Assembly (NCBI GenBank): GCA_025054935.1 | Contig: JANWZD010000001.1 | Span: 62,001-126,000 of the forward strand | Reading direction: 5' to 3' | Source of the DNA: Dehalococcoidia bacterium | GTDB lineage: Bacteria; Chloroflexota; Dehalococcoidia; SpSt-223 | Length of the DNA: 64,000 nucleotides | Part shown: positions 1 through 64,000 of the stretch, one piece after another | How the letters are laid out: each line of letters begins with the position of its first letter | Numbering within the stretch: position 1 is the stretch's first letter | Made by a program: the position numbers and the translations under genes | The notes under the pieces: generated by a model | What the model saw: the letters and a program-made list of their open reading frames with translations, nothing else | Databases searched by the model: none | Told to the model about the DNA's origin: nothing

Positions 1-234
1 CGGGTCGACCATCGGGCGCGCGACGAGCAGATTGCCCGTCTGAAGCGGCTGCGCGCTACCCGCGACCAAGCGGCGGTGGACCGCGCGCTCGAGGAGCTGC
101 GCCGCGCTGCTGCCGGCACGGAGAATGTGATGCCGCGCATTCTCGCCGCTGTCGAAAGCTACGCGACAGTCGGGGAGATCGCTGATACTCTCCGTTCCGT
201 CTTCGGCGTCCACAAGGAGAGTGTGGTCATTTGA
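1..234 (+). CDS. methylmalonyl-CoA mutase large (catalytic) subunit, C-terminal fragment
   Basis: Only the last 77 codons are present; the gene runs off the left edge in frame 1 and stops with TGA at 232-234. The visible tail has the charged segment DEQIARLKRLRA, then NVMPRILAAVESYATVGEI and a closing LRSVFGVHKESVVI, which is how the catalytic subunits of split methylmalonyl-CoA mutases end. The enzyme interconverts methylmalonyl-CoA and succinyl-CoA using adenosylcobalamin. The next two genes (epimerase at 284 and B12-binding subunit at 712) run in the same direction and supply the rest of the pathway, which strongly supports the call for such a short fragment. Confidence 0.8.
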   Translation, partial: RVDHRARDEQIARLKRLRATRDQAAVDRALEELRRAAAGTENVMPRILAAVESYATVGEIADTLRSVFGVHKESVVI

Positions 235-283
235 CAGGTTGCCCGCGGTGGCCGGGTGAGCAAGGGCAACGAAGCGAGGCTGC

Positions 284-694
284 ATGATTCAGAAGATCCA
301 TCACATCGCGATCGCCGTGCGCAAGATTGAAGAGCGCATGCCCTTTTACACAGACCAGCTCGGCCTTCGGGTGCGCGAGGTGAAGGAGGTTGCTTCCGAG
401 GGGGTGCGCATTGCTTTTATTCCGTGCGGGGAAACCCTGATCGAACTTGTCGAGCCGCTCTCTGCGGACCATACGGTTGCGCGCTTCATCGAAAAGCGCG
501 GCGAGGGATTGCATCACATTTGCTTCCAGACGCCTGATATCCAGGCGGAGATTGCGGGACTGAAGGGCCACGGCTGTACTTTTGTTAATGACGAGCCGAA
601 GCTCGGCGCGGATGGGCTGATCGCGTTTCTGCATCCGAAATCGTCGGGCGGGGTGCTTGTTGAGCTTGTCCAGCAAGTGGAGAGCGAGACGTAG
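284..694 (+). CDS. mce: methylmalonyl-CoA epimerase
   Basis: A 136-residue vicinal-oxygen-chelate protein, the normal size for methylmalonyl-CoA epimerase. It converts (S)- to (R)-methylmalonyl-CoA for the mutase. The two half-motifs expected of the paired VOC modules are visible: IHHIAIAV at the N-terminus and GEGLHHICFQ near residue 75. Likely metal ligands are His7, Glu54, His78 and Glu127. It lies between the two mutase subunit genes, with 49 nt on the left and 17 nt on the right, so all three are probably one transcript for propionyl-CoA or odd-chain and branched-chain carbon flow. The cytosolic location is inferred from the absence of a signal peptide. Confidence 0.93.
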   Translation: MIQKIHHIAIAVRKIEERMPFYTDQLGLRVREVKEVASEGVRIAFIPCGETLIELVEPLSADHTVARFIEKRGEGLHHICFQTPDIQAEIAGLKGHGCTFVNDEPKLGADGLIAFLHPKSSGGVLVELVQQVESET

Positions 695-711
695 CCGAGT
701 GAGGGCAGAGC

Positions 712-1116
712 ATGATGTCCCCAGCGACAACGAAGCGTCTGCGTGTCCTTGTCGCCAAGCCAGGCCTTGATGGGCACGACCGCGGAGCGAAGATCGTGGC
801 ACGAGCGCTCCGCGATGCCGGCATGGAGGTGATCTACACCGGTATTCGCCAGACCCCGGAGCAGATCGTCGAAGCGGCGGTCCAAGAAGATGTCAACGCG
901 ATCGCGCTCAGCATTCTTTCCGGCGCGCACCGCGAATTGTTTCCCCGTATCTTCGAACTGCTCCACCAGCATGGCATGGACGATGTGCTGGTGATCGCCG
1001 GCGGCATCATCCCGGACGAGGATATCCCAGAGATGAAAGCCCTCGGGGTGCGCGCAGTCTTCGGTCCTGGTACGCCGACGAGCGTTATCGTTGATTTCAT
1101 TCGGGAGAATGCCTAG
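712..1116 (+). CDS. methylmalonyl-CoA mutase small subunit, B12-binding domain
   Basis: A stand-alone cobalamin-binding subunit of 134 residues. The DxHxxG motif, with the histidine that ligates cobalt from below, is at Asp20-His22-Gly25 inside [10 protein letters not shown]. The serine/glycine segment SILSGAH and the glycine pair in [11 protein letters not shown] follow as in this fold. ATG is doubled at 712 and 715; either could be used. It pairs with the catalytic subunit whose end is at 1-234. Such a split mutase is known from archaea and several bacterial phyla, in contrast to the fused MutB of proteobacteria. No MeaB/ArgK GTPase is seen downstream. Confidence 0.93.
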
Positions 1117-1471
1117 TCGGCGGCACAGCCGATCGCGGTAACGGGCGGCACCCGCCTTCGCCGGCCGTCGTGACCTCGTCGACGCTGGCATCGCGCCGAG
1201 GGTGCCGCTAGCGGACAGCAGCGTCGAGCATCCTCCGCGCCGGCCGACCCCTTCCGGAGCCGTTCCACGACGAGGTTCCCGGGAGGCGCGATGCGCGGAC
1301 GGCGCCGCTGCCATGCACCAAGCGCCGAACTGCGCCTTGGGAACGGGCATCGTCGTCGGGCGAGACTGCCCGTCCGAGAGGGGAATGGCACGGCGAGGCG
1401 CGTCCGGGCGACAATTTCGCTGCCCCGCCACATCCGCGCCATGATCGATCGTGCACAAAGGGGGAAAGAGT
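1117..1471. other. intergenic region without a recognisable gene
   Basis: About 355 nt of very GC-rich sequence between the mutase cluster and the copper lipoprotein. Short open frames exist on both strands, but their translations are rich in Arg, Ala, Gly and Pro, have no recognisable family motif and overlap each other, as expected by chance at this composition. The ribosome-binding site of the next gene lies at its right end (AAAGGGGGAAAG, about 1457-1468). I see no convincing terminator. Confidence 0.5.
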
Positions 1472-1870
1472 ATGCAGAAAGGCGCTCTTCGAAGCATTCG
1501 AGTCCTCGGGCTGCTGCTCGGGCTCGTCCTGCTGGCAGCCTGCACGGGGCGCGGCGGGGGCGGCGGCGGGGGCGGCGGCATAGTTATCGTCGCCAAGCGG
1601 GGCGCATTCGAGTTTGTGCCGGCGAATGTGACCGCTCCGCTCAATGTTGCAACGACGATCACCCTCCAAAACCCGGATAGCCAGATCCACGACTGGACGA
1701 TCGACAGCATCCCGGTGGGGGGGACGCCGCAGCGGATCCACTTGGTGGCCGACCCAGGCCGGACGGTGCGTCAGACCTTTACGTTCACCCAAGCCGGGAC
1801 CTATCGTGTCTACTGCAGCCAGCCCGGCCATACCGAAGCGGGGATGGTCGGCCAGTTGACGGTCCAATAG
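1472..1870 (+). CDS. cupredoxin (blue copper) lipoprotein
   Basis: A 132-residue secreted protein. The N-terminus has basic residues, a hydrophobic stretch and a lipobox LLAAC, so it should be cut and lipidated at that Cys. A run of glycines follows as a flexible spacer. The C-terminal half is a plastocyanin/azurin-type fold: the first copper His is in IHDWTID, and the remaining ligands are in the YCSQPGHTEAGM segment, i.e. Cys, His and axial Met of a type-1 site. It is probably an electron carrier held at the outer face of the membrane. ATG 1472 is preferred over GTG 1451 because a strong purine-rich Shine-Dalgarno sits just before it. Confidence 0.9.
   Translation: MQKGALRSIRVLGLLLGLVLLAACTGRGGGGGGGGGIVIVAKRGAFEFVPANVTAPLNVATTITLQNPDSQIHDWTIDSIPVGGTPQRIHLVADPGRTVRQTFTFTQAGTYRVYCSQPGHTEAGMVGQLTVQ
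1552..1579 (+). repeat. GC-only tandem repeat coding the polyglycine linker
   Basis: The 12-nt unit GGCGGGGGCGGC occurs twice in perfect tandem (1553-1564 and 1565-1576), followed by another GGCGGC. It encodes the glycine run after the lipobox of the cupredoxin. Gain or loss of one unit would change the linker by four residues without shifting the frame. Confidence 0.7.
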
Positions 1871-1915
1871 CGGCAGCTCGAAGAAGCGCTGCCCAGGCCC
1901 TCGGCAGGTCGCCTC

Positions 1916-3070
1916 TCAGCGCGCAACCTCGATCCGCCCCGCTTTGACGCGGAGGATTGTCGAGCGGCTGAGAAAGTCGGGGCTAAAGTCCTCGAGGTCG
2001 GTGGCGGTAATAATCACTTGCTGGGCCGGCTGGATCGACCGAAGCAGGTGGTGCCGACGGCGCGCGTCGAGTTCTGACATGACGTCATCGAGCAGAAGAA
2101 GGGGCAGCTCGCCGGTGCGCTCGCGAATGTATTCCGACTCGGCGAGCTTGAGGGCGAGCGCGGCCGTTCGCTGCTGGCCGCGCGAGCCGTAGGCTGCCGT
2201 GTCGGCACCATTAGTCGTGAACTGGAGGTCGTCGCGATGGGGGCCGACGAGCGAGACGCCCCGGGCGATCTCGCTGGCACGGGCAGCGTGGATCGCTTTG
2301 AGCAGGCAGTGCGGCAGGTCGGCGAGCGGCGGCAGCGGTTCGGACGGTTTGCCGCCGAAATTCGGCCGATAGCTAATGTGCAGCACCTCGTGCTGGTTCG
2401 TGAGAGCGGGGTGGATCTCCCCGGCGAGAACGTTCAGCGCTTCCACAGATTCCCGCCGGCGGTCGACGACATAGGCGCCAAGCTCGGCGAGCCGCTGATC
2501 CCAGTAGGGGAGTTGGTCCGGTTTGGCCTGACGGTCGCGGATAAGGCGAAGCAACGAATTTCGCTGGAGGAGCACCCGGTTGTACAGCTGGAGCGATCGC
2601 AGATAGGCAGCGTCGACTTGGGAGTTCATGATATCGAGGTAGCGCCGGCGCTGGGCGGGAGACCCCGCAACCAGTTCGATATCGCCCGGGCTGAAGAAGA
2701 CGACCGTCATCTGGCCGATCATGTCCACTGCGCGTCGGGGCGCGCCGTTGATCTTCATGCGCTTGGTGATGCCGTTCCCGTTCTCGTCAAGGGCAGCAGT
2801 CATCTCCAGCTGAACGGTCGACGCTGCGCGCCGCACTTTGGCAACGATCCGCAGGAAGGGGAGGGGGCTTTCGAGGGCGAGCCAGTTGATCCATTCGCGC
2901 TCTGGCGCTCTGCGCGCGGAGCGAGTGGTCGCAATGATGTGAAGCGCGTCGAGAAAGTTGGTTTTCCCTTGGGCGTTGTCGCCTTGCAGGATCGTGGCGC
3001 CCGGTTGCAGGTCGAGCTCGAGCCGGGCATAGTTGCGGAAGTTCGTCAGACTGAGATGTTCGCAGCGCAC
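1916..3070 (-). CDS. recF: DNA replication and repair protein RecF
   Basis: A 384-residue SMC-like ATPase that helps load RecA on gapped DNA. The Walker A motif GDNAQGKT is at residues 30-37, preceded by the typical LSLTNFRNY start. The ABC signature region is in the SRGQQRTAAL segment, and Walker B is LPLLLLDDVMSELD near residue 325. The length is normal for RecF. It starts with GTG at 3070. It is not next to dnaA, dnaN or gyrB here, so the classic origin-region gene order is not preserved at this locus. The gene is on the opposite strand to the cupredoxin and convergent with it, with a 45-nt gap. Confidence 0.95.
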   Translation of the reverse strand: MRCEHLSLTNFRNYARLELDLQPGATILQGDNAQGKTNFLDALHIIATTRSARRAPEREWINWLALESPLPFLRIVAKVRRAASTVQLEMTAALDENGNGITKRMKINGAPRRAVDMIGQMTVVFFSPGDIELVAGSPAQRRRYLDIMNSQVDAAYLRSLQLYNRVLLQRNSLLRLIRDRQAKPDQLPYWDQRLAELGAYVVDRRRESVEALNVLAGEIHPALTNQHEVLHISYRPNFGGKPSEPLPPLADLPHCLLKAIHAARASEIARGVSLVGPHRDDLQFTTNGADTAAYGSRGQQRTAALALKLAESEYIRERTGELPLLLLDDVMSELDARRRHHLLRSIQPAQQVIITATDLEDFSPDFLSRSTILRVKAGRIEVAR

Positions 3071-3178
3071 TACGGGCCCAACGGAGCGGATGATCGAACC
3101 GTAGCACGATCTCGCGGTGATCGCCAGCCGCTCTCTCGACCGGCGCGAGTGCGGGCGGTCGCGGTGAGAGGAAGACGG

Positions 3179-3787
3179 TCAGTCGAGGTTGAGCTTGAGC
3201 GCCTTGATTGCGTTTGTGCGCATGAACTTCTCATACACCTCGGGCCGGAATTCCCGCCGCTTGCCGCCCCACTCGAAGCCGTTCGCAACTGTCGCGTTGA
3301 AGTCGTCGATCCACACTTTCGGGTCGATTGCCGGGTAGTCGGAGCCGAAGACGAACTTGTCCTGCAGAACAGTGTTCATGTACTGAAAGACGATCGGGTC
3401 CGTCCAATAGATGTAGCGCGGCAGCCAGCCTGACAGGTCGATGTAGACATGCTCATGCCGCCAGGCGACGGCGAGCGCCTCTGCAGTCCACGGCCAGCCG
3501 GAATGCCCCATGATGATCCGAAGGTTCGGAAAATCTGTCGCGATGTCGTCGATCGCCACCGGCTGACAGGAGCGGATCGTGCAGCGGGTCATCCGCGTCG
3601 TCCCGGTGTGGATGAGCACGCACATATCGAGGGCTTGGCAGGCCTCGAGGATCGGGTACCTCAATTTCTGATCGTTGGGGAAGCAGTCTTGGTAGGCGGG
3701 ATGGAACTTCAGCCCGATCAGGCCGAGTTCGGTTTTGCAGCGCTCTGTCTCGCGCGCGGCTGCCCGCGCTCCCGGGCGAGCGTCCAC
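3179..3787 (-). pseudogene. N-terminally truncated amidohydrolase-2 family protein
   Basis: A 202-residue open frame matches the C-terminal two thirds of amidohydrolase-2 (metal-dependent TIM-barrel) proteins: GLIGLKFHPAYQD, CVLIHTGTTRMT, RIIMGHSGWPW, VYIDLSGWLPRY and the late metal aspartate in FGSDYPAIDP. The N-terminal strand with the HxH metal pair is missing, and family likeness stops near position 3790. The only start is GTG 3787 with no Shine-Dalgarno. Upstream lies the palindromic repeat cluster at 4053-4413. I infer that an insertion or deletion there removed the 5' end, so a working enzyme is unlikely. A stable C-terminal fragment cannot be ruled out. Confidence 0.6.
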
Positions 3788-4052
3788 GAGTCGCTGCCGG
3801 AGATGCCCCTGACGACCCCCCTTTAGCGGGCGGGGCAGAAGCGCGCCCGCTTCCGCTGGTGGAAGAGGAGACAGCCGACGCAGAAGCCGGGGAGCGCCGC
3901 TGCCGATCTATCTGCGCGGTGGTGAGGCGCTGCCTGATGGGGCCGAGACAGAAGCCGGCGATCGCCGCTGGGGACCCATGCCGGCTCGAGAGGGCGTCAG
4001 CGCTTCTCACCGTCCGCCGCGGCATCGAGGCTTGCAGGCGTCTGGCCACGAC

Positions 4053-4218
4053 TGTCATCGAAGGCGTCATTGCGAGCCGGCCCGCAGTACATCTGGGCAT
4101 ACGGCAGAGCAGCGGACCTCACTATCATCGAAGGCGTCATTGCGAGCGGTCTGCAGCGCTTGCTCAATAACCGCCAGCGGGGCGTAGTCGAGCTGTCATC
4201 GAAGGCGTCATTGCGAGC
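4053..4218 (+). repeat. three direct copies of a REP-like element (core CGTCATTGCGAGC)
   Basis: Three 25-nt copies, at 4053-4077, 4123-4147 and 4194-4218, share the core CGTCATTGCGAGC and the leading TCATCGAAGG. Their starts are 70 and 71 nt apart. Copies 1 and 3 are followed by CGGCCCGCAG. The core resembles the CATTGCGAG ends of small palindromic mobile repeats found in many bacteria; that resemblance is from general knowledge, not a search. Confidence 0.8.
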
Positions 4219-4325
4219 CGGCCCGCAGGGCCGGCGCGGCAATCCCGAGCAGTTCGGATGCCGCGTCCCCTCTGGTGAGCTTGGTGCGCCTCTGACCGGG
4301 GATCGCCACGGCCCTCGCTGCGCTC

Positions 4326-4413
4326 GGCCTCGCAATGACGGGTATGGGGTGGCCGGCTGGCCGTGCCAGCAGCGCGTCCGGCTTCTTGCTGCGCGCGGGC
4401 CTCGCAATGACGG
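4326..4413 (-). repeat. two inverted copies of the REP-like element end (CCTCGCAATGACGG)
   Basis: The 16-nt string GGCCTCGCAATGACGG is present at 4326-4341 and again at 4398-4413, again about 72 nt apart. Its CTCGCAATGACG part is the reverse complement of CGTCATTGCGAG in the three copies to the left. Together they could fold as a long stem with the direct copies or represent the two ends of repeated palindromic units. Confidence 0.75.
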
Positions 4414-4781
4414 TGACGGAGGCGGTGGAGGACACGCGCTGGCAGAACTGGCGCTGGTCTCGAGGCGGCGCGCTCCCAATAACGGCGACGAAGGTGTCGG
4501 AGGACGCGAAGGTAGGCGTCACTTCGGCGGGGAGATGCTGGCAATAATTACGGTGAGCGAAGACCGGCGACATCGCGGGGAAATATTGCCCTCGGCCTCC
4601 CTGCCTCAGTCGATCTCGAGGAGCATGCGCAGGGCCCTCGCCGGACCGCGACGCTCCTGTGTTCGCGGGCAGGGCGGCTGGAGCGAGAGCAGGAGAATAG
4701 CAGGGCGGGACGCGTCTTTGCGTTCGCGGGCAGCGCACTGCCAGCCAGGAGGTGGTAGAGTACGCACAAAAGGGGACGTCA

Positions 4782-5660
4782 ATGGCCGACCTCGCCGCCC
4801 AAGCCGCTGCCGACAATGTCCGCGCCGTTGCCGTTCAGCTTGCGCCGGCGCTGCTGGATGTGCCAGCCAATCTCGACCGCGTGCTGGCGATCCTGCGTGA
4901 AGAAGCGGCCGAGGATGCGGCCCTCGTCGTCTTTCCGGAGTGCACGCTGTCCGGCTACGTGATTGAGTCGCGCGAGGAGGCGGCCCGCGCCGCTATTTCG
5001 GTGCCGGGGCCGGAGATCGAACAGGTCGCTGCGCTCTGCCGTGAGCTTGCGCTCTACACCGTGGTTGGCTTTCTCGAAGCAGCGGGCGACCGGCTCTACA
5101 ACAGCGCAGCGCTGATCGGGCCGGAAGGACTGGTCGGCCTCTACCGCAAGGCGCACCTGCCGCGCGTTGGGGTTGACCGCTATGTCGACCCCGGCGACCT
5201 CCCTTTCACCGTCCACCAGACGGCGATCGGCAAGATCGGGATGCTCATCTGCTACGACCTGAGCTTCCCGGAGGCAATCCGCTGCCTCGCGCTCGACGGG
5301 ATGGAGGTGCTGGCACATCCGACGAACTCTCCGACCGGGACCTGGGGGCCGCCCGGCAGCCGCCCCGAGCCACCGAAGAGCGACCCGAACGCCAGCCGCG
5401 AGCGCGTGACGATCATCTCTGCGGATCGCTGCGGCATTGAGCGCGGGATCGAGTTCACGGGCGGCAGCCGGATCGCTGGCCCGAGCGGCCGCATCCTCGC
5501 CCGGGCGCAGACCTACGGCGAGGAGCGGGTGCGCGCCGTCATCCACCCGGCGCGCTCCCGTTCCAAGCGCGTCGTCATCGCGCATCTACCGCTCGAGGTG
5601 GACTACCACGCCGACCGCCGGCCGGACCTCTACGGCCGGCTGGTGCAGCCAAATCGATGA
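4782..5660 (+). CDS. carbon-nitrogen hydrolase (nitrilase superfamily amidase)
   Basis: A 292-residue cytosolic enzyme with the full Glu-Lys-Cys triad of the nitrilase superfamily: Glu53 in VVFPECTLSGY, Lys123 in YRKAHLPR and the nucleophile Cys157 in MLICYDLSFPEA. It should hydrolyse a C-N bond of an amide or carbamoyl compound; the substrate cannot be read from sequence. Candidates include N-carbamoyl-amines and omega-amides. ATG 4782 is chosen over GTG 4752 because the Shine-Dalgarno AAAAGGGGAC ends 5 nt before it. It is convergent with argH, with a hairpin between them. Confidence 0.88.
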   Translation: MADLAAQAAADNVRAVAVQLAPALLDVPANLDRVLAILREEAAEDAALVVFPECTLSGYVIESREEAARAAISVPGPEIEQVAALCRELALYTVVGFLEAAGDRLYNSAALIGPEGLVGLYRKAHLPRVGVDRYVDPGDLPFTVHQTAIGKIGMLICYDLSFPEAIRCLALDGMEVLAHPTNSPTGTWGPPGSRPEPPKSDPNASRERVTIISADRCGIERGIEFTGGSRIAGPSGRILARAQTYGEERVRAVIHPARSRSKRVVIAHLPLEVDYHADRRPDLYGRLVQPNR

Positions 5661-5686
5661 GCGCTCCGCCCCAAGGAGCGCTTCTT
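5660..5686. terminator. hairpin between convergent nitrilase and argH genes
   Basis: An 8-bp perfect stem, AGCGCTCC (5660-5667) and GGAGCGCT (5675-5682), with a 7-nt loop, followed by TCTTC on the + strand. It begins right at the nitrilase stop codon and lies between convergent genes. The T-run is poor, so efficiency is uncertain. Confidence 0.5.
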
Positions 5687-5724
5687 CCCGAGAGCTGCTG
5701 CGCTGTCCGCGGATGAACTGCGTC

Positions 5725-7116
5725 TCACTCGGCCAGCGCGCCGGTGGACTCGATCCAGCGGCGGGCCTCAGCAAGAGCAGCAGCGACTTGCACCGGCGCG
5801 GTGCCGCCCGGCACGGCGCGGCCGGCTACCGAGGCGGCGGCGTCGATTCCGGCGATATCGTCGCCGAAGAGCGGCGACTGCTGGCGCAGGTCGTCGGGGG
5901 TCAGGGCGCGAAGAGAGACGCCGCGCTCCTCGGCAAGCCGCACCAGCCGGCCGGCCACTTCATGTGCCTGCCGAAACGGCATCCCCTTGCGGACAAGATA
6001 GTCGGCAAAATCGGTCGCGAGGACATCGTCCGAGATGGCAGCGGCCATCCGGTCGGCATTGACGGTCCACGTCGTGACCAAGCCGCGGAAGACCTCAAGG
6101 CAGGCGAGCAATGTGTCGGCCGCGTCGAAGAGCGGCGGCTTATCCTCTTGGAGGTCGCGGTTGTAGGAGAGCGGCAAGCCTTTGAGGATCGTCAGCAGCG
6201 CAATGAGGTCGCCGTAGACCCGGCCGGTCTTGCCGCGGACGAGCTCGGCGACATCGGGGTTCTTCTTCTGCGGCATGATGCTGCTGCCGGTTGCGAAGGC
6301 ATCGTCAAGGGTGATGAAGCCGAATTCGGCGCTCGTCCAGAGGACGACCTCTTCGGCGAAGCGCGAGAGATGGGCCATCAGCAGCGCAGCGGCGGCAGCG
6401 AACTCAACCGCGAAGTCGCGGTCGCTGACCGCATCGAGACTGTTGCGCGTGATGCGACTGAACCCCAGTTCACGCGCGACGCGGGCGCGGTCGAGCGGGT
6501 AGGGGACGCCGGCAAGGGCGCCGCTGCCCAGTGGCAGCTCGTCGGCCCGCGTCCAGCAGTCCTGAAAGCGCCCGACATCGCGGCGCAGCATCTCGACATA
6601 GGCGAGGAGGTGATGGCTGAACAAGATGGGCTGGGCCCGCTGGAGGTGGGTGTAGCCGGGCATCATCACGCCGAGGTGACGCTCGGCTTGGTCGACGAGC
6701 GCAGCAGCGAAGCGGACAATCGCGCGGATGGTCTCGGCGATCGTGTCGCGCAGCCAGAGGCGGAGATCGAGCGCGACTTGGTCGTTGCGCGAGCGGGCGG
6801 TGTGAAGCCGGCCCGCGGGCGCCCCGATCAGTTCAGCAAGCCGCGCTTCGATATTCAGATGGACATCCTCGCGGTCGGCGCGCCAGATGAACTCACCGCG
6901 CTCAATCTCGCCCGCGATCTGTTCGAGCCCCGCCACGATCTGGTCTGCCTCGGCAGCGGGGATGATCCCTTGAGCGGCGAGCATCCGCGCATGAGCGATG
7001 CTGCCGGCGATGTCGTAGCGGGCAAGCCGCCGATCCACCTCAATGGAGGCGGTGAACGCTTCGACGGTCGCGTCTGTCTCCTTGCTGAACCGGCCGCCCC
7101 AGAGCTTCTCGCGCAT
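5725..7116 (-). CDS. argH: argininosuccinate lyase
   Basis: Cleaves argininosuccinate to arginine and fumarate, the last step of arginine synthesis. The protein is 463 residues from ATG 7116. It opens with KLWGGRFSKETD, typical of ArgH, and carries the fumarase-superfamily signature GSSIMPQKKNPDVAE with the catalytic serine loop. The HTARSRNDQVALDLRLWLRD region is also present. The start codon overlaps the argG stop as TGATG on the minus strand, so the two are translationally coupled. A TTG one codon upstream (7119) is less likely. No other arg gene lies in the window. Confidence 0.96.
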   Translation of the reverse strand: MREKLWGGRFSKETDATVEAFTASIEVDRRLARYDIAGSIAHARMLAAQGIIPAAEADQIVAGLEQIAGEIERGEFIWRADREDVHLNIEARLAELIGAPAGRLHTARSRNDQVALDLRLWLRDTIAETIRAIVRFAAALVDQAERHLGVMMPGYTHLQRAQPILFSHHLLAYVEMLRRDVGRFQDCWTRADELPLGSGALAGVPYPLDRARVARELGFSRITRNSLDAVSDRDFAVEFAAAAALLMAHLSRFAEEVVLWTSAEFGFITLDDAFATGSSIMPQKKNPDVAELVRGKTGRVYGDLIALLTILKGLPLSYNRDLQEDKPPLFDAADTLLACLEVFRGLVTTWTVNADRMAAAISDDVLATDFADYLVRKGMPFRQAHEVAGRLVRLAEERGVSLRALTPDDLRQQSPLFGDDIAGIDAAASVAGRAVPGGTAPVQVAAALAEARRWIESTGALAE

Positions 7117-8369
7117 CAATGCGTGCCCGGCTCAGTCCGTGGCGGCATGATTGCGCGCAGCGAGTCGGCGCTCGGGAGAAGCTGCTTTGCCGCTTGGACG
7201 CGCGCTGCCATTCCAGCGATTTCGATGAAGCCGAGAGAGGCCTGGTGATTGAACTGGTCGCCCCGGCCATAGGTCGCGAGCGCTTCCGAATAGAGCGAGT
7301 GCGGCGATTTGCGGCCGACCACCGTGCAGGAGCCGCGGTTCAGCCGGACCCGCACCGTGCCGGTAACAAAGCGCTGGGTGCTTTGGATATACGCCATCAG
7401 GTCGGCGTGGTGCATCGTGAACCAAAAGCCGTTGTAGACGAGGTCCGCGAACTCGCGGGAGACGAGCTGCTTGAACCGCAGCTGCTCCTTGCTCAGCGTG
7501 AGCTGCTCGAGGTCGCGATGCGCTTCAAGGAGCACCGTCGCCGCCGGTGCCTCGTACACCTCGCGCGACTTGATGCCGACAAAGCGGTTCTCGATGTGGT
7601 CGATCCGGCCGATGCCGTGCTCGCCGGCGATCTTGTTCAGCCGCGTAATCAGTTCGACCCCGTCAAGCCGTTCGCCATCCAGCGCGACGGGGATCCCTTG
7701 CTCGAACTCGATCTCGAGATAGGTCGGGGTGAGGGGCGTCTCGTCGATCGGCTTGGTCCAAAGGAAAGCATCCTCGGGGGGTTCGACCCAAGGATCTTCA
7801 AGAACGCCCGATTCGATGCTCCGGCCCCACAGGTTTACGTCCACCGAGTAGGGACTGGTTTTGACGAAGGCGCCAAGGTCGAGCCCTTGCTGCTCGGCGT
7901 AAGCGATCTCGTCCTCGCGGTTCCAAGTCCATTCGCGAACGGGGGCGATGATGCGCAGGTCGGGCGCAAGGGTGCTGATGCTGATGTCGAAGCGGACTTG
8001 GTCGTTGCCTTTGCCGGTGCAGCCGTGGGCGACGGCGGTCGCGCCGCGCTCGCGCGCGACATCGACGAGCAGCTTGGCGATGAGAGGACGCGCCAAGGCG
8101 GTCGCGAGGGGATATTTGCCTTCGTAGAGCGCATTCGCTTGGAGGGCGGGCCAGACGCAGGCGCGGACAAAGTCCTCGCGCGCGTCGATGACGATCGCCT
8201 CTTTCGCTCCGAGCGCGAGAGCGCGTTGGCGGATCGCCTCAATGTCTTTTTCGTTGCCAAGGTCGACGGTCAGCGCGATCACGTCGAGGCCGTACTTTTC
8301 GGGGATCCAGCGAATGGCGACCGACGTGTCGAGCCCGCCGCTGTAGGCAAGAACGACGGTTTCTGGCAT
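7116..8369 (-). CDS. argG: argininosuccinate synthase
   Basis: Condenses citrulline and aspartate with ATP to form argininosuccinate. The 417-residue protein has the N-type pyrophosphatase P-loop AYSGGLDTS at residues 8-16, followed by the family-typical GKGNDQVRFD stretch near residue 117. ATG 8369 is preceded by the strong Shine-Dalgarno GGAGGAGC. It is first in a two-gene operon with argH, overlapping by TGATG. Length and motif order are normal for ArgG. Confidence 0.97.
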   Translation of the reverse strand: MPETVVLAYSGGLDTSVAIRWIPEKYGLDVIALTVDLGNEKDIEAIRQRALALGAKEAIVIDAREDFVRACVWPALQANALYEGKYPLATALARPLIAKLLVDVARERGATAVAHGCTGKGNDQVRFDISISTLAPDLRIIAPVREWTWNREDEIAYAEQQGLDLGAFVKTSPYSVDVNLWGRSIESGVLEDPWVEPPEDAFLWTKPIDETPLTPTYLEIEFEQGIPVALDGERLDGVELITRLNKIAGEHGIGRIDHIENRFVGIKSREVYEAPAATVLLEAHRDLEQLTLSKEQLRFKQLVSREFADLVYNGFWFTMHHADLMAYIQSTQRFVTGTVRVRLNRGSCTVVGRKSPHSLYSEALATYGRGDQFNHQASLGFIEIAGMAARVQAAKQLLPSADSLRAIMPPRTEPGTH

Positions 8370-8498
8370 AGCTCCTCCGGACGGGAACGATAGGGCAGCG
8401 CCGAAAGCGCGGTCAAGGATCGAGCCGCGCCGCTCTGCCTCGATGCGCGCCGAGGGGCTGCCGCCGTCGGGCGCGCTGGCCGAGCCGCTCTTTCCCGC

Positions 8499-9353
8499 TC
8501 AGGCGGCGGCCGCATCAGTCGAGAGGCTGACGCAGACGGGTGACGGGCAGCTGCTGGGTTGCGCTGGGTCCGCCCCCAGACGGCGCGGCGGGCTGACGGG
8601 GATCGTGACGGTGGCCGGTCCGGCGTTGCCGCCCGTGCCGTCGCTGGCGGTGACGGTGAAGGCATCAGTCGGGCCGCTGCTGCCGTTCTGTCTGACCGTA
8701 GACGGCGAGACCGGCGTCGATCTCTGCTTGGGTGAACGTGCTCCCGATAGGGAGAGCGGTGCTGCTCCACCGCAGCATGCCCCTCACCAGCGGGAGAGTG
8801 AGCGTGACGGTCTGGCTGGCGCCTGTGCCGGTGAAGCCGCCGAGGCTTGCAGGCTGCTGCCGATGACGGCGAGCGGGTTCGCGGCGATGCTGAGCCAGGT
8901 GAGCGCCCAGCCGGCGTAGCCGGAGTGGACCCGCCGCTCTCGATGCGGGAGACGCCGCTGCCGTCGAGGGCGCTCGGGCTGACGGCGAGCGCGAAGACAA
9001 TTCCGTTGGCATTGGAATTCCAACCGATAGCTTTGTTGATGGTCGGTTCGAGGGCGGCGATGTACCAGCCGCCGCTGCCATCCGAGGCAGTGGCGTGGAC
9101 GCGTCCGTTCACAGCCGGTCAGTTGGCGTTGATCTCGCCGGTTGTCGGGTCGAGCGCGACGAACGACCCCGTCGGCGGGCCGACGGAGGTGAAGTTCCGC
9201 CGAGGGAGATCGTCGTGCCGCTTCGGACGACGCAAAGACACTATGGTTGGTCACCCACATGGTGGCGGGAGCGTCGTTTGGAGCGGCGCTGCTTGCCGGC
9301 GGCGGGGCACAATGGGAGAGGGTCGCCGCTCCAAGCGCGAGAGTTGCGACCAT
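8499..9353 (-). pseudogene. decayed secreted repeat protein (propeller-like repeat plus cadherin/CSPG-like domain)
   Basis: Pieces of one protein can be read only by changing frame several times on the minus strand. A hydrophobic start (MVATLALGAATLSH, 9353) is followed, in another frame, by NFTSVGPPTGSFVALDPTTG, which runs into an in-frame TGA where a Trp would be expected, then VNGRVHATASDGSGGWYI and NSNANGIVFALAVSPS. In further frames come TLPLVRGMLRWSS, IGSTFTQAEIDAGLAVY and FTVTASDGTGGNAGPATVT, ending with TGA at 8499-8501. The parts resemble repeat-type surface proteins and a cadherin/CSPG-like module. At least two frameshifts and one stop make it non-functional as read. Sequencing error cannot be excluded but would need several errors. 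Confidence 0.75.
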
Positions 9354-9552
9354 CGTGCAGCAACGAGTTGCCCTTCCTGCCGCACCTCCCGGTTGCGCTC
9401 ACTTCGCGCATGCGAGTAGGACGGCGCTGCCTGCGCAACGAGAGGCGAGCGTCAATCACGGCGCCTGCCTCCGAGCTCCCCAATTTGCTGTAGTGGCTGG
9501 CGCCCCAGCCGAGGCCTGCCCGGAACGCTGGCTCGCCGCCGTCGCGTATCGC

Positions 9553-9558
9553 TACACT
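9553..9558 (+). promoter_or_regulatory. -10 box for a leaderless sbcC transcript
   Basis: TACACT lies exactly 7 nt before ATG 9566 and there is no Shine-Dalgarno. A start of transcription 6-8 nt after the box would put the 5' end at the start codon. The -35 region is not recognisable. Confidence 0.45.
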
Positions 9559-9565
9559 AACAAAC

Positions 9566-12127
9566 ATGATTCCGGTTCGGCTGCGCCTCAAGAACTTCCT
9601 CAGCTACCGCGAACCCAGCGATCCCCTCGACTTTGAGTCCTTTCAGATCGCCTGCCTCTGCGGCGAGAACGGCCATGGCAAATCGGCGCTTCTCGATGCA
9701 ATCACGTGGGCGCTCTGGGGACGCGCTCGCGCCAAAACCGTCGACGAGCTGATCCACCATGGCCAAACCAACATGGAGGTCGAGTTCGAGTTTCAGCTCG
9801 CGGACTCGCGCTACCGTGTCATTCGGAAACGCTCCCGAGCGGGCGGCCAATCGGCCTCGGCGCTGGAACTGCAGCTGCACAAAGGCGATCGCTTCGAGAC
9901 GATCAGCGGCAATTCAATTCGTGAGACCGAGCAGGCAATCGTCAATCTCCTCCGGCTCGACTACGAGACGTTTGTCAACAGTTCCTTTCTGCTGCAGGGG
10001 AAAGCCGATTCCTTCACCATCAGCCCCCCTAGCAAGCGGAAGGAACTGCTCGGCGAGATCCTCGGCCTCACGCACTACGATGAGCTTGAGCAGCGTGCCA
10101 AGGACGCAGCGCACGCGCGGAGAGATGAGGTAGACCGCCTCGATCACCGAATTGCCGATATCGACAACGAACTTGCCCGGGAGCCCGACTACTTCCAGGG
10201 CCGCGACCAAGCGCAAGCCGAGGCCGCGCAGCTGCACGCCGAGGTCGAGCGCTTGAATGAGGAAGTTCTGCGCCTGCAGCAGCTGCGTCAGGTGCTCGCT
10301 GCGGCGCCGCAGCGCATCGCCGAACTCGAACGCGAGATCCAAGAAGAGACCCATCACCAGGCAGCTCGAGAACGCCAATTGAGGGAACTGCAAGCGCGGA
10401 TCCGAGGTGCCGAGGAGCTGTTTGAGCAGCGAGGGGAGATTGAGGAGGGCTATGCGCGTTATCTCGCGGCCCAGCAGGTCATCGCAGACCAAGGCGCGAG
10501 AGCAGCGCACCTCACAGCGCTGCAACAGCGGCGCCATCAGCTTGAGAGCACAATCCAGCAGGAAAGGGCGCGCCTCGAGCAGCAGCGGGCACAGCTCGCT
10601 GGCAGAAGAGAGCAGCTGACTGCCCAGCTGGAAGACCTTGACGCGCTCGATAAAGAAATTGCCCGCCTTGAAGGACGAGTCCAAGAGGCGAACGAACGTC
10701 AGGCTGTGCTCCCCCAGCGAAGGCAGCAGGTGCAGGAGCTTGCCGAGCGGGCGGGCCAGTATGCTGCCGAAAAGAGCCAGTTGCGCCAGCAGATGAACGA
10801 CCTCAAGGCCCAGATCGAAGCGCTCCGCGCTATGGCGCGCTGCGTGACCTGCGGTCAGCCGGTGACGCCCGAGGCGCGCGACGAGCAGATCGGCCGTCTC
10901 GAAGCTGAGGGAAGGCAGCTCGGCGACCGCTACCGGTCGCTGACGGGCCAGATCGCGCAGCTGCGGGCGCAGCGGGAGGAGGAAGAGCGCGCCATCGCCA
11001 GCGACGAGGCCGAAATCCAGGCCATCCTCAGCGTCGATGGACCCCGGCTGGCCCAGCTGCAGGCGCGGCGGACTGCCGCAGCCAACGCCGCAGCGGAGAT
11101 TGAGCGGCTGAACCCCCGCCTTGCCGCTCTCGAGAGGGTGCTTGCCGAAGGGGGCTATGCCGAGGAAGCGCGGGCCGCGCTTCACCAGGTAGAAGAGGAG
11201 ATCCGTGCCGTGGCCTTCGACGCCGCGGCACTGCAGGCCGCCCGGGAGCAAGCCGCCGCCCTCCAGCCGTTCGTCCAGCGCCATGAGCAGCTCAGGCGTG
11301 CCGACGAGGAGTTCGGCTTCTGGCAAAACGAGGCCGCCGAGCGGCAGCGCGAGATCGCCGAAGCGGCACGCCGGATCGTCCAGCGGCAGGACGAACTGGA
11401 GCACTACCGCCAGCAGGCTGCGCAGCTTCCCCACCTTACACAGCAGCTGCAGACTGCCCAACAGAACCGCAATGAGCGCCTCCAGGCCCTCCATCAGGCG
11501 GAGGCTCGCAAGGCCTATTACGAGCAGCTGCTGCAGGCCTGCGAGCAGTTGCGCCTCCAGCGCGCTGACCTCGCGGCCAAGCGCGCCGAGGCGGCCCGCG
11601 AGCAGGGAATTTATGAGGAGCTGGCGCGCGCATTCGGCAAAGGCGGCGTTCAGGCAATGATCATCGGGGCGGCGCTGCCGGAGATCGAGAGAGACGCGAA
11701 CGAGCTGCTGGCGCGGATGACTGACGGCCGCCTCTCCGTCTCGCTGGCCACCGAGCGCGAGACGCAGCAAGGCAGGACGGTGGAGACGCTGCTGATCCAG
11801 ATCTCCGATGAATTCGGACTGCGGAACTACGAGTTGTTCTCAGGCGGCGAGGCGTTTCGGGTCAACTTCGCGCTGCGCATCGCGCTGGCGAAGCTGCTCG
11901 CTCGGCGCGCCGGCGCCCGGCTTGAGACCTTAGTCATCGACGAGGGGTTCGGCACGCAAGATGCGACCGGGCGGGACCGGATCCTCGAGGCGATCCGCTC
12001 CATTGATCGCGAGTTCGCCAAGATCATCGTCGTCACCCATATTGAGGAGCTGAAAGAGGCGTTTCCTACCCGGATCGAGGTGACGAAAGGCCCGGAGGGG
12101 TCGTCGTATACGGTCGTCCAGCGCTAG
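9566..12127 (+). CDS. sbcC: SbcC/Rad50-like SMC-family ATPase
   Basis: An 853-residue ATPase that normally partners with the nuclease SbcD (Mre11) to process DNA ends and hairpins. Walker A GENGHGKS is at residues 33-40, in the expected FLSYREP-LDF context. Two long coiled-coil arms rich in Gln, Glu, Arg and Leu flank a zinc hook whose CxxC is Cys426-Val-Thr-Cys429. The C-terminal lobe has the signature region LFSGGEAFRVNFALRIAL and Walker B LVIDEGFGTQD. No sbcD is seen in the window, so the partner must be encoded elsewhere. The gene seems to be leaderless and is convergent with the ClC gene, 1 nt apart. Confidence 0.92.
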   Translation: MIPVRLRLKNFLSYREPSDPLDFESFQIACLCGENGHGKSALLDAITWALWGRARAKTVDELIHHGQTNMEVEFEFQLADSRYRVIRKRSRAGGQSASALELQLHKGDRFETISGNSIRETEQAIVNLLRLDYETFVNSSFLLQGKADSFTISPPSKRKELLGEILGLTHYDELEQRAKDAAHARRDEVDRLDHRIADIDNELAREPDYFQGRDQAQAEAAQLHAEVERLNEEVLRLQQLRQVLAAAPQRIAELEREIQEETHHQAARERQLRELQARIRGAEELFEQRGEIEEGYARYLAAQQVIADQGARAAHLTALQQRRHQLESTIQQERARLEQQRAQLAGRREQLTAQLEDLDALDKEIARLEGRVQEANERQAVLPQRRQQVQELAERAGQYAAEKSQLRQQMNDLKAQIEALRAMARCVTCGQPVTPEARDEQIGRLEAEGRQLGDRYRSLTGQIAQLRAQREEEERAIASDEAEIQAILSVDGPRLAQLQARRTAAANAAAEIERLNPRLAALERVLAEGGYAEEARAALHQVEEEIRAVAFDAAALQAAREQAAALQPFVQRHEQLRRADEEFGFWQNEAAERQREIAEAARRIVQRQDELEHYRQQAAQLPHLTQQLQTAQQNRNERLQALHQAEARKAYYEQLLQACEQLRLQRADLAAKRAEAAREQGIYEELARAFGKGGVQAMIIGAALPEIERDANELLARMTDGRLSVSLATERETQQGRTVETLLIQISDEFGLRNYELFSGGEAFRVNFALRIALAKLLARRAGARLETLVIDEGFGTQDATGRDRILEAIRSIDREFAKIIVVTHIEELKEAFPTRIEVTKGPEGSSYTVVQR

Positions 12128-12128
12128 C

Positions 12129-14156
12129 TCACGCAGGGGGGGCGGCGTCGTTCTGCAGCGCGTTGCCGACCGCCTCCGGCGCGAAGCCGACGAGAATGTC
12201 ACCGACGCGGAGCAGACTGTCGCCGCGCACGGGAAGCCGGGCGGCGCCTCGCTGCAGGAAGGCGAGGTAGGCATCGCGCGGGAGGCGGAGTTCGCGCACG
12301 CGCTTCCCCGCCCAGGGGGAGCCGTCGCGGATAGCAATGGTCAGCACGGGCAGGTGAGCGGATGCAGGCGCAGGCGAGACGTCGCGCTCGCTCTTCTCGC
12401 CTGGCAATCCAAGTCGCGCTAAGATCGCCGCCCGCCGCAGCACGCCGACCAACCGCATCGGGGCGCGCGGGTCGACAACCGGAACCGCTGCCACGCTTTC
12501 GACCCCGGGCTCTTCGAGCGCCTGGGCGATCGTCTGATACGGCGTCACCGTCGGGAATTCGTGGCGCGCCCAAGGGAGGATGCTTGCTTCTCCCCGCGCC
12601 GTGAGCAAGGCAACTTCGATCTCGTGGGGACCGCTCAGGCCGACCAGTCTGCCCTGCGCATCGACGATGGGGATCTCCTCGTTGCCGATACGACGAGCGG
12701 CGTCGGCGACTGTCGTCGTCGGGGCGAGGGTGGGGTAGGTCGTCTCCATCAAGTCGCGCACGAGGGTGGTGCTCAGCACGGGGGAGAGGGAGGAGGAAGA
12801 AGCGCTTTCGCGCTCTGGATCGAAGAGGCGGTAGATCGACCACGGCTCGGCATGGCGGGCGATCTCCGCCGCACCCCAGGCGACGGCGGCGAGGAAGACG
12901 ACGAGGCCGGGGTCAGCGCCGAATTCGAGGCTGAGCATCGCGCAGGCAAACGGCGCCCGCACCACGGTGGCTAAGAGCACCATCCCGCCGACGAGCGCCA
13001 AAGTAGCGGCATCGCTGCCCGGCAGGAAAGGAAGAAGAAGCCCGGCCAGCCCGGCGCCGAGCGCTTCGCCGATCCCGACAATCGGACCGATAACCCCGCC
13101 GACGCCGCCGAGCCCGAGAGTCGCTGCCAGCGCGGCGGCTCGGCCAGCCGCCGTGAGAAGCCAGAGCGGCTCTGCCCCCGCCGCGAGCAGCGCCGGAGCG
13201 ATCGGGGCGTTCCCCGCAAAAGCGGGGCTGAGAACGCTCAGCAGGCCAACAATCCCTCCGCCGATCATCGGCGTGATCGGCAGCAGTCCGCCGATGCGAC
13301 GGTGCGCGGTGAGCAGCAGCCCGAGCAGGGAGGAGAGTGCAAGCCCGACGATGAGCGCCGCGACCGAAACAGCCGCAACGACAATCCAGCCCCCTGGCTC
13401 GGCGGGGCTTGCGCCGGCCGGCAGCGGCACCGCCACCCCGAGCAGCCGACCGAGTACGGCGCCGAGCCCGGCGGCAACGAGGAGGGCGACGAGGTCGCCG
13501 GCGGCAGGGCGTCCGGCGACGGTCTCGAGGGCGAACAGCAGCCCGGCAAAAGGGACCCCGAAGGCCGTGGAGATCCCGCCCGCCACCGCCGCTGCCGCCA
13601 TCCCCCGCAGCGAGACCGTCCGCTGCCGGGCGAGCAGCCCGAGACGGCGGCCGAGGGCGGCGGCCAGCGCGATCACCGGCTCTTCGCGCCCCGCAACTCC
13701 GCCGAAGAGCACGGTCACTGCGGCGAGCCCAAACTGCCCCGCGGCGCGCGGAAGCTCGGCCGGGTGGCCGCTCAGCAGCTGGTGATAGCCGTTGCCCCAC
13801 CAGCGGCGGCCGATCCCGACAAGCGCGCCGCCCACAATCGGGGGGAGCACAATCAGCAGCAGCACTCCGCTCTCAAAGCGCGCTGTCGCGACAAGACCCG
13901 CGAACCCGTTGAACGCTCCTAGGAGGAGGGCGGCGGCGACTGCAACGATTGCTCCGACGGCGAACCCGGAGACGACCGGGTGCATTGCGCCGAGCAGGGA
14001 GCTCGAGACGGCGGGGGGCGGGGTCTCGATCGCCTTCGTAGCAAGTGGTGGGGCAAGTTCAGCCGGCTCGACCGTCACGGGCCCCCTCTCGATCCACTCC
14101 TTGACCTGCAGCCTAGCGGACGGCCGCATTCTATCGGCGGGGTCGGAGAGCGTCAA
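12129..14156 (-). CDS. ClC-type chloride channel/antiporter with CBS pair and RCK-C (TrkA-C) domain
   Basis: A 675-residue membrane protein. After a soluble N-terminus of about 55 residues there are about ten hydrophobic helices of the ClC fold (to roughly residue 430). A CBS pair follows (LVRDLMETTYPTLAP; SILPWARHEFPTVTPYQTI), then a C-terminal RCK-C/TrkA-C domain ending near VGDILVGFAPEAVG. The ion-path motifs are divergent: the GxEGP loop reads GREEP, keeping the gating Glu but replacing the next Gly, and the first selectivity motif looks like GNGYH rather than GSGIP. Ion choice is therefore uncertain. The frame opens with TTG at 14156; ATG 14129 is an alternative. Confidence 0.85.
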   Translation of the reverse strand: MTLSDPADRMRPSARLQVKEWIERGPVTVEPAELAPPLATKAIETPPPAVSSSLLGAMHPVVSGFAVGAIVAVAAALLLGAFNGFAGLVATARFESGVLLLIVLPPIVGGALVGIGRRWWGNGYHQLLSGHPAELPRAAGQFGLAAVTVLFGGVAGREEPVIALAAALGRRLGLLARQRTVSLRGMAAAAVAGGISTAFGVPFAGLLFALETVAGRPAAGDLVALLVAAGLGAVLGRLLGVAVPLPAGASPAEPGGWIVVAAVSVAALIVGLALSSLLGLLLTAHRRIGGLLPITPMIGGGIVGLLSVLSPAFAGNAPIAPALLAAGAEPLWLLTAAGRAAALAATLGLGGVGGVIGPIVGIGEALGAGLAGLLLPFLPGSDAATLALVGGMVLLATVVRAPFACAMLSLEFGADPGLVVFLAAVAWGAAEIARHAEPWSIYRLFDPERESASSSSLSPVLSTTLVRDLMETTYPTLAPTTTVADAARRIGNEEIPIVDAQGRLVGLSGPHEIEVALLTARGEASILPWARHEFPTVTPYQTIAQALEEPGVESVAAVPVVDPRAPMRLVGVLRRAAILARLGLPGEKSERDVSPAPASAHLPVLTIAIRDGSPWAGKRVRELRLPRDAYLAFLQRGAARLPVRGDSLLRVGDILVGFAPEAVGNALQNDAAPPA

Positions 14157-14171
14157 CGCGCGGCGGCGCGG

Positions 14172-15200
14172 TCACCGAGCGTAGTGGCTGGCCCGCGTAA
14201 AGAGGGCGCGGTCGAAGAGGGTCTCGGGAACAGGCTGACGAATCAATCCTTGGCTGCGCAGACGCTCGAGCGAGAGCTGCATAGCGGCGACCGCAGCATC
14301 GTCCATAACTGCTGCCCACATCTGGGGCCAGCGGCGCGCATAGTTGTGGGCGTTCGCTTGGGTCATGCGGAGATGGCGGGTCATCAACTGGGCGACCTCG
14401 GCCGGATGCTGGCGCCCCCAGCGGACGGCAAGGATGATGCCGGCGAGCGCTCGCGCCGCCTCGTCGGGATAGCCGTCGAGAAAGCCCCGGCGCATAGTCA
14501 CCGTTGCCACTATCGGCGGGGCGTCGAGCTGCGTGGCGGCGCGCCACTCTGCTGGCAGGTCGCTGACGATGCGGTAGCGGCTCGGGTCAGGCAAGCCGGC
14601 AACAGTCAGCCCGCGCAGCACCACTGCATCCACCGCTCCGCTCTCGATCAGGATTACCAGCTGCGTTTCTGTCGCGACGTGGGTGCGGAGGTCGGCAGGA
14701 CCGAACCCATAGCCGTGAGAGAGCACCGACCAGAACAGCAGGTCGCCGCTCGACCCCGGGCCCGGCGTGCCGACCAGCTTGCCGCGCAGGTCAGCGACGC
14801 TCTGGATTGTCGAGGTCAGCGGGACCATCACCTGTTCTTCAGCCAACTGCAGGCCAGCGACGACAACGACGTGGGTATCCTCCTCAAGCAGCTTCGCGGC
14901 GGAGAGGAGAGGCAGCGCAACGGCGACGTCGAGTTCGCTCGTCAGCAATGCGCGGCGCAGCCCTTCGGGCCCCGCATAGCGCTGGAAGACAACCGGCAGC
15001 CGCTGGCTGGCGAACAGCTGCCCCTCTTCGAGGACAAACCCGATCCCGGCTGGCAGACCGTTAGCGATATAGCCGACGCGAACGGTACGTCCGTACGGCT
15101 CAAGGGCAGGAGCGCGCTCCTGCCCGGCACGGTCGTTGCCCCCAAGACAGGCTGGCAGCAGCGCGGCGAGCAGGAGAAGGAGGGGGAGACAGTGACGCAC
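14172..15200 (-). CDS. ABC transporter substrate-binding lipoprotein (SsuA/NMT1-like)
   Basis: A 342-residue lipoprotein with a short signal and lipobox LLPAC. The body matches periplasmic-binding proteins of the SsuA/THI5 type: VRVGYIANGLPAGIGFV near the start, the ELDVAVALPLLSA strand, DLRGKLVGTPGPGSSGD and SGAVDAVVLRGL. Such proteins bring sulfonates, nitrate, pyrimidine precursors or similar small molecules to a membrane permease. No permease or ATPase gene is next to it. Instead its GTG start (15200) overlaps the TAG stop of the enoyl-CoA hydratase gene as TAGTG. The ligand cannot be predicted. Confidence 0.85.
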   Translation of the reverse strand: MRHCLPLLLLLAALLPACLGGNDRAGQERAPALEPYGRTVRVGYIANGLPAGIGFVLEEGQLFASQRLPVVFQRYAGPEGLRRALLTSELDVAVALPLLSAAKLLEEDTHVVVVAGLQLAEEQVMVPLTSTIQSVADLRGKLVGTPGPGSSGDLLFWSVLSHGYGFGPADLRTHVATETQLVILIESGAVDAVVLRGLTVAGLPDPSRYRIVSDLPAEWRAATQLDAPPIVATVTMRRGFLDGYPDEAARALAGIILAVRWGRQHPAEVAQLMTRHLRMTQANAHNYARRWPQMWAAVMDDAAVAAMQLSLERLRSQGLIRQPVPETLFDRALFTRASHYAR

Positions 15201-16003
15201 TAGCGCCCAACGAACACCGGCTTCCGTCGCTCGCGGACGGCCGCCCGCCCTTCTGCGGCGTCTTCCGTCGCTTGGCTGATGGCGAGGTTCGAGGCCTCGT
15301 AGGGCAGGTGGTCGCGCAAGCTGCTGGTGACGGCGTGATAGATCGATCGCCGCGTCAGCCGGACGGCAATCGGAGGGCCGTCCGCGATCTTGCGGGCAAG
15401 CTCCATCGCTTTGGGCAGCAACTCGCTCTCCTCAACCACGTAGTTCGCGAGGCCGATCTCCCCTGCGCGCTCACCCGAAATTTCCTCGCCCGTCAGATAC
15501 CATTCAAGGGCGCGCGGGAGGCCGAGCAAACGGGCGGCGAACCAGCTTGCGCCGACTTCGGGCGCAAGGCCGCGCGTGATGAACATCGGCAGCAATCGCG
15601 CGGTGCGCGCGATGACCCGCATATCCATCATCATCGCGAGGCACAGCCCCCCTCCGGCAGCCACGCCGTTCACAGCCGCAATTGTCGGCTTGTCGATCTC
15701 GTGCCAGGCAAGCGGCAAGCGGCCGCTGTAGCCGAGCGGGTCCATCGGCTGGCGATGAAACGGATTGTCGGCCGTCGGCCCCCGTGCCTCGGAGATATCG
15801 ACCCCGCTGCAGAAGCCGCGTCCGGTTCCTGTCACCACGACAACCCGGACCGCCGGGTCGTCGCGCAACTGGTCGGGCAGGCGGAGAAGCTCGCGTCCCA
15901 TCGCGGCGTTGAACGCATTCAGCTTCTCGGGGCGGTTGAGGCGAACGAGGGCGATACCATCTGCGACTTCGATGACAAGGTGCTGGTATGCTTGGTAGTC
16001 CAT
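15200..16003 (-). CDS. enoyl-CoA hydratase/isomerase family protein
   Basis: A 267-residue crotonase-fold enzyme. The oxyanion-hole strands are visible in GRGFCSGVDISEA and VNGVAAGGG, and a likely catalytic Glu sits in RGLAPEVGASW. It should act on a CoA thioester, adding water to or isomerising a double bond; the exact substrate is unknown. ATG 16003 has the Shine-Dalgarno GAGGAGAAC. It is upstream of and coupled to an SsuA-like binding protein, an unusual partner. With the nearby VOC protein it may belong to a catabolic set, but no thiolase or acyl-CoA dehydrogenase is present. Confidence 0.9.
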   Translation of the reverse strand: MDYQAYQHLVIEVADGIALVRLNRPEKLNAFNAAMGRELLRLPDQLRDDPAVRVVVVTGTGRGFCSGVDISEARGPTADNPFHRQPMDPLGYSGRLPLAWHEIDKPTIAAVNGVAAGGGLCLAMMMDMRVIARTARLLPMFITRGLAPEVGASWFAARLLGLPRALEWYLTGEEISGERAGEIGLANYVVEESELLPKAMELARKIADGPPIAVRLTRRSIYHAVTSSLRDHLPYEASNLAISQATEDAAEGRAAVRERRKPVFVGR

Positions 16004-16055
16004 GTTCTCCTCATTACTGTCTGGAGGGGCAGTATGGCTCAGCGGGAGCGCGCGC

Positions 16056-16523
16056 TCAAGATGGTGAGGGGGGAGTGCTCTCGATAATGTTGATCATCAG
16101 CCCGTCAGGGTCGCGCACCGCAAACTCGCGCACTCGCCGGCCCTGCACCTGAAATTCCGCTGGGTGGTTGACAAACTGCACTCCCGCTGCCTCCAGCCGC
16201 TCCACCAGTTCGCTAAACCGGTCGGATTGGAGGGCGAGAAACGGCTCGCCAAGCCGAACTGCCGCGGGCTCGATCGGGGGCGCAAGCCCCGCAGCGTCCT
16301 GCAGCTCCATCAGCCCGATCATCCCGACCGTCCCCTCGTCCGCGCGGAGCACGACCATCCGCGCCGCTCGGCAGGGCACATTGAGGATGCGGCCTCCGGC
16401 ACCGGCCGAGACGACGTCGTCGAAAAAGACGGTGAAGCCGAGCAGGTCGCGATAAAACCGCAGCGAAGCCTCCATGTCGCGGACGATCACGTTGGCTCGC
16501 CGAACGGGGCCGGTCAGCGCCAT
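16056..16523 (-). CDS. VOC (glyoxalase/bleomycin-resistance) family protein
   Basis: A 155-residue single VOC protein: RRANVIVRDMEASLRFYRDL opens the first beta-alpha-beta module, and REFAVRDPDGLMINIIEST closes the second. The glutamate in the last motif is kept, but the usual first metal His is not obvious (ANVIV), so metal-dependent activity is doubtful. ATG 16523 is chosen because AGGAGGT lies just upstream; the longer frame to 16613 overlaps the end of mazG and lacks family features. It lies between mazG and the hydratase on the same strand. Confidence 0.82.
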   Translation of the reverse strand: MALTGPVRRANVIVRDMEASLRFYRDLLGFTVFFDDVVSAGAGGRILNVPCRAARMVVLRADEGTVGMIGLMELQDAAGLAPPIEPAAVRLGEPFLALQSDRFSELVERLEAAGVQFVNHPAEFQVQGRRVREFAVRDPDGLMINIIESTPPSPS

Positions 16524-16579
16524 TCCGCACCTCCTGCATTCGCGCTGGGGCGAGGGTAGCAGCGAGAGCCGCCCGCGGG

Positions 16580-18004
16580 TTACCGCGCGTGGGACGCTTT
16601 GGCGGCACGCCAAAGGGCGCGGAGCTCATCCGGAGCGTACTCCTCAAGCATTCGCCCTTCTTGGCGGGCCAGTTCTTCCATTGCGGCAAAGCGCCGGCGG
16701 AAGCGGTCGGCGGCGCTGCGCAGCACCTCTTCCGCGTCGTAGCCGTACCAGCGGGCAAGCTGCGCTGTCATCCAGAGCACATCGCCGAGCTCGCGGAAGC
16801 GGTCGTCTGCGCTTGCGGCCGCGCGCAGCTCGGCAAGCTCCTCATCGAACTGCGCCCACACCCCTTCAATCGTCTCCCAGGTGAACCCTGCCTTTGCGGC
16901 GCGCAGCTGAAGGGCATTCGCGAGGGAGAGCGCGGGCATGCTTCGCGGCACGCCATCCAAGCGCGAGCCGGCGTCTGCCCGCTCAGCAGCCTTGATCTTC
17001 TCCCAATTCGCTTCGACTTGGTCGGCCGTTGTCGCAGCGACGTCGCCGAACACATGCGGATGACGGCGGATCAATTTCGCGGTGATCCAGCGGTAGACAT
17101 CGCGGATGGTGAACGCCGCCGTCTCCTCGGCGATGGCGGCGTTGAGGTAGACCTGCAGCAGGACATCTCCCAGCTCGTGACCGTAAGCGACAAGGTCCCC
17201 GCTGTCGAGGGCGTCCACTGCCTCGAACGTCTCTTCGATCAGATAGCGGCGCAGGGACTGATGCGTTTGCTCGCGGTCCCACGGACAGTCGCGCCGCAGC
17301 CGATGGACCACCTCATCAAAGGTACGCTCGCTGCCGATGCCGGCGAGGACCGGGATCGGAGGAAGATAGAGACATGTCAGATGGTCGATCGCGTCGTTCC
17401 GGTCGATGGCATAGAGGGGCAGCCACTCGACGCGCTCCTCCTCAAGACCGGCATGGAAGACGAGCGCGACCTGATGCTCGTCTGGATAGCGCTCCAGCAG
17501 CGCGAGTTTCACGAGCCCAGCGCGCCGCCGGTCGTACAGCTGGCCGACAATCGCGGGGCGGAAGGGATCAAGGTCGGGCTGAAAAGCATCAACGATCTGC
17601 AGCCCGGCAGCGAAGGGATCAAGCCCCACCGCCGTGAGCACGGGTTCGACGAAGCTCATCCCCGCAATGATGCGAACCTGCTGCCCGACTGCGCTCGCCC
17701 GCTCCTGCAGCAGGCGGACCGACCTCTCGGCGACGAGAGGATGGCCAGGAACAGCGTAAATCACCTCGCCGCGCTCCGCCGCGGTGAGCAGCCGCGTGAC
17801 GATGGTTTCGTACAGCGCCTCAAACGACTCTGCCCGGTCATAGTCGTCGTCGAACGTCTCAACTTCGACGGCAGGGGGGATGATCGCAACGGCAGGGTGC
17901 CGGCGGGTCCGCAGGTAGACCCGCTTTGCGCTCGTCAGGATCGCGGCTGCCTGCCGAGTGACGAACTCGGGGCCGCCGGGTCCAAGTCCGACCACCGTAA
18001 TCAT
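16580..18004 (-). CDS. mazG: MazG nucleoside triphosphate pyrophosphohydrolase fused to tetrapyrrole-methylase-like domain
   Basis: A 474-residue two-domain protein of the YabN type. Residues 1-215 are a SAM-dependent tetrapyrrole (corrin/porphyrin) methylase-like domain, opening with MITVVGLGPGGPEF and containing YAVPGHPLVAE. Residues 220-474 are MazG, with LRRDCPWDREQTHQSLRRYL, the metal-binding EE motif in IEETFEAVDA and the GHELGDVLLQV helix. MazG removes non-canonical or excess NTPs; the role of the methylase half in such fusions is not settled. ATG 18004 is preceded by GATAAT 8 nt away and no Shine-Dalgarno, suggesting a leaderless message. Confidence 0.93.
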   Translation of the reverse strand: MITVVGLGPGGPEFVTRQAAAILTSAKRVYLRTRRHPAVAIIPPAVEVETFDDDYDRAESFEALYETIVTRLLTAAERGEVIYAVPGHPLVAERSVRLLQERASAVGQQVRIIAGMSFVEPVLTAVGLDPFAAGLQIVDAFQPDLDPFRPAIVGQLYDRRRAGLVKLALLERYPDEHQVALVFHAGLEEERVEWLPLYAIDRNDAIDHLTCLYLPPIPVLAGIGSERTFDEVVHRLRRDCPWDREQTHQSLRRYLIEETFEAVDALDSGDLVAYGHELGDVLLQVYLNAAIAEETAAFTIRDVYRWITAKLIRRHPHVFGDVAATTADQVEANWEKIKAAERADAGSRLDGVPRSMPALSLANALQLRAAKAGFTWETIEGVWAQFDEELAELRAAASADDRFRELGDVLWMTAQLARWYGYDAEEVLRSAADRFRRRFAAMEELARQEGRMLEEYAPDELRALWRAAKASHAR

Positions 18005-18012
18005 GCGTCGCG

Positions 18013-18018
18013 ATTATC
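18013..18018 (-). promoter_or_regulatory. -10 box for mazG
   Basis: On the minus strand GATAAT is followed by 8 nt and then ATG 18004. No Shine-Dalgarno is seen, so the transcript may start at or very near the start codon. Confidence 0.35.
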
Positions 18019-18063
18019 GAACTGCAGCGGAAAGATGCGCAAGAAGTCGCTCTTATCAGGAGA

Positions 18064-18069
18064 TACAAT
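18064..18069 (+). promoter_or_regulatory. possible -10 box for the molybdenum-cofactor cluster
   Basis: TACAAT in the only A/T-rich stretch between the divergent mazG and mocA-like genes. No good -35 is visible. Confidence 0.3.
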
Positions 18070-18109
18070 TGAGAGGAAAAGAGAGAGTTCTTTTTAGGAT
18101 TCTGGCGCG

Positions 18110-18730
18110 CTGAACGGACCAACTGCTCTTTCGTCAGGCCACGTTGCAGGTCTTGTCCTCGCTGCGGGGGAGTCGCGGCGGATGGGCCGCCCGAAGGCGC
18201 TGCTGCCCGTCGGCAATGAGTTCTTCGTCCAGCGGGTTCGGCGGGTTCTGCTCGATGCCGCGCTCCATCCAGTGCTGGTCGTTCTTGGCCACGAGGCGGA
18301 GGCGATCGCCCAAGCAGCGGGGCTGCCCCCTGAGAGCATCGTGCTGAACCCCGACTATCCCGCTGGGATGCTGTCGTCGGTGATTGCTGGCATTCGCGCC
18401 TTGGAGCCGACTGATGCCGAAGCGCTCGTGCTGGCGCTCGTGGACGGTCCTGATATTTCGACCTTAGTCGTTCGGCGGCTGGTCGAGCGCTACTGGGCGA
18501 CGCGCGCCCCGATTGTCGAGCCGGTCTATGCCGGCAAGCACGGTCATCCTGTCCTCATCGCGCGAACGCTGTGGCCGGAAATTCTGGCGGCAAACCCGGC
18601 CATCGGGGCGAAGGAGGTGATCCGCCGCCATCGTGCTGAGGCCGCGCACGTTGAATGGGAGGACTCGAGCGTGCTCACCGACTTGGACACGCCGGCGGAC
18701 TACGAGGCGTGGGCGGCGAGCCGACAATGA
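18110..18730 (+). CDS. MobA/MocA-like nucleotidyltransferase (molybdenum cofactor cytidylyl/guanylyltransferase)
   Basis: The essential nucleotide-binding motif LVLAAGESRRMGRPKALLPV is split by the first ATG (18182), so that ATG cannot be the true start. In the same frame, after a stop at 18095-18097, no ATG, GTG or TTG occurs before the motif. CTG 18110, with AGGAT about 10 nt upstream, is the best start and gives 206 residues. Later features are LNPDYPAGMLSSV and VLALVDGPDIS with the metal Asp. The protein should attach CMP or GMP to molybdopterin. Its stop overlaps the XdhC-like gene (ATGA), which supports a role in maturing a molybdenum hydroxylase. Confidence 0.82.
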   Translation: MNGPTALSSGHVAGLVLAAGESRRMGRPKALLPVGNEFFVQRVRRVLLDAALHPVLVVLGHEAEAIAQAAGLPPESIVLNPDYPAGMLSSVIAGIRALEPTDAEALVLALVDGPDISTLVVRRLVERYWATRAPIVEPVYAGKHGHPVLIARTLWPEILAANPAIGAKEVIRRHRAEAAHVEWEDSSVLTDLDTPADYEAWAASRQ

Positions 18731-19557
18731 GCGCGTTGACCCGGCGGATCCTAGAGGCGATCGATCGCGGCGAGACAATTGCGGTCGTCAGTCTCCTCGA
18801 ATCTGAGGCGGTGCCTCCGGCTCGGCTCGGTTCTCGCCTTGTCGTCCCCGAGCAGGGCACCGTTGTCGGCGGCTTCGGCGATGCGGCGCTTGATGAGGCA
18901 GCGGTTGCGAGCGCGCGCGAGGTAATCACCGCTGGCGTGGGGGGGCAGCGCCGGATCGTTGACGCGGCCGGCCGCTCATCGCGGCTCTATATTGAATTGA
19001 TTGAATCGCCGCCGTGGCTCGTTGTGGTCGGCGCGGGCCATGTTGCCAAGCCGACAGCGGCGCTCGGCAAGATGGTCGGCTTTCGCGTCACCGTTCTTGA
19101 CGACCGCCCCGACTTTGCGAACTGGGAGCGCTTTCCTGAGGCCGACGAGGTGATCGCCGATGATTTTCGGCTCACCCTCGAGCGGCTCGTTCCGCTGATG
19201 CATCGCCAAACCTATGTCGTGCTTGTGACGCGCGGCCACCGCCAAGACGAAATGGTGCTGCGTCAGGTGATCGGGTCGCGTGCCGGCTACATCGGCATGA
19301 TCGGAAGTCGGCGGCGCGCCCGTCTTGTCCTAGAAACGCTGCTTGCCGAGGGGTTTCCCGAAGAGCGGGTGCGTCAGGTGCGCTCCCCGATCGGGCTCGA
19401 CATCCGGGCAGAGACGCCCGAAGAGATCGCGGTCAGTATTATTGGAGAGATCATCTCAGTGCGGCGCGGAGGCACCGCTCGAACGCTCAGCGGTCGGCCG
19501 GTTCTGCGCCAGACGACGCGGAGCCACGATGGACCGGGAGATTTACGCCGCGATTGA
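18727..19557 (+). CDS. XdhC family molybdenum-enzyme maturation protein
   Basis: A 276-residue XdhC-like protein. Its second half is the Rossmann domain: LVVVGAGHVAKPTAALGKMV, VTVLDDRPDF, VLVTRGHRQDEMVL and YIGMIGSRRRARLVLETL. The N-terminal part is weakly like the XdhC/CoxI head but lacks its glycine-cysteine motif, which the next gene carries. XdhC proteins bind molybdenum cofactor and help sulfurate and insert it into xanthine dehydrogenase or CO dehydrogenase-type enzymes. It begins at ATG 18727, overlapping the previous stop. No coxLMS- or xdhAB-like structural genes are in the window. Confidence 0.88.
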   Translation: MSALTRRILEAIDRGETIAVVSLLESEAVPPARLGSRLVVPEQGTVVGGFGDAALDEAAVASAREVITAGVGGQRRIVDAAGRSSRLYIELIESPPWLVVVGAGHVAKPTAALGKMVGFRVTVLDDRPDFANWERFPEADEVIADDFRLTLERLVPLMHRQTYVVLVTRGHRQDEMVLRQVIGSRAGYIGMIGSRRRARLVLETLLAEGFPEERVRQVRSPIGLDIRAETPEEIAVSIIGEIISVRRGGTARTLSGRPVLRQTTRSHDGPGDLRRD

Positions 19558-19864
19558 AGAAGCCCACGCCCGGGGCGAGCTTGTCGTGCTGGCAACGATC
19601 GTCGGAACGAAGGGGTCAACGCCGCGCAAAGCCGGCTCGAAGATGCTGGTCTACCCGGATGGAAAAATCCGCGGCACGATCGGCGGCGGATGTGGCGAGA
19701 ATGACGTCTGGCTCGCTGCGCAAGAGGTGGCGAAGACCGGCATTCCGCGCATCGTGCGCGTCGACCTGACCGATGACTACGCCGTCGAGGCCGGCATGGT
19801 GTGCGGCGGGGTCATGGATGTGCTGGTTGAGCCCCTGCCCCCCGATGCTGACCCGGCTGGTTGA
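19529..19864 (+). CDS. stand-alone XdhC/CoxI N-terminal domain protein
   Basis: A 111-residue protein that is just the XdhC/CoxI head domain: LATIVGTKGSTPRKAGSKML, then GTIGGGCGENDVW with the conserved cysteine, and GMVCGGVMDVLVEPL. ATG 19529 lies 29 nt inside the end of the preceding XdhC gene. The two proteins look complementary, this one supplying the cysteine motif and the other the Rossmann domain. I infer that they act together on molybdenum cofactor. Confidence 0.85.
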   Translation: MDREIYAAIEEAHARGELVVLATIVGTKGSTPRKAGSKMLVYPDGKIRGTIGGGCGENDVWLAAQEVAKTGIPRIVRVDLTDDYAVEAGMVCGGVMDVLVEPLPPDADPAG

Positions 19865-20438
19865 CGTTCGCTTCGTCCGCTACGACGGAGTGGTCAAGCG
19901 GCAGGTCGTGGCCTCCCTGCTCGGCGAGTGCGGCGGCGAGATCCGCCTCGCGGTCCCGTTTGGCAGTCGCTTTCACACCCTGCGCGGACCGTGGACCCCG
20001 CCGACGGCTGCCATCTACCACTTCTGGCGGGAAGGCTGGCACAACGTCTGCACGATCGTCTCGGCGAAGACGCGGCGTCCTGCTTTCCTCTACTGCGATA
20101 TCCACGCCCCACCCGACTTCGACGAGGAGCGGCTCACTGTCATTGACCTCGATCTCGATGTGATTGTCTACCCGGACCGCTCCTTCCGGATCCAGGACGA
20201 AGAGGAATTTGCGGCAAACAGCATCGCGCTCGGCTATCCAGAAGCGTTCGTGAGAGGAGCGCGCGCTGCGCTCGCCTCGCTGACTGAGAGCCTCCGAGCG
20301 GGGCGCGGCCTGTTTACGACAGACCGCTTTTTCTCTCTCGCTCCCGACGAAGCAGCCGCCCTCGGGCTCGACCTGCCGCCTCCTGTTGCTGAGGAGAGAG
20401 CGCGAGAGAAGTTCGGTCCGACGCGAGCGTCGGACTGA
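19845..20438 (+). CDS. DUF402 domain protein (FomD/NtdP-like)
   Basis: A 197-residue protein. The middle part matches DUF402: AIYHFWREGWHNVCTIVS, LYCDIHAPPDF and VIDLDLDVIVYPDRSFR followed by DEEEFAANS, with acidic residues that bind metal in characterised members. Family members include nucleoside di/triphosphate phosphatases and FomD, which hydrolyses a cytidylyl intermediate. ATG 19845 lies within the end of the XdhC-head gene, so it is coupled to the molybdenum-cofactor set. Hydrolysis of a nucleotide-linked cofactor intermediate would fit but is speculation. Confidence 0.78.
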   Translation: MLTRLVDVRFVRYDGVVKRQVVASLLGECGGEIRLAVPFGSRFHTLRGPWTPPTAAIYHFWREGWHNVCTIVSAKTRRPAFLYCDIHAPPDFDEERLTVIDLDLDVIVYPDRSFRIQDEEEFAANSIALGYPEAFVRGARAALASLTESLRAGRGLFTTDRFFSLAPDEAAALGLDLPPPVAEERAREKFGPTRASD

Positions 20439-20511
20439 AACATCTTGGGCTGCAATCGCCTATTATGGTAGGCCGAAAACGCGGGTCGCCGTTGCCTGGG
20501 AGGAAAAGACG

Positions 20512-22002
20512 ATGGCGAGCAGTCAGACGCCAGTGCGCCGACGGCGGATCTTTGGCCTTGGCGTGGGCCAGGTCCTCGTGCTCCTCATCGCGTTGGTGGT
20601 GGCCGCCGCGGGCGGCTATTTCGGCTACCAACGCCTCTTCGTGCCCGAAACTGCCGCCGCTGCCCGCGTGCAGACTCAGCCGGTCCGGCGAGGCAATCTA
20701 GCGGCGACGGTCAACTCGACCGGCACCGTCCAAGCGGTCAACACGGCGCGGCTTGCCTTCCGCGGCGGCGGCACCCTCGCTGAAGTTCTCGTGAAGGTGG
20801 GAGACCCAGTAACAGCCGGGCAGCCGCTCGCTCGTCTTGACACCAAGGAGCTTGAGATCTCGCTCCGGCAGGCACAGGCGAACCTCTCCTCGGCGCAGGC
20901 TCGGTTGGCGCAAACGCTCGCGGGCGCGACGGAGAGCGAGATCCAGTCGGCGGTCGCTGCTGTTGCCAGCGCTCAGGCGCAGCTCGTTCGCGCAAGGAAC
21001 GACTATGAAAAACTGGTCGCCGGCCCCACCCCAGCCGAGATCCAGCAGGCGGCCGCAGCGCTCGAAAAGGCGCGCAACGCCCTCCAGTCGGCGCAAAGTG
21101 ATTACGACCGGATCGCGTGGCGCGGCGATGCGGGGGCGACCCCGCAGGCCGTGGCGCTCGCCAACGCGACCGCAGACTATCAGACAGCGCTCGCAAACTA
21201 CAACGCGAAGATTGCGCCGCCGAACCCGAATGATCTCGAGGCAGCACGCCAAGCCGTCGCAAGCGCGGAGCGGAATGTCGAGTCCGCGAACGCGCGCCTT
21301 GCGCAGCTCCGCGCCGGGCCGCTCCCCAGCGATGTGGCCGCTGCCCGCGCAGCGGTTGAGACCGCGGCCGCGCAAGTGGCAAGCGCGCAATTGAACCTTG
21401 AGCGAGCGACGCTGACTGCTCCCTTCAACGGCGTGGTTCAGGCAGTCACTGCTTCGCCGGGCGAGGTGGTTTCGGGCGCGTTCATCACCTTGGTCGACCC
21501 GAACACCCTCCGCCTCGATGTCAATGTCGATGAAAACGATGTTGCGCGCGTCGAACTGAACCAAGTGGCGACGGTCACGCTCGACGCGCTCCCTGGCCGC
21601 ACCTTCCGTGGGCGGGTCGTCGCGATTGCGCCGACCGCGACGGTGGCCCAGGGGGTTGCCTCCTACCTCGTTTCAGTGGCGATCGACCAGCCGCAGGGCA
21701 TCAAGCCCGGAATGACGGCGAGTGTGCAGATCGTCGTCGAGGAGCGAGCGAACGTTCTCCTTGCTCCGGCGCGTGCGGTTAGAACGCAGGGGCGTCAGCG
21801 CTTTGTCGAGGTGTTGACGCCAAGCGGGCAGATCGAAACGCGGGCGGTGACGATCGGGCTGAGCAACGACCAGCAGGTCGAGATCACCAACGGCGTGCGG
21901 GAAGGGGAGCTGCTCGTTCTCGCGACCACCACCACCCGTCCCGGCGTTACAACGGGGCCGGGCGGCGTGCCCGGCTTTCCTGGCGTTCCGATTCCCCGCT
22001 AA
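20512..22002 (+). CDS. HlyD/AcrA-like membrane fusion (efflux adaptor) protein
   Basis: A 496-residue adaptor protein. A basic N-terminus is followed by one transmembrane helix (about residues 17-38), then the first half of a lipoyl/barrel-sandwich domain (GNLAATVNSTGTVQAVNTARL; VKVGDPVTAGQPLARLD). A long alanine-rich coiled-coil hairpin follows, then the second lipoyl half (LTAPFNGVVQAVTASPGEVV), a beta-barrel and a proline/glycine-rich tail. Such adaptors link an inner-membrane ABC or RND pump to the outside. No pump gene is next to it. ATG 20512 has the Shine-Dalgarno GGAGGAAAAG. Confidence 0.88.
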   Translation: MASSQTPVRRRRIFGLGVGQVLVLLIALVVAAAGGYFGYQRLFVPETAAAARVQTQPVRRGNLAATVNSTGTVQAVNTARLAFRGGGTLAEVLVKVGDPVTAGQPLARLDTKELEISLRQAQANLSSAQARLAQTLAGATESEIQSAVAAVASAQAQLVRARNDYEKLVAGPTPAEIQQAAAALEKARNALQSAQSDYDRIAWRGDAGATPQAVALANATADYQTALANYNAKIAPPNPNDLEAARQAVASAERNVESANARLAQLRAGPLPSDVAAARAAVETAAAQVASAQLNLERATLTAPFNGVVQAVTASPGEVVSGAFITLVDPNTLRLDVNVDENDVARVELNQVATVTLDALPGRTFRGRVVAIAPTATVAQGVASYLVSVAIDQPQGIKPGMTASVQIVVEERANVLLAPARAVRTQGRQRFVEVLTPSGQIETRAVTIGLSNDQQVEITNGVREGELLVLATTTTRPGVTTGPGGVPGFPGVPIPR

Positions 22003-22045
22003 ACTCCCGGCGTCCCCGAGGCAACCCCTTTCACGAGGACGGCGC

Positions 22046-23692
22046 ATGGTTCGCTTCGTTCGCCGCCGTTCGGCTTGCTTGGCTGCGGCGGTTCTCTTTG
22101 CGATCTCCCCAGCACTCACGCTTCCGGCGCAGTCGTCGACGCCGGCGCTGCTGCTAACCAAGCATCCGGCCCCGGTGCTGGCCGAACCCGGCTACCCGAT
22201 CGACATTTTCACCGATGACTTCTCCACGCCGACTCTCGACCCGGGGTGGTATTTCATCCGTCAGGATGCTGACCACTGGCGCACCGGCCCCCCCGAGGAA
22301 GCGTTTCAGATCATCACTCAGCAGGGCGATATCTATGGAGCTGGAGCAACGGCGCGCAATATCACCCTGCGCGGGGCGCCGGAAGACTGGGAGATCCGAA
22401 CGAAACTGACCTTCGACCCTCTGCTTCCGACCCAGCAGGCGGGGCTGATCTTCTACGAAAGCGACATCAGCTACGTGAAACTGGTGCGGATTGCGCTCCC
22501 GCCGCAGTTTCCCGGACAGGGCTTTCACCGCGTCGTGATGCTCTATCACCTGAACGATGAGACCAAAGCGGTCGGCGAGCTGAATGTGCCCGACACGACG
22601 CTCTATCTGCGGATGCGGCGCGTCGGCGGCCGGGTTGACGGCTGGTGGTCAGCCGACGGTGTCAACTGGATCGCTGTCGCCACGATGCTCGAGGTGTTTG
22701 TTCGAGGCAGCGTCGGCCTGTTTGCCGTCAACGGCAATGACAACGTCGGGACGGGGCCGACTGCCCGCTATCACTGGTTTCAGCTGTACACCATCGTCGG
22801 CATTGGCTACGACACCCTCGGCGTTGCGACGCCCAGCGTCATCAAGGATGGCGCAACGTACAAAATGTGGTTCACTGGGCTCGGAGACAATCCGCCCGCG
22901 ACGGCCCAAGCAATCGGCTATGCCGAGTCGCCCGACGGCATCCGCTGGACCCGGCCGTTCACCGCTCCGGTTTTCGTTGGGCAGGGGCCGCCCAGCAATG
23001 ACCGATTTGTGATCGAGCCGACGGTGCTGAAAGAGGGGCCGCTCTACCACATGTGGTATTTCGGCTACTCCGTGGTGCAGGGGCGGCGGCTGGGAGATGT
23101 CTACTACGCCACCTCGAGCGACGGCATCAATTGGCGGCGGGAAAACCGGACCCGAGAAGGGGTCGTCCTCCCCGTGCTTGCTGTCGGCACGCCCGGGACC
23201 TGGGATGACCTCGAAGTGCGGCCGGGGCGCGTGATCCGCGAAGGGGCGACATTGGTGATGTATTACACTGGGCGCTCGCAGCGCGGCGGTATCGGCATTG
23301 GTCGGGCCACTTCCACCGATGGGCGGATCTGGACGAAAAGCCCCGGCCCCCTGATCCCAAATGCGTCCAATCCTCGGAGCGTTACGCGCGTCGGCACGAC
23401 CCTGACGATGCTCTACAGCCAAGGGGGGCGCATCCTTGCCTCAACCTCGACCGACGGCCTGACTTGGTCGCCGGGAGTTCCCGTGCTCGGGCCCGGTCCG
23501 CGTGGAGCATGGGACGCTGAGGCGCTGGCGGATGCGTGGGGGATCATCGACGACGGCGTGCTGAAAGTGTGGTATAGCGCCGGCACGATCGGCCGGGTCG
23601 GCTACGCCCAAGCGACGAGCGGCCTCATCTCGCAGACGTTTCTCCCGTTTGCATGGCTTGAACGGCGAGGGCTGCTCGCCACCTCTCCCTGA
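22046..23692 (+). CDS. secreted protein with concanavalin-like (DUF1349) and beta-propeller glycosidase-like domains
   Basis: A 548-residue exported protein. The signal peptide (residues about 1-30) is followed by a beta-sandwich like DUF1349: DDFSTPTLDPGWYFIRQD, WEIRTKLTFDPL, AGLIFYESDISYVKLVRI and RVDGWWSADGVNWIAVA. The second half repeats a motif typical of five-bladed propellers of GH43/GH32-like proteins: TYKMWFTGLGD, IGYAESPDGIRW, LYHMWYFGYSV, VYYATSSDGINW and LVMYYTGRS. It may bind or trim polysaccharide at the cell surface; the active-site acids are not certain. It follows the HlyD-like gene by 43 nt. Confidence 0.75.
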   Translation: MVRFVRRRSACLAAAVLFAISPALTLPAQSSTPALLLTKHPAPVLAEPGYPIDIFTDDFSTPTLDPGWYFIRQDADHWRTGPPEEAFQIITQQGDIYGAGATARNITLRGAPEDWEIRTKLTFDPLLPTQQAGLIFYESDISYVKLVRIALPPQFPGQGFHRVVMLYHLNDETKAVGELNVPDTTLYLRMRRVGGRVDGWWSADGVNWIAVATMLEVFVRGSVGLFAVNGNDNVGTGPTARYHWFQLYTIVGIGYDTLGVATPSVIKDGATYKMWFTGLGDNPPATAQAIGYAESPDGIRWTRPFTAPVFVGQGPPSNDRFVIEPTVLKEGPLYHMWYFGYSVVQGRRLGDVYYATSSDGINWRRENRTREGVVLPVLAVGTPGTWDDLEVRPGRVIREGATLVMYYTGRSQRGGIGIGRATSTDGRIWTKSPGPLIPNASNPRSVTRVGTTLTMLYSQGGRILASTSTDGLTWSPGVPVLGPGPRGAWDAEALADAWGIIDDGVLKVWYSAGTIGRVGYAQATSGLISQTFLPFAWLERRGLLATSP

Positions 23693-23889
23693 ACGGCGGA
23701 GCGCGCTCGTCGCCTGCTGGCGAGGGGAAGGGAGCTGCTCTCGCGCGAGCGGCCCTGTGCTTGGCATCTTGCAGCGTCCTGCTGCTCCGCGAACCAGCCT
23801 CTCCGCCGCGGTGCCTGCGGACCAGCAGCGCGAGGGGACGATAGCGGAGGCGCGCCTGAGCAAGGGGCACGCCAGCGAGGGCACTCGGC

Positions 23890-23895
23890 TACCAT
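23890..23895 (+). promoter_or_regulatory. -10 box for a leaderless tgt transcript
   Basis: TACCAT lies 6 nt before the GTG start of tgt (23902), with no Shine-Dalgarno between. The geometry suggests that the transcript starts at the start codon. Confidence 0.4.
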
Positions 23896-23901
23896 TGCGA
23901 C

Positions 23902-25020
23902 GTGACGTTCTCGTTTACCGTCCTTGCGACTGACGGCGCTGCCCGGCGGGGGCGGCTGGTCACGGCTCGGGCGACGGTAGAGACGCCGGCGTTCATGCCG
24001 GTGGGCACGCTCGCAACGGTGAAAACCCTCCGTCCCGAGCAGGTAGCTGCACTTGGCTACCGCCTCATCTTGGCGAACACCTATCACCTCCATCTGCAGC
24101 CGGGAGAAGCGATCGTGGCGCGGCTCGGGGGAGTGCAGCAGATGATGGGGTGGCCCGGGGCGATCCTCACGGATTCCGGCGGCTATCAGGTGTTCAGCCT
24201 CTCCGCCCTGCGGGAGGTTGATGATGACGGCGTCACGTTCAGCACCCCCCGTGGTCCGCGCCGCCTGACGCCCGAACTGGCAATGGCGATCCAGCAGACG
24301 CTCGGCTCCGACATCGCGATGGTGCTCGATGACGTGCCGCCGATGGACGCGTCGCCTGAGGCGCAGCGCAGCGCCATGGAGCGCACCCACCGCTGGGCGC
24401 TGCGCTCGCTGGCGATCCCGCAACGGCCCGATCAGGCGCGGTTCGCGATCGTGCAAGGCGGCGCAAACCCGGAGTGGCGGCGCGAATCGGCGGCATTCTT
24501 GGCGGCCTATCCCTTCGACGGCTTCGGCATCGGCGGGCTCTCGCTCGGAGAAGCCAAGCCGCTCACCTGGACCCTGACTGCAGCTGCCTGCTCGGCGCTG
24601 CCGCCGGACCGTCCGCGCTACCTGATGGGCGTCGGCGCGCCGGACGATCTGATCCGCGGGGTCGCGCTTGGGGTCGACCTCTTCGACAGTGTCCTGCCGA
24701 CGCGGCTCGCGCGTCACGGCGCCGTCTTTACCCGCTTCGGTCAGCTGTCGCTCAAAGGAAGCCGGCTCGCTGCCGACCCGCGGCCGATCGACGAAGGATG
24801 CGATTGTCTCGCCTGCCAACGCTATTCGCGAGGCTGGCTGCGGCATCTGCTCATGATCGGGGAGCCGCTCGGGATGCGGTTGGCGACTGTGCATAATCTG
24901 CGGTTTCTCTCGACCCTCATGCATGACCTGCGCCGCGCGATTGAGGAAGGACGTCTCGCGGCGTTCGCCGCCAGCTATCCCTATGGATCGGTTCGAAGAG
25001 GCGATCTTCCCGCGGCGTGA
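23902..25020 (+). CDS. tgt: queuine/preQ1 tRNA-guanine transglycosylase
   Basis: Replaces G34 of GUN-anticodon tRNAs by preQ1 in queuosine synthesis. The 372-residue protein has all family marks: general acid/base Asp91 in TDSGGYQVFSL, Asp143/Asp144 in VLDDVPP, GFGIGGLSLGE, the nucleophile Asp262 in LFDSVLPTR, and the zinc site Cys300, Cys302, Cys305 and His331. The start is GTG 23902, six nt after a -10 box. Its end overlaps the 94-residue gene, which in turn overlaps a second TGT-fold gene. No queC/D/E/F or queA is in the window. Confidence 0.97.
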   Translation: MTFSFTVLATDGAARRGRLVTARATVETPAFMPVGTLATVKTLRPEQVAALGYRLILANTYHLHLQPGEAIVARLGGVQQMMGWPGAILTDSGGYQVFSLSALREVDDDGVTFSTPRGPRRLTPELAMAIQQTLGSDIAMVLDDVPPMDASPEAQRSAMERTHRWALRSLAIPQRPDQARFAIVQGGANPEWRRESAAFLAAYPFDGFGIGGLSLGEAKPLTWTLTAAACSALPPDRPRYLMGVGAPDDLIRGVALGVDLFDSVLPTRLARHGAVFTRFGQLSLKGSRLAADPRPIDEGCDCLACQRYSRGWLRHLLMIGEPLGMRLATVHNLRFLSTLMHDLRRAIEEGRLAAFAASYPYGSVRRGDLPAA

Positions 25021-25267
25021 ACTGTTTGGCCGAGCGCTGCTCCGGCTGGTCAACTTGGCTGACCAACGGGGAGTGTCGCTTCGGGTGGATGAATTCCGCG
25101 CGGTGTTGCCTCTTGGCGAGAGCGAACTCTCCTATGAGCTCCAGCTGTTTGGCCGGACGGTCGTGCGGCGCATTGAGCGGGGCCGCGTCGTTGCGCGGTT
25201 CGAAACCTACGACTTCGAGCAGGGGCTCGATCTGTTCGAGCGCGCCGTCGAGGAGGCAGAGGGGTGA
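24983..25267 (+). CDS. unknown 94-residue protein between tgt and its paralogue
   Basis: An unrecognised small, soluble, strongly charged protein without cysteine pairs or signal peptide. It looks like a compact alpha/beta domain: a helix (FGRALLRLVNLADQRG), then strands (VSLRVDEFRAVLP; ELSYELQLFGRTVVRRIE; RVVARFETYDF) and a final acidic helix. ATG 24983 lies 38 nt inside the end of tgt, and its stop overlaps the next start as GTGA. This placement suggests it is made together with the two TGT proteins and may bind or regulate them. Confidence 0.7.
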   Translation: MDRFEEAIFPRRELFGRALLRLVNLADQRGVSLRVDEFRAVLPLGESELSYELQLFGRTVVRRIERGRVVARFETYDFEQGLDLFERAVEEAEG

Positions 25268-26256
25268 GCGCGTCAGAGCGGCCGACGAACTCGGCAGGCG
25301 ATCCTCATCTGCTGGGGCGGGGGAGCGTGAAGCCGAGAACGCCGGCGCTTCTCCTGCCTGCCCCTTGGGGGGCTGCGCGGGGACTGCTGCCCTCGGAGCT
25401 GGAGAGGGCCGGCGTCGCCGGGCTAGTGGTCGGCGCGGTCGAATTGGCGCTCCGTCCTGGGCTCGACACAATAGCAGCGCTCGGCGGTCTCTCTCGCCTC
25501 GTGGGGGGGCTCCCGACTGTCGGCGAGCCGGGCGTCGGCGCGGTGCTGGGGGAGGGCGGACTGCCGCCGGCGCGGATTGTCGGCGTCGGTGATGCGCTGC
25601 GCTACCGCAATGGGCTCGACGGCGCGACCGGAGAGCTGACCCCGGAGTGGTCGGTCGCGACGCAGCAGCAGCTTGGCGTCACCGTTGTTGTTGCGCCTGC
25701 TCTGCCGGAGCGGCTGGTGGTGAACGGACGAGAACAGCGTCTTCCCAGCGCGCTCGCCGAGCAGTGGCTGCGTCGCGGGGCCGCGGCGGGCGCCCGCGCA
25801 GCACTTGCCCTCATTCCTCCCGGCTCGCCGGCGTTTCAGCGGCGCTTGCTCGAAACAGCAGTTCGCGAGCAATTTAGCGGCGTCGCCGTCATCGGGGCGA
25901 TCGATCGAACCGGGTGGCCGCGCGAGTGGAGTTGGCTGGCCGTCGGCCTGCAGACCGTGCGCGATCTCGATGCTGCGGCTGCTCTCGGCTACGACGCGGT
26001 CGTTCCGCTCTTCCCGACGGCGTTGGCGCGCGCGGGGAAGGCGATAGTGGCGGATGAGGTCGTGTCCGTGGCGGACTTCCCAGAGGCGGCCGCGCCGCTC
26101 GATCCGGTCTGCGATTGCCCGGCTTGCCGCTTTGCGCTCGGCTACCTCGCTCATCTCGTCAGCGCGAAAGAGCTTCTCGGAGAGACCCTGCTTCTGCTGC
26201 ACAACGTTCGCGCTGTCGCCCGGCGTCTTGGCTGTCTTGATCCAGGCGGCGAGTGA
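25264..26256 (+). CDS. catalytically dead TGT-fold paralogue retaining the zinc site
   Basis: A 330-residue protein that lines up with tgt next door: RTPALLLPAPWG with ETPAFMPVGTLA, ALGGLSRLVGG with RLGGVQQMMGW, LTPEWSVATQQQLG with LTPELAMAIQQTLG, and LGYDAVVPLFPTALARAG with LGVDLFDSVLPTRLARHG. The zinc site is kept (Cys283, Cys285, Cys288, His313). The catalytic residues are not: the DSGGYQ segment is replaced around residues 87-92, the DD pair is gone, and the nucleophile Asp262 corresponds to Val247. This is the same pattern as eukaryotic QTRT2, the non-catalytic partner of QTRT1. GTG 25264 overlaps the preceding stop. A role as tRNA-binding or regulatory partner of Tgt is inferred. Confidence 0.85.
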   Translation: MSASERPTNSAGDPHLLGRGSVKPRTPALLLPAPWGAARGLLPSELERAGVAGLVVGAVELALRPGLDTIAALGGLSRLVGGLPTVGEPGVGAVLGEGGLPPARIVGVGDALRYRNGLDGATGELTPEWSVATQQQLGVTVVVAPALPERLVVNGREQRLPSALAEQWLRRGAAAGARAALALIPPGSPAFQRRLLETAVREQFSGVAVIGAIDRTGWPREWSWLAVGLQTVRDLDAAAALGYDAVVPLFPTALARAGKAIVADEVVSVADFPEAAAPLDPVCDCPACRFALGYLAHLVSAKELLGETLLLLHNVRAVARRLGCLDPGGE

Positions 26257-26348
26257 TTGGTAGGCTGGAATGTGTCGCGCTGCATCTCCTCTCGAGCGTT
26301 CACGACTAGGGGGGAGGCCGACAGGCAAGCGGAGGCGAAGGAGTTCCC

Positions 26349-27698
26349 GTGAACCGTGAGGATGCGCCCCAGCGAGCGGGGGACGTGCTGGTAGCGGCGC
26401 GCGAGCAGGGCGTGCGCTACGTCAACCTGCAGTTCATCGACATCCTCGGCATAGCCAAAAGCGTCACCATCCCCGTCGAACGGCTTGGCGAGGCAGTCGA
26501 ACACGGCAAGTGGTTTGACGGCTCGGCAATTGAAGGCTTCGCGCGGACGGCAGAGTCGGACATGTACCTGCTGCCGGACCTCACGACCTTCGCGGTGCTG
26601 CCGTGGGAGAAGGGCGAAGACGCGACGGCGCGGGTGTTCTGCTGGATCTACAACCCGAATGGGGAGCCGTTCCCCGGCGACCCGCGCGCGGCCTTGAAGC
26701 GGGTGCTGGATGAAGCGCGGGCGATGGGCTTTCGGTATCAGGTCGGCCCCGAGTTGGAATTCTTTCTTTTCAACCGTCATGGAGGCGCCATCAGCCCTCT
26801 TCCTCACGACCGGGCGAGTTACTTCGACTATTCCGCCGACCAAGCTGCTCACGTGCGGCGGGAGATGATCGACGCGCTCCAAGCGATGGGCGTTGTCGTC
26901 GAGTCGGCGCATCACGAGGTGGCGGCAGGGCAGCACGAGATTGACCTCCGCTATGCCGATGCCCTCCAGACGGCTGACAATGTGGTGACGGTGAAATACA
27001 CCCTGAAAGCAGTCGCACAGGCGCACGGTCTCTACGCCACCTTTCTCCCGAAGCCGCTTTATGGCGTGAGCGGGTCGGGCATGCACTGTCACCAGAGCTT
27101 GGCCGACCTTCAGGGGCGGAACCTGTTTGCCGATCCAGCCGATGAGTACGGCTTGTCGGAGATCGCGCGCTCGTTCATTGCCGGCCAGTTAGCGCATGCG
27201 CGGGGGATGTGCGCCGTGCTGTCGCCGCTCGTGAACAGCTATAAACGGCTGGTTGCCGGCTATGAAGCGCCGGTGTACATCTCGTGGGCGCGCGTCAACC
27301 GCTCGGCGCTGATCCGGGTGCCGAAGGTCAGCCCGGGACGGGAAGACTCGACGCGCCTCGAGCTCCGCTGTCCCGACCCGACCTGCAATCCGTACCTCGC
27401 CTTCGCGGTCATGCTGAAGGCCGGGCTTGATGGCATCCGCCGCGAGCTCCCGCTCCCGGACCCGATAGAAGAGAACATCTTCCAGTTTGATGAAGCAGAG
27501 CTCCGAAGACGCAATATTGGCATCCTTCCGAGCACACTTGGTGAAGCGATCGCGGCGCTTCTTGACGATCCGGTTGTCCAAGATGCGCTCGGAGATCATA
27601 TTCTCGAGCGCTTCGTTGAAGCGAAACGCCTAGAGTGGGACTCGTTCCGAACCTATGTCACGCAATGGGAGCTAGATCGCTATCTTGAAGTCTACTAG
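26349..27698 (+). CDS. glnA: glutamine synthetase, type I
   Basis: Makes glutamine from glutamate, ammonia and ATP. The 449-residue protein has the GSI beta-grasp start (VRYVNLQFIDILGIAKSV), the latch-like WFDGSAIEGFARTAESDMYL, the metal and glutamate residues in QVGPELEFFLF and EVAAGQHEIDL, and the ATP-site segment NPYLAFAVMLKAGLDGI. The GTG start at 26349 follows the Shine-Dalgarno GGAGGCGAAGGAG. The length fits the shorter GSI-alpha type, which in known members lacks control by adenylylation; that subtype call is tentative. No glnB or amtB is nearby. Confidence 0.95.
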   Translation: MNREDAPQRAGDVLVAAREQGVRYVNLQFIDILGIAKSVTIPVERLGEAVEHGKWFDGSAIEGFARTAESDMYLLPDLTTFAVLPWEKGEDATARVFCWIYNPNGEPFPGDPRAALKRVLDEARAMGFRYQVGPELEFFLFNRHGGAISPLPHDRASYFDYSADQAAHVRREMIDALQAMGVVVESAHHEVAAGQHEIDLRYADALQTADNVVTVKYTLKAVAQAHGLYATFLPKPLYGVSGSGMHCHQSLADLQGRNLFADPADEYGLSEIARSFIAGQLAHARGMCAVLSPLVNSYKRLVAGYEAPVYISWARVNRSALIRVPKVSPGREDSTRLELRCPDPTCNPYLAFAVMLKAGLDGIRRELPLPDPIEENIFQFDEAELRRRNIGILPSTLGEAIAALLDDPVVQDALGDHILERFVEAKRLEWDSFRTYVTQWELDRYLEVY

Positions 27699-27705
27699 GT
27701 TGTTC

Positions 27706-27734
27706 TTGCTGCTGACCGGCACCCTTGCTACACT
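27706..27734 (+). promoter_or_regulatory. sigma-70-type promoter for hslU
   Basis: TTGCTG (27706-27711) and TACACT (27729-27734) are 17 nt apart, the ideal spacing. They lie between the glnA stop and ATG 27764, leaving a short leader that carries the Shine-Dalgarno GGGAGGGA. Confidence 0.5.
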
Positions 27735-27763
27735 TTGAGTACCCCGGATCTCGGGGAGGGAAC

Positions 27764-29203
27764 ATGAAGAACCTCACTCCGCAATCGGTCGTTGCCGAGC
27801 TCGATAAGTACATCGTGGGGCAGACCGAAGCAAAGCGCGCGCTGGCGATCGCGCTCCGCAACCGCTATCGCCGCCAGCAACTCCCCCCGGAGATCGCTCG
27901 CGAAATCGCTCCCAAGAACCTGCTGCTGATCGGCCCCACCGGCGTGGGCAAGACCGAGCTTGCCCGGCGCGTGGCCGCTCTTGCCGACGCGCCGTTCGTC
28001 AAGGTAGAGGCGACGAAATTTACCGAGGTCGGCTACGTCGGCAGGGATGTCGATTCGATCGTCCACGACCTCGTGGAGGCGAGCGTCCAGCTTGTCCACG
28101 AGGAGAAGCTGAAAGAGGTCGAAAAGCGCGCCGAGATCCAAGCGACCGAGAAAATCTTGAACTATCTCGTTCAACAGCTGCCCGTCGCGTCGCGCAAAGT
28201 GGCGGCGAAGCGAGGCAGAAGCAACGCTCAGGCATCGGCTGACGTTTCCGAGAACGCGACCGCGGCGCTGCGGCCGCGCCCGATTACGCGCGCGGATAAA
28301 GCGCGCCTCCGGCGTGAGCGCGACCGGCTGCGGAAGCTGCTCCAGAACAAGCAGCTGGAGGATCACATCATCGAGATCGAGGTCGGCGGCGACGTCGACC
28401 GGTTCGAGTCGATGCTCCAGCATGGCGGCGCAAGCGCGGAAGAGATGAGCGACGCCTACAGCGACTACCTTGAGGCGTACCACGGCGTTGGGGGCACGCG
28501 GCGTCGCTCGCGGCGGGTCTCCGTCAAAGAAGCGCGGCGCATTCTCACCCGCGAAGAGGCGACCAAGCTGATCGACATGGACCATGTCATCGAAACGGCG
28601 GTCCAGCGTGCCGAGGCGAGCGGCGTGGTCTTTATCGACGAGATCGATAAGATCGCGGGGCCAAGGCATGAGGTCGGGTCTGATGTCTCGGGCGAGGGTG
28701 TGCAGCGCGACCTCTTGCCGATCGTAGAAGGCACGACGGTCCAGACGCGCTACGGCCCGATCAAGACCGACCATGTGCTCTTCATTGCCGCCGGCTCGTT
28801 CTATCACTCCAAGCCGTCGGACCTTATCCCCGAGCTGCAAGGCCGCTTTCCGCTTCGGGTCGAGCTGAAAAGCCTGACCGAAGAAGACTTCCGCCGCATT
28901 CTCACTGAGCCGGAAAACGCCCTCACCAAGCAGTACATCGCGCTGCTTGCCACCGAAGGGGTCACCCTCACCTTTGGCGACGACGCCATCGCGGAGATCG
29001 CCCGGATCGCCGTCTTGATGAACGAACGGATGGAGAACATCGGCGCGCGCCGCCTCCACACGATCATGGAGCGGGTGCTGGAAGACATCTCTTTCAGCGC
29101 CTCGGAGCGCGCCGGAGAGACCATCCACATCGACGCCGAGTTTGTCCGGGCGCGGATGGCCGACCTGATCAAAGACCACGATCTCAGTCGCTATATCCTG
29201 TAG
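27764..29203 (+). CDS. hslU: ATP-dependent protease ATPase subunit HslU
   Basis: A 479-residue AAA+ unfoldase of the HslUV (ClpYQ) protease. It opens with LTPQSVVAELDKYIVGQTEA, has Walker A GPTGVGKTELARR, the substrate-gripping pore loop GYVGRD, Walker B VVFIDEIDKIAG and the sensor region GRFPLRVEL. The variable I domain between them (about residues 110-240) is basic and somewhat long. The C-terminus ends LSRYIL, the tail that inserts into HslV in known complexes. hslV, usually just upstream, is not present in the window; glnA occupies that place. ATG 27764 is preceded by GGGAGGGA. Confidence 0.95.
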   Translation: MKNLTPQSVVAELDKYIVGQTEAKRALAIALRNRYRRQQLPPEIAREIAPKNLLLIGPTGVGKTELARRVAALADAPFVKVEATKFTEVGYVGRDVDSIVHDLVEASVQLVHEEKLKEVEKRAEIQATEKILNYLVQQLPVASRKVAAKRGRSNAQASADVSENATAALRPRPITRADKARLRRERDRLRKLLQNKQLEDHIIEIEVGGDVDRFESMLQHGGASAEEMSDAYSDYLEAYHGVGGTRRRSRRVSVKEARRILTREEATKLIDMDHVIETAVQRAEASGVVFIDEIDKIAGPRHEVGSDVSGEGVQRDLLPIVEGTTVQTRYGPIKTDHVLFIAAGSFYHSKPSDLIPELQGRFPLRVELKSLTEEDFRRILTEPENALTKQYIALLATEGVTLTFGDDAIAEIARIAVLMNERMENIGARRLHTIMERVLEDISFSASERAGETIHIDAEFVRARMADLIKDHDLSRYIL

Positions 29204-29245
29204 CCTCCCCCACGACGGCGTATCCAGAGAGCGGCTGAGGGAGCA

Positions 29246-32164
29246 ATGGCAAACGAGACTTTTCTCCTTGTCGTGGTCGCGAGCGACGGGCGCGAAGAGC
29301 GAAAACAGCTTGCCGCCCGCACGACCGTCATCGGCCGCGACCCTGAGTGCCACATTCACCTCCACGACATCACCGTCTCACGTCGGCATGCCGCGATTGA
29401 GGCAGAGAACGGGCGATTTCACCTCATCGACCTCGGCAGCGCCAACGGCACGATCCTGAACGGCCGCCCGCTCGCGCCTCGAACCCCCGTGGAGCTGCGC
29501 GAAGGCGATGAGGTCGCGATTGGCTCCTATCGGCTGACACTGCGGCGAGCGGGGGTGGCCGGGCAGGCAGCTCCCTCGCCTGCGGCTGTCGTGGCAGCCG
29601 TTCCCCCCTCTCCTCCTGCGGCGTCCCCTCCCCGCGCCGGAGGGATGCCGCCGAGCCCTCCTCCTCCCTCAGCTGGCCGGGAGGCGCCTGCTGTCGCCCG
29701 CGAAATGACAAGCCTCGGGGTCGGCTATCAGCCACCCCGTTTGATCGTCCTCGCCCACGGAAGCTCGCGTGAGTATCCGATCCCGCCGACGGGGCTCACG
29801 ATCGGCCGCGACCCCGCGAACGCCGTCACGATCGATGACCCGCAAGTCAGCCGACGTCATGCAGAAATCCGCCATGTCCCCGGCGGCTACGAAATCGTCG
29901 ACCTTGGGAGCACCTACGGTATCTTTCAGAATGGCCAGCGCGTCGGCCGTAAGCTGCTTGTCGATAACGACGCGCTGCAGATTAGCGACGGGGTCCGGCT
30001 TGTCTATCGCGCCGGCGCTGCCCTTCCCCCCCCGCCCAGCCCGGCAACGATCCAGATCGAGTTTGGGAGCCGCGAGGTCATTACCATCGGGCGCGACCCG
30101 AGCAACGATATCCCGCTCAACCATCCGCAGGTCTCGCGCTTCCATGCGCGGCTGACGCGCCGCGGCGCTGAGGTGCTGCTGACCGACCTCGGCTCGACCA
30201 ACGGCACCTTTGTCAACGGCCAGCTGATCGCGACCGTTCCGCTCCGGGAGAGCGACCATTTCCAGATCGGGCCCTACGAGTTCACCGTCAGCGGCGGGCT
30301 GGTGGCGGCGGTCTCGAACGAAGGCAACATCCGGGTCGATGCGGTCAACATCAGCCGGACAGTGCGCGGCAACAAGGTCATCCTCCAGCCGCTTTCGCTC
30401 AGCTTCAAGCCGCGGGAATTAGTGGCGATTGTCGGGGCGTCGGGCTCGGGCAAGACGACCCTCCTCAACGCTCTGTCCGGCTTCCGGCCGGCGACCCAAG
30501 GCCGCGTCCTCTACAACGGGCAGGACCTGTATCGTCGTTTCGAGGTGTTTCGCAACTCGATCGGCTTCGTCCCCCAGGACGATATCATTCACCGCGAGCT
30601 TCCCGTCATCGAAACCTTGCGCTATGCGGCGCAGCTCCGCTTGCCGCGCGACACGACCGTTGCCGAACGGGAGCAGCGCATCGCCGAAGTGCTCGCCGAC
30701 CTCGGCCTCGATGAGCAGCGGCACAACCGGGTGGATGAGCTCTCGGGCGGGCAGCGCAAGCGGGTCAGCATGGGGGTGGAACTGCTGACGCGGCCGAGCC
30801 TCTTTTTCCTCGATGAGCCGACCTCCGGTCTCGACCCGGCGACAGAGACGCGGATGATGCAGCTGTTGCGCCGCCTTGCCGATCAGGGCCGCACCATCCT
30901 GCTCATCACCCATGCGACCCAGAACATCAAGCTCTGTGACAAGGTCGTCTTCATGGCACGCGGCGGCTACCTCGCCTTCTTCGGCACGCCCGCCGAGGCG
31001 CTCGAATTTTTCGGCGTCCAAGAGTTCGCCGACATTTACGACATCATGCAGGGTGAGGAGACGCGAGGACTGATCGCCTCGCGCTACGCGGCGTCGCCCT
31101 ACTACCACGAGCACCTCGGGTCGCTCAGCCGCGAGATCCAGGAGGCGGCAGGCCACGCCGCAGCGGCAGCGCGCCCCGAGTCACGAAAGAAAGGGATCTC
31201 AAGCCTCCGTCAGCTCTGGATCCTGACCGCGCGGACGATCGCTGTGACGCGGGCAAATCGTAAAGCGCTCGCGATTGTGCTCTTCCAAGCTCCAATTATC
31301 GCCTTGCTAGTGGCGATCGTCTTTCCTCGCTCAATTTTCAACGACCGTCCTGTCTATATTCCGCCCGAACGCGTGTTTGCCGCCGGTCTCCAGCCTGATC
31401 CCACCAAGCCGCTTCCAAACTGCGGTCTGACCCAGGCGCAAATCGATGAATTGCCGCAGCTGCTGCGCGACCCGAAGATGAAGGAAGGCTGCGGCAACGC
31501 GATGCGCGTGATGATGCTGCTGTTTTTCATCGTCCTCGTGTTTATCTGGTTCGGTACCTCAAACGCGTCGAAGGAGATCGTTAAAGAGCTGCCCATTTAT
31601 AAACGAGAGCGCATGATCGGCGTGCGCGTCGTTCCTTATCTTTTCTCCAAGTTCATCCCCCTCCTCGGGATCGCGCTGATCCAGAATGTCGTCTTTCTCG
31701 CGATTATGATGGTGATCCTCCCGTTTCCCTTCACCGGACCCCAGATGTTTCTTCAGTTCTTCGCGATGCTCTACCTTGTCAGCACGGCAGCAATTCTGTT
31801 TGGGCTCTTTGTCTCGTCGCTCGTCAGCAGTGTCGACGAGTCGAACAGCATTGTGCCGATCCTGCTTATTCCGCAGGTCGTCTTTGCTGGGGCGGTCATT
31901 CCTCTCGCGAAGATGCCGGCCTTCACCCAGCCGATCGCAAACTTTGTGATTAGCCGGTGGGGCTGGGAGTCAGCCGGCAATATCTTCGGGGTGGTGAAGC
32001 TGGCGGAGAAGCAAGGAGGCCCGACCTACCAAATGCTCCTCGAACAGGAGTGGCTGCGCTCCTTTGAGATCAGCCTCCGCACTCACACGCTCGTTCTCCT
32101 CGCTTTTTGTCTCGTCTTCCTTCTTGCCTCCTATCTCGCGCTCCGGCGCAAAGACACTGTCTAG
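29246..32164 (+). CDS. ABC transporter with three FHA domains, ATPase and ABC-2 membrane domain fused
   Basis: A 972-residue fusion. Three forkhead-associated (phosphothreonine-binding) domains come first: about residues 28-75 (VIGRDPECHIHLHDITVSRR), 186-235 (IGRDPANAVTIDDPQVSRRH) and 278-325 (IGRDPSNDIPLNHPQVSRFH). A proline-rich linker separates the first two. The ATPase follows with Walker A GASGSGKTT near 396, signature LSGGQRKRVS near 498 and Walker B LFFLDEPTSGLDP near 518. The ABCG/ABC-2-type permease occupies about 650-972 with some six helices. It is probably a homodimeric exporter controlled by Ser/Thr kinases; the cargo is unknown. The Shine-Dalgarno GAGGGAGC precedes ATG 29246. 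Confidence 0.93.
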   Translation: MANETFLLVVVASDGREERKQLAARTTVIGRDPECHIHLHDITVSRRHAAIEAENGRFHLIDLGSANGTILNGRPLAPRTPVELREGDEVAIGSYRLTLRRAGVAGQAAPSPAAVVAAVPPSPPAASPPRAGGMPPSPPPPSAGREAPAVAREMTSLGVGYQPPRLIVLAHGSSREYPIPPTGLTIGRDPANAVTIDDPQVSRRHAEIRHVPGGYEIVDLGSTYGIFQNGQRVGRKLLVDNDALQISDGVRLVYRAGAALPPPPSPATIQIEFGSREVITIGRDPSNDIPLNHPQVSRFHARLTRRGAEVLLTDLGSTNGTFVNGQLIATVPLRESDHFQIGPYEFTVSGGLVAAVSNEGNIRVDAVNISRTVRGNKVILQPLSLSFKPRELVAIVGASGSGKTTLLNALSGFRPATQGRVLYNGQDLYRRFEVFRNSIGFVPQDDIIHRELPVIETLRYAAQLRLPRDTTVAEREQRIAEVLADLGLDEQRHNRVDELSGGQRKRVSMGVELLTRPSLFFLDEPTSGLDPATETRMMQLLRRLADQGRTILLITHATQNIKLCDKVVFMARGGYLAFFGTPAEALEFFGVQEFADIYDIMQGEETRGLIASRYAASPYYHEHLGSLSREIQEAAGHAAAAARPESRKKGISSLRQLWILTARTIAVTRANRKALAIVLFQAPIIALLVAIVFPRSIFNDRPVYIPPERVFAAGLQPDPTKPLPNCGLTQAQIDELPQLLRDPKMKEGCGNAMRVMMLLFFIVLVFIWFGTSNASKEIVKELPIYKRERMIGVRVVPYLFSKFIPLLGIALIQNVVFLAIMMVILPFPFTGPQMFLQFFAMLYLVSTAAILFGLFVSSLVSSVDESNSIVPILLIPQVVFAGAVIPLAKMPAFTQPIANFVISRWGWESAGNIFGVVKLAEKQGGPTYQMLLEQEWLRSFEISLRTHTLVLLAFCLVFLLASYLALRRKDTV

Positions 32165-32165
32165 C

Positions 32166-34592
32166 TCAGCGGAGGGGGATCGGCACAGCGTCGGCGCCGC
32201 TCGCGAGCGCGAGACGCACGCCGCTCTCGGCACGATAGAGCCCGACCAGCAAGCGGGCGGTCCCGGCAGGAAGCACGACTGTCCGGATATCCTCGATCAG
32301 TTCGCCGGCCTCCCACAGATCGGTCGGCTGGCGATAGTTGGCAGGCGGCGAGTCGGCTTGGGCGAGCAGCCGGCCGGCGTCATCGACAGCATGAACGAAG
32401 ACGGTATAGGCAGCGCTCGGTCGGGCTTCCGCGTGCCAGAGAAGACGGACTGTCCGCTGACACAATCCCTGCTCGCACTGCGGCGGACCGAGGTCGTAGC
32501 CCGCGAGCACAATCCCGTCATCGAAGCGCGCGTTGAGGGGCTGACGGGGCGGGGCGGGCGGCGTGGAGGCCGCCACCTTCACGCGACCGAAGATGACGTT
32601 GCCGTCCGGGGAGAGGCTGGGCAGCCGCGCCCCCGTTCGCCGGTCGTAGAGACCGACGGCGAGCCGATATTCGCCGGGCGGCGCGTCGCGCTGGACAGTA
32701 AGGTCGTAGCGGCCTACCACAATGTCGCCCGGCCGCCACTGGTAACTCGGGTAACGATTTTCATCGCCGATCCCCCAGCGCCGTCCCTCGCGGTCGATCA
32801 GATGGCTGAACCACGCCAGATCGGTCAAGCCTGCCGGCGTGATGACTACCTGCCACGTCAAGGTGAGCGGAAGCGTTCCCCCCGGTGCTGCCTGGGTCCC
32901 TTCGTGATGGGCGAGCAGGCGCGTTGGTCCGACGGGAGTTCCAGCTGGCGCTGACGAGGAGGCGAGCCGTTCCGCCAGCGCTCGCGTCTCCTCGGCGGTC
33001 AGCCGGTAGGCAGCGAAAGCGACAGTGCCGGCGGGTCCCGCTCGTTCGGCGACGCGCGAGCGCGGATCGAACCACGCGTCGAGCTGAGGAGGACGCGCCG
33101 ACCACGGGAAGAGATAGAGGACATCCCGCTCCGCAGGCGCAGGCACAACGAACGACTGCCGCCCATCGAACCACCGGATATCGAAGGATCGCCGCAGCAG
33201 CAGGAGCGTGCTCGGGTGGTCGACGTATTCTGAGGAGATCATTACCATCGGGTCGCCCGGCACCTCATCGTTCAGAAAGCGGCCGATGGCGTTCATCTCG
33301 CTGTGAAGGCCGTAGTACACCTCAGGACGCGCCGCCCAGTTCACGAAGTAGTCGTGGTGCGCCAGAACGGCGGTGACGCCGAACCAGAGGCTGAGCGCGG
33401 CGGCGAGGGCGGCGCTGCCTATGGCGTTCGCTCGGGGCGCGCGGCGGAGAACCGAGCCGACGACCCAATCGAGGCCGATGGCGGGGAGAGCGAAGATAGC
33501 GGGGATCAGCCCCACCGCCCGTAAATAGTGCGGCGCGCTGGTTGAGAGAGCGGTGGGAAGGATCATCACCGCTATCCAGATGAGGAGCAAGCCGTAGGCA
33601 GGCCGGCGCGCCCGCAGCAGGGCAAGGAAGAGGCCGAAGTAGAAAAAGAGCGCGCCTGGGAGGTCGAAGACCGGCCGGTTTGCGATGTTCCGTCCCCAGA
33701 GATAATCCCCGCGCACGGAGAACATCCCGAGCGCGTCGATGACGTTGACCAACGGCGACTCGGGAGCAGCAGGGTCGCTCCCGCCGATCCCTGCCACCTG
33801 CTCGAAGCGCGAGAAGAAGATGGCCGGGTGGTTGACATAGTAAACGCCGAGCGGCGCGAAGATGAGCAGCGCCACGCCCCCGTAGACCAGCAAGCCGCGC
33901 CAGCAGGCGTGAAGCCACTCCCGCTGGACGAAGGCGAGGTAGGCAACAAAGGCGATGAGGATGAGCGGGACAGCGCGGTCGGCGAAATAGGTGTACTGCA
34001 CGAGGCCGAAGAGCGCGCCGCCGACCGGCCACGCCCAGCGCCGACGTTCGGCGAGCCCGACCCAGAGAAAGAGCAGGGCGAGCGTAAGGACGAGAGGCAG
34101 CGTGATTGCGCGGAAGCTGTTGCGGCTGAGCACAAGATGCCAAAAGTTGATCGCGAGCCACGCGTCAGCGAAGAGCGCGACCCGCGGACCGAACAGCCGC
34201 CGGAACAGGAAATGACCGGCCACGATCGTTGCGAGGCCGACCGTGATCGAAACGGCGCGCATCGCGATCGGCTCGGGTCCCAGCACGGCCATGGCGAGAG
34301 CGCCGAGGTAGATGAAGAGCGGTTCGCGGCCGCCGTTGTTGCGCTCGAAATAGATCGGCCGGACTCCTCGCTCGAGCACCTCCCGCGCATCGAGCCCGTA
34401 CATCGCCTCGTCGTGCGAAATTCCCGGAGGAACGGTGTCGATCTGCGTGATCCGGAGAAAAGCGGCGACAACGAGGATGAAAGCAAAGGCTGTCAGTTCG
34501 GCGCGAAGCGAGACGGCATGCCGCGCCGGGGCGGCAGTGGCGGGACTGGCTGACGTGCTCGTTTCAGGTGCCGGCGTGGGGTGAGACGTCAC
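32166..34592 (-). CDS. GT39/ArnT-like (GT-C) glycosyltransferase with C-terminal soluble domain
   Basis: An 808-residue membrane enzyme. After a Thr/Ala/Pro-rich cytoplasmic start, about 11-13 helices of the dolichyl-mannosyltransferase/ArnT type run to roughly residue 420. The first outer loop has the acidic catalytic motif in PPGISHDEAMYGLDAREVL, followed by the amphipathic EPLFIYLGALAM. The remaining part (to 808) is a soluble region rich in beta structure, with two related stretches (ending in VGRYDLTVQRDAPPGEYRLA and RLLVGLYRAESGVRL). It probably transfers sugar from a polyprenyl-phosphate carrier to protein, lipid or polymer outside the membrane. It follows the small lipoprotein gene after 3 nt. 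Confidence 0.87.
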   Translation of the reverse strand: MTSHPTPAPETSTSASPATAAPARHAVSLRAELTAFAFILVVAAFLRITQIDTVPPGISHDEAMYGLDAREVLERGVRPIYFERNNGGREPLFIYLGALAMAVLGPEPIAMRAVSITVGLATIVAGHFLFRRLFGPRVALFADAWLAINFWHLVLSRNSFRAITLPLVLTLALLFLWVGLAERRRWAWPVGGALFGLVQYTYFADRAVPLILIAFVAYLAFVQREWLHACWRGLLVYGGVALLIFAPLGVYYVNHPAIFFSRFEQVAGIGGSDPAAPESPLVNVIDALGMFSVRGDYLWGRNIANRPVFDLPGALFFYFGLFLALLRARRPAYGLLLIWIAVMILPTALSTSAPHYLRAVGLIPAIFALPAIGLDWVVGSVLRRAPRANAIGSAALAAALSLWFGVTAVLAHHDYFVNWAARPEVYYGLHSEMNAIGRFLNDEVPGDPMVMISSEYVDHPSTLLLLRRSFDIRWFDGRQSFVVPAPAERDVLYLFPWSARPPQLDAWFDPRSRVAERAGPAGTVAFAAYRLTAEETRALAERLASSSAPAGTPVGPTRLLAHHEGTQAAPGGTLPLTLTWQVVITPAGLTDLAWFSHLIDREGRRWGIGDENRYPSYQWRPGDIVVGRYDLTVQRDAPPGEYRLAVGLYDRRTGARLPSLSPDGNVIFGRVKVAASTPPAPPRQPLNARFDDGIVLAGYDLGPPQCEQGLCQRTVRLLWHAEARPSAAYTVFVHAVDDAGRLLAQADSPPANYRQPTDLWEAGELIEDIRTVVLPAGTARLLVGLYRAESGVRLALASGADAVPIPLR

Positions 34593-34595
34593 CGC

Positions 34596-35009
34596 TTAGA
34601 TGGGGCGCTGACCCTGCCCTCTTGGGACGAGACGCGAGTCGACGATGATGCCTTCTTCGATCAGGCCGTTGAGCGCGCCGAGTTCCGTGCCCTCAGGAAC
34701 GAGGATGATCACCCAATCGTCGAGCCCGAACTCCAAGCGAAGGCTGTCGTCCATCCCCTCCGGGCGATACGGCAGAACGTTCTCGGCGCCGAACTGGCGG
34801 CGCAGGTCATCGAGCGTTTGGCCCGGGGCAGGTTTGACCAGGATCTGGCCGGGTTCGAAACCGGTCGCTGGGCTTGGGTCTCGCGGCTGCGCATGGGACG
34901 GCTTCCGGGTTTGAACGGTCGGCCCGATCGGCCCGCCGCTCACGTAAGGAGAGACCCCGCAGCCGGTGACGAGCATTGCTGCGACCGACACCGCTAGCCA
35001 CCTCCGCAT
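34596..35009 (-). CDS. small lipoprotein with a propeptide-inhibitor-like domain
   Basis: A 137-residue protein with a clear lipobox (AAMLVTGC), then a Pro/Gly-rich spacer and a compact domain: GQILVKPAPGQTLDDLRRQF, ENVLPYRPEG and DDWVIILVPEGTELGALNGL. The first strand and helix resemble the N-terminal propeptide or inhibitor domains of subtilases (ILVKP...), but no protease is adjacent and the match is weak. ATG 35009 has the Shine-Dalgarno GAAGGAGAG. It is the first gene of a two-gene unit with the GT39 enzyme, 3 nt away. Confidence 0.75.
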   Translation of the reverse strand: MRRWLAVSVAAMLVTGCGVSPYVSGGPIGPTVQTRKPSHAQPRDPSPATGFEPGQILVKPAPGQTLDDLRRQFGAENVLPYRPEGMDDSLRLEFGLDDWVIILVPEGTELGALNGLIEEGIIVDSRLVPRGQGQRPI

Positions 35010-35180
35010 CGTTCTCTCCTTCCGCCGAGCGCCTTTTGGACAATCCTACCTGCCAAGCGGAGGGAAGTCAATCAACGGCAGCCGACCGCAAGGCCTGAGC
35101 GATGGACGGCGTTTCGAGCTTTCCTAGAGTCGAGAGCGAGCAAGAGTGAAGGTGCTGTCAGCGGCGTTGCTCCGTGCATG

Positions 35181-35212
35181 TTCACCAGCGGGGGGAGTAC
35201 ACTTCTGGTGAA
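35181..35212 (+). promoter_or_regulatory. inverted repeat around a -10-like box upstream of the KimA-like gene
   Basis: The perfect 8-bp inverted repeat TTCACCAG (35181-35188) and CTGGTGAA (35205-35212) encloses 16 nt that contain TACACT (35198-35203). This could be an operator overlapping the promoter of the permease at 35245, or an RNA hairpin if transcription starts upstream. Confidence 0.4.
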
Positions 35213-35244
35213 GGATCCGAAAAGGATACAGACTCGAGCACAGC

Positions 35245-37446
35245 ATGAGCCCAGATCCTTCCGAACGAACGAGCACCTCCCAGCAACGTCAGCCTGCTGC
35301 AGCGACCACGAACGGAGAAGAGCCCCCGCTACCTCGCGGTGAGAGCGAGAACGGCCGCCGCCCCGCCGGGCCGACGACCGGCCGGGTGCGCGTTGGAGCC
35401 GGGGCCGATCTGCACCACGTTGAGCGCGTTCGCGGCGGGTCGCCCGGCAATCAATACCTGCGCATCACTCGTCACCCTGACTTTCGCCGTGTCCGCTCTG
35501 GGCACCTCGTCCCGCGCGCGGGGGTGGGGGAACCGGAGAGCGGCGTCGGCAAAGCGTATCGGGGCGTCAAACGCTTTCTCTTCGGGCGACCGCTCGCGAC
35601 CGCCGAGGAGAGCGCGGAGCGCGTAAACCGGCCCGTCGGCCTCGCCATTTTGGCGTCCGACAACATTTCCTCCTCTGCCTACGCGACGGAAGAGATCATG
35701 CGCGTCCTCGTTTTGGCAGGGGTGGGCGCCATCATGCTGACAATGCCGATTACCCTCGCCATTGTCGTGGTGATGGCGATCGTCATTTTCAGCTACCGGC
35801 AGGTCATCCGCGCCTATCCTGACGGGGGCGGCTCCTATATCGTGGCGAAGGACAATCTGGGCCCCCTCGCCGGTCTTACCGCTGCCGCCGCCCTGCTGAC
35901 CGACTACACCCTGACGGTCGCGGTCTCCACCGCGGCGGGGGTAACGGCGATCACCTCTGCTTTCCCGGAGCTGTTCCCCTATCGAGTGCCGATCATGGTC
36001 GGCGTGGTCGCCTTTGTCATGCTGATGAACTTGCGTGGCGTTCGCGAAGCGGGGCGCGCGTTTGCCATCCCCACCTATGCCTACGTCGTCAGCATCCTCG
36101 GCCTGATCGCCGTCGGCCTCTTCCGCGCCGCGACGGGAACGCTGCCGACCTATGAACCGCCGGCCGAGTGGGCAGCGATGGAGTTCCACGGTGCGGAGGC
36201 GCTCGGCTTCCTTCTCATCTTGCGCGCGTTCGCGTCCGGCGCGGTGGCGCTGACCGGAACGGAAGCAGTGTCGAACGGCGTGCCGGTCTTCAAGCCGCCG
36301 GAGGTGCGCAATGCGCAGTTTGTGCTGGTGGCGATGGGGGTGCTGTTCTCGACGATCTTCATCGGCTTGAGCTTCCTCGCCAGCCGGCTGGGGATTATCC
36401 CGGATCCGACCGAGACGACCACCGTTGTCAGCCAGATTGCGCGAACCCTTGTCGGCGAGAGCCTCTACTTCTATCTCATCCAGTTTTCGACCGCGATCCT
36501 GCTCCTCCTCGCGGCGAACACGAGCTTCAACGGTTTTCCCCGCCTCGCGAGCGTTCTCGCGCGCGACCGCTATCTGCCGCGGATGTTCCAGTTTCGGGGA
36601 GATCGCTTGGCCTATACGAGCGGGATTGTGCTGCTCGCCCTCGCCGCGAGTTTGCTGATCGTTGCCTTCCGCGGCAGCGTCACGAGCCTGATCCCCCTCT
36701 ATACCGTCGGCGTCTTCGTCGCCTTCACCTGCAGCCAGGCGGGGATGGTGCGCCGCTGGATGCGGCTGCGCGAGGAAGAGCCCTCATGGCGCTGGCGCGC
36801 GGCGATCAACGCGATCGGCGCGGCGACAACGGGCTTCGTTGCGGTCGAGGTTGCGTTCTCGAAGTTTCTTCTCGGCGCGTGGATGGTGCTGGTCTTCATC
36901 CCGCTGCTCATCTGGCTGATGTGGTCGATCCACCGCCACTACGCCAATCTCGACGCGGCGCAGCGCCCGGAGACCCCGCTTGACCCCGCCCTGATCCGGC
37001 CGCGCTATGTGATCCCCATCGCGAAGCTGAATGTCCCTGCGGAGCAGGCGATTGCCTTCGCTCGCGCCACCGCAGGCGACGGAACCGTGACCGCCGTTCA
37101 TATCACCGATGACCCGGTGGCTGCCGAGCAGCTGCGCCAGGAGTGGAATCAAGGCCGCTACGGCGATGCCGAGCTCGTGATCATCGAATCGCCGTTCCGT
37201 TCGCTGGCGCGGCCGTTTCTCGCCTATATCGATGCGCTGCGGGAGTCGTATCCGAACGACCAGATCATCGTCGTCCTGCCCGAGTTTGTCCACGCGCGCT
37301 GGTGGGAGCATTTGCTGCACAACCAGACTGCGCTCCGGCTGAAAGCAGCCCTCTTCTTCGAGCCGGGCATCATCGTTACAAGCATTCCGTACCACTTGGC
37401 GCGCGCGCATCGCCAAGAGCCGGCGGTCCCCGGGCGCCCTTCCTAG
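35245..37446 (+). CDS. KimA/YdaO-like APC-superfamily permease (probable K+ uptake)
   Basis: A 733-residue transporter. After an unusual hydrophilic extension of about 105 residues comes the family hallmark: KRFLFGRPLATAEESAERVN and LAILASDNISSSAYATEEIM, which opens the first helix as in the potassium importer KimA. About 12 helices follow (AYPDGGGSYIVAKDNLGPLA lies in an early loop), and the last 150 residues form a soluble USP-like domain (ATAGDGTVTAVHITDD; YPNDQIIVVLPEFV). In Bacillus KimA imports K+ and is controlled by c-di-AMP; whether that holds here is unknown. The ATG lacks a strong Shine-Dalgarno. The gene is convergent with rfbC. Confidence 0.85.
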   Translation: MSPDPSERTSTSQQRQPAAATTNGEEPPLPRGESENGRRPAGPTTGRVRVGAGADLHHVERVRGGSPGNQYLRITRHPDFRRVRSGHLVPRAGVGEPESGVGKAYRGVKRFLFGRPLATAEESAERVNRPVGLAILASDNISSSAYATEEIMRVLVLAGVGAIMLTMPITLAIVVVMAIVIFSYRQVIRAYPDGGGSYIVAKDNLGPLAGLTAAAALLTDYTLTVAVSTAAGVTAITSAFPELFPYRVPIMVGVVAFVMLMNLRGVREAGRAFAIPTYAYVVSILGLIAVGLFRAATGTLPTYEPPAEWAAMEFHGAEALGFLLILRAFASGAVALTGTEAVSNGVPVFKPPEVRNAQFVLVAMGVLFSTIFIGLSFLASRLGIIPDPTETTTVVSQIARTLVGESLYFYLIQFSTAILLLLAANTSFNGFPRLASVLARDRYLPRMFQFRGDRLAYTSGIVLLALAASLLIVAFRGSVTSLIPLYTVGVFVAFTCSQAGMVRRWMRLREEEPSWRWRAAINAIGAATTGFVAVEVAFSKFLLGAWMVLVFIPLLIWLMWSIHRHYANLDAAQRPETPLDPALIRPRYVIPIAKLNVPAEQAIAFARATAGDGTVTAVHITDDPVAAEQLRQEWNQGRYGDAELVIIESPFRSLARPFLAYIDALRESYPNDQIIVVLPEFVHARWWEHLLHNQTALRLKAALFFEPGIIVTSIPYHLARAHRQEPAVPGRPS

Positions 37447-37447
37447 A

Positions 37448-37463
37448 AGCGGAGCGCTCCGCT
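37448..37463. terminator. palindrome between the KimA-like gene and rfbC
   Basis: A perfect 16-nt palindrome (AGCGGAGC then GCTCCGCT) directly after the permease stop codon and before the convergent rfbC. There is no T-run, so it may be a bidirectional terminator stem or only a structural element. Confidence 0.35.
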
Positions 37464-37506
37464 CATCCGACACGCTCTCTGCGCGCTCTCGGCCGGCCGC
37501 CGGCGG

Positions 37507-38073
37507 TCAGTCGTGGTAGGAAAACGCGGGCTGCCGGCGGTATTCGGCGAGCGTGATCCCCCGTTGATCGCGCGCCGAGAGGATCGGCTGCGCGATCGGC
37601 CACGGAATTGCCAGCTCAGGGTCGTTCCACGCGATCGTCCCCTCGGCTTCGGGGGCGTAGTAGCCGGTGCACCGATACTCAACGTCGGCGACCTCGGAGA
37701 GCACGGCGAACCCATGGCCGAAGCCGACAGGGATATACACTTGGCGGAGCGTTTCATCGTCGAGCTGGACGGCCGTCCATCGACCGAAGGTGGGCGCGCC
37801 GAAGCGCAGGTCGACAATGACATCCCAGATGGCGCCGCGCGTGCAGCGAACCAGTTTCCCCATCGGCGCCCGCATATCCTGGTAGTGGATGCCTCGGAGG
37901 ACACCGCGCCGGGAGCGGGAATGATTGTCTTGGACGAAGTCGGTGGGCAGCCCGAGCTCGGCAAAGAGCGAACGACGGTACGTCTCGATAAAGAACCCTC
38001 GGTCGTCGCGAAAATAGTCGACTTCGATAATGACGACCCCGTCAAGCGATGTCGGGATGACCGTCGTTCGCAC
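37507..38073 (-). CDS. rfbC: dTDP-4-dehydrorhamnose 3,5-epimerase
   Basis: A 188-residue cupin of the RmlC family, which epimerises dTDP-4-keto-6-deoxyglucose on the way to dTDP-rhamnose. Recognisable parts are DDRGFFIETYRRSLF, QDNHSRSRRGVLRGIHYQ with the catalytic His, KLVRCTRGAIWDVIVDLR and VEYRCTGYYAPEAEG with the tyrosine. The start is GTG 38073 after GAGGGATC. The partner genes rfbA, rfbB and rfbD are not in the window, so it is an orphan at this site. It fits with the many glycosyltransferases around it. Confidence 0.92.
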   Translation of the reverse strand: MRTTVIPTSLDGVVIIEVDYFRDDRGFFIETYRRSLFAELGLPTDFVQDNHSRSRRGVLRGIHYQDMRAPMGKLVRCTRGAIWDVIVDLRFGAPTFGRWTAVQLDDETLRQVYIPVGFGHGFAVLSEVADVEYRCTGYYAPEAEGTIAWNDPELAIPWPIAQPILSARDQRGITLAEYRRQPAFSYHD

Positions 38074-38120
38074 GATCCCTCGCCGTCATGGTGTGGGCGC
38101 TCGAGATGGCGAGCAGAGGC

Positions 38121-38702
38121 CTAGCCGGAGGTGCGGCTGATGCCGACGTCACTGAGCCAAGCGCTGAGGTCGAAATCGACGATGACCCATCGCCCGTCCT
38201 GCTGGATGAGGCGCAGATCGACGCGGCTTCGCGCCTCGCCGATATCCGAGCGTTCGTAGTCGAAGGAGAACGTCAGCCGTGCCGGCTCGCCAGCCTGCCA
38301 GAAGAGGACGCGGAACGACCGCGCCCGCGTCGACTGGAAGGCGGCTGCCGCGCCCTCAAGCTTGCGCGTGAAGGGAGTTGGCGCGCTCACCGCCGCAACA
38401 TCCCGCGCCGCTTCGCTGAGGTCGCCGCGGGCGAGCGCCGTCAGAAAGCGCCGGCCGACTGCCACCACCTCCTCGGGTGCCTGGATGGTCGGCCGCGCGC
38501 TGATTGAAGTCGCTGGAAGCGCCGTCGGCTGCCCTGCGGTGACGGCAATCGTCTGTGCCCGAGGCTCGGCATTCGGCAGCAGCGAGCGCGCGACAAGCGC
38601 TCCCGCAATCATCGCGATAACGAGCCCCTGCCCGAGTACGAGACGCGCCCGGGCACTCCGGCGCTCATTTCCGCCGCTCTCCTCATCTTGCCATCGATGC
38701 AT
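38121..38702 (-). CDS. membrane-anchored NTF2-like protein of unknown function
   Basis: A 193-residue protein with a basic N-terminus and one transmembrane helix (about residues 22-41), then a Thr/Ala/Pro linker. The outer domain, from about residue 76, has EEVVAVGRRFLTALARGDL, a set of strands (SFRVLFWQAG; RLTFSFDYER; SRVDLRLIQQDGRWVIVDFD) and reads like an NTF2/SnoaL-type fold. No active-site residues are evident. It is 47 nt upstream of rfbC on the same strand; any functional link is only by position. Confidence 0.65.
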   Translation of the reverse strand: MHRWQDEESGGNERRSARARLVLGQGLVIAMIAGALVARSLLPNAEPRAQTIAVTAGQPTALPATSISARPTIQAPEEVVAVGRRFLTALARGDLSEAARDVAAVSAPTPFTRKLEGAAAAFQSTRARSFRVLFWQAGEPARLTFSFDYERSDIGEARSRVDLRLIQQDGRWVIVDFDLSAWLSDVGISRTSG

Positions 38703-38826
38703 CGGCCCCCCGCGGTTCGCTAAGCATACTGTTCTCGCGCTCGTTCCACAACTGCCGCGAAGGCGCTGGCCCCCGCCGCTCGCCGTCAGGCGGTTCTTGC
38801 TACACTGGCTGGACGTGGAGGAGCTT

Positions 38827-39489
38827 ATGCAGCAGAAGAACCTCGTTATGACCGACGCGCTCTATGACTACCTTCGGTCAGTTGCTCTTCGGGAGCCAGC
38901 GGTCGCGCAGCGCCTGCGCGCCGAGACTGCCCGACTGCCGATGGCGATCATGCAGATCCCTCCCGAGCAGGGACAGTTCATGGCCCTCCTCGTCCGCCTG
39001 ATCGGCGCGAAGCGGTGCCTCGAGATCGGGACGTTCACCGGCTACAGCGCGCTCGCGGTGGCGCAGGCGCTTCCAGCGGATGGACGGCTGATCTGCTGTG
39101 ACATCAGCGAGGAGTGGACCGCGATTGCCCGGCGCTACTGGCAGGAGGCGGGCGTTGCCGACAAGATCGATCTCCGGCTTGCTCCTGCCCAGGAGACGCT
39201 CTCTGCCCTGATCGCTGGCGGCGAAGCAGGAACGTTCGATTTTGTCTTCATCGACGCCGACAAGACCGGCTACGATGCCTACTACGAAGCTGCCCTCACG
39301 CTGCTCCGGCCGGGCGGGCTGATTGTCCTCGATAACATGTTCATGGGGGGCCGCGTGGCGGACCCAACTGCTGCCGGCGACGGCGTCGAGGCAGTGCGCC
39401 GCCTTAACGCCAAGCTGCGCGACGACCCCCGGGTTGAGATCGCGATGCTCCCGCTGGCGGACGGCGTCACCCTGGCGATGAAGCGCTGA
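38827..39489 (+). CDS. SAM-dependent O-methyltransferase (caffeoyl-CoA OMT-like)
   Basis: A 220-residue class I methyltransferase of the cation-dependent O-methyltransferase family. The SAM loop is LEIGTFTGYSALAVA, the acidic ligand is in LICCDISEEW, and the metal-binding aspartates and Asn are in FDFVFIDADKTGYDAYY and LIVLDNMFMGGRV. It likely methylates a catechol-type hydroxyl on a small molecule. ATG 38827 is chosen for GGAGGAG upstream and because the region before it shows no family likeness. A hairpin follows the gene. Confidence 0.92.
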   Translation: MQQKNLVMTDALYDYLRSVALREPAVAQRLRAETARLPMAIMQIPPEQGQFMALLVRLIGAKRCLEIGTFTGYSALAVAQALPADGRLICCDISEEWTAIARRYWQEAGVADKIDLRLAPAQETLSALIAGGEAGTFDFVFIDADKTGYDAYYEAALTLLRPGGLIVLDNMFMGGRVADPTAAGDGVEAVRRLNAKLRDDPRVEIAMLPLADGVTLAMKR

Positions 39490-39791
39490 ACTCCCATCTA
39501 GAAGAAAGCGGCGGACGAAAGGCTGCTCCCGCGCGAGGGGGCAGCTCGCAGCCTTCGTTTCGTTGTCGGAACTCTCCGAACGCTCTCGTCGTTTCCCTCC
39601 CACGAACGATGTCGCTGAGCAGAGAGACGTCCTGCGGGCTGAGCAGGAGGAAGCTGCGAGGCATGCCGATCGCTCAGCATGGTCACGACGGCGGCGACGT
39701 GGTTGCGATGCGCGCGTTCCTCCTCGCGCTCCATTCGTTGAGGAAGAGGCCGGGCATCGGTTGCGCGGCCCAAGAAGGGAGGAAAAAGAAT
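39490..39791. other. intergenic region between O-methyltransferase and secreted operon
   Basis: About 300 nt. A hairpin near the left end (39519-39555) probably ends the methyltransferase transcript. The remaining sequence, to the Shine-Dalgarno GGGAGGAAAAA before ATG 39792, has an open frame continuous with the next gene, but its translation before the signal peptide looks like chance coding. I see no clear promoter. Confidence 0.5.
39519..39560 (+). terminator. hairpin after the O-methyltransferase gene
   Basis: A perfect 8-bp stem, AAGGCTGC (39519-39526) and GCAGCCTT (39548-39555), followed by CGTTTCGTT. The 21-nt loop can pair partly within itself. The position 30 nt after the stop codon fits a terminator. 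Confidence 0.5.
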
Positions 39792-40985
39792 ATGAAGCGC
39801 CTGCCGCCCCTGCTGAGTTGGATCGTTCTCGCGCTCGCTTCTGCTCTTGCCGGGATCGCGTTCCTCCAGCCGTGGAGCGCGCTCGCTTCCCCGTCTGGGA
39901 TCACGCTGCTGGCGACGGCAACCTCCGATTTCACCTACCAAGGCCGGCTGACCAACGCGCTCGGCCAGCCGGTGCCGAACGGCAACTACTCGATGACGTT
40001 CCGGCTCTACGACAGCGCCACGGCCGCAACGCCGCTGGCGACCGCGACCGCGAACCCGACGGTGACGAACGGTCTTTTCGTCGTCAGCCTGAGCGGCTTT
40101 GCCGGCCACGTGGACGGCAAGGACCTCTATATCGGCGTCCAAGTCGGCGGCGACCCCGAGCTGTCCCCCCGCCAGCGGATCACGCCGGTTCCCTACGCGC
40201 TCAGCCTCCGGCCCGGGGCGGTCATCTCCGACAGCATCACGACCAACATCTTTTGTCTGTTGGGATCGCTCTGTCCGCCGAGGGCAGTGCTGAACGTCCG
40301 CAACACCAGCACCAATCCCCCAGACCCCTTCATCACCGCCGGCGCGGCGATCGCCGGCCGCGGCAACCAAGGCATCGGCGTCTGGGGCGGCTCGGAGACG
40401 AGCAGCGGCGTCGTCGGCGAGACGCTGAGCACCGCTCCGGGCACGGCAGCGGTTGCCGGCTTCGGCCCGACGGGCGGCAACGCCTTCTACGCCGGCGGCA
40501 GCGGCAAGATCGCCAGCGAGGCGACGACGACGATCTTCATCAACGGCGCGAGCTTCGTGAAGGACCAGAGCATCGACACAACGCGTTGGAATATCCAGAT
40601 TAACGGCGGCGCGCAGATCTTCTCAGGTGCCCCAGCTGGAGGCACACGACTTGTATACTATCCCCTCAACCTGCCTTCTCGCCTTTACGGCACCAACGCA
40701 ACCATTGAGCGGGTTCGCATTCACTACCGAGTGTCAAACGCAGCTCAGGGCTACATTCAGCAAACATTTCTTTATCGCGGCTCCGCCAGCGGCGGGTTTC
40801 TCTCGTTGGCCTCGGATATCACCGATCGGGCATCGACCTCATATACGAGCTACACCCTGACGCCGACCGGCAACAACGTGCTTCCTGCCGACGCGGGCGC
40901 GGTGCTGCTCTTCTACCTCGCTTTCACGAACGATGCCCACTATGTCGAGATCGTCGGCATCTCGGTCGACCTGAAGTACATCTAG
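39792..40985 (+). CDS. secreted surface protein, tail-fibre-like
   Basis: A 397-residue exported protein. The signal peptide covers about residues 1-35 (hydrophobic core LSWIVLALASALAGIAFL). A domain follows with FTYQGRLTNALGQPVPNGNY, MTFRLYDSATA and SPRQRITPVPYALSLRPGAV, a module I recall from many secreted proteins of environmental bacteria. The middle is glycine-rich and repeat-like (GVWGGSETSSGVVGET; AAVAGFGPTGGNAFYAGG), recalling phage tail-fibre shafts. The C-terminal part has a beta-rich head. ATG 39792 is chosen for the Shine-Dalgarno GGAGGAAA. It is followed 9 nt later by a second secreted protein. Confidence 0.75.
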   Translation: MKRLPPLLSWIVLALASALAGIAFLQPWSALASPSGITLLATATSDFTYQGRLTNALGQPVPNGNYSMTFRLYDSATAATPLATATANPTVTNGLFVVSLSGFAGHVDGKDLYIGVQVGGDPELSPRQRITPVPYALSLRPGAVISDSITTNIFCLLGSLCPPRAVLNVRNTSTNPPDPFITAGAAIAGRGNQGIGVWGGSETSSGVVGETLSTAPGTAAVAGFGPTGGNAFYAGGSGKIASEATTTIFINGASFVKDQSIDTTRWNIQINGGAQIFSGAPAGGTRLVYYPLNLPSRLYGTNATIERVRIHYRVSNAAQGYIQQTFLYRGSASGGFLSLASDITDRASTSYTSYTLTPTGNNVLPADAGAVLLFYLAFTNDAHYVEIVGISVDLKYI

Positions 40986-40994
40986 GAGGCGGCG

Positions 40995-41312
40995 ATGAAG
41001 ATTCGGCTTGGCATTGCGGCGCTGCTTCTTGCCGCCGCCGTCTTCCGCCTCGGCGCGCTTGCCGACCCCGCCGGCGCAGCCGCCTACTTCGTCCAGGGCA
41101 GCGCCGCCTGGCTCTGGGCGGTCGTCAGCGGCGGGGGCGGCGTCTCGACCGGAACGGCCGGCGGCCAGCCGGCGAGCCTCTACGGCGTCATCGGCCAGCC
41201 CATCGTCGGGCGGACGAGCGGCGCGTGGACGGTCGACGCCGGCTTCCTGATCGCGGCCGAGCAGCCGTTCTACTACCTGCCGTTCACTTCGCGCGGCGTC
41301 TCGGCCGATTAG
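40995..41312 (+). CDS. small secreted protein with a GQP-GF repeat-like C-terminus
   Basis: A 105-residue protein with a signal peptide (MKIRLGIAALLLAAAVFRLG) and a glycine-rich body ending in LYGVIGQPIVGRTSGAWTVD and then AGFLIAAEQPFYYLPF. The GQP...SG...AGF pattern is one I associate with short secreted proteins in Chloroflexota; function unknown. AGGAGGCGGCG precedes ATG 40995. It is in one unit with the larger surface protein upstream, so the two may form one extracellular structure. Confidence 0.7.
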   Translation: MKIRLGIAALLLAAAVFRLGALADPAGAAAYFVQGSAAWLWAVVSGGGGVSTGTAGGQPASLYGVIGQPIVGRTSGAWTVDAGFLIAAEQPFYYLPFTSRGVSAD

Positions 41313-41429
41313 GGCCGGCGTCCTGCGCCCTCGCTCCGGCCGCCGGGCTGCCGTCCCTCTCCCGCACGGCGGAGAGGAGAAGGGCAGCTCGGCTACGATT
41401 CCGGGAGAGAACGGCGGGGAGGAGCACGC

Positions 41430-42644
<1,215 letters not shown>

Positions 42645-42842
42645 CCGCAGTTCCGCGCTCCCTCTGATGCCGTCCTGCCGTCCGCGGCACTGGCGGGCGA
42701 GCCGGAAAGCACCCAGCCGGCTGTGCGATGGGACCCCTCGTCAGCTCCAGCGATGGGCCAGCGCGCCGCATGCTGCGGCCGCCCGAGGACGCTGCCGTCA
42801 ACGGGAGGGCCGAGCGCGCTGTCGAGAGAGGGAGTGGAAGGG

Positions 42843-43910
42843 TTATTTGAAGCAGACGCGCATCGGTTGGCCGGGGCTCGGCTGCCAGTCCTCGATCACC
42901 TCGGGGAACACCCGTCGAAGCTGGGCCCCGAAATCGCGGTAGACGAAATCGACCGAATACGGCTCGCCGTTGTAGTCTGCGTCGAAGTCCCGGGCGTAGT
43001 CTGCCCAGTCCGGCTTCCCGTTCGGGTCGCGGTTGGGGAAGTCCACGACGATAAAGACGCCGCCGGGCCGGAGCACGCGATAGGCCTCCGCAATCACGCG
43101 GTCGGCGATGTCGCGCGGGATCTCATGGAAGAGGATGTAGGCAAAGACAAGGTCGAACCAGTTGTCGGGGAACTTCGTGTCCTCTGCCAGCCGCTGCTTG
43201 ACATGGATTTCGATCCCCATCTCGACCGCCCGCTTATGGGCGTAGCGCACCATCGGGGCGGCGGCGTCGATGCCGATCACTTCCGCGTCAGGGAACCGCT
43301 CCTTCAGCGCGGTCGTTGTCTGGCCGATCGTGCAGCCGAGGTCAAGGATGCGCCGGACGACGCCGTCGCGCGGGGTGGGGAGCAGGGCCACCATCCGGCG
43401 ATGCAGCTCGTCGTTATCGCTCGCGCCGAGGGTGAAGATCTTGAACCCGTAGTGGTAGATGTAGCCGGCGAGTGGGTCGCGGTGGTAGCTGCCCGGCTGG
43501 ATATGAAAAGCGACGCGGTCGTAGTACTCCGGGTAGCGGAAGGAGGGGTCGATCTCGATCGTCCCCGGTCCCTGCTTCTCAGCGCGGTCGAGCGCGGCGA
43601 CCAGTTCTGCTTCTCGCTTCCGGTAGGTCGCGATGATGCCGTTCCACATCATCTCCTGATGGGAGCGCATCAGTCGGTTGCGCAATTTGACCGGCAGCGT
43701 CGCTTCGAGAGCGGCGCGATAGGTCGCGCGGTCGGCACGCCGCCCAGTCGCCTGCTCCCACGCGGCAACCGCCGAGGTTCCCGCCGCAATTGCAGCCGCG
43801 CGATGCTCGCGCAGGGTGTGGCCGCGCAGGCTTTCGACGAAGTCGAGATAGCTTTCGTCCTCGAGTTCTGTTGCGGCGGGCATCGTTCCGCGCCATCCTC
43901 GGTCGACCAT
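42843..43910 (-). CDS. SAM-dependent methyltransferase with long N-terminal helical part
   Basis: A 355-residue protein. Residues 1-180 are helical and of unknown role (LRGHTLREHRAAAIAAGTSA; MRSHQEMMWNGIIATYRKRE). Residues 185-320 are a class I methyltransferase: ILDLGCTIGQTTTALKERF as motif I, AEVIGIDAAAPMVRYAH, and WFDLVFAYILFHEIPRDIAD. The substrate is unknown. ATG 43910 has the Shine-Dalgarno GAAGGAGGAG, and TATACT lies about 31 nt upstream. Confidence 0.85.
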   Translation of the reverse strand: MVDRGWRGTMPAATELEDESYLDFVESLRGHTLREHRAAAIAAGTSAVAAWEQATGRRADRATYRAALEATLPVKLRNRLMRSHQEMMWNGIIATYRKREAELVAALDRAEKQGPGTIEIDPSFRYPEYYDRVAFHIQPGSYHRDPLAGYIYHYGFKIFTLGASDNDELHRRMVALLPTPRDGVVRRILDLGCTIGQTTTALKERFPDAEVIGIDAAAPMVRYAHKRAVEMGIEIHVKQRLAEDTKFPDNWFDLVFAYILFHEIPRDIADRVIAEAYRVLRPGGVFIVVDFPNRDPNGKPDWADYARDFDADYNGEPYSVDFVYRDFGAQLRRVFPEVIEDWQPSPGQPMRVCFK

Positions 43911-43940
43911 GGACTCCTCCTTCGCGCCGAGACTAGACAG

Positions 43941-43946
43941 AGTATA
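43941..43946 (-). promoter_or_regulatory. -10 box for the methyltransferase gene at 42843-43910
   Basis: TATACT on the minus strand in a local A/T-rich patch (CTTTATACTCTG), 30 nt before the start codon. The -35 element is not clear. Confidence 0.35.
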
Positions 43947-44078
43947 AAGCGTCCGCTCATCTTGCTCTGAGTTCGGAGAGACCTGCAGTTCGGAATGGCG
44001 GCGATGCGGCGGCGCAGCGTCTCGCTCGGGGCGGGGAGATCCGGCTACACGGCGGCGCGTCCCCTCCCCGCCTAAATG

Positions 44079-45818
44079 TCATCGTCGGTTGCGGGCGAGC
44101 CCTTGGTAGCTCGCATAGCCGAGAGAAACGCAGGCGACCGCGAGCGCGCCGCCGAGAGCGGTAAAGATGGTCTGGAGCCGGAGCGCGTTCGGGTCAGTCG
44201 TTCCTCCGCCACCGAGGGTGATGCGCAGGTACGGCTCTTCAACCGGCTTGAGAGAAATACGGCCATCGAGCAGGGAGTCCGGCGCGCGCGCCGGCGCGGC
44301 TGGCGATGGGGGAGAAAGGACGAGAACGAGCGCGAGCGCTGCTGCCGCCAGCGCGGCCGTCCCGCCGACGGCGGCGCCCCAGCCGGCACGGCGCTGGCGC
44401 TCCCACGCCGGCACAGGCCGGCTTCGCCAGCGCCAGATGAAGGTGGAGAACCAGATCGCGAGGGCGAGAAAGTTCAGCCACGTGCCGAGCAGCATCAGCC
44501 GCTCCATTGTCGCCCACTCCGCGAGGGGCCGCGGCAGCCACTCCGGGGTGTACTGCGCGATCAGGCTCGGCATCTGCGGTTCGAGGATCGGGTCGTGCAT
44601 CGCGAGGTTGCCGAACATCGTCAGCGTCAGAATGAGAAAGACCGCAAACAGCCGTGCGCTCGCCGGCCAGCACATCGCCAGCATCGGAAAGACGAGAAAG
44701 GCGTGGTTCTCATGGATCTGGGTGGAGAAGAGGAAGAACCAGAGGCTCATGAAGCCCGCGGCGGAGAAGAGCGTTTCGCGGTCGCCATCGCCGAGCGTCT
44801 TCATCAGCGCCGCGGTGTAGCCGATGAGCAGCAGGACGAAGCCGACTGTCTGGTAGCTGAAAGGCCCGAGGAAGATCGCGCTGTCGGCCTTGAACAGTCC
44901 CGGCTGCCCGAGGATCAGCCACCAGAGATTGTGGGCGTTCGCGGTGACGACCGGCATGACGCGGGAAAAGTTGACGAAGACCGATGCCATCTCCCAGCCC
45001 CGGCCCGCGGCGATATACGGCCAGAGGAGGGCGACAGCCGTCACGAGAAAAAAGACGCCGCCGCTGAGCACCTTGCCGAAGCCATGCCGCCGCCAGGTGA
45101 ACAGCAGCAGCACCGGCAGGTAGATCCACGCTTGCGGCTTCGCGAGCGCAGCGAGGGCGAACGCGGCCCACCCTAACTCGGGCCAGCGGCCGAGCAAAAG
45201 GAGCAGTCCGACGACGGCGAAGAAGCTGTGGTAGGAGTCGGGCTGGGCCCAGTAGACAAGGTCAAAGAGCACGGCAGGGTTGGCGGCGTAGAAGAGCGAG
45301 GCGGCGATCGCGGCGAGGTGGCCTTTCCAGCGCACGGTCGACCAGTAGATCACCGCCGTCAGCAGGCCGTGAAAGAGCACGACCGGCGCGCGCACGACGG
45401 CTTCAAACCAGTGGCCATCCGTTGGCCAGAGGGGCTGGAGCAGCGGCGGCGGTGCCGGCATCGCCGCGATCAGCTGAGCGACGAGGTAGTAAAAGTACGG
45501 GCTGAGCGGCGGGTAGATGATGTACTGCGCGGGGAACAGCCCCGCGTAGGCGGCCTCGACGCCGTTCGCCCCGAGCCAAGCGACCCAGAGGCGGAAATGC
45601 CCCATATCTTGCTCGGGGACACTCGGCAGCGGCATGAGGCGCACGGCGGGGTTCAAGGCAGCCCAGAAAATGATCGCGAAGAGCGGGACCTGCCAGATAA
45701 TCGGCCAAATGACAACGCGTACCGCTCGCCACATGCCGCGCCCGAGGACGCCGGCAGCAAGGCGCGCCGTTTCCCCGAGGGAGCGGGAGGAGCGCGGGAA
45801 GGGAAGCGTGAGGGCCAT
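44079..45818 (-). CDS. multipass GT-C-type glycosyltransferase
   Basis: A 579-residue membrane protein with about 10-12 helices. The first outer loop after helix 1 contains LPSVPEQDMGHFRLWVAWL, whose acidic pair is suitable for metal or acceptor binding in GT-C enzymes, and IIYPPLSPYFYYLVAQLIAA follows as in polyprenyl-phosphate mannosyl or glucosyl transferases. Later FSTQIHENHAFLVFPML is a typical conserved loop of this class. The C-terminus has a Pro/Ala-rich segment and a last helix. ATG 45818 overlaps the GT2 stop (TGATG), so a GT2 that makes the lipid-linked sugar and this enzyme are co-translated. Confidence 0.85.
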   Translation of the reverse strand: MALTLPFPRSSRSLGETARLAAGVLGRGMWRAVRVVIWPIIWQVPLFAIIFWAALNPAVRLMPLPSVPEQDMGHFRLWVAWLGANGVEAAYAGLFPAQYIIYPPLSPYFYYLVAQLIAAMPAPPPLLQPLWPTDGHWFEAVVRAPVVLFHGLLTAVIYWSTVRWKGHLAAIAASLFYAANPAVLFDLVYWAQPDSYHSFFAVVGLLLLLGRWPELGWAAFALAALAKPQAWIYLPVLLLFTWRRHGFGKVLSGGVFFLVTAVALLWPYIAAGRGWEMASVFVNFSRVMPVVTANAHNLWWLILGQPGLFKADSAIFLGPFSYQTVGFVLLLIGYTAALMKTLGDGDRETLFSAAGFMSLWFFLFSTQIHENHAFLVFPMLAMCWPASARLFAVFLILTLTMFGNLAMHDPILEPQMPSLIAQYTPEWLPRPLAEWATMERLMLLGTWLNFLALAIWFSTFIWRWRSRPVPAWERQRRAGWGAAVGGTAALAAAALALVLVLSPPSPAAPARAPDSLLDGRISLKPVEEPYLRITLGGGGTTDPNALRLQTIFTALGGALAVACVSLGYASYQGLARNRR

Positions 45819-46582
45819 CAGCTTCGCGCGGCGGGGGCGACGCGGCGGCGGCCGCGCTGGCCGAGCCGCGGGTCGAGCCAGCTCCGCACCCGGTAGCCTA
45901 GCGTCAGCGCGATCATGTTCAGTCCGACGGCGACCGCCTTGCGGAACGAGCCGGTGATCTTCGACTCACCGAGGCGGCCGCGGTAATTGACTGGGATCTC
46001 GATCACGCGCAGGTGCTGGAGCAGTGCGAGGATTACCATCTCGGGCAGAAAATGCGACCCGCCGACAGTGAGGCGGGGACGAATGCGCTCGAGCGCCGGC
46101 GCGCGGATGAGGCGGAGCGTGCAGCCGCAATCGGAAAGGCTCGGGCCATCGAACAGCCACTGGATCAGTTTGGCTACCGCCACGTTGCCGACGCGCAGAA
46201 ACCAGCCCATATTCGCTTCTTGCCAGATCAGCTCCCGCGTGGTCCGGGTGCCGAGGACGAGATCGAAATCGTCAGCGTAGGCGAGCAGCTTGATAACATC
46301 TGCGCCGGCGAAAGTGCCGTCCGGTTCGGCGAGGATGATCAGGTCGGCCGCCGCTTCGGCGAGCCCGCGCTGGAGCGCGAAGCCGTAGCCTTGCCGCTCC
46401 TCATGGACGACCCGCGCTCCCGCTTCCCGTGCCAGTTCGGCGGTCCCGTCGCGCGAATTGTTGTCCACCACCAGCACCTCATCGACATAGCCGGAAGCGA
46501 GAAAATCGCGCACGGCAAGCTGAATGCCCGCCGCTTCGTTATATGCCGGAAAGACGACCGTGACTCGCTGGCCACGCCACAT
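45818..46582 (-). CDS. GT2 family glycosyltransferase (dolichyl-phosphate-sugar synthase-like)
   Basis: A 254-residue GT-A enzyme: VTVVFPAYNEAAGIQLAVRD at the N-terminus, the nucleotide-binding DEVLVVDNNSRDGTAELARE, the DxD-like ILAEPDGTF and the LGTRTTRELIWQ loop. It lacks clear membrane helices but ends in a basic tail. It most likely loads a sugar from UDP or GDP onto a polyprenyl phosphate for the GT-C enzyme next to it. ATG 46582 is chosen over a longer frame that would overlap the methyltransferase gene; AGAGGT lies before it. Confidence 0.9.
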   Translation of the reverse strand: MWRGQRVTVVFPAYNEAAGIQLAVRDFLASGYVDEVLVVDNNSRDGTAELAREAGARVVHEERQGYGFALQRGLAEAAADLIILAEPDGTFAGADVIKLLAYADDFDLVLGTRTTRELIWQEANMGWFLRVGNVAVAKLIQWLFDGPSLSDCGCTLRLIRAPALERIRPRLTVGGSHFLPEMVILALLQHLRVIEIPVNYRGRLGESKITGSFRKAVAVGLNMIALTLGYRVRSWLDPRLGQRGRRRVAPAARS

Positions 46583-46584
46583 GA

Positions 46585-47433
46585 TTACCTCTTGCGGACA
46601 GCAACGACATTGTGGGCTGCCAGGGCGCGGAGGAGCGGCGTGCGCTCGAGGAGCGCTTCTACCCGCGCTCCTAGGGGCACGAGCGGCGCGGGGAGAAAAT
46701 CGGGCATGAACCCGAGGCGGTGGACTTCGACCTGGGCGCTGCGCGGCAGCGGCGCGAGCAGCTCGCGGAGCGGGATCAACCGCTCTGAGCCGTCGTCTTG
46801 CGGGACGCGCTTCATCAAGATCGGCCAATAGGGGTTGAGCGGGTTGTGATCCCAGAGAACGGTGAGGCCGCCGGGCTTCGTGACGCGCACCATCTCGCGG
46901 ATTGTAGTGGCGACCCGGGCCGGCTCAACGACGTGATGGAGCAGGGCGACGCAGATCACGACGTCGAAGCGATTGTCAGGAAAGGGGAGCTCATCAGACC
47001 GCCCGCCGACAACGACTGCGTCGCACCGGTTGCGGAAGATGTCCAGCATCCCGATCGAGGCGTCACAGCCGTAAACACGGTAGCCTTCGGCGGCAAAAGC
47101 GGCCGCCAGATGTCCCGTGCCGCAGCCGACGTCGAGGAGGTCGCCCTGCGGCTGGCGCGCTTTGACGAACCCGAGCCGCTTGCGTCGGTAGTGATCCATG
47201 ACATGCTTCGGCAGCGTGTCGTCGTAATGGCGAGCGACTGCGTCGTAGAGGAGGGTGGTCCGCTCTACCCCATCGCCGCTCAGCAGATACGGAATGCCGC
47301 GCACAATCGGGTAGACCGCGAGGCAGCCGCCGCAGCGGATCGTGGCACCTTCTTGGACAAGCGCAGAGCGGCACTCTGGACAGGCAAGGCTGCCCAGCTC
47401 GCGTATCTGATGGACCTCTTCCCGGGAGCTCAT
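46585..47433 (-). CDS. class I methyltransferase with N-terminal zinc-ribbon (Trm112-like) domain
   Basis: A 282-residue protein. Residues 18-45 form a small zinc ribbon (LACPECRSAL ... IRCGGCLAVYPIVRGIPYLL). The methyltransferase follows: GDLLDVGCGTGHLAAAFAAE, YRVYGCDASIGMLDIF, ELPFPDNRFDVVICVALLHH and VRVTKPGGLTVLWDHNP. It could act on a quinone, lipid or sugar. TATCAT lies 9 nt before ATG 47433, so the leader may be very short. It begins a three-gene unit with the GT2 and GT-C genes, which suggests a role in a lipid-linked glycan. Confidence 0.87.
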   Translation of the reverse strand: MSSREEVHQIRELGSLACPECRSALVQEGATIRCGGCLAVYPIVRGIPYLLSGDGVERTTLLYDAVARHYDDTLPKHVMDHYRRKRLGFVKARQPQGDLLDVGCGTGHLAAAFAAEGYRVYGCDASIGMLDIFRNRCDAVVVGGRSDELPFPDNRFDVVICVALLHHVVEPARVATTIREMVRVTKPGGLTVLWDHNPLNPYWPILMKRVPQDDGSERLIPLRELLAPLPRSAQVEVHRLGFMPDFLPAPLVPLGARVEALLERTPLLRALAAHNVVAVRKR

Positions 47434-47816
47434 CTCGCCGGCATGATACCAAACTGCGTCGTGCTGCCGGTATCTCTCGCCCGCCAGTGCGCGAGCGCCT
47501 TCACGCGCTCCCTGCTCTTCCGCGCTGTCGCTCGCTCAGGAGCGGATGAGCGGCGGGCCCAGTCCCCCCCGCCGTGGAGGGTGGTCCAGCTTGGGGCGGC
47601 AAGAGCAGCGGGCGAGCGTATGGCTGCGTTACGGGAAGGCGCGTTCGGCCTTAACGCTTAGCAGGCGCCTGCTCGAGCTGAAACGACTTGAGCGTCAGCC
47701 CGAACCTATAGTTCAATAGAAAATCGAAATAGTTCTACTCCACCTTCGAGCTTCGCTCTGCCTCGTGCCGCGAAGCAGCCGCCGCGTCAAGAAGCAGTCA
47801 GGAGAAGGAGGAAGCG
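47434..47816. other. intergenic region between divergent genes
   Basis: About 380 nt between the methyltransferase (leftward) and an unknown rightward gene. The left two thirds are GC-rich, with no recognised gene. The right part (about 47690-47750) is notably A/T-rich and holds TATAGT at 47707-47712, which may be part of a promoter for the rightward gene. GGAGAAGGAGGAAGC before GTG 47817 is a strong Shine-Dalgarno. Confidence 0.5.
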
Positions 47817-48791
47817 GTGAACCGTGACCCTGGGCGCGAAATCCTCAATTACGTCTATCGACGAATGCGGATCGACGCGGAGTGGTGTCAGTGGGGCGAG
47901 CGGGGCTTTACGTGGTGGGGGTCTCTGCTCTCCCAGACAGTGTGGGCGGAGCCGCCGCAGTATCGCATCGACCGGGAGATCACGCGGCTTCACTGTCGGA
48001 TGCCCCTTCTTCGGAACGTGAAAGAGACTCCCCAGTTGAGGGAGATGCTCGACTTGGCAAACGGGACGGCGACCCTGAGTGCCTTGGATTGGCATGCCGA
48101 GACCGGCACGATTGCGCTCCACGCCTCAGTCTACGCCCACACCGAGAACGTCCATTGGCTCCAAGAGCTGTTTACCAACGCAGTCGCGCTGCAGGCAGCA
48201 GAGTCTTCGGAGATCGCCCTAGTTCTCTTGAAGGTTCTTGGTGGCGAATTGGCTGTTTCGGCGCATCCGACCTCGGGAATCCGCGAAATTCCCGACGGCA
48301 TGATGTCAGCGATCAAAACGGCCTATCTTCCTGGCGGGGGCGACAAGCCGGTCGATCTTACGCTGGGGTTCGATCTAATTGAGCGTGAGTACTTGATCCC
48401 CAGTCTTCTGCCGTATTCTCGCTCTGACGGCGTAGTCGTAGCGCCCATACCGCTGGATGACCGGCAATCGACGTTTGTACCGCTGCAGATCGACGGCAGA
48501 GACCCACACCCAAGAGTAGGCTACGGCGCATGGTTCATCCTGAAGTTCCCACAGAAATACGACCGGCTCGACCCAATCCGCCTGAATCGCCTAGAAATCG
48601 AGGAACAGACAAGCGCCCATTTATTAGGAGGGTGGGCGCGCAGCCCGGAGGGACGAATTACCTTTGTCAGTTTCCTGCCGGCGCTGATTTGCTTCCCAAT
48701 CTTCTTCGATGCACTCTTCCTTCGGTCGCTCAATCGCGCGGAATGGCTCCATAAGAAACTGGGCCGGCGATCGAAGCGCTCGCCGGCGTAG
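47817..48791 (+). CDS. unknown protein, 324 residues, composition unlike its neighbours
   Basis: I do not recognise this protein. It appears soluble for most of its length, with a Trp-rich start (AEWCQWGERGFTWWGSLLSQ), a middle that looks like mixed alpha/beta (TLSALDWHAETGTIALHASV; VHWLQELFTNAVALQAAESS) and a hydrophobic stretch near the end (ITFVSFLPALICFPIFFDAL). The layout of VYAHTENVHWLQELFTNAV recalls YbjN/secretion-chaperone-like folds, but this is only an impression. The start is GTG 47817 with an excellent Shine-Dalgarno. Codons such as CGA, TTA and AGA appear more often than in neighbouring genes, so transfer is possible. Confidence 0.7.
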   Translation: MNRDPGREILNYVYRRMRIDAEWCQWGERGFTWWGSLLSQTVWAEPPQYRIDREITRLHCRMPLLRNVKETPQLREMLDLANGTATLSALDWHAETGTIALHASVYAHTENVHWLQELFTNAVALQAAESSEIALVLLKVLGGELAVSAHPTSGIREIPDGMMSAIKTAYLPGGGDKPVDLTLGFDLIEREYLIPSLLPYSRSDGVVVAPIPLDDRQSTFVPLQIDGRDPHPRVGYGAWFILKFPQKYDRLDPIRLNRLEIEEQTSAHLLGGWARSPEGRITFVSFLPALICFPIFFDALFLRSLNRAEWLHKKLGRRSKRSPA

Positions 48792-49057
48792 CTGCTGCGC
48801 GGGTCGGCCTCTCGGGCACTGCCGCGGGCGACGGCGGCCCTGCGCGCAAAGGGCCCGACCTCGCCCCCGGCGCCGACCGCACCGCGCATAACACCGGCGG
48901 CATCGCTCCCGGGGGCGCTCTCCGCCCCAGACAGGGCGGGGCGCCTTGCTCCCCTCTCTGGAGCGGCAGGAGCAGAGATGAACGCCGCGCGCCGGTCGCT
49001 CTGAAATCGAAGAGAGGGGCGAGTGTCCCGGAGAAGAGAGCGATCTCGGTAAAGAAC

Positions 49058-49132
49058 TGGAGCGGGAGACGAGGTTCGAACTCGCGACATCCTGCTTGGA
49101 AGGCAGGCGCTCTACCACTGAGCTACTCCCGC
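49058..49132 (-). tRNA. tRNA-Gly (anticodon TCC), CCA encoded
   Basis: The minus strand folds as a cloverleaf: acceptor GCGGGAG pairs with CTCCCGC, the D arm is in TAGCTCAGTGGTAGAGC, the anticodon stem CCTGC/GCAGG holds loop CTTCCAA with anticodon TCC, and the T arm carries GTTCGAAC. The discriminator base is T, followed by an encoded CCA (49058-49060). It stands alone in front of the divergent acetyltransferase gene. Confidence 0.95.
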
Positions 49133-49143
49133 GCACGTCCAAT

Positions 49144-49174
49144 TGTACCGTCTCGGCGCGGAGGAGGGTAGACT
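49144..49174 (+). promoter_or_regulatory. promoter for the acetyltransferase gene
   Basis: TTGTAC (49144-49149) and TAGACT (49169-49174) are 19 nt apart, and ATG 49183 begins 8 nt after the -10. No Shine-Dalgarno lies between, so the transcript is probably leaderless or nearly so. Confidence 0.35.
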
Positions 49175-49182
49175 GGCAAGCG

Positions 49183-49674
49183 ATGACGTATCGCATCCGT
49201 CCGGCAGAGCCAGCGGATGTTCCCGCGATCGTTCGGCTCATCCAAGGGTTGGCAGAGTACGAAGGGCTGCCAGCGGCGCCGGATGAATGCCGGCTGCGCG
49301 AGCATCTCTTCGGCGATCGCCCCTGGGTCGAGGCGCTCGTCGCGGAAGAGGGCGGGCAGGTCGTCGGCTTTGCGCTCTTCTTCTCGACCTACTCCACCTT
49401 CTTGACCCAGCCGGGCATCTACCTCGAAGACCTCTACGTTGAGCCGCGCCACCGTCGGCGAGGCATCGGGAGAGCGCTCTTGAGTCGGGTTGCAGCGATT
49501 GCGGTGGCGCGCGGCTGCGCTCGCCTCGAGTGGGCTGTGCTCCGCTGGAATGCGCCGGCGATCGCGTTCTACGACAGGCTCGGGGCAGTGCCGCTCGACG
49601 AGTGGCAGATCCGTCGGCTGAGCGGCGAGGCGCTGCACCGTGTCGCTGCGCTCGACGGAGAAGGCGGCGCTTAG
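49183..49674 (+). CDS. GNAT family N-acetyltransferase (diamine acetyltransferase-like)
   Basis: A 163-residue acetyl-CoA-dependent transferase. It opens with YRIRPAEPADVPAIVRLIQG; the core is IYLEDLYVEPRHRRRGIGRA with the acetyl-CoA pyrophosphate loop, then CARLEWAVLRWNAPAIAFYD. The LEDLYV / WAVLRWN pair and size are as in spermidine/spermine-type acetyltransferases, so a polyamine or lysine-like amine is a reasonable substrate, not proven. Its stop overlaps the stop of the convergent polyprenyl synthase gene by two bases (CTTAG). Confidence 0.9.
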   Translation: MTYRIRPAEPADVPAIVRLIQGLAEYEGLPAAPDECRLREHLFGDRPWVEALVAEEGGQVVGFALFFSTYSTFLTQPGIYLEDLYVEPRHRRRGIGRALLSRVAAIAVARGCARLEWAVLRWNAPAIAFYDRLGAVPLDEWQIRRLSGEALHRVAALDGEGGA

Positions 49675-50654
49675 AAAGACCGCGCGACGAGGGCGTCGAC
49701 GAGCGCGATGAGTGCCGCTTTGGCGTCGCCGTCCGGGATCGGGTCGAGGGCGGCAATCGCTTTCCGGCTGAACTCTTGGGCGACGGCGAGGCTCTCTTCG
49801 ATCACCCCAGTCTCGCGGATAAGCGCCACCGTCGCCGCGATCGCCTGTTCGCTTCGGTCGCTTTCGAACAGCTCCTTGATCGGGTTGCGGTCGGGCAGGC
49901 GCTCCATCAGCAGCAGCGCCGGCAGGGTAACCGTGCCGTTCCGGAGGTCGCTCGCCGCCGGCTTGCCCAGCTCCGCTTCATCGCCGATATAGTCCAAGAC
50001 GTCGTCGACGATCTGAAACGCCATGCCGAGGTTATACCCATAATCGCGCAGCGCAGCGATCTCCCTGGGCGACGCTTCGGCAAGCGTCGCGCCGGACTCG
50101 GTCGAGGTGGAGAAGACCGAGGCGGTTTTGCCGTTGATCCGGTGGTAATACTCGTCGCGGCTCTGCTTCCAGTTGAAGCTCGAAAACAGCTGATGGAGCT
50201 CCCCATCGCAGATAGTCATCAGCGTTCGCGCGAACAGGGTCATCACGCGAACATTTTCGGTCTCAGCAACGAGATCGGCGGACTTCGCGAAGAGGTAGTC
50301 GCCCACCAGCACGGCCGCGCCGCGGCTGACAAAGCTGTTGAGCGTCGACTGGCCGCGGCGGGTCGTCGCGTCATCCACCATGTCATCGTGGACGAGCGTG
50401 GCAGTATGCAGCAGTTCCATCGCGCTCGCCATAGGGATGAGGCGGTGGAGGTTCGCTTCGTAGGCAAACGGCCGACCCGCGAGCAGGGTGAGCGCCGGTC
50501 GAAGCTTCTTGCCCGACTTGTTCAGCACGTGGCCGATCAGGTCGGCAAGCAGCGGAAACGGCACATTTTTCACACTTTGGAGCGTTCGATCGACAGCCGG
50601 CAGCTCAGCCGCAATCGGGCCGAACAGGTCGGCGAGCGCGCGGCGGTCGGTCAT
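49671..50654 (-). CDS. long-chain polyprenyl diphosphate synthase
   Basis: Adds isopentenyl units to an allylic diphosphate to give the prenyl tail of a quinone or a carrier lipid. The 327-residue protein has the first aspartate motif DDMVD at residues 90-94 and the second in FQIVDDVLDYIGD. GKKLRP near residue 49 binds isopentenyl diphosphate. Small residues (Ala-Thr) before the first motif, in LLHTATLVHDD, are as in octaprenyl/heptaprenyl enzymes, so a long product is likely. ATG 50654 overlaps the tatD stop (ATGA). Confidence 0.93.
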   Translation of the reverse strand: MTDRRALADLFGPIAAELPAVDRTLQSVKNVPFPLLADLIGHVLNKSGKKLRPALTLLAGRPFAYEANLHRLIPMASAMELLHTATLVHDDMVDDATTRRGQSTLNSFVSRGAAVLVGDYLFAKSADLVAETENVRVMTLFARTLMTICDGELHQLFSSFNWKQSRDEYYHRINGKTASVFSTSTESGATLAEASPREIAALRDYGYNLGMAFQIVDDVLDYIGDEAELGKPAASDLRNGTVTLPALLLMERLPDRNPIKELFESDRSEQAIAATVALIRETGVIEESLAVAQEFSRKAIAALDPIPDGDAKAALIALVDALVARSF

Positions 50655-51427
50655 TCGGGGATGTTGAACAGCCGACGGGCGGTCGTCGCGGTACATGCAG
50701 CCACCTCCTCGAGCGGCGCGTCTTTCAACTCGGCGATCCGGGCCGCCACCTCGGCAACCCAGGCAGGTTCGTTGCGTTTGCCGCGAATGGCTTGCGGTGC
50801 GAGATAGGGCGCATCAGTTTCCGTGAGCAGCCGGTCGAGCGGGACCGCCCGCACGACCTCAGCGAGCGCAGTCGCCTTGGGATAGGTCACGGGGCCGGCA
50901 ATCGAGATCGCCATGCCGAGCGCGACCCCTTCCGCGGCCTCGGCAAGCGTGCCGGAGAAGCAGTGCAGCATCCCCCGCTGGCTCGCGGCGCCGCGCTCCC
51001 GCCAGGCGCGCAGGGTTGCCAGCACTGCGGGATAGGCGTCCCGCGCATGAATGCAGACGGGGAGCCCAAGCTCGGCAGCAAGGTCGAGCTGCTGCTCAAA
51101 CCACCGCTGCTGCACCTCGCGCGGCGCCCAGTCTCGGTAGTAGTCGAGCCCGATCTCGCCGATGGCGACGACTTTCGGGTGCGCCGCGAGCCGCCGCAGT
51201 TCATCGAGGTCGTCTGCGCGGGCGCGGGCTGTCTCGTTCGGATGGATGCCGACAGCTGCCCAGACGATGGGGAACTGCTCGGCGAGCGCTACGGCCGCTC
51301 GGCTGCTTGCGATATCGACGCCGCAGCTGACAATCGCTCTCACGCCGCCCTGTTCGGCGCGGCGGATCACGGCCGCGACATCATCGTACTGGGCATCGTC
51401 GAGGTGGGCGTGAGCGTCAACGAACAT
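50651..51427 (-). CDS. tatD: TatD family metal-dependent DNase
   Basis: A 258-residue TIM-barrel nuclease. Metal ligands are visible in order: FVDAHAHLDD at the start, the Glu in VVAIGEIGLDYYRD, the His in LPVCIHARDA, the His in GMLHCFSGT and the Asp in LLTETDAPYLAP. Family members act on DNA ends in repair and DNA turnover. ATG 51427 is inside the end of metG (11-nt overlap), and its stop overlaps the polyprenyl synthase start, so metG, tatD and the synthase form a coupled run; metG-tatD neighbours are common in bacteria. Confidence 0.94.
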   Translation of the reverse strand: MFVDAHAHLDDAQYDDVAAVIRRAEQGGVRAIVSCGVDIASSRAAVALAEQFPIVWAAVGIHPNETARARADDLDELRRLAAHPKVVAIGEIGLDYYRDWAPREVQQRWFEQQLDLAAELGLPVCIHARDAYPAVLATLRAWRERGAASQRGMLHCFSGTLAEAAEGVALGMAISIAGPVTYPKATALAEVVRAVPLDRLLTETDAPYLAPQAIRGKRNEPAWVAEVAARIAELKDAPLEEVAACTATTARRLFNIPE

Positions 51428-53090
51428 CCGCCGCCCCAAGCTTTGCTTGCTCTTCCTCGACGATCGATTCATCCAGCTTTTTGAAGAGCGGTATTGGCGT
51501 GCCAAGCTGCTGCCCGGCCGGGACATGCCCCGGACGGAAGCCGTTTGCCTCCAGCGGCTCGCTGAAGCCCAGCATCTCGTGGAGCCGCGCCGAACTGAAG
51601 GGAAGGTAGGGCGCGAGGAGCACCTTCAGGGCATTGATCGCTTGGAGGGCCGTGTAGAGCGCTCGCGCCGCGTGCTGCCGGTCGCTCTTGATGGCGTTCC
51701 AAGGTGCCTGCTCGTCGAGGTAGCGGTTTGTCTCTTGCGCAAGCGCCATCGCCTCGCGCAGCCCGTCGCGCAGCCGAACGGCAGCGATCGCCTCGTCGAC
51801 GGCGGCGAAGGCGCTCTCGATGCGGGTGAGCAGGGCGAGGTCCGCCTCGCCGAGAGGGCCCGGCTCGGGCACGCGCCCTTCGAAGTTGCGGACGGTGAAG
51901 GTAAGCACCCGGTTGACAAGATTGCCGTAGGTGGCGACCAGTTCGTCGTTGTTCCGCCGCCAGAAGTCGCGCCAGGAGAAGTCGCCGTCGTTCGTTTCGG
52001 GAAGCACAGCCGCGACGTAGTAGCGGAGCTGGTCAGGGTCGTAGCGGTCGAGGACGTCGAGCACCCAGACTGCCCAGTTCTGGCTGGTGGAGATCTTGCG
52101 CCGCTCGAGGTTCATGAACTCGTTCGCCGGCACGTCGTAGGGCAGGACGAGGTCGCCGTACGCCATCAGCATGGCCGGCCAGATCATGGTGTGGAAAGGG
52201 ATGTTGTCTTTGCCGATGAAGTAGTAGCTCTTCGCGCCGGGGCTCCACCAGCGCCGCCAGAGGTCGGGGTCGCCTTGGCGCACTGCCCATTCGATGCTGG
52301 CCGACAGATAGCCGATCACCGCTTCGAACCAGACGTAGATCCGCTTCTGCTCAAACCCCGGAACCGGCACCGGGACCCCCCATTCGATATCGCGCGTGAT
52401 CGCCCGGTCGATCAGCCCCTCTTCGAGATAGCGGATGGTGAAATTGCGCACGTTCGGACGCCAATGCTCTTGGCGCCGCACCCACTCGAGCAGCGGCTCC
52501 CGATATTTCGAGAGGCGGAAGAAGAAGTGCTCGGTCGGGCGGATCTCCGGCTTGCCTTGGGAGAGGACGCTCCGCATGTCGATCAGCTGGGTCGGCTCGA
52601 GTTGGCGGCCGCAGTTCTCGCACTGATCGCCGCGCGCGCGCGGATAGCTGCAGTAGGGGCAGGTGCCCTCGACGTAGCGGTCGGGGAGGAAGCGGCGCGC
52701 CACCGGGTCGTAGATGCCGTTCTCGGTGCGCCGGTAGAGGTCATCTTGGGCGAGCAGCTTGTTGAAGATGCGGTGCACCACCTCGCGGTGGTTGTCGGTG
52801 CCTGTGGTCGTGAAGAGATCGAAGCGGATACCCAGCCGGTCCCACGTCTCCAGAAACATGGCGTGGTAGCGGGCAACGATTTCCGCCGGGGAGACCCCCT
52901 CCATCTCTGCCTTGACCGTGATCGGCGTGCCGTGCTGGTCGCTGCCCGACACCATGAGGACCGCGTTCCCTTTCAGCCGGTGAAACCGCGCGAAGATGTC
53001 CGCGGGGAGATAGCAGCCGGCAAGCTGACCAACATGCACGGGGCCATTCGCATATGGCCAAGCCACGCCGATGAAGATCGTCTCGCTCAC
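51417..53090 (-). CDS. metG: methionyl-tRNA synthetase
   Basis: Charges tRNA-Met. The 557-residue protein begins FIGVAWPYANGPVHVGQLAG, the class I HIGH-type motif. A zinc knuckle follows (CPYCSYPRARGDQCENC), and the KMSKS motif reads RRKISTS near residue 330. The anticodon-binding helical domain forms the last 200 residues. There is no C-terminal tRNA-binding (EMAP-like) extension. GTG 53090 with GAGGGAGAGAG upstream is chosen; the longer TTG frame to 53132 adds residues without family likeness. Confidence 0.96.
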   Translation of the reverse strand: MSETIFIGVAWPYANGPVHVGQLAGCYLPADIFARFHRLKGNAVLMVSGSDQHGTPITVKAEMEGVSPAEIVARYHAMFLETWDRLGIRFDLFTTTGTDNHREVVHRIFNKLLAQDDLYRRTENGIYDPVARRFLPDRYVEGTCPYCSYPRARGDQCENCGRQLEPTQLIDMRSVLSQGKPEIRPTEHFFFRLSKYREPLLEWVRRQEHWRPNVRNFTIRYLEEGLIDRAITRDIEWGVPVPVPGFEQKRIYVWFEAVIGYLSASIEWAVRQGDPDLWRRWWSPGAKSYYFIGKDNIPFHTMIWPAMLMAYGDLVLPYDVPANEFMNLERRKISTSQNWAVWVLDVLDRYDPDQLRYYVAAVLPETNDGDFSWRDFWRRNNDELVATYGNLVNRVLTFTVRNFEGRVPEPGPLGEADLALLTRIESAFAAVDEAIAAVRLRDGLREAMALAQETNRYLDEQAPWNAIKSDRQHAARALYTALQAINALKVLLAPYLPFSSARLHEMLGFSEPLEANGFRPGHVPAGQQLGTPIPLFKKLDESIVEEEQAKLGAADVR

Positions 53091-53239
53091 GCTCTCTCCC
53101 TCGCGCCCAAGGCTCCCCCTACTGTACGGCAATCGCGCTGCCTGCTGCAGCGCGCGGAGTTTCAGTGAATTCTAACACGAATGAAAGCTCTTCTCGCAGG
53201 CGGCAGCCGTGCTCGCAAGCCGCTGCCGAGCGGGAGCGG

Positions 53240-55636
53240 CTACGGCGGCCGCACCTCGATGGTTCCGCCGGCGGCGACCACCCTTCCGCTTGCGCGCACC
53301 TCGATCGCTGCGCTCCCTGCCGATGCTTCTGGCAGCATCGCCACTGTGCGGTAGTCGGCGACGAGCTGGCCGACAGGGAGGCGGCCCGGGAGGGTCATCC
53401 TGCTCTCGCCTGACTGGCCGAGCAGGGTCTGGCCGCGGTCGTCGCTTCGGACCGCGATCACCTCAACCGGGGGAAGCGTTGGCTCCGGCGCAAGCAGCTG
53501 CCAGATCAGCGTAACGTCGACGGTCCCGCCGGGAGGCGCGCTCCTGCTGGCGATCAGGTAGCCGATGAGCCGCGCCCCCCCGGCCTCATAGGCTGCGGTG
53601 ACGTCGAGTTCGAGATCCTCTGGCCGATAGGGGATGCGCGGCGGGGGAAAGTCGACGGTTGTCAGGGTGCCGGCTGCCGGCGGGCCGGCGTGATAGGCAA
53701 CGACCTCGATCCGGAGCGGTCCGGGAAGAGTTCCCGGGCGCACGGGCAGGATAACGGCGTCGAGCGCTTCGTCGCCGGCCTTCCAGCGGCTTGTTCCCCA
53801 GTGGTCATTGGCAAGCAGCGGACGATCGACTTGGCCGACGAGCCGACCGGCACTGTCGAAGGCGCGGTAGGAGAGCCGTTCGTCGTTCCTGCCTGCTGCC
53901 AGCAGCCGCCAGCGCACGATCACGGCGAGATCGCGTCCGCTCCAAGTGGGGGCGACATCGAACGCGACTGCCTCGAGCCGGCCGCCGAGGATACACTGCG
54001 TCGGCGCGAGCGGCGGCAGCCGGAAATCCGCTGCCGGCGGGAGGTCGAAGCCGAGAAAGTCGAAGCCGCGCCGCTCTTCGCCGACCACATCCAGCCCGGC
54101 GCGGTTGAGGAGGAACGGCACAAGCCCTTTCGGGTCGGCGTCGATATGGGGTCCCTTCTCCCAGACGAACGTGTAGATCCGCCGACAGGCACGGCACAGT
54201 TGGGTCAGGGCGTCCGGCGTCTCGTTGTCGTCAATCCGGAGAAAGACGTACGGCGCCGGCCCGCGGTAGAGAAACTGGATCGACCGGTGCTGGTAGTTGC
54301 GGCTTGGCGGCCAGGCGTTGCTGATCGGCAGCAGGAAGAACACGCCGGGTTCGTGAGCGCGGGCATTCATCGCCGCCACCGCGTCGAAGGCCTCGCCGCT
54401 GCGCGCCGCCTGTGCCTCCGGGTGCTCCGCCCAGAACGCGAACGTACTCGCGGTGCCGACAGCGACGAGTAACACCAGCCCCACGCCCACGGCCGCTCCG
54501 GCCGGCCAGAGACGAGGCGCACGAGCAGTGACGAGGCGCAGCAGCGCCTCGAACCCGATTGCTGGGAAGAGAAAGGCGACCGGAATCATCGAGACCAATC
54601 GCGCCGTATTCGGGTTGTTGTCGTCGGAAAGGATGCCTGGCAGCAGCATTCCTCCCGCCCAGACCAGCACGAGGAGCGACTCCGGCCGGCGCGCCCGCGC
54701 CAGCAGCGCCACGGCGCCAATGACTGCAAGTGCGGCCACCGGCGGGTCGAAGATCGGCCGGCCCGGAAGGTTGTGATACCAGTTCGGGTCGCCCTGCCAG
54801 AGAAAGGCCCCGACCGCCTCGCGCGTCGTCCGCAGCAGAGCAAGCGGCACGCTCCCCTCCGGGATGCCCGGCCGGAAGACCGAAACATGGCTCGCTCGTC
54901 CGGTGAATGCTCCTGGGTCCTGCAGGTAGTACAGTCCGAGCGGCAGCCAGATCAGCGCGCTCACCGCGCCTGCGACCGCCATCCCGCGCCAATGACGGCG
55001 CAAGATTGGCTCGTTCCCGGCGAGTACCGCGTGCGCTGCGAGGAAGCCGACGAGGACGACGGGGAGCAGCCGAGCAGGAAGATAGCAATACAGCGTGACG
55101 CCGAGAGCAGCCCCGGCGGCGAAAAATCGGCCCCACGCTGGCGGCGCGGCGCTCCAGGCCCGCCAGAACAGCCAGACCGTAAGCGCAGCAAAGGGGGGAA
55201 GCGCAGCGTTCGGAATGGCCGTCCGGCTGATGACAAGCGGCCAAAACGTTGTGCCGACGAGTCCTGCGGCGAGCAGCGCGATCAGGGTCGCGCGCTGGCG
55301 ACCGAGACTGTCGAAGAGGTCGCGCGCGAGCATGAAAGTGAGAGGCACCATGATGATGCCGAGCAGCATCATCGGCAGCCGCAGCGCCAGCGGCTCGCGG
55401 CCGAGCCAGGCGACGAAGGGGGCGATCAGATAGACATAGAGCGGTTCGCGATACGCTTCGCGGAAGTAGATCTGGAACTCGCCCGCCAGCACCCGCAGCG
55501 CGTCGGTTCCGGCCAGCCCTTCGTCATACTCGAGACCGTAGGGCCAGCCGGCGGCGTTCCAGAAGCGCAGCCAGGCGGCGATCGCGACGAACAGCGCTAG
55601 CACCAGCCACGGAGCGAGCCGTCTCGCCGCAGTCAC
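53240..55636 (-). CDS. GT39-like (GT-C) glycosyltransferase with C-terminal soluble domain
   Basis: A 798-residue relative of the enzyme at 32166-34592. It has about 12 helices up to roughly residue 430, with the acidic loop PYGLEYDEGLAGTDALRVLA and AYREPLYVYLIAPFVAWLG. The second half is outside the membrane and beta-rich, with two related modules (IVRWRLLAAGRNDERLSYRA; VTLIWQLLAPEPTLPPVEVI). It should move sugar from a polyprenyl phosphate to an outer acceptor. GTG 55636 overlaps the stop of the glycosidase-like gene (GTGA); the longer frame to 55897 is only the complement of that gene. Confidence 0.86.
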   Translation of the reverse strand: MTAARRLAPWLVLALFVAIAAWLRFWNAAGWPYGLEYDEGLAGTDALRVLAGEFQIYFREAYREPLYVYLIAPFVAWLGREPLALRLPMMLLGIIMVPLTFMLARDLFDSLGRQRATLIALLAAGLVGTTFWPLVISRTAIPNAALPPFAALTVWLFWRAWSAAPPAWGRFFAAGAALGVTLYCYLPARLLPVVLVGFLAAHAVLAGNEPILRRHWRGMAVAGAVSALIWLPLGLYYLQDPGAFTGRASHVSVFRPGIPEGSVPLALLRTTREAVGAFLWQGDPNWYHNLPGRPIFDPPVAALAVIGAVALLARARRPESLLVLVWAGGMLLPGILSDDNNPNTARLVSMIPVAFLFPAIGFEALLRLVTARAPRLWPAGAAVGVGLVLLVAVGTASTFAFWAEHPEAQAARSGEAFDAVAAMNARAHEPGVFFLLPISNAWPPSRNYQHRSIQFLYRGPAPYVFLRIDDNETPDALTQLCRACRRIYTFVWEKGPHIDADPKGLVPFLLNRAGLDVVGEERRGFDFLGFDLPPAADFRLPPLAPTQCILGGRLEAVAFDVAPTWSGRDLAVIVRWRLLAAGRNDERLSYRAFDSAGRLVGQVDRPLLANDHWGTSRWKAGDEALDAVILPVRPGTLPGPLRIEVVAYHAGPPAAGTLTTVDFPPPRIPYRPEDLELDVTAAYEAGGARLIGYLIASRSAPPGGTVDVTLIWQLLAPEPTLPPVEVIAVRSDDRGQTLLGQSGESRMTLPGRLPVGQLVADYRTVAMLPEASAGSAAIEVRASGRVVAAGGTIEVRPP

Positions 55637-58302
55637 CTTGCTGTCACCTCGACGGTGTGCTGGCCGGGGCCGAGCGGCGCCACCCACATCCAGCGCTTCC
55701 CGCCCGAGACGACGGTGGGGCCGTCGTAGACTGCCCCGTTCACGAGGACGCGCTCGCCCGCGGGGAGCGGCCCGACGCGCAGTGCCGTTGCGAGCGGCGT
55801 GCTCAGCTCGTACCGCAGGAGGTCGCCCCGGCGCGTTGCGCGGAGGTCGACCGCGCCGCCCGGCACCGGCCAAGCGGTCACCTCGAGACTTTCCCATGCG
55901 GCGGGCAGGCGGGGTAGGAGGCGAACGCCGCTTGGGCTGCGCTCGATGCCGGCAACCAGCGCGAGCGCCTTCAGCACTTCGGCTTGGTGGACGGCGTTGC
56001 CGAGGTCTCCCGTTCGGTACCAGCGCCGGCCGTCAGCCGAGACGGCGATCCCCTCGGGCACGAGGTACGGCGAGCGGCGCGCATCATAGCCGAGAGCGGC
56101 CAGCGTCTCGAGCAGCGTCGCGGCCGTCTCGAGATCGTCGAGCAAGAGCGCACTCTGCGCGAGAAATGCTTGTCCATAGCCGACGGCTCGGACGCAGGCG
56201 AAGTTGGGACACCGCCCGAGCTGACGTCGATAGGTGAGCTCGGCGATGGCGCGCTCCTCAGCGGTCAGTGAGGAGAGGTCGTAGTCCCCAATGTCGGCGG
56301 CGGTGAAGACGGGGGCGAGCGCTTCATGACCGTAACCCCAGTTCCAAGCGACCGATCGCCAGCCGTCGGGGTCGAGAAGCTGGCGATTGACCGCTGCGCG
56401 GATCCGCTCCGCAGCCGCCTCGAACCGCCGCGCCCGGTCGGGCTCGCCGATCGCCTCCATCAGCCGTGCAGCGGCGAGCAGGCTGCGCCAAGCGAGGGTG
56501 TTCGACAGCACATCGTAGCCGCCGTCGTTTGCGGCCTCCCCTTCGCCGTAGAGCAGCCCATCGCGGCTGCGCCAGCGCTCCGGCTGCTCAAGCTGGAGGA
56601 GGAACCATTCAGCGGCGTCGCGGACCGTGCCCGCATGACGCGCCAGCCACGCGTGGTCGCGGCTGCGCGCGTCCCAGGCCGCGGCATAGGCGAGGAGGAG
56701 CAGCCCCTGCGAGTCGTTCTCCCAGTTGCCGTCGCCGCGATGGTCGGCGTCGATGTAGAGCGGTTCGCCGAGCACAGTGGTCCAGCGCGGGGGCAGCCGC
56801 TCGCCGTCGCGGGCGTAGCGCGGATAGCCGTTCGGCAGGTCGTACAGGCGGTCGCCGGCGAAGACCAGCGCCCGCTCGACCGCCTCTGCCTCGCCCCAGC
56901 GCAGCAGTTCGAGCGCCGCGCGTCCGAGGTCGCGCGCCCAGACCTGGTCGGCGAAGGAGCCGGCGCCGTCGCGCCAGGCGCCGACGCCCTGGTAGCTGCC
57001 GTAGTTCGGCGCCCGCGGCGTCGAGGTGCGGAAGGGGCGGTCGGTGGCGAACTTGCCCGCCAAATCGGCGCGGTTAGCGCGCCAGACCCCGGTCAGCAGC
57101 GCGCCCGATCCGCCGAGGCGCAGGTCCGGTCGGCTCGGCTCGGGGAGCGGAGCCGGGCTTCGCGGGCGCTCGCTGGGGGCGAGGGTCGCGGCCAGCGGTG
57201 CCACCTCGTCCATCCAGCGGCGGTCGGCAAGGTCGCGGGGCGTCACCGGGCGGGGGGCTGGCGCCGGTCCACGCTCCAGTGGCAGCGCGCCGGCGATGCG
57301 GTCGCGCGAGCGGACGGAGATGGCGGCGATGATCGGCACGCCCTGCTTCGCCGGGCTGTCGATGAGGACGAGCGCCGCGATCGGCTCGGGCCGGGGAACG
57401 ATCTCCCACGAGAAGAGTGCTGTCGGATGGTCGGCTAGGACGAGGCGCAGCGCCGCGTCGCGCGCTGCCCGCGCCGCCGGGTCGTCGAACGGCTGCGGGA
57501 ACGGCCCGCCCCAGCGCTCGGACGAGAGATGCGTCCGCCACCAGAGGGTCCAGCCGAAGATGAGCGGCACGCGGTCGACAATGCCGCTGGCGTAGCGGAT
57601 TTCGATCGCCCCTGCCTCTTCGCCGACAAACTGCCGGTCGCCGGTGTCGCCCTGCACTTCGTAGTCCCGCCACCAGCCGATGCCGTGGTCATAGCTGCTC
57701 AGCCCGCCGAGGAGAGCGATCCGGTCTGCGGCGACATTGAGGGGAAGCGCGCGCTCGCTGTTGTGGATGAGCGGCACGTGGCCGATGCGGAAGCCGGCGG
57801 GGGCGCCGTTGGGAGCGGCTAGCCGCTGGCTCCACCAGCCGGCGCGGCCGCGCTCGACCCGCAGTTCCAGCCGGTACGTGCCTCGGTCGCCCGTCGGCGT
57901 GTCGAGATCGAGCCAGCGGCGGTCCTCGATTTCGTCGAAGGTCTGCTCGGCGACAGTGCGACCGCTGGCGTGGTCGACCAGCCGCAGCCGCACTCCAGCC
58001 GCCCCGCCGTCGGTCGCCACGAGCAGCCCAGCGCGCCGAAACGGCTCGGCGGCCGTGAACCGCATCGCCAGCGTCTCTCCGGGGCCGACAAGGGCGGGCT
58101 CATCCTCGTCAGAGAACTGCACCCGTCGGGCGCCGGTCGGCAATGTCAGCCGGAGGGTCCGCAAAACAAGCGCCTCAGGGCTGCCGTTCCGCTCCGCGAG
58201 CGTCTCCTCCGGCAGGACGAGCGCCTGCCAGCGGGGCGCCCCGTCGCCGGCCGGCAGCAGCGGGAGCAGCAGAGTGAGCACCAGAGCGAGGCGCCGGCCC
58301 AT
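55633..58302 (-). CDS. secreted (alpha/alpha)6-barrel glycosidase-like protein
   Basis: An 889-residue exported protein with a clear signal peptide (MGRRLALVLTLLLPLLPAGD). Residues 30-180 are a beta-rich part like carbohydrate-binding or fibronectin-type modules. From about residue 420 there is a six-hairpin barrel: SYQGVGAWRDGAGSFADQVW, IDADHRGDGNWENDSQGLLL, NDGGYDVLSNTLAWRSLLAA and VAWNWGYGHEALAPV, as in glucoamylase or GH78/GH95-like proteins. A final beta domain (GKRWMWVAPLGPGQHTVEVT) closes it. Catalytic acids may be in WARDLG and WNWGYGHE; the sugar is unknown. It is co-translated with the GT-C enzyme. Confidence 0.72.
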   Translation of the reverse strand: MGRRLALVLTLLLPLLPAGDGAPRWQALVLPEETLAERNGSPEALVLRTLRLTLPTGARRVQFSDEDEPALVGPGETLAMRFTAAEPFRRAGLLVATDGGAAGVRLRLVDHASGRTVAEQTFDEIEDRRWLDLDTPTGDRGTYRLELRVERGRAGWWSQRLAAPNGAPAGFRIGHVPLIHNSERALPLNVAADRIALLGGLSSYDHGIGWWRDYEVQGDTGDRQFVGEEAGAIEIRYASGIVDRVPLIFGWTLWWRTHLSSERWGGPFPQPFDDPAARAARDAALRLVLADHPTALFSWEIVPRPEPIAALVLIDSPAKQGVPIIAAISVRSRDRIAGALPLERGPAPAPRPVTPRDLADRRWMDEVAPLAATLAPSERPRSPAPLPEPSRPDLRLGGSGALLTGVWRANRADLAGKFATDRPFRTSTPRAPNYGSYQGVGAWRDGAGSFADQVWARDLGRAALELLRWGEAEAVERALVFAGDRLYDLPNGYPRYARDGERLPPRWTTVLGEPLYIDADHRGDGNWENDSQGLLLLAYAAAWDARSRDHAWLARHAGTVRDAAEWFLLQLEQPERWRSRDGLLYGEGEAANDGGYDVLSNTLAWRSLLAAARLMEAIGEPDRARRFEAAAERIRAAVNRQLLDPDGWRSVAWNWGYGHEALAPVFTAADIGDYDLSSLTAEERAIAELTYRRQLGRCPNFACVRAVGYGQAFLAQSALLLDDLETAATLLETLAALGYDARRSPYLVPEGIAVSADGRRWYRTGDLGNAVHQAEVLKALALVAGIERSPSGVRLLPRLPAAWESLEVTAWPVPGGAVDLRATRRGDLLRYELSTPLATALRVGPLPAGERVLVNGAVYDGPTVVSGGKRWMWVAPLGPGQHTVEVTAR

Positions 58303-58354
58303 CGCCCGGAGGATAGGGGAATCGAGGAAGCGCGGCTATCGGGGGGCGAGCGGG

Positions 58355-58984
58355 TTAGAAGAGGGAGAGCTGTTTCGGCTCAGGCGGCGGCTCGGGCGCG
58401 GCGGTCGCTTTGGCGCGCCGCTCTGCGCGGGCGCGCTCGAGAAGCGCCGGCAGCTTCTGAAAATCCTCGAACAGCGCAGGCCGGAGCGCCTGATTGTGGA
58501 GCGCCGCTGCCGGGTGGAAGAACGGCATCACCCAGACCTCGCCGATCTTCGCCGGCTGGCCGTGGATGCGCGAGATACTCGCCTTGAAATAACGCGCCAT
58601 CGAATGCCGCCCGAGCGTGCAGATGACGAGCGGCGCGAGGACCTGCAGCTGCGCCTCGAGCCAGGGACGACAGGCCGCGATCTCGTTCGGCAGCGGGTCG
58701 CGATTGTTCGGCGGCCGGCACTTGACGACGTTCGTGATGTAGACGTCCTCGCGCCGGAGGCCGATCGACTGGAGCAGTTCGGTCAAGAGCTGGCCGGCTT
58801 GCCCCACGAAGGGGCGGCCCTGACGGTCTTCGTTGAAGCCGGGCGCTTCGCCGATGAAGAGCACCTCCGCGTTCACCGGGCCTTCCCCCGGAACGACGCG
58901 CGTCCGCGCTTCGGCAAGAGGACAGCGGCGGCAGGCTTTCATCTCGGATTCGAGGGCAGCCAGGCGCTCAGCAGCAGTGGTCAT
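58355..58984 (-). CDS. family-4 uracil-DNA glycosylase
   Basis: A 209-residue iron-sulfur glycosylase that cuts uracil from DNA. The four cluster cysteines are Cys18, Cys21, Cys89 and Cys105. Motif A is GEAPGFNEDRQGRPFVGQAG with Glu46, and the late motif is MPFFHPAAALHN with the catalytic-loop His. The extreme C-terminus is QLSLF, the consensus that binds the bacterial sliding clamp, on a Pro/Glu-rich flexible tail. ATG 58984 overlaps the plsX stop (ATGA). Such enzymes are frequent in thermophiles and high-GC bacteria. Confidence 0.95.
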   Translation of the reverse strand: MTTAAERLAALESEMKACRRCPLAEARTRVVPGEGPVNAEVLFIGEAPGFNEDRQGRPFVGQAGQLLTELLQSIGLRREDVYITNVVKCRPPNNRDPLPNEIAACRPWLEAQLQVLAPLVICTLGRHSMARYFKASISRIHGQPAKIGEVWVMPFFHPAAALHNQALRPALFEDFQKLPALLERARAERRAKATAAPEPPPEPKQLSLF

Positions 58985-59979
58985 GGGTGATCCCCCGAAG
59001 AGGACGGCGTGCCCAGCCCGGCCGCGATCGCCTCGACGAGCCGCTGGTCGATGGCGTTTTTGGCGACCCGGATCGCCGCCTTGATGGCGCGGGCGTCGGA
59101 CCGGCCATGGGCCACGATCGCCAGCCCGCGGACGCCGAGGAGCGGCGCGCCGCCGTACTCAGCGTAGTCGAGCTTCTTGGCGATGCGGCGGAAAGCCGGC
59201 CGGAGGAAGCCAGCCGCTACCTTCGTCACGATGCTGGCGGTCAGTTCGTCGCGCAGGATCGCAAAGAGGGTCTCGCTCACGCCTTCGGCCAGCTTGATCA
59301 CGACGTTGCCGGTAAAGCCGTCGGTCACGATCACGTCGGCGGTGCCGGCCGGAATGTCGCGCCCTTCGACATTGCCGATGAAGTTCAGCCCGGCTTCCTT
59401 GAGCAGCGGAAAGGCCTCCTGGACCAGCTGGTTTCCTTTCGTCTCCTCCTCGCCGTTCGAGAGCAGGCCCACCCGCGGTCGGCTGATGCCGAGCACGATT
59501 TCGGCATAGAGGCTGCCCATCACGGCGAACTGACGCAGCCAGTCTGGCCGAACGTCGGCGTTCGCGCCGACATCGATCAGCACGACCCGCCCCGTCCGCG
59601 TCGGGAAAACGGTGGCAAGTGCCGGCCGATCAACGCCAGGGAGCCGGCCCAGCGTGAGGAGCGCCGCCGCCATCGTCGCGCCGCTGTTCCCCGCCGACAC
59701 GAAGGCGCCGCCCCGCTCCTTAACGCGCTCGATGCCGACGACGATGGACGAGTCGCGCTTGCTGCGCACGGCCCGCGCTGGATGTTCGTCCATCCCAATC
59801 ACGCTCGCTGCATCCAGCACAGTGATCCCGTCGGAGGCGCCAGCGAGCTCGCGCTCGATGAGCGCCTGCGGTCCCACAAGCGTCACCGCGACGCCCAGCT
59901 CGCGCACCGCAAGCTGGGCGCCTTTGACAATCTCCGACGGCGCATGATCTCCGCCCATCGCGTCGACGACGATCTCCAC
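58981..59979 (-). CDS. plsX: phosphate acyltransferase PlsX
   Basis: Makes acyl-phosphate from acyl-ACP for phospholipid synthesis by PlsY. The 332-residue protein has the diagnostic start IVVDAMGGDHAPSEIVKGA, then VSAGNSGATMAAALL, VLIDVGANADVRPDWL and DVIVTDGFTGNVVIKLAEG. The C-terminus is slightly extended with Ser/Gly. The start is GTG 59979 with GGGGGAG upstream. The usual partners (rpmF, fabD, fabH, acpP) are not here; instead plsX is coupled to a uracil-DNA glycosylase. Confidence 0.96.
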   Translation of the reverse strand: MEIVVDAMGGDHAPSEIVKGAQLAVRELGVAVTLVGPQALIERELAGASDGITVLDAASVIGMDEHPARAVRSKRDSSIVVGIERVKERGGAFVSAGNSGATMAAALLTLGRLPGVDRPALATVFPTRTGRVVLIDVGANADVRPDWLRQFAVMGSLYAEIVLGISRPRVGLLSNGEEETKGNQLVQEAFPLLKEAGLNFIGNVEGRDIPAGTADVIVTDGFTGNVVIKLAEGVSETLFAILRDELTASIVTKVAAGFLRPAFRRIAKKLDYAEYGGAPLLGVRGLAIVAHGRSDARAIKAAIRVAKNAIDQRLVEAIAAGLGTPSSSGDHP

Positions 59980-60005
59980 CGCTCTCCCCCTCGGTCTTTC
60001 TCTGC

Positions 60006-61223
60006 CTAGCGCAGGCGTAACCGCTCAAGGATACCCCGAGACGGACCGACGACCTCGGGAAGAGAAGAGGGACGGCGTGACGAGGGATGAAGGCGGCTGA
60101 GTAAGTCGTGAGCGGCTTCGTCGTCGGGTGCGAGGGTGAGGGCGCGGTCGAGCGCCTGGGCCGCCTCCTCTCGCCGACCGAGGTCAAGCAGAGCCGCCGC
60201 GAGCGCGGTGAAGCATTCGGCGGTGGCGTGGGGGCTGCGGCACGCCTCGCGAAACTGCTCGACGGCCGCGCCGGTCCGTCCGCAGGCGTGAAGCACGCGT
60301 CCGAGCCGGAGGCGGAGCGTCGGGTCGTCGCCTTGGCGCTCAATCGCTCGTAAATACGCCGCCGCAGCCTCGTCGAACCGCTGTGCCGACTCGTATGCCT
60401 CGGCAAGCTTAACTTGGAATTCAATCACGGTCGGATTGCGGTCGGCGACAACCCGCCACTCTCGCACGGCAGCATCCACATGGCCCTGGTCGAGAAGGAG
60501 GTCGGCGAGAGCAAGCCGCACTTCATCGAGGGTCGGATCGCTCTCGAGGGCGCGGCGATAGGCGCGTTCGGCCTCGTCAAGGCGGCCGGCTTCGGCGGCG
60601 AGTACGCCGAGATTCGCGTGCGCTTCGGCGTGGTCGGGCTGGAGGAGCAGCATCCGGCGGTAGACCCGTTCGGCATCGTGCGGCCGCTCGTCGCGATAGT
60701 AGGCGACCCCGAGCAGCGCAAGTGCCTCCAGTGAGGACGGGTCGAGCTGGGCAGCTTCGTTTGCCGCGAGGATGGTTTCAACGAGGTCGCCCGCCGCGAG
60801 AGAGCGGCGCGCTTGCTCAAGCAGCGCATCGACACGCTGGTCTTTCCGGGGCGCTTGGGATGCCGCGTCGGTCGGCGGTGGAGCAGGCGGGGGGTCGGGC
60901 GGCCTCCTCGTCTCCTTCGGGAGGCGGAGGTCGGCGGCGGGCTCGCTGCCGGCGCGCTCTTCGAGGCGGCCGCAGCGGGCGCGCGCCCAGGCGAGGCCAG
61001 CCGTGGCTCGCGGATCGGTCGGGTCGAGGGCATGCGCGCGGCCAATCAGGGCGAGCGACTCGACCGGGTCGGCGACGATCGCTCCCAGCCACAGCAGGGC
61101 ATCTCGCGACTCGCTGTCGAGGGAGAGGGCAAGGCGCAGCACCGCCTCGGCTTCAACGCGCGCGCCGAGCCGCGCGAGGAGCTTTCCGCCATCGACGAGC
61201 GCTCGGAGATTCGGGAGGGTCAC
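60006..61223 (-). CDS. tetratricopeptide-repeat protein
   Basis: A 405-residue protein made mostly of TPR helices, a protein-protein interaction scaffold. Some eight or more repeats can be seen, for example LGVAYYRDERPHDAERVYRR, NLGVLAAEAGRLDEAERAYR, KLAEAYESAQRFDEAAAAYL and ALAAALLDLGRREEAAQALD. A proline-rich linker near residue 105 separates a first pair from the rest. No signal peptide or catalytic domain is seen. GTG 61223 overlaps the methyltransferase stop (GTGA); a longer frame to 61547 only mirrors that gene. Confidence 0.87.
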   Translation of the reverse strand: MTLPNLRALVDGGKLLARLGARVEAEAVLRLALSLDSESRDALLWLGAIVADPVESLALIGRAHALDPTDPRATAGLAWARARCGRLEERAGSEPAADLRLPKETRRPPDPPPAPPPTDAASQAPRKDQRVDALLEQARRSLAAGDLVETILAANEAAQLDPSSLEALALLGVAYYRDERPHDAERVYRRMLLLQPDHAEAHANLGVLAAEAGRLDEAERAYRRALESDPTLDEVRLALADLLLDQGHVDAAVREWRVVADRNPTVIEFQVKLAEAYESAQRFDEAAAAYLRAIERQGDDPTLRLRLGRVLHACGRTGAAVEQFREACRSPHATAECFTALAAALLDLGRREEAAQALDRALTLAPDDEAAHDLLSRLHPSSRRPSSLPEVVGPSRGILERLRLR

Positions 61224-61981
61224 CGCGCTCGCCCCCGACGCGCGATGACGATCAGGCGCGGACTGTCGCTCTCGAGCGGAGAGAGATCGTAGTCGCCGTA
61301 CCACCCTTCCGGCGTGAAGCCGCTCAGCCGAAGCAGGAGGTCGACCTCGTTGCGGAAGAAGTAGCGCAGGCGGAGTTCGCCTCCAACCCGCCGGACGGGC
61401 TGCTCGGCCGACCAGCGGTCGTAGGTGAGACGGAGCGTCTGGACCTGAGCGATTTCGTCCACTGTTCGCGCGACGAGCTTTTGAACGTAGTCGCTCCCGA
61501 TCGAACGCGTCCACGCATGGAGAACGAGGCTCTCCTCCCGCACCCACGTTCCCGGGTCGGCTGCGGCGAGGTCGATCACCAGCCTGCCGCGTCGTGTCAG
61601 AAGCCGGCGCACCTGGCGGAGCGCGGTGAGCTGCTCCTCGACGGTGAGGAGATGAGCGAACGTGTCGAGCGCAAAGATCGCGAGCCCCACCGGCTCGGCG
61701 AAAGGCAGATGCGCAGCATCTCCCGCGAGGTAGCGCACTGTCGGGAGGGCAGCGCTCCGTCGGCGGGCCGCGGCGAGCATGGCAGGAGACGGGTCAACCC
61801 CAATCACCGAGAAGCCGCGGCGCGCCAAGGCGTCGGCGACCCGGCCAGTGCCGCAGCCAACCTCGAGCACCGGTCCGCCGGTTCGGCGCGCCAACGCTTC
61901 GTAGAGGTCGATATCGTCTTCGAACCCCTCGTGCTCAAGGTCATACATCTCGACGAGGTCGGCGTACGGGTCGGCGCTCAT
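61220..61981 (-). CDS. SAM-dependent class I methyltransferase
   Basis: A 253-residue methyltransferase: PVLEVGCGTGRVADALARRG (motif I), FSVIGVDPSPAMLAAARRRS, YLAGDAAHLPFAEPVGLAIF and GRLVIDLAAADPGTW. The last part (YFFRNEVDLLLRLSGFTPEG) is as in glycine/sarcosine or small-molecule methyltransferases. The substrate is unknown. ATG 61981 overlaps the stop of the small membrane-protein gene (ATGA), making a unit: membrane protein, methyltransferase, TPR protein. Confidence 0.9.
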   Translation of the reverse strand: MSADPYADLVEMYDLEHEGFEDDIDLYEALARRTGGPVLEVGCGTGRVADALARRGFSVIGVDPSPAMLAAARRRSAALPTVRYLAGDAAHLPFAEPVGLAIFALDTFAHLLTVEEQLTALRQVRRLLTRRGRLVIDLAAADPGTWVREESLVLHAWTRSIGSDYVQKLVARTVDEIAQVQTLRLTYDRWSAEQPVRRVGGELRLRYFFRNEVDLLLRLSGFTPEGWYGDYDLSPLESDSPRLIVIARRGRAR

Positions 61982-62349
61982 AGCTCGTTCCGCGGCCACA
62001 ACACGTACTCGGCCAGGATGACGATGCACAGCCCGGTGACAAGCGTCAGCGGGCCGACCAGCCGCATGCTTTGAAGCCCGGCAAGCCCCGCCACGTACAG
62101 GCCGGCTGGGATCGCCAAGATGGCGGAGCGGGCGATGCCGAGCGGCTGGTGGCGGGCAAGCGAGATCAACTCGAACGCCGAGGCCACGAGCAGCCACGCC
62201 GCCACTGCCAGCACGGTGATGAACAGCACGAGATTGACGTAATCATCAGGCTGGAGCCAGAAGACGATCGCTGTCGCGCCGCTGCCGGCCGCGACCGTCG
62301 CAAGCGGCAGCGCGGCGTGCCGAGCGATGTTCTGCCAACTCACCTGCAT
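61978..62349 (-). CDS. small four-helix membrane protein of unknown function
   Basis: A 123-residue protein with four hydrophobic helices (ATVAAGSGATAIVFWLQP; LVLFITVLAVAAWLLVASAF; SAILAIPAGLYVAGLAGL; LVGPLTLVTGLCIVILAEY). No family is recognised. ATG 62349 is preferred over ATG 62370 because TATACT ends 7 nt before it, which fits a leaderless transcript; the longer start would lie upstream of that promoter. The stop overlaps the methyltransferase start. Confidence 0.72.
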   Translation of the reverse strand: MQVSWQNIARHAALPLATVAAGSGATAIVFWLQPDDYVNLVLFITVLAVAAWLLVASAFELISLARHQPLGIARSAILAIPAGLYVAGLAGLQSMRLVGPLTLVTGLCIVILAEYVLWPRNEL

Positions 62350-62356
62350 GGCTGCC

Positions 62357-62362
62357 AGTATA
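62357..62362 (-). promoter_or_regulatory. -10 box for a leaderless membrane-protein transcript
   Basis: TATACT on the minus strand, then 7 nt and ATG 62349, without a Shine-Dalgarno. It decides the start codon of the gene. Confidence 0.45.
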
Positions 62363-62444
62363 GCGAGCAAGCGGGCGGGCCGGAAGCAGATGGCAGATCA
62401 CGGGATCATCGCCTACTATTGAGCAGCCCCCTGGGGACGGGAAC

Positions 62445-63071
62445 ATGGCGACGATCACGACCCATACCGGCGATGACGGAACGACCGGCCTGCTCGGTCC
62501 GGAGCGTGTCTCCAAGGATGATCCGCGCATCGAAGCGCTCGGCGCCCTCGATGAGGCCCAGTCGGCGCTCGGCTTTGCGCGCGCTTTCGCTCGGCCGGCA
62601 GCAGCCGAGCGTCTGCTTGCCATCCAGCGCGCGCTCTATCGGCTGATGGGCGAGCTCTCCACGAGCGGTCAGCCGAATGGCGATCAGATCGCGCGCGAGT
62701 ATGACTTGTGGACGACCGTCGAGCAGGTCGAAGCGCTGGAGCGCGACATTCTTGCGTGGCGAGAAGCTGCGCCGAGCCAGTTCATCATCCCGGGCGACTC
62801 GCCCTTCGACGGCGCCCTGCATCTCGGCCGGGCGCTGGTGCGGCGCGCCGAGCGGCGGGTGGTCACCCTTGACCGGGCGGGGCTGCTCGCCAATCCGCAG
62901 TCGCTCCGCTACCTGAACCGTCTTTCAGATTGGCTCTACCTTTTCGCGCAGCAGGAAGCGTCGCGCCCGCCCCTCATCGCTCGGGAGCGTTCTCGGCGCG
63001 GAAAGAAGGAGCGAGGCTCCGACCAGCCCGCCTCCTCTGCGGCGAGCCCGACCGACGACCGCCGCTCCTGA
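62445..63071 (+). CDS. cob(I)alamin adenosyltransferase (PduO/MMAB type)
   Basis: Transfers adenosyl from ATP to cob(I)alamin to make coenzyme B12. The 208-residue protein has the family landmarks: THTGDDGTTGLLGPERVSKD with the ATP loop, ALGALDEAQSALGFARAF, FIIPGDSPFDGALHLGRALV, VRRAERRVV and RYLNRLSDWLYLFAQ. A charged, Ser-rich tail of about 30 residues follows and is unusual. It very likely serves the methylmalonyl-CoA mutase encoded at the left end of the window. Divergent from the membrane-protein gene. Confidence 0.94.
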   Translation: MATITTHTGDDGTTGLLGPERVSKDDPRIEALGALDEAQSALGFARAFARPAAAERLLAIQRALYRLMGELSTSGQPNGDQIAREYDLWTTVEQVEALERDILAWREAAPSQFIIPGDSPFDGALHLGRALVRRAERRVVTLDRAGLLANPQSLRYLNRLSDWLYLFAQQEASRPPLIARERSRRGKKERGSDQPASSAASPTDDRRS

Positions 63072-63376
63072 CCAGTCGGCTGGCGCTTCTCTCTGCCCAG
63101 CTGTGCGCGATAGCCCCATTGCCACAAAGAAGCTGCCCCGCGCGGAGATCAGTCGGATGAGGGCGGTCGATCGGCGGCCGCCTTCGAGTGCGCGTGGAAA
63201 CGGCTCGGCTGGGGGTGCTGGGGGGCCGGGAGCGGTCAGTGGTCCGCGCTTTGCGCCTGCTTCTCTTCGGGTGCCGTCTAGGTCGGCGCGCCTGCGCTTC
63301 CGGTAGCCAGGCGGGCGACCGCTCGCGAACGGCGGTCACTGCCGAGCGCGGCGCAGGCGCGCCCCGCCGGAGCCGC
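63072..63376. other. intergenic region with a large inverted repeat
   Basis: About 305 nt between the convergent adenosyltransferase gene and the unknown gene at 63377. No gene-like frame is seen. Its right part holds the 13-bp inverted repeat described separately (63285-63363). Nothing else is recognisable. Confidence 0.5.
63285..63363. repeat. 13-bp perfect inverted repeat with an inner stem
   Basis: GGCGCGCCTGCGC (63285-63297) and its exact complement GCGCAGGCGCGCC (63351-63363) enclose 53 nt in which GACCGC (63317-63322) and GCGGTC (63332-63337) form a second stem. It lies 14 nt beyond the stop of the unknown leftward gene and between convergent genes. Confidence 0.65.
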
Positions 63377-63859
63377 TCAGGGGGCGAGGACCCACTCTGC
63401 GGGGAGGCGGTAGCGGTGAATGCGCGTTGTCTTGCCGGAGGCATCCAATTCGCGCACGATGCCGACCCGCTGGATGTCCTGATACGTGTTCTGGATCTGG
63501 ACGATGCGCTTCGCGGTGAGATTGAAGATGACCGCCCCCGCTGCTACCGGCTTCAGACTGGCATCCCGCGTCCGGTCGTCTACCACCCGAAAGACGGGGA
63601 CCTCATGGTCGCGCAGGAAATCGAGAGCGGCGTGAATGCGGCTGTAATTGCCCGGCAGGTTGTGCTCGTCGAAGACCGCGAGCCCCGCTTCTACATAGCT
63701 TCCGATATTCGCCCCATATTGGTCGGCAATGGCGAGCAGCTCGCTCAAAGTCGTCGGGTTGCGCGAGCAGGCGGCGACGAGGGGGATGAGGGCAGCACAC
63801 GGGCCGATAAAGCTGACCCGGCCGCTCTGGTCGACCACGGTGTACCGCATGACATTCAT
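63377..63859 (-). CDS. unknown 160-residue protein
   Basis: I do not recognise this family. It looks like a soluble, compact alpha/beta protein. The N-terminal part (YTVVDQSGRVSFIGPCAALI; NPTTLSELLAIADQYGANIG) reads like a domain with strands and short helices, and the C-terminal part (GAVIFNLTAKRIVQIQNTYQ, TTRIHRYRLPAEWVLAP) like a beta-sheet. ATG 63859 follows a perfect TATAAT by 10 nt; the leader would be only a few bases. It is 22 nt after the stop of an upstream membrane-protein gene. Confidence 0.72.
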   Translation of the reverse strand: MNVMRYTVVDQSGRVSFIGPCAALIPLVAACSRNPTTLSELLAIADQYGANIGSYVEAGLAVFDEHNLPGNYSRIHAALDFLRDHEVPVFRVVDDRTRDASLKPVAAGAVIFNLTAKRIVQIQNTYQDIQRVGIVRELDASGKTTRIHRYRLPAEWVLAP

Positions 63860-63869
63860 GCTGCCTTCG

Positions 63870-63875
63870 ATTATA
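63870..63875 (-). promoter_or_regulatory. -10 box (TATAAT) for the unknown gene at 63377-63859
   Basis: A consensus TATAAT on the minus strand within the 22-nt gap between two leftward genes, 10 nt before ATG 63859. It suggests separate, nearly leaderless transcription. Confidence 0.45.
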
Positions 63876-63881
63876 GGCGGA

Positions 63882-64000
63882 CTAGGGCTTGGTCGCCTCG
63901 GGGTTGCGCATTCCGCGCCACAAAATTGCTATCCCGAGGGGAAGAACAGGGAAGAGCACCGTGGCGTGGGCGACAAACGCGTAGGCGGTGGCCGTGTCGT
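63882..64000 (-). CDS. membrane protein C-terminal fragment (possible UPF0104/flippase-like)
   Basis: Only the last 38 codons lie inside the window, read from the right edge to TAG at 63884-63882. They encode a hydrophobic helix, AYAFVAHATVLFPVLPLGIA, then ILWRGMRNPEATKP. A final helix of the form ALxxHxxxxLPVxxLG is typical of UPF0104/lysylphosphatidylglycerol-synthase-type membrane proteins, but the fragment is too short to be sure. Confidence 0.5.
   Translation of the reverse strand, partial: DTATAYAFVAHATVLFPVLPLGIAILWRGMRNPEATKP

Follow-up and report, generated by a model that had tools for sequence, protein, structure and literature searches.

Why does a bacterium carry, in one operon with an intact tgt gene, a second TGT gene whose active site is lost? 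In the bacterial Tgt enzymes known so far, two identical subunits pair up, and in eukaryotes the dead subunit QTRT2 is thought to provide QTRT1 with the other half of its tRNA-binding platform. The two genes considered here lie in a window of 64,000 nucleotides (the whole stretch of DNA that was analyzed) from a hot-spring Dehalococcoidia bacterium, and they are the only PF01702 matches in its genome (G000; 3.57 Mb, 97% complete). The initial annotation read them as a possible heterodimeric, QTRT1/QTRT2-like TGT and knew of no described bacterial case; our search of the open-licence PMC literature likewise found neither a bacterial heterodimeric TGT nor a dead bacterial TGT paralogue. Judging from the sequences, we consider it probable that the trio of genes at this locus encodes a heteromeric bacterial TGT, and its likeness to QTRT1/QTRT2 most likely reflects convergence, not QTRT2 orthology.

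Table 1. Features of the tgt operon, in window coordinates
Feature	Position	Strand	Description
tgt, catalytic subunit	23902..25020	+	GTG start, 372 aa; PF01702 E 4.6e-133; TIGR00430 above cut-off
94-aa ORF between tgt and paralogue	24983..25267	+	Overlaps tgt by 38 nt and paralogue by 4 nt
Catalytically dead TGT paralogue, proposed non-catalytic subunit	25264..26256	+	GTG start, 330 aa; PF01702 E 3.4e-25
Zinc and dimer-helix stretch of paralogue, residues 283-316	26110..26211	+	Most conserved part of the paralogue

Overlapping stops and starts run through all three genes, as had been described, but tgt and the paralogue do not themselves abut, because the 94-aa ORF lies between them (Table 1). 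A scan for promoters and terminators found nothing. Conservation of the gene pair in relatives had been proposed as a check, and the order tgt, 94-aa ORF, paralogue, followed by glnA and hslU, proved to be common to three congeneric species (MAGs), namely that of the window and two others; the gene upstream of the trio differs between the window and KatS3mg060. Identity to the window proteins in the two congeners is 83 and 71% for Tgt, 59 and 51% for the paralogue, and 84 and 62% for the 94-aa protein, whose gene was also located at L033:3437-3721 and L034:1508-1789. This small gene has a dN of ~0.12-0.34 and a dS of ~1.2-1.4, giving a dN/dS of 0.1-0.24 by a simple count with dS near saturation. 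AlphaFold2 predicts its product as a helix, five strands and a helix (pLDDT 88). The protein has no significant match in Pfam, NCBIfam or the PDB, a fold search with the model likewise returned none, and the ORF was not found beyond its own genus in 400 Chloroflexota genomes. On the basis of gene order, the 94-aa protein may be a third component or subunit of a Tgt-paralogue complex.

The first gene of the trio is an ordinary bacterial tgt by profile and by motif. Its product scores 444 bits against PF01702 and 416 bits against TIGR00430 (equivalog cut-off 306.75), and it contains DSGGYQ (D91), DD143-144, the nucleophile D262, LPTR, and a CxCxxC and His zinc site (C300/C302/C305/H331). It thus has every catalytic motif of the homodimeric enzymes of Z. 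mobilis and E. coli (TIGR00430), from which this locus differs by the addition of a second, dead TGT and by a changed aromatic hot spot in Tgt. The dN/dS of Tgt across the three species is ~0.1-0.2 (simple count; dS near saturation).

The second product belongs to the TGT superfamily without being a bacterial Tgt equivalog. A profile search against TGT families, which the initial annotation had proposed, identifies it as a PF01702 protein (89.3 bits; gathering cut-off 26.3), and its scores against TIGR00430 are 63-70 bits (70.2 for the window gene; cut-off 306.75). BLASTP aligns it with the neighboring Tgt at 27% identity over 322 columns (E 1e-11), in agreement with the alignment along most of its length reported from the sequence alone. 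The earlier residue assignments also held: C283, C285, C288 and H313 line up with the Tgt zinc ligands, D262 corresponds to V247 and R268 to A253, DSGGYQ is replaced by GEPGVG, and D143 is replaced as well. At the positions of Asp102, Asp156 and Asp280 of the Z. mobilis enzyme, the paralogues of the three species carry E, A/T and V/V/E, respectively; the catalytic residues are missing in all three. All three species therefore show the QTRT2-like trait of a dead active site with a retained zinc site. QTRT2 itself has its nucleophile Asp changed to Glu and Asp105 changed to Cys (PMC6165067).

An AlphaFold2 model of the paralogue (pLDDT 91, pTM 0.89) was built on a 75-sequence alignment that includes ordinary TGTs, so the known family fold has partly shaped the prediction. 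Had the protein lacked a structural match to the TGT barrel, the initial reading would have been in difficulty; the model is a predicted TGT barrel, and all of the top PDB matches listed by Foldseek are TGTs, with a TM-score of ~0.77. In profile comparisons the paralogue matches bacterial TGTs over its full length (E ~1e-24), QTRT1 at 1e-18, and QTRT2 in the zinc stretch only (6e-4). Because the bacterial enzymes match throughout and QTRT2 does not, the paralogue resembles a bacterial TGT whose catalytic function was lost in an event separate from that in QTRT2, and orthology to QTRT2 was rejected. Like QTRT1/QTRT2, the window pair combines an intact subunit with a zinc-retaining dead paralogue of the same fold; unlike that pair, its members are not orthologous to the eukaryotic arrangement on the QTRT2 side, they share their operon with one further gene, and their host keeps QueA and QueG. 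Orthology to DpdA or to archaeal TGTs found no support either. Although DpdA, archaeal TgtA and ArcS share the PF01702 superfamily with the paralogue, their NCBIfam models do not match it, and the DpdA model NF041059 gives no match up to E 1.

The distribution of conserved residues within the paralogue points to the dimer region. Between residues 278 and 316, which comprise the zinc site and the next helix, 31 of 39 positions (79%) are invariant among the three species, compared with 95 of 252 (38%) between residues 26 and 277. Tgt shows no such contrast, with 25 of 40 (62%) in the matching stretch and 189 of 269 (70%) elsewhere. In Z. mobilis TGT, the aromatic hot spot that holds the homodimer brings Phe92 from one subunit together with Trp326, Tyr330 and His333 from its mate (PMC5395182). 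At positions 326, 330, 333 and 339 in that numbering, the paralogue has Phe, Tyr, His and Glu in all three species (F290, Y294, H297 and E303 in its own numbering); retention of this hot spot, with W326F and with Leu in place of Phe92, is another QTRT2-like trait. The Tgt proteins of the genus have Tyr, Trp and His at 326, 330 and 333 and Met at 92, such that Z. mobilis F92 and Y330 correspond to M81 and W312 of the window protein. Trp at 330 is present in all three of these Tgts and in none of 104 ordinary TGTs, while His333 and Glu339 are kept in all 103 ordinary TGTs without a gap. Since ordinary TGTs lack Trp330, its occurrence together with Met92 indicates an altered Tgt interface. Tgt homodimers could still form, given that His333 and a bulky aromatic residue at 330 are retained.

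These patterns also bear on the possibility that the paralogue pairs with itself and has taken on a new, non-transglycosylase job (e.g. binding of RNA or a ligand, or control over Q insertion), sharing no more than the operon with tgt. Motifs outside the zinc stretch, namely EPG, GEGxGLPP and YRNGLDGA, are invariant in the three species, the stem branch of the paralogue is very long (~3.6 changes per site), the operon holds a third gene, and mouse QTRT2 likewise homodimerizes by itself (PMC6165067), all of which would suit such a protein. We nevertheless regard it as unlikely, because it is the zinc and dimer stretch, rather than the remaining barrel, that is most constrained, and because the dimer hot spot of the partner Tgt has changed.

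Still less probable is an ordinary Tgt homodimer beside a relaxed, unneeded duplicate that is in the process of being lost. In favor of this view, tree lengths put the rate of evolution of the paralogue at ~4 times that of Tgt, and its dN is 0.38-0.48 as against 0.12-0.22. This explanation is nonetheless very unlikely, since the gene is present in all three genomes of the genus that were examined, its ORF, zinc ligands and dimer residues are intact in species whose proteins are only 51-59% identical, and its dN/dS is ~0.3 (simple count; dS near saturation). The same ratio, together with the intact ORFs, led us to reject a decaying pseudogene.

The genome encodes QueA (443 bits) and QueG (371 bits), enzymes of the steps that follow preQ1 insertion, so there is a pathway for Tgt to feed; their presence fits ordinary preQ1-to-Q use. 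For QueC there was only a partial match of 26 bits, and for QueF no match, in this 97% complete assembly, for which reason the base is probably salvaged: the organism would take up preQ1 or a similar base and make Q on tRNA. Altered tRNA or base choice, which the initial annotation had raised, found no support, as QueA and QueG are present, the catalytic residues of Tgt are intact, and V233G, the change of queuine-binding TGT mutants according to PDB titles, is absent from Tgt. That the pair recognizes another tRNA set or another base than ordinary bacterial TGT is hardly to be expected: a dead subunit could steer the enzyme towards other tRNAs, salvage is the probable source of the base, and the preQ1 pocket is slightly altered (C158V and V233L, Z. 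mobilis numbering), but Leu at 233 and Val at 158 also occur in 20/47 and 3/47 ordinary Chloroflexota Tgts.

Where the paralogue came from is less clear than what it has lost. No copy was found in other genera among 400 further Chloroflexota genomes and the GTDB contig collection; contig-search matches outside the genus all carry DSGG, most of them fit a strict nucleophile pattern as well, and those that miss this pattern, where re-read, keep the FDC nucleophile. Other Chloroflexota do have second TGTs in which an insert follows DSGGFQVFSL, and we refer to them as Tgt-b; most are intact and several are degenerate. The full tree groups the paralogue with Tgt-b and the degenerate TGTs with a support of 100/99, a grouping that rests on long branches and is lost once the other degenerate TGTs are removed. 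Without these, AU tests reject neither a sister relationship to the tgt of its own genus (p 0.38) nor a position with the second TGTs (Tgt-b; p 0.47); with them included, and long branches in play, the p value of an own-tgt origin is 0.08. In profile comparisons the window paralogue scores best with degenerate Tgt-b (121-132 bits), with 37-105 bits for other Chloroflexota groups and 96-112 for other phyla.

Parallel cases were found by following up Chloroflexota genomes with two PF01702 matches. Degenerate, zinc-retaining second TGTs are present in four other families (f66, f85, f114 and f107). Three from f66 (L127, L128 and L129) are dead for want of the nucleophile, which L138 of f114 also lacks; in L139 of f85 the nucleophile Asp is changed to Glu, the same change as that reported for QTRT2; L142 of f66 and L161 of f107 are altered in part, the changes in L161 being milder. 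All seven keep the zinc ligands and Y330/H333/E339, and each of their genomes has another TGT gene on a different contig. These three dimer residues are in fact kept in 21 of 21 second TGTs sampled. Where Tgt-b is the sole such TGT found (G005, G143, G152 and G219, and G264 apart from its TGT2, a type of second TGT described below), it is intact. Tgt-b thus resembles the window paralogue in being a second TGT alongside an intact one, with the zinc site and Y330/H333/E339 kept and catalytic residues lost in some members; it differs in that it is not adjacent to its partner tgt, the 94-aa gene was not found there, and it is less degenerate.

The partner enzymes in these genomes vary at the hot spot. 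At positions 326-330-333-339 they read W-V-A-E and W-A-A-D in f107, Y-T-W-H in f87, H-Y-S-E in f114, and F-F-Y-D and F-Y-Y-A in f66, and the Y330/H333/E339 triad is intact in 7 of 19 genomes with two TGTs. His333 or Glu339 is missing from the partner in 9/19 such genomes as compared with 0/47 Chloroflexota genomes without a second TGT of this type, a count weakened by the fact that partners were grouped after looking at the genomes. By parsimony the losses amount to ~4 changes on the tree, and a test with independent pairs has only 2-4 pairs and cannot reach significance, so it is suggestive, not proof, that hot-spot erosion in the partner tracks the presence of a second TGT.

Among the second TGTs of Chloroflexota there is also a widespread type with intact catalytic motifs, here termed TGT2 (L118-L126, L134, L077 and L088). 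It has Asp at 339 and Met or Leu at 92 in most copies, and the one tested scored ~300 bits, just below the TIGR00430 cut-off. One otherwise ordinary tgt (L141, G235:C137) is without the stretch around DSGGFQ, owing to a deletion or an assembly error; the second TGT of the same genome, L142, keeps the nucleophile Asp and not PTR.

Catalytic loss, constraint on the zinc and dimer region, linkage in three species, the changed hot spot of Tgt and the parallels in other Chloroflexota together favor a heteromeric enzyme with divided labor. This part of the initial QTRT1/QTRT2-like proposal is the best-supported reading; orthology to QTRT2 and an altered choice of tRNA or base are not supported. Tgt would carry the active site and exchange G34 for preQ1 in GUN tRNAs. 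The paralogue, with its active site lost and its TIM barrel, zinc site and dimer helix kept, would take the other place in a standard TGT dimer, meeting Tgt at the usual interface and completing the platform to which the tRNA binds; Tgt alone would be weak or inactive, and the 94-aa protein would be held in the same complex. In most TGT dimers one subunit acts while the other orients the tRNA, the E. coli dimer binding two (PMC13416341). A dead subunit fits the one-tRNA mode, which favors the paralogue as the orienting subunit.

We propose more tentatively, as a possibility that we would not yet put at even chances, that obligate heteromeric TGTs evolved more than once in Chloroflexota, the second TGT becoming a non-catalytic subunit and the catalytic subunit losing its homodimer hot spot, and that the third protein of the trio in this genus is part of the enzyme. 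If true, bacteria would have repeated the QTRT1/QTRT2 split, in this genus fixed as an operon of three genes. It is a standing question what eukaryotes need a dead QTRT2 for, and a bacterial case would bear on it. Two intact TGTs, a half-degenerate second TGT and a fully dead, operon-bound TGT would represent stages at which the role of a non-catalytic subunit, and the path from homodimer to heterodimer, could be tested with small, possibly thermostable proteins. The findings also caution that a Chloroflexota gene annotated as a second Tgt need not encode an enzyme.

Further TGT-like genes occur elsewhere in Chloroflexota. In L150 (G364) two divergent examples adjoin on opposite strands, with ORFs near 3017 on + and on -. 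Large Chloroflexota genomes contain frames of ~650-690 aa (L130, L131 and L132) that are very divergent from Tgt and are perhaps DpdA relatives. A Dehalococcoidia cluster (L035:9265-16942) has a TGT-like gene at 12641-13699 beside genes for a HerA-like ATPase, a NurA-like-looking product and a large SMC/Rad50-like protein; from a reading of its ORFs, it resembles a DpdA-type DNA-modification or defence cluster.
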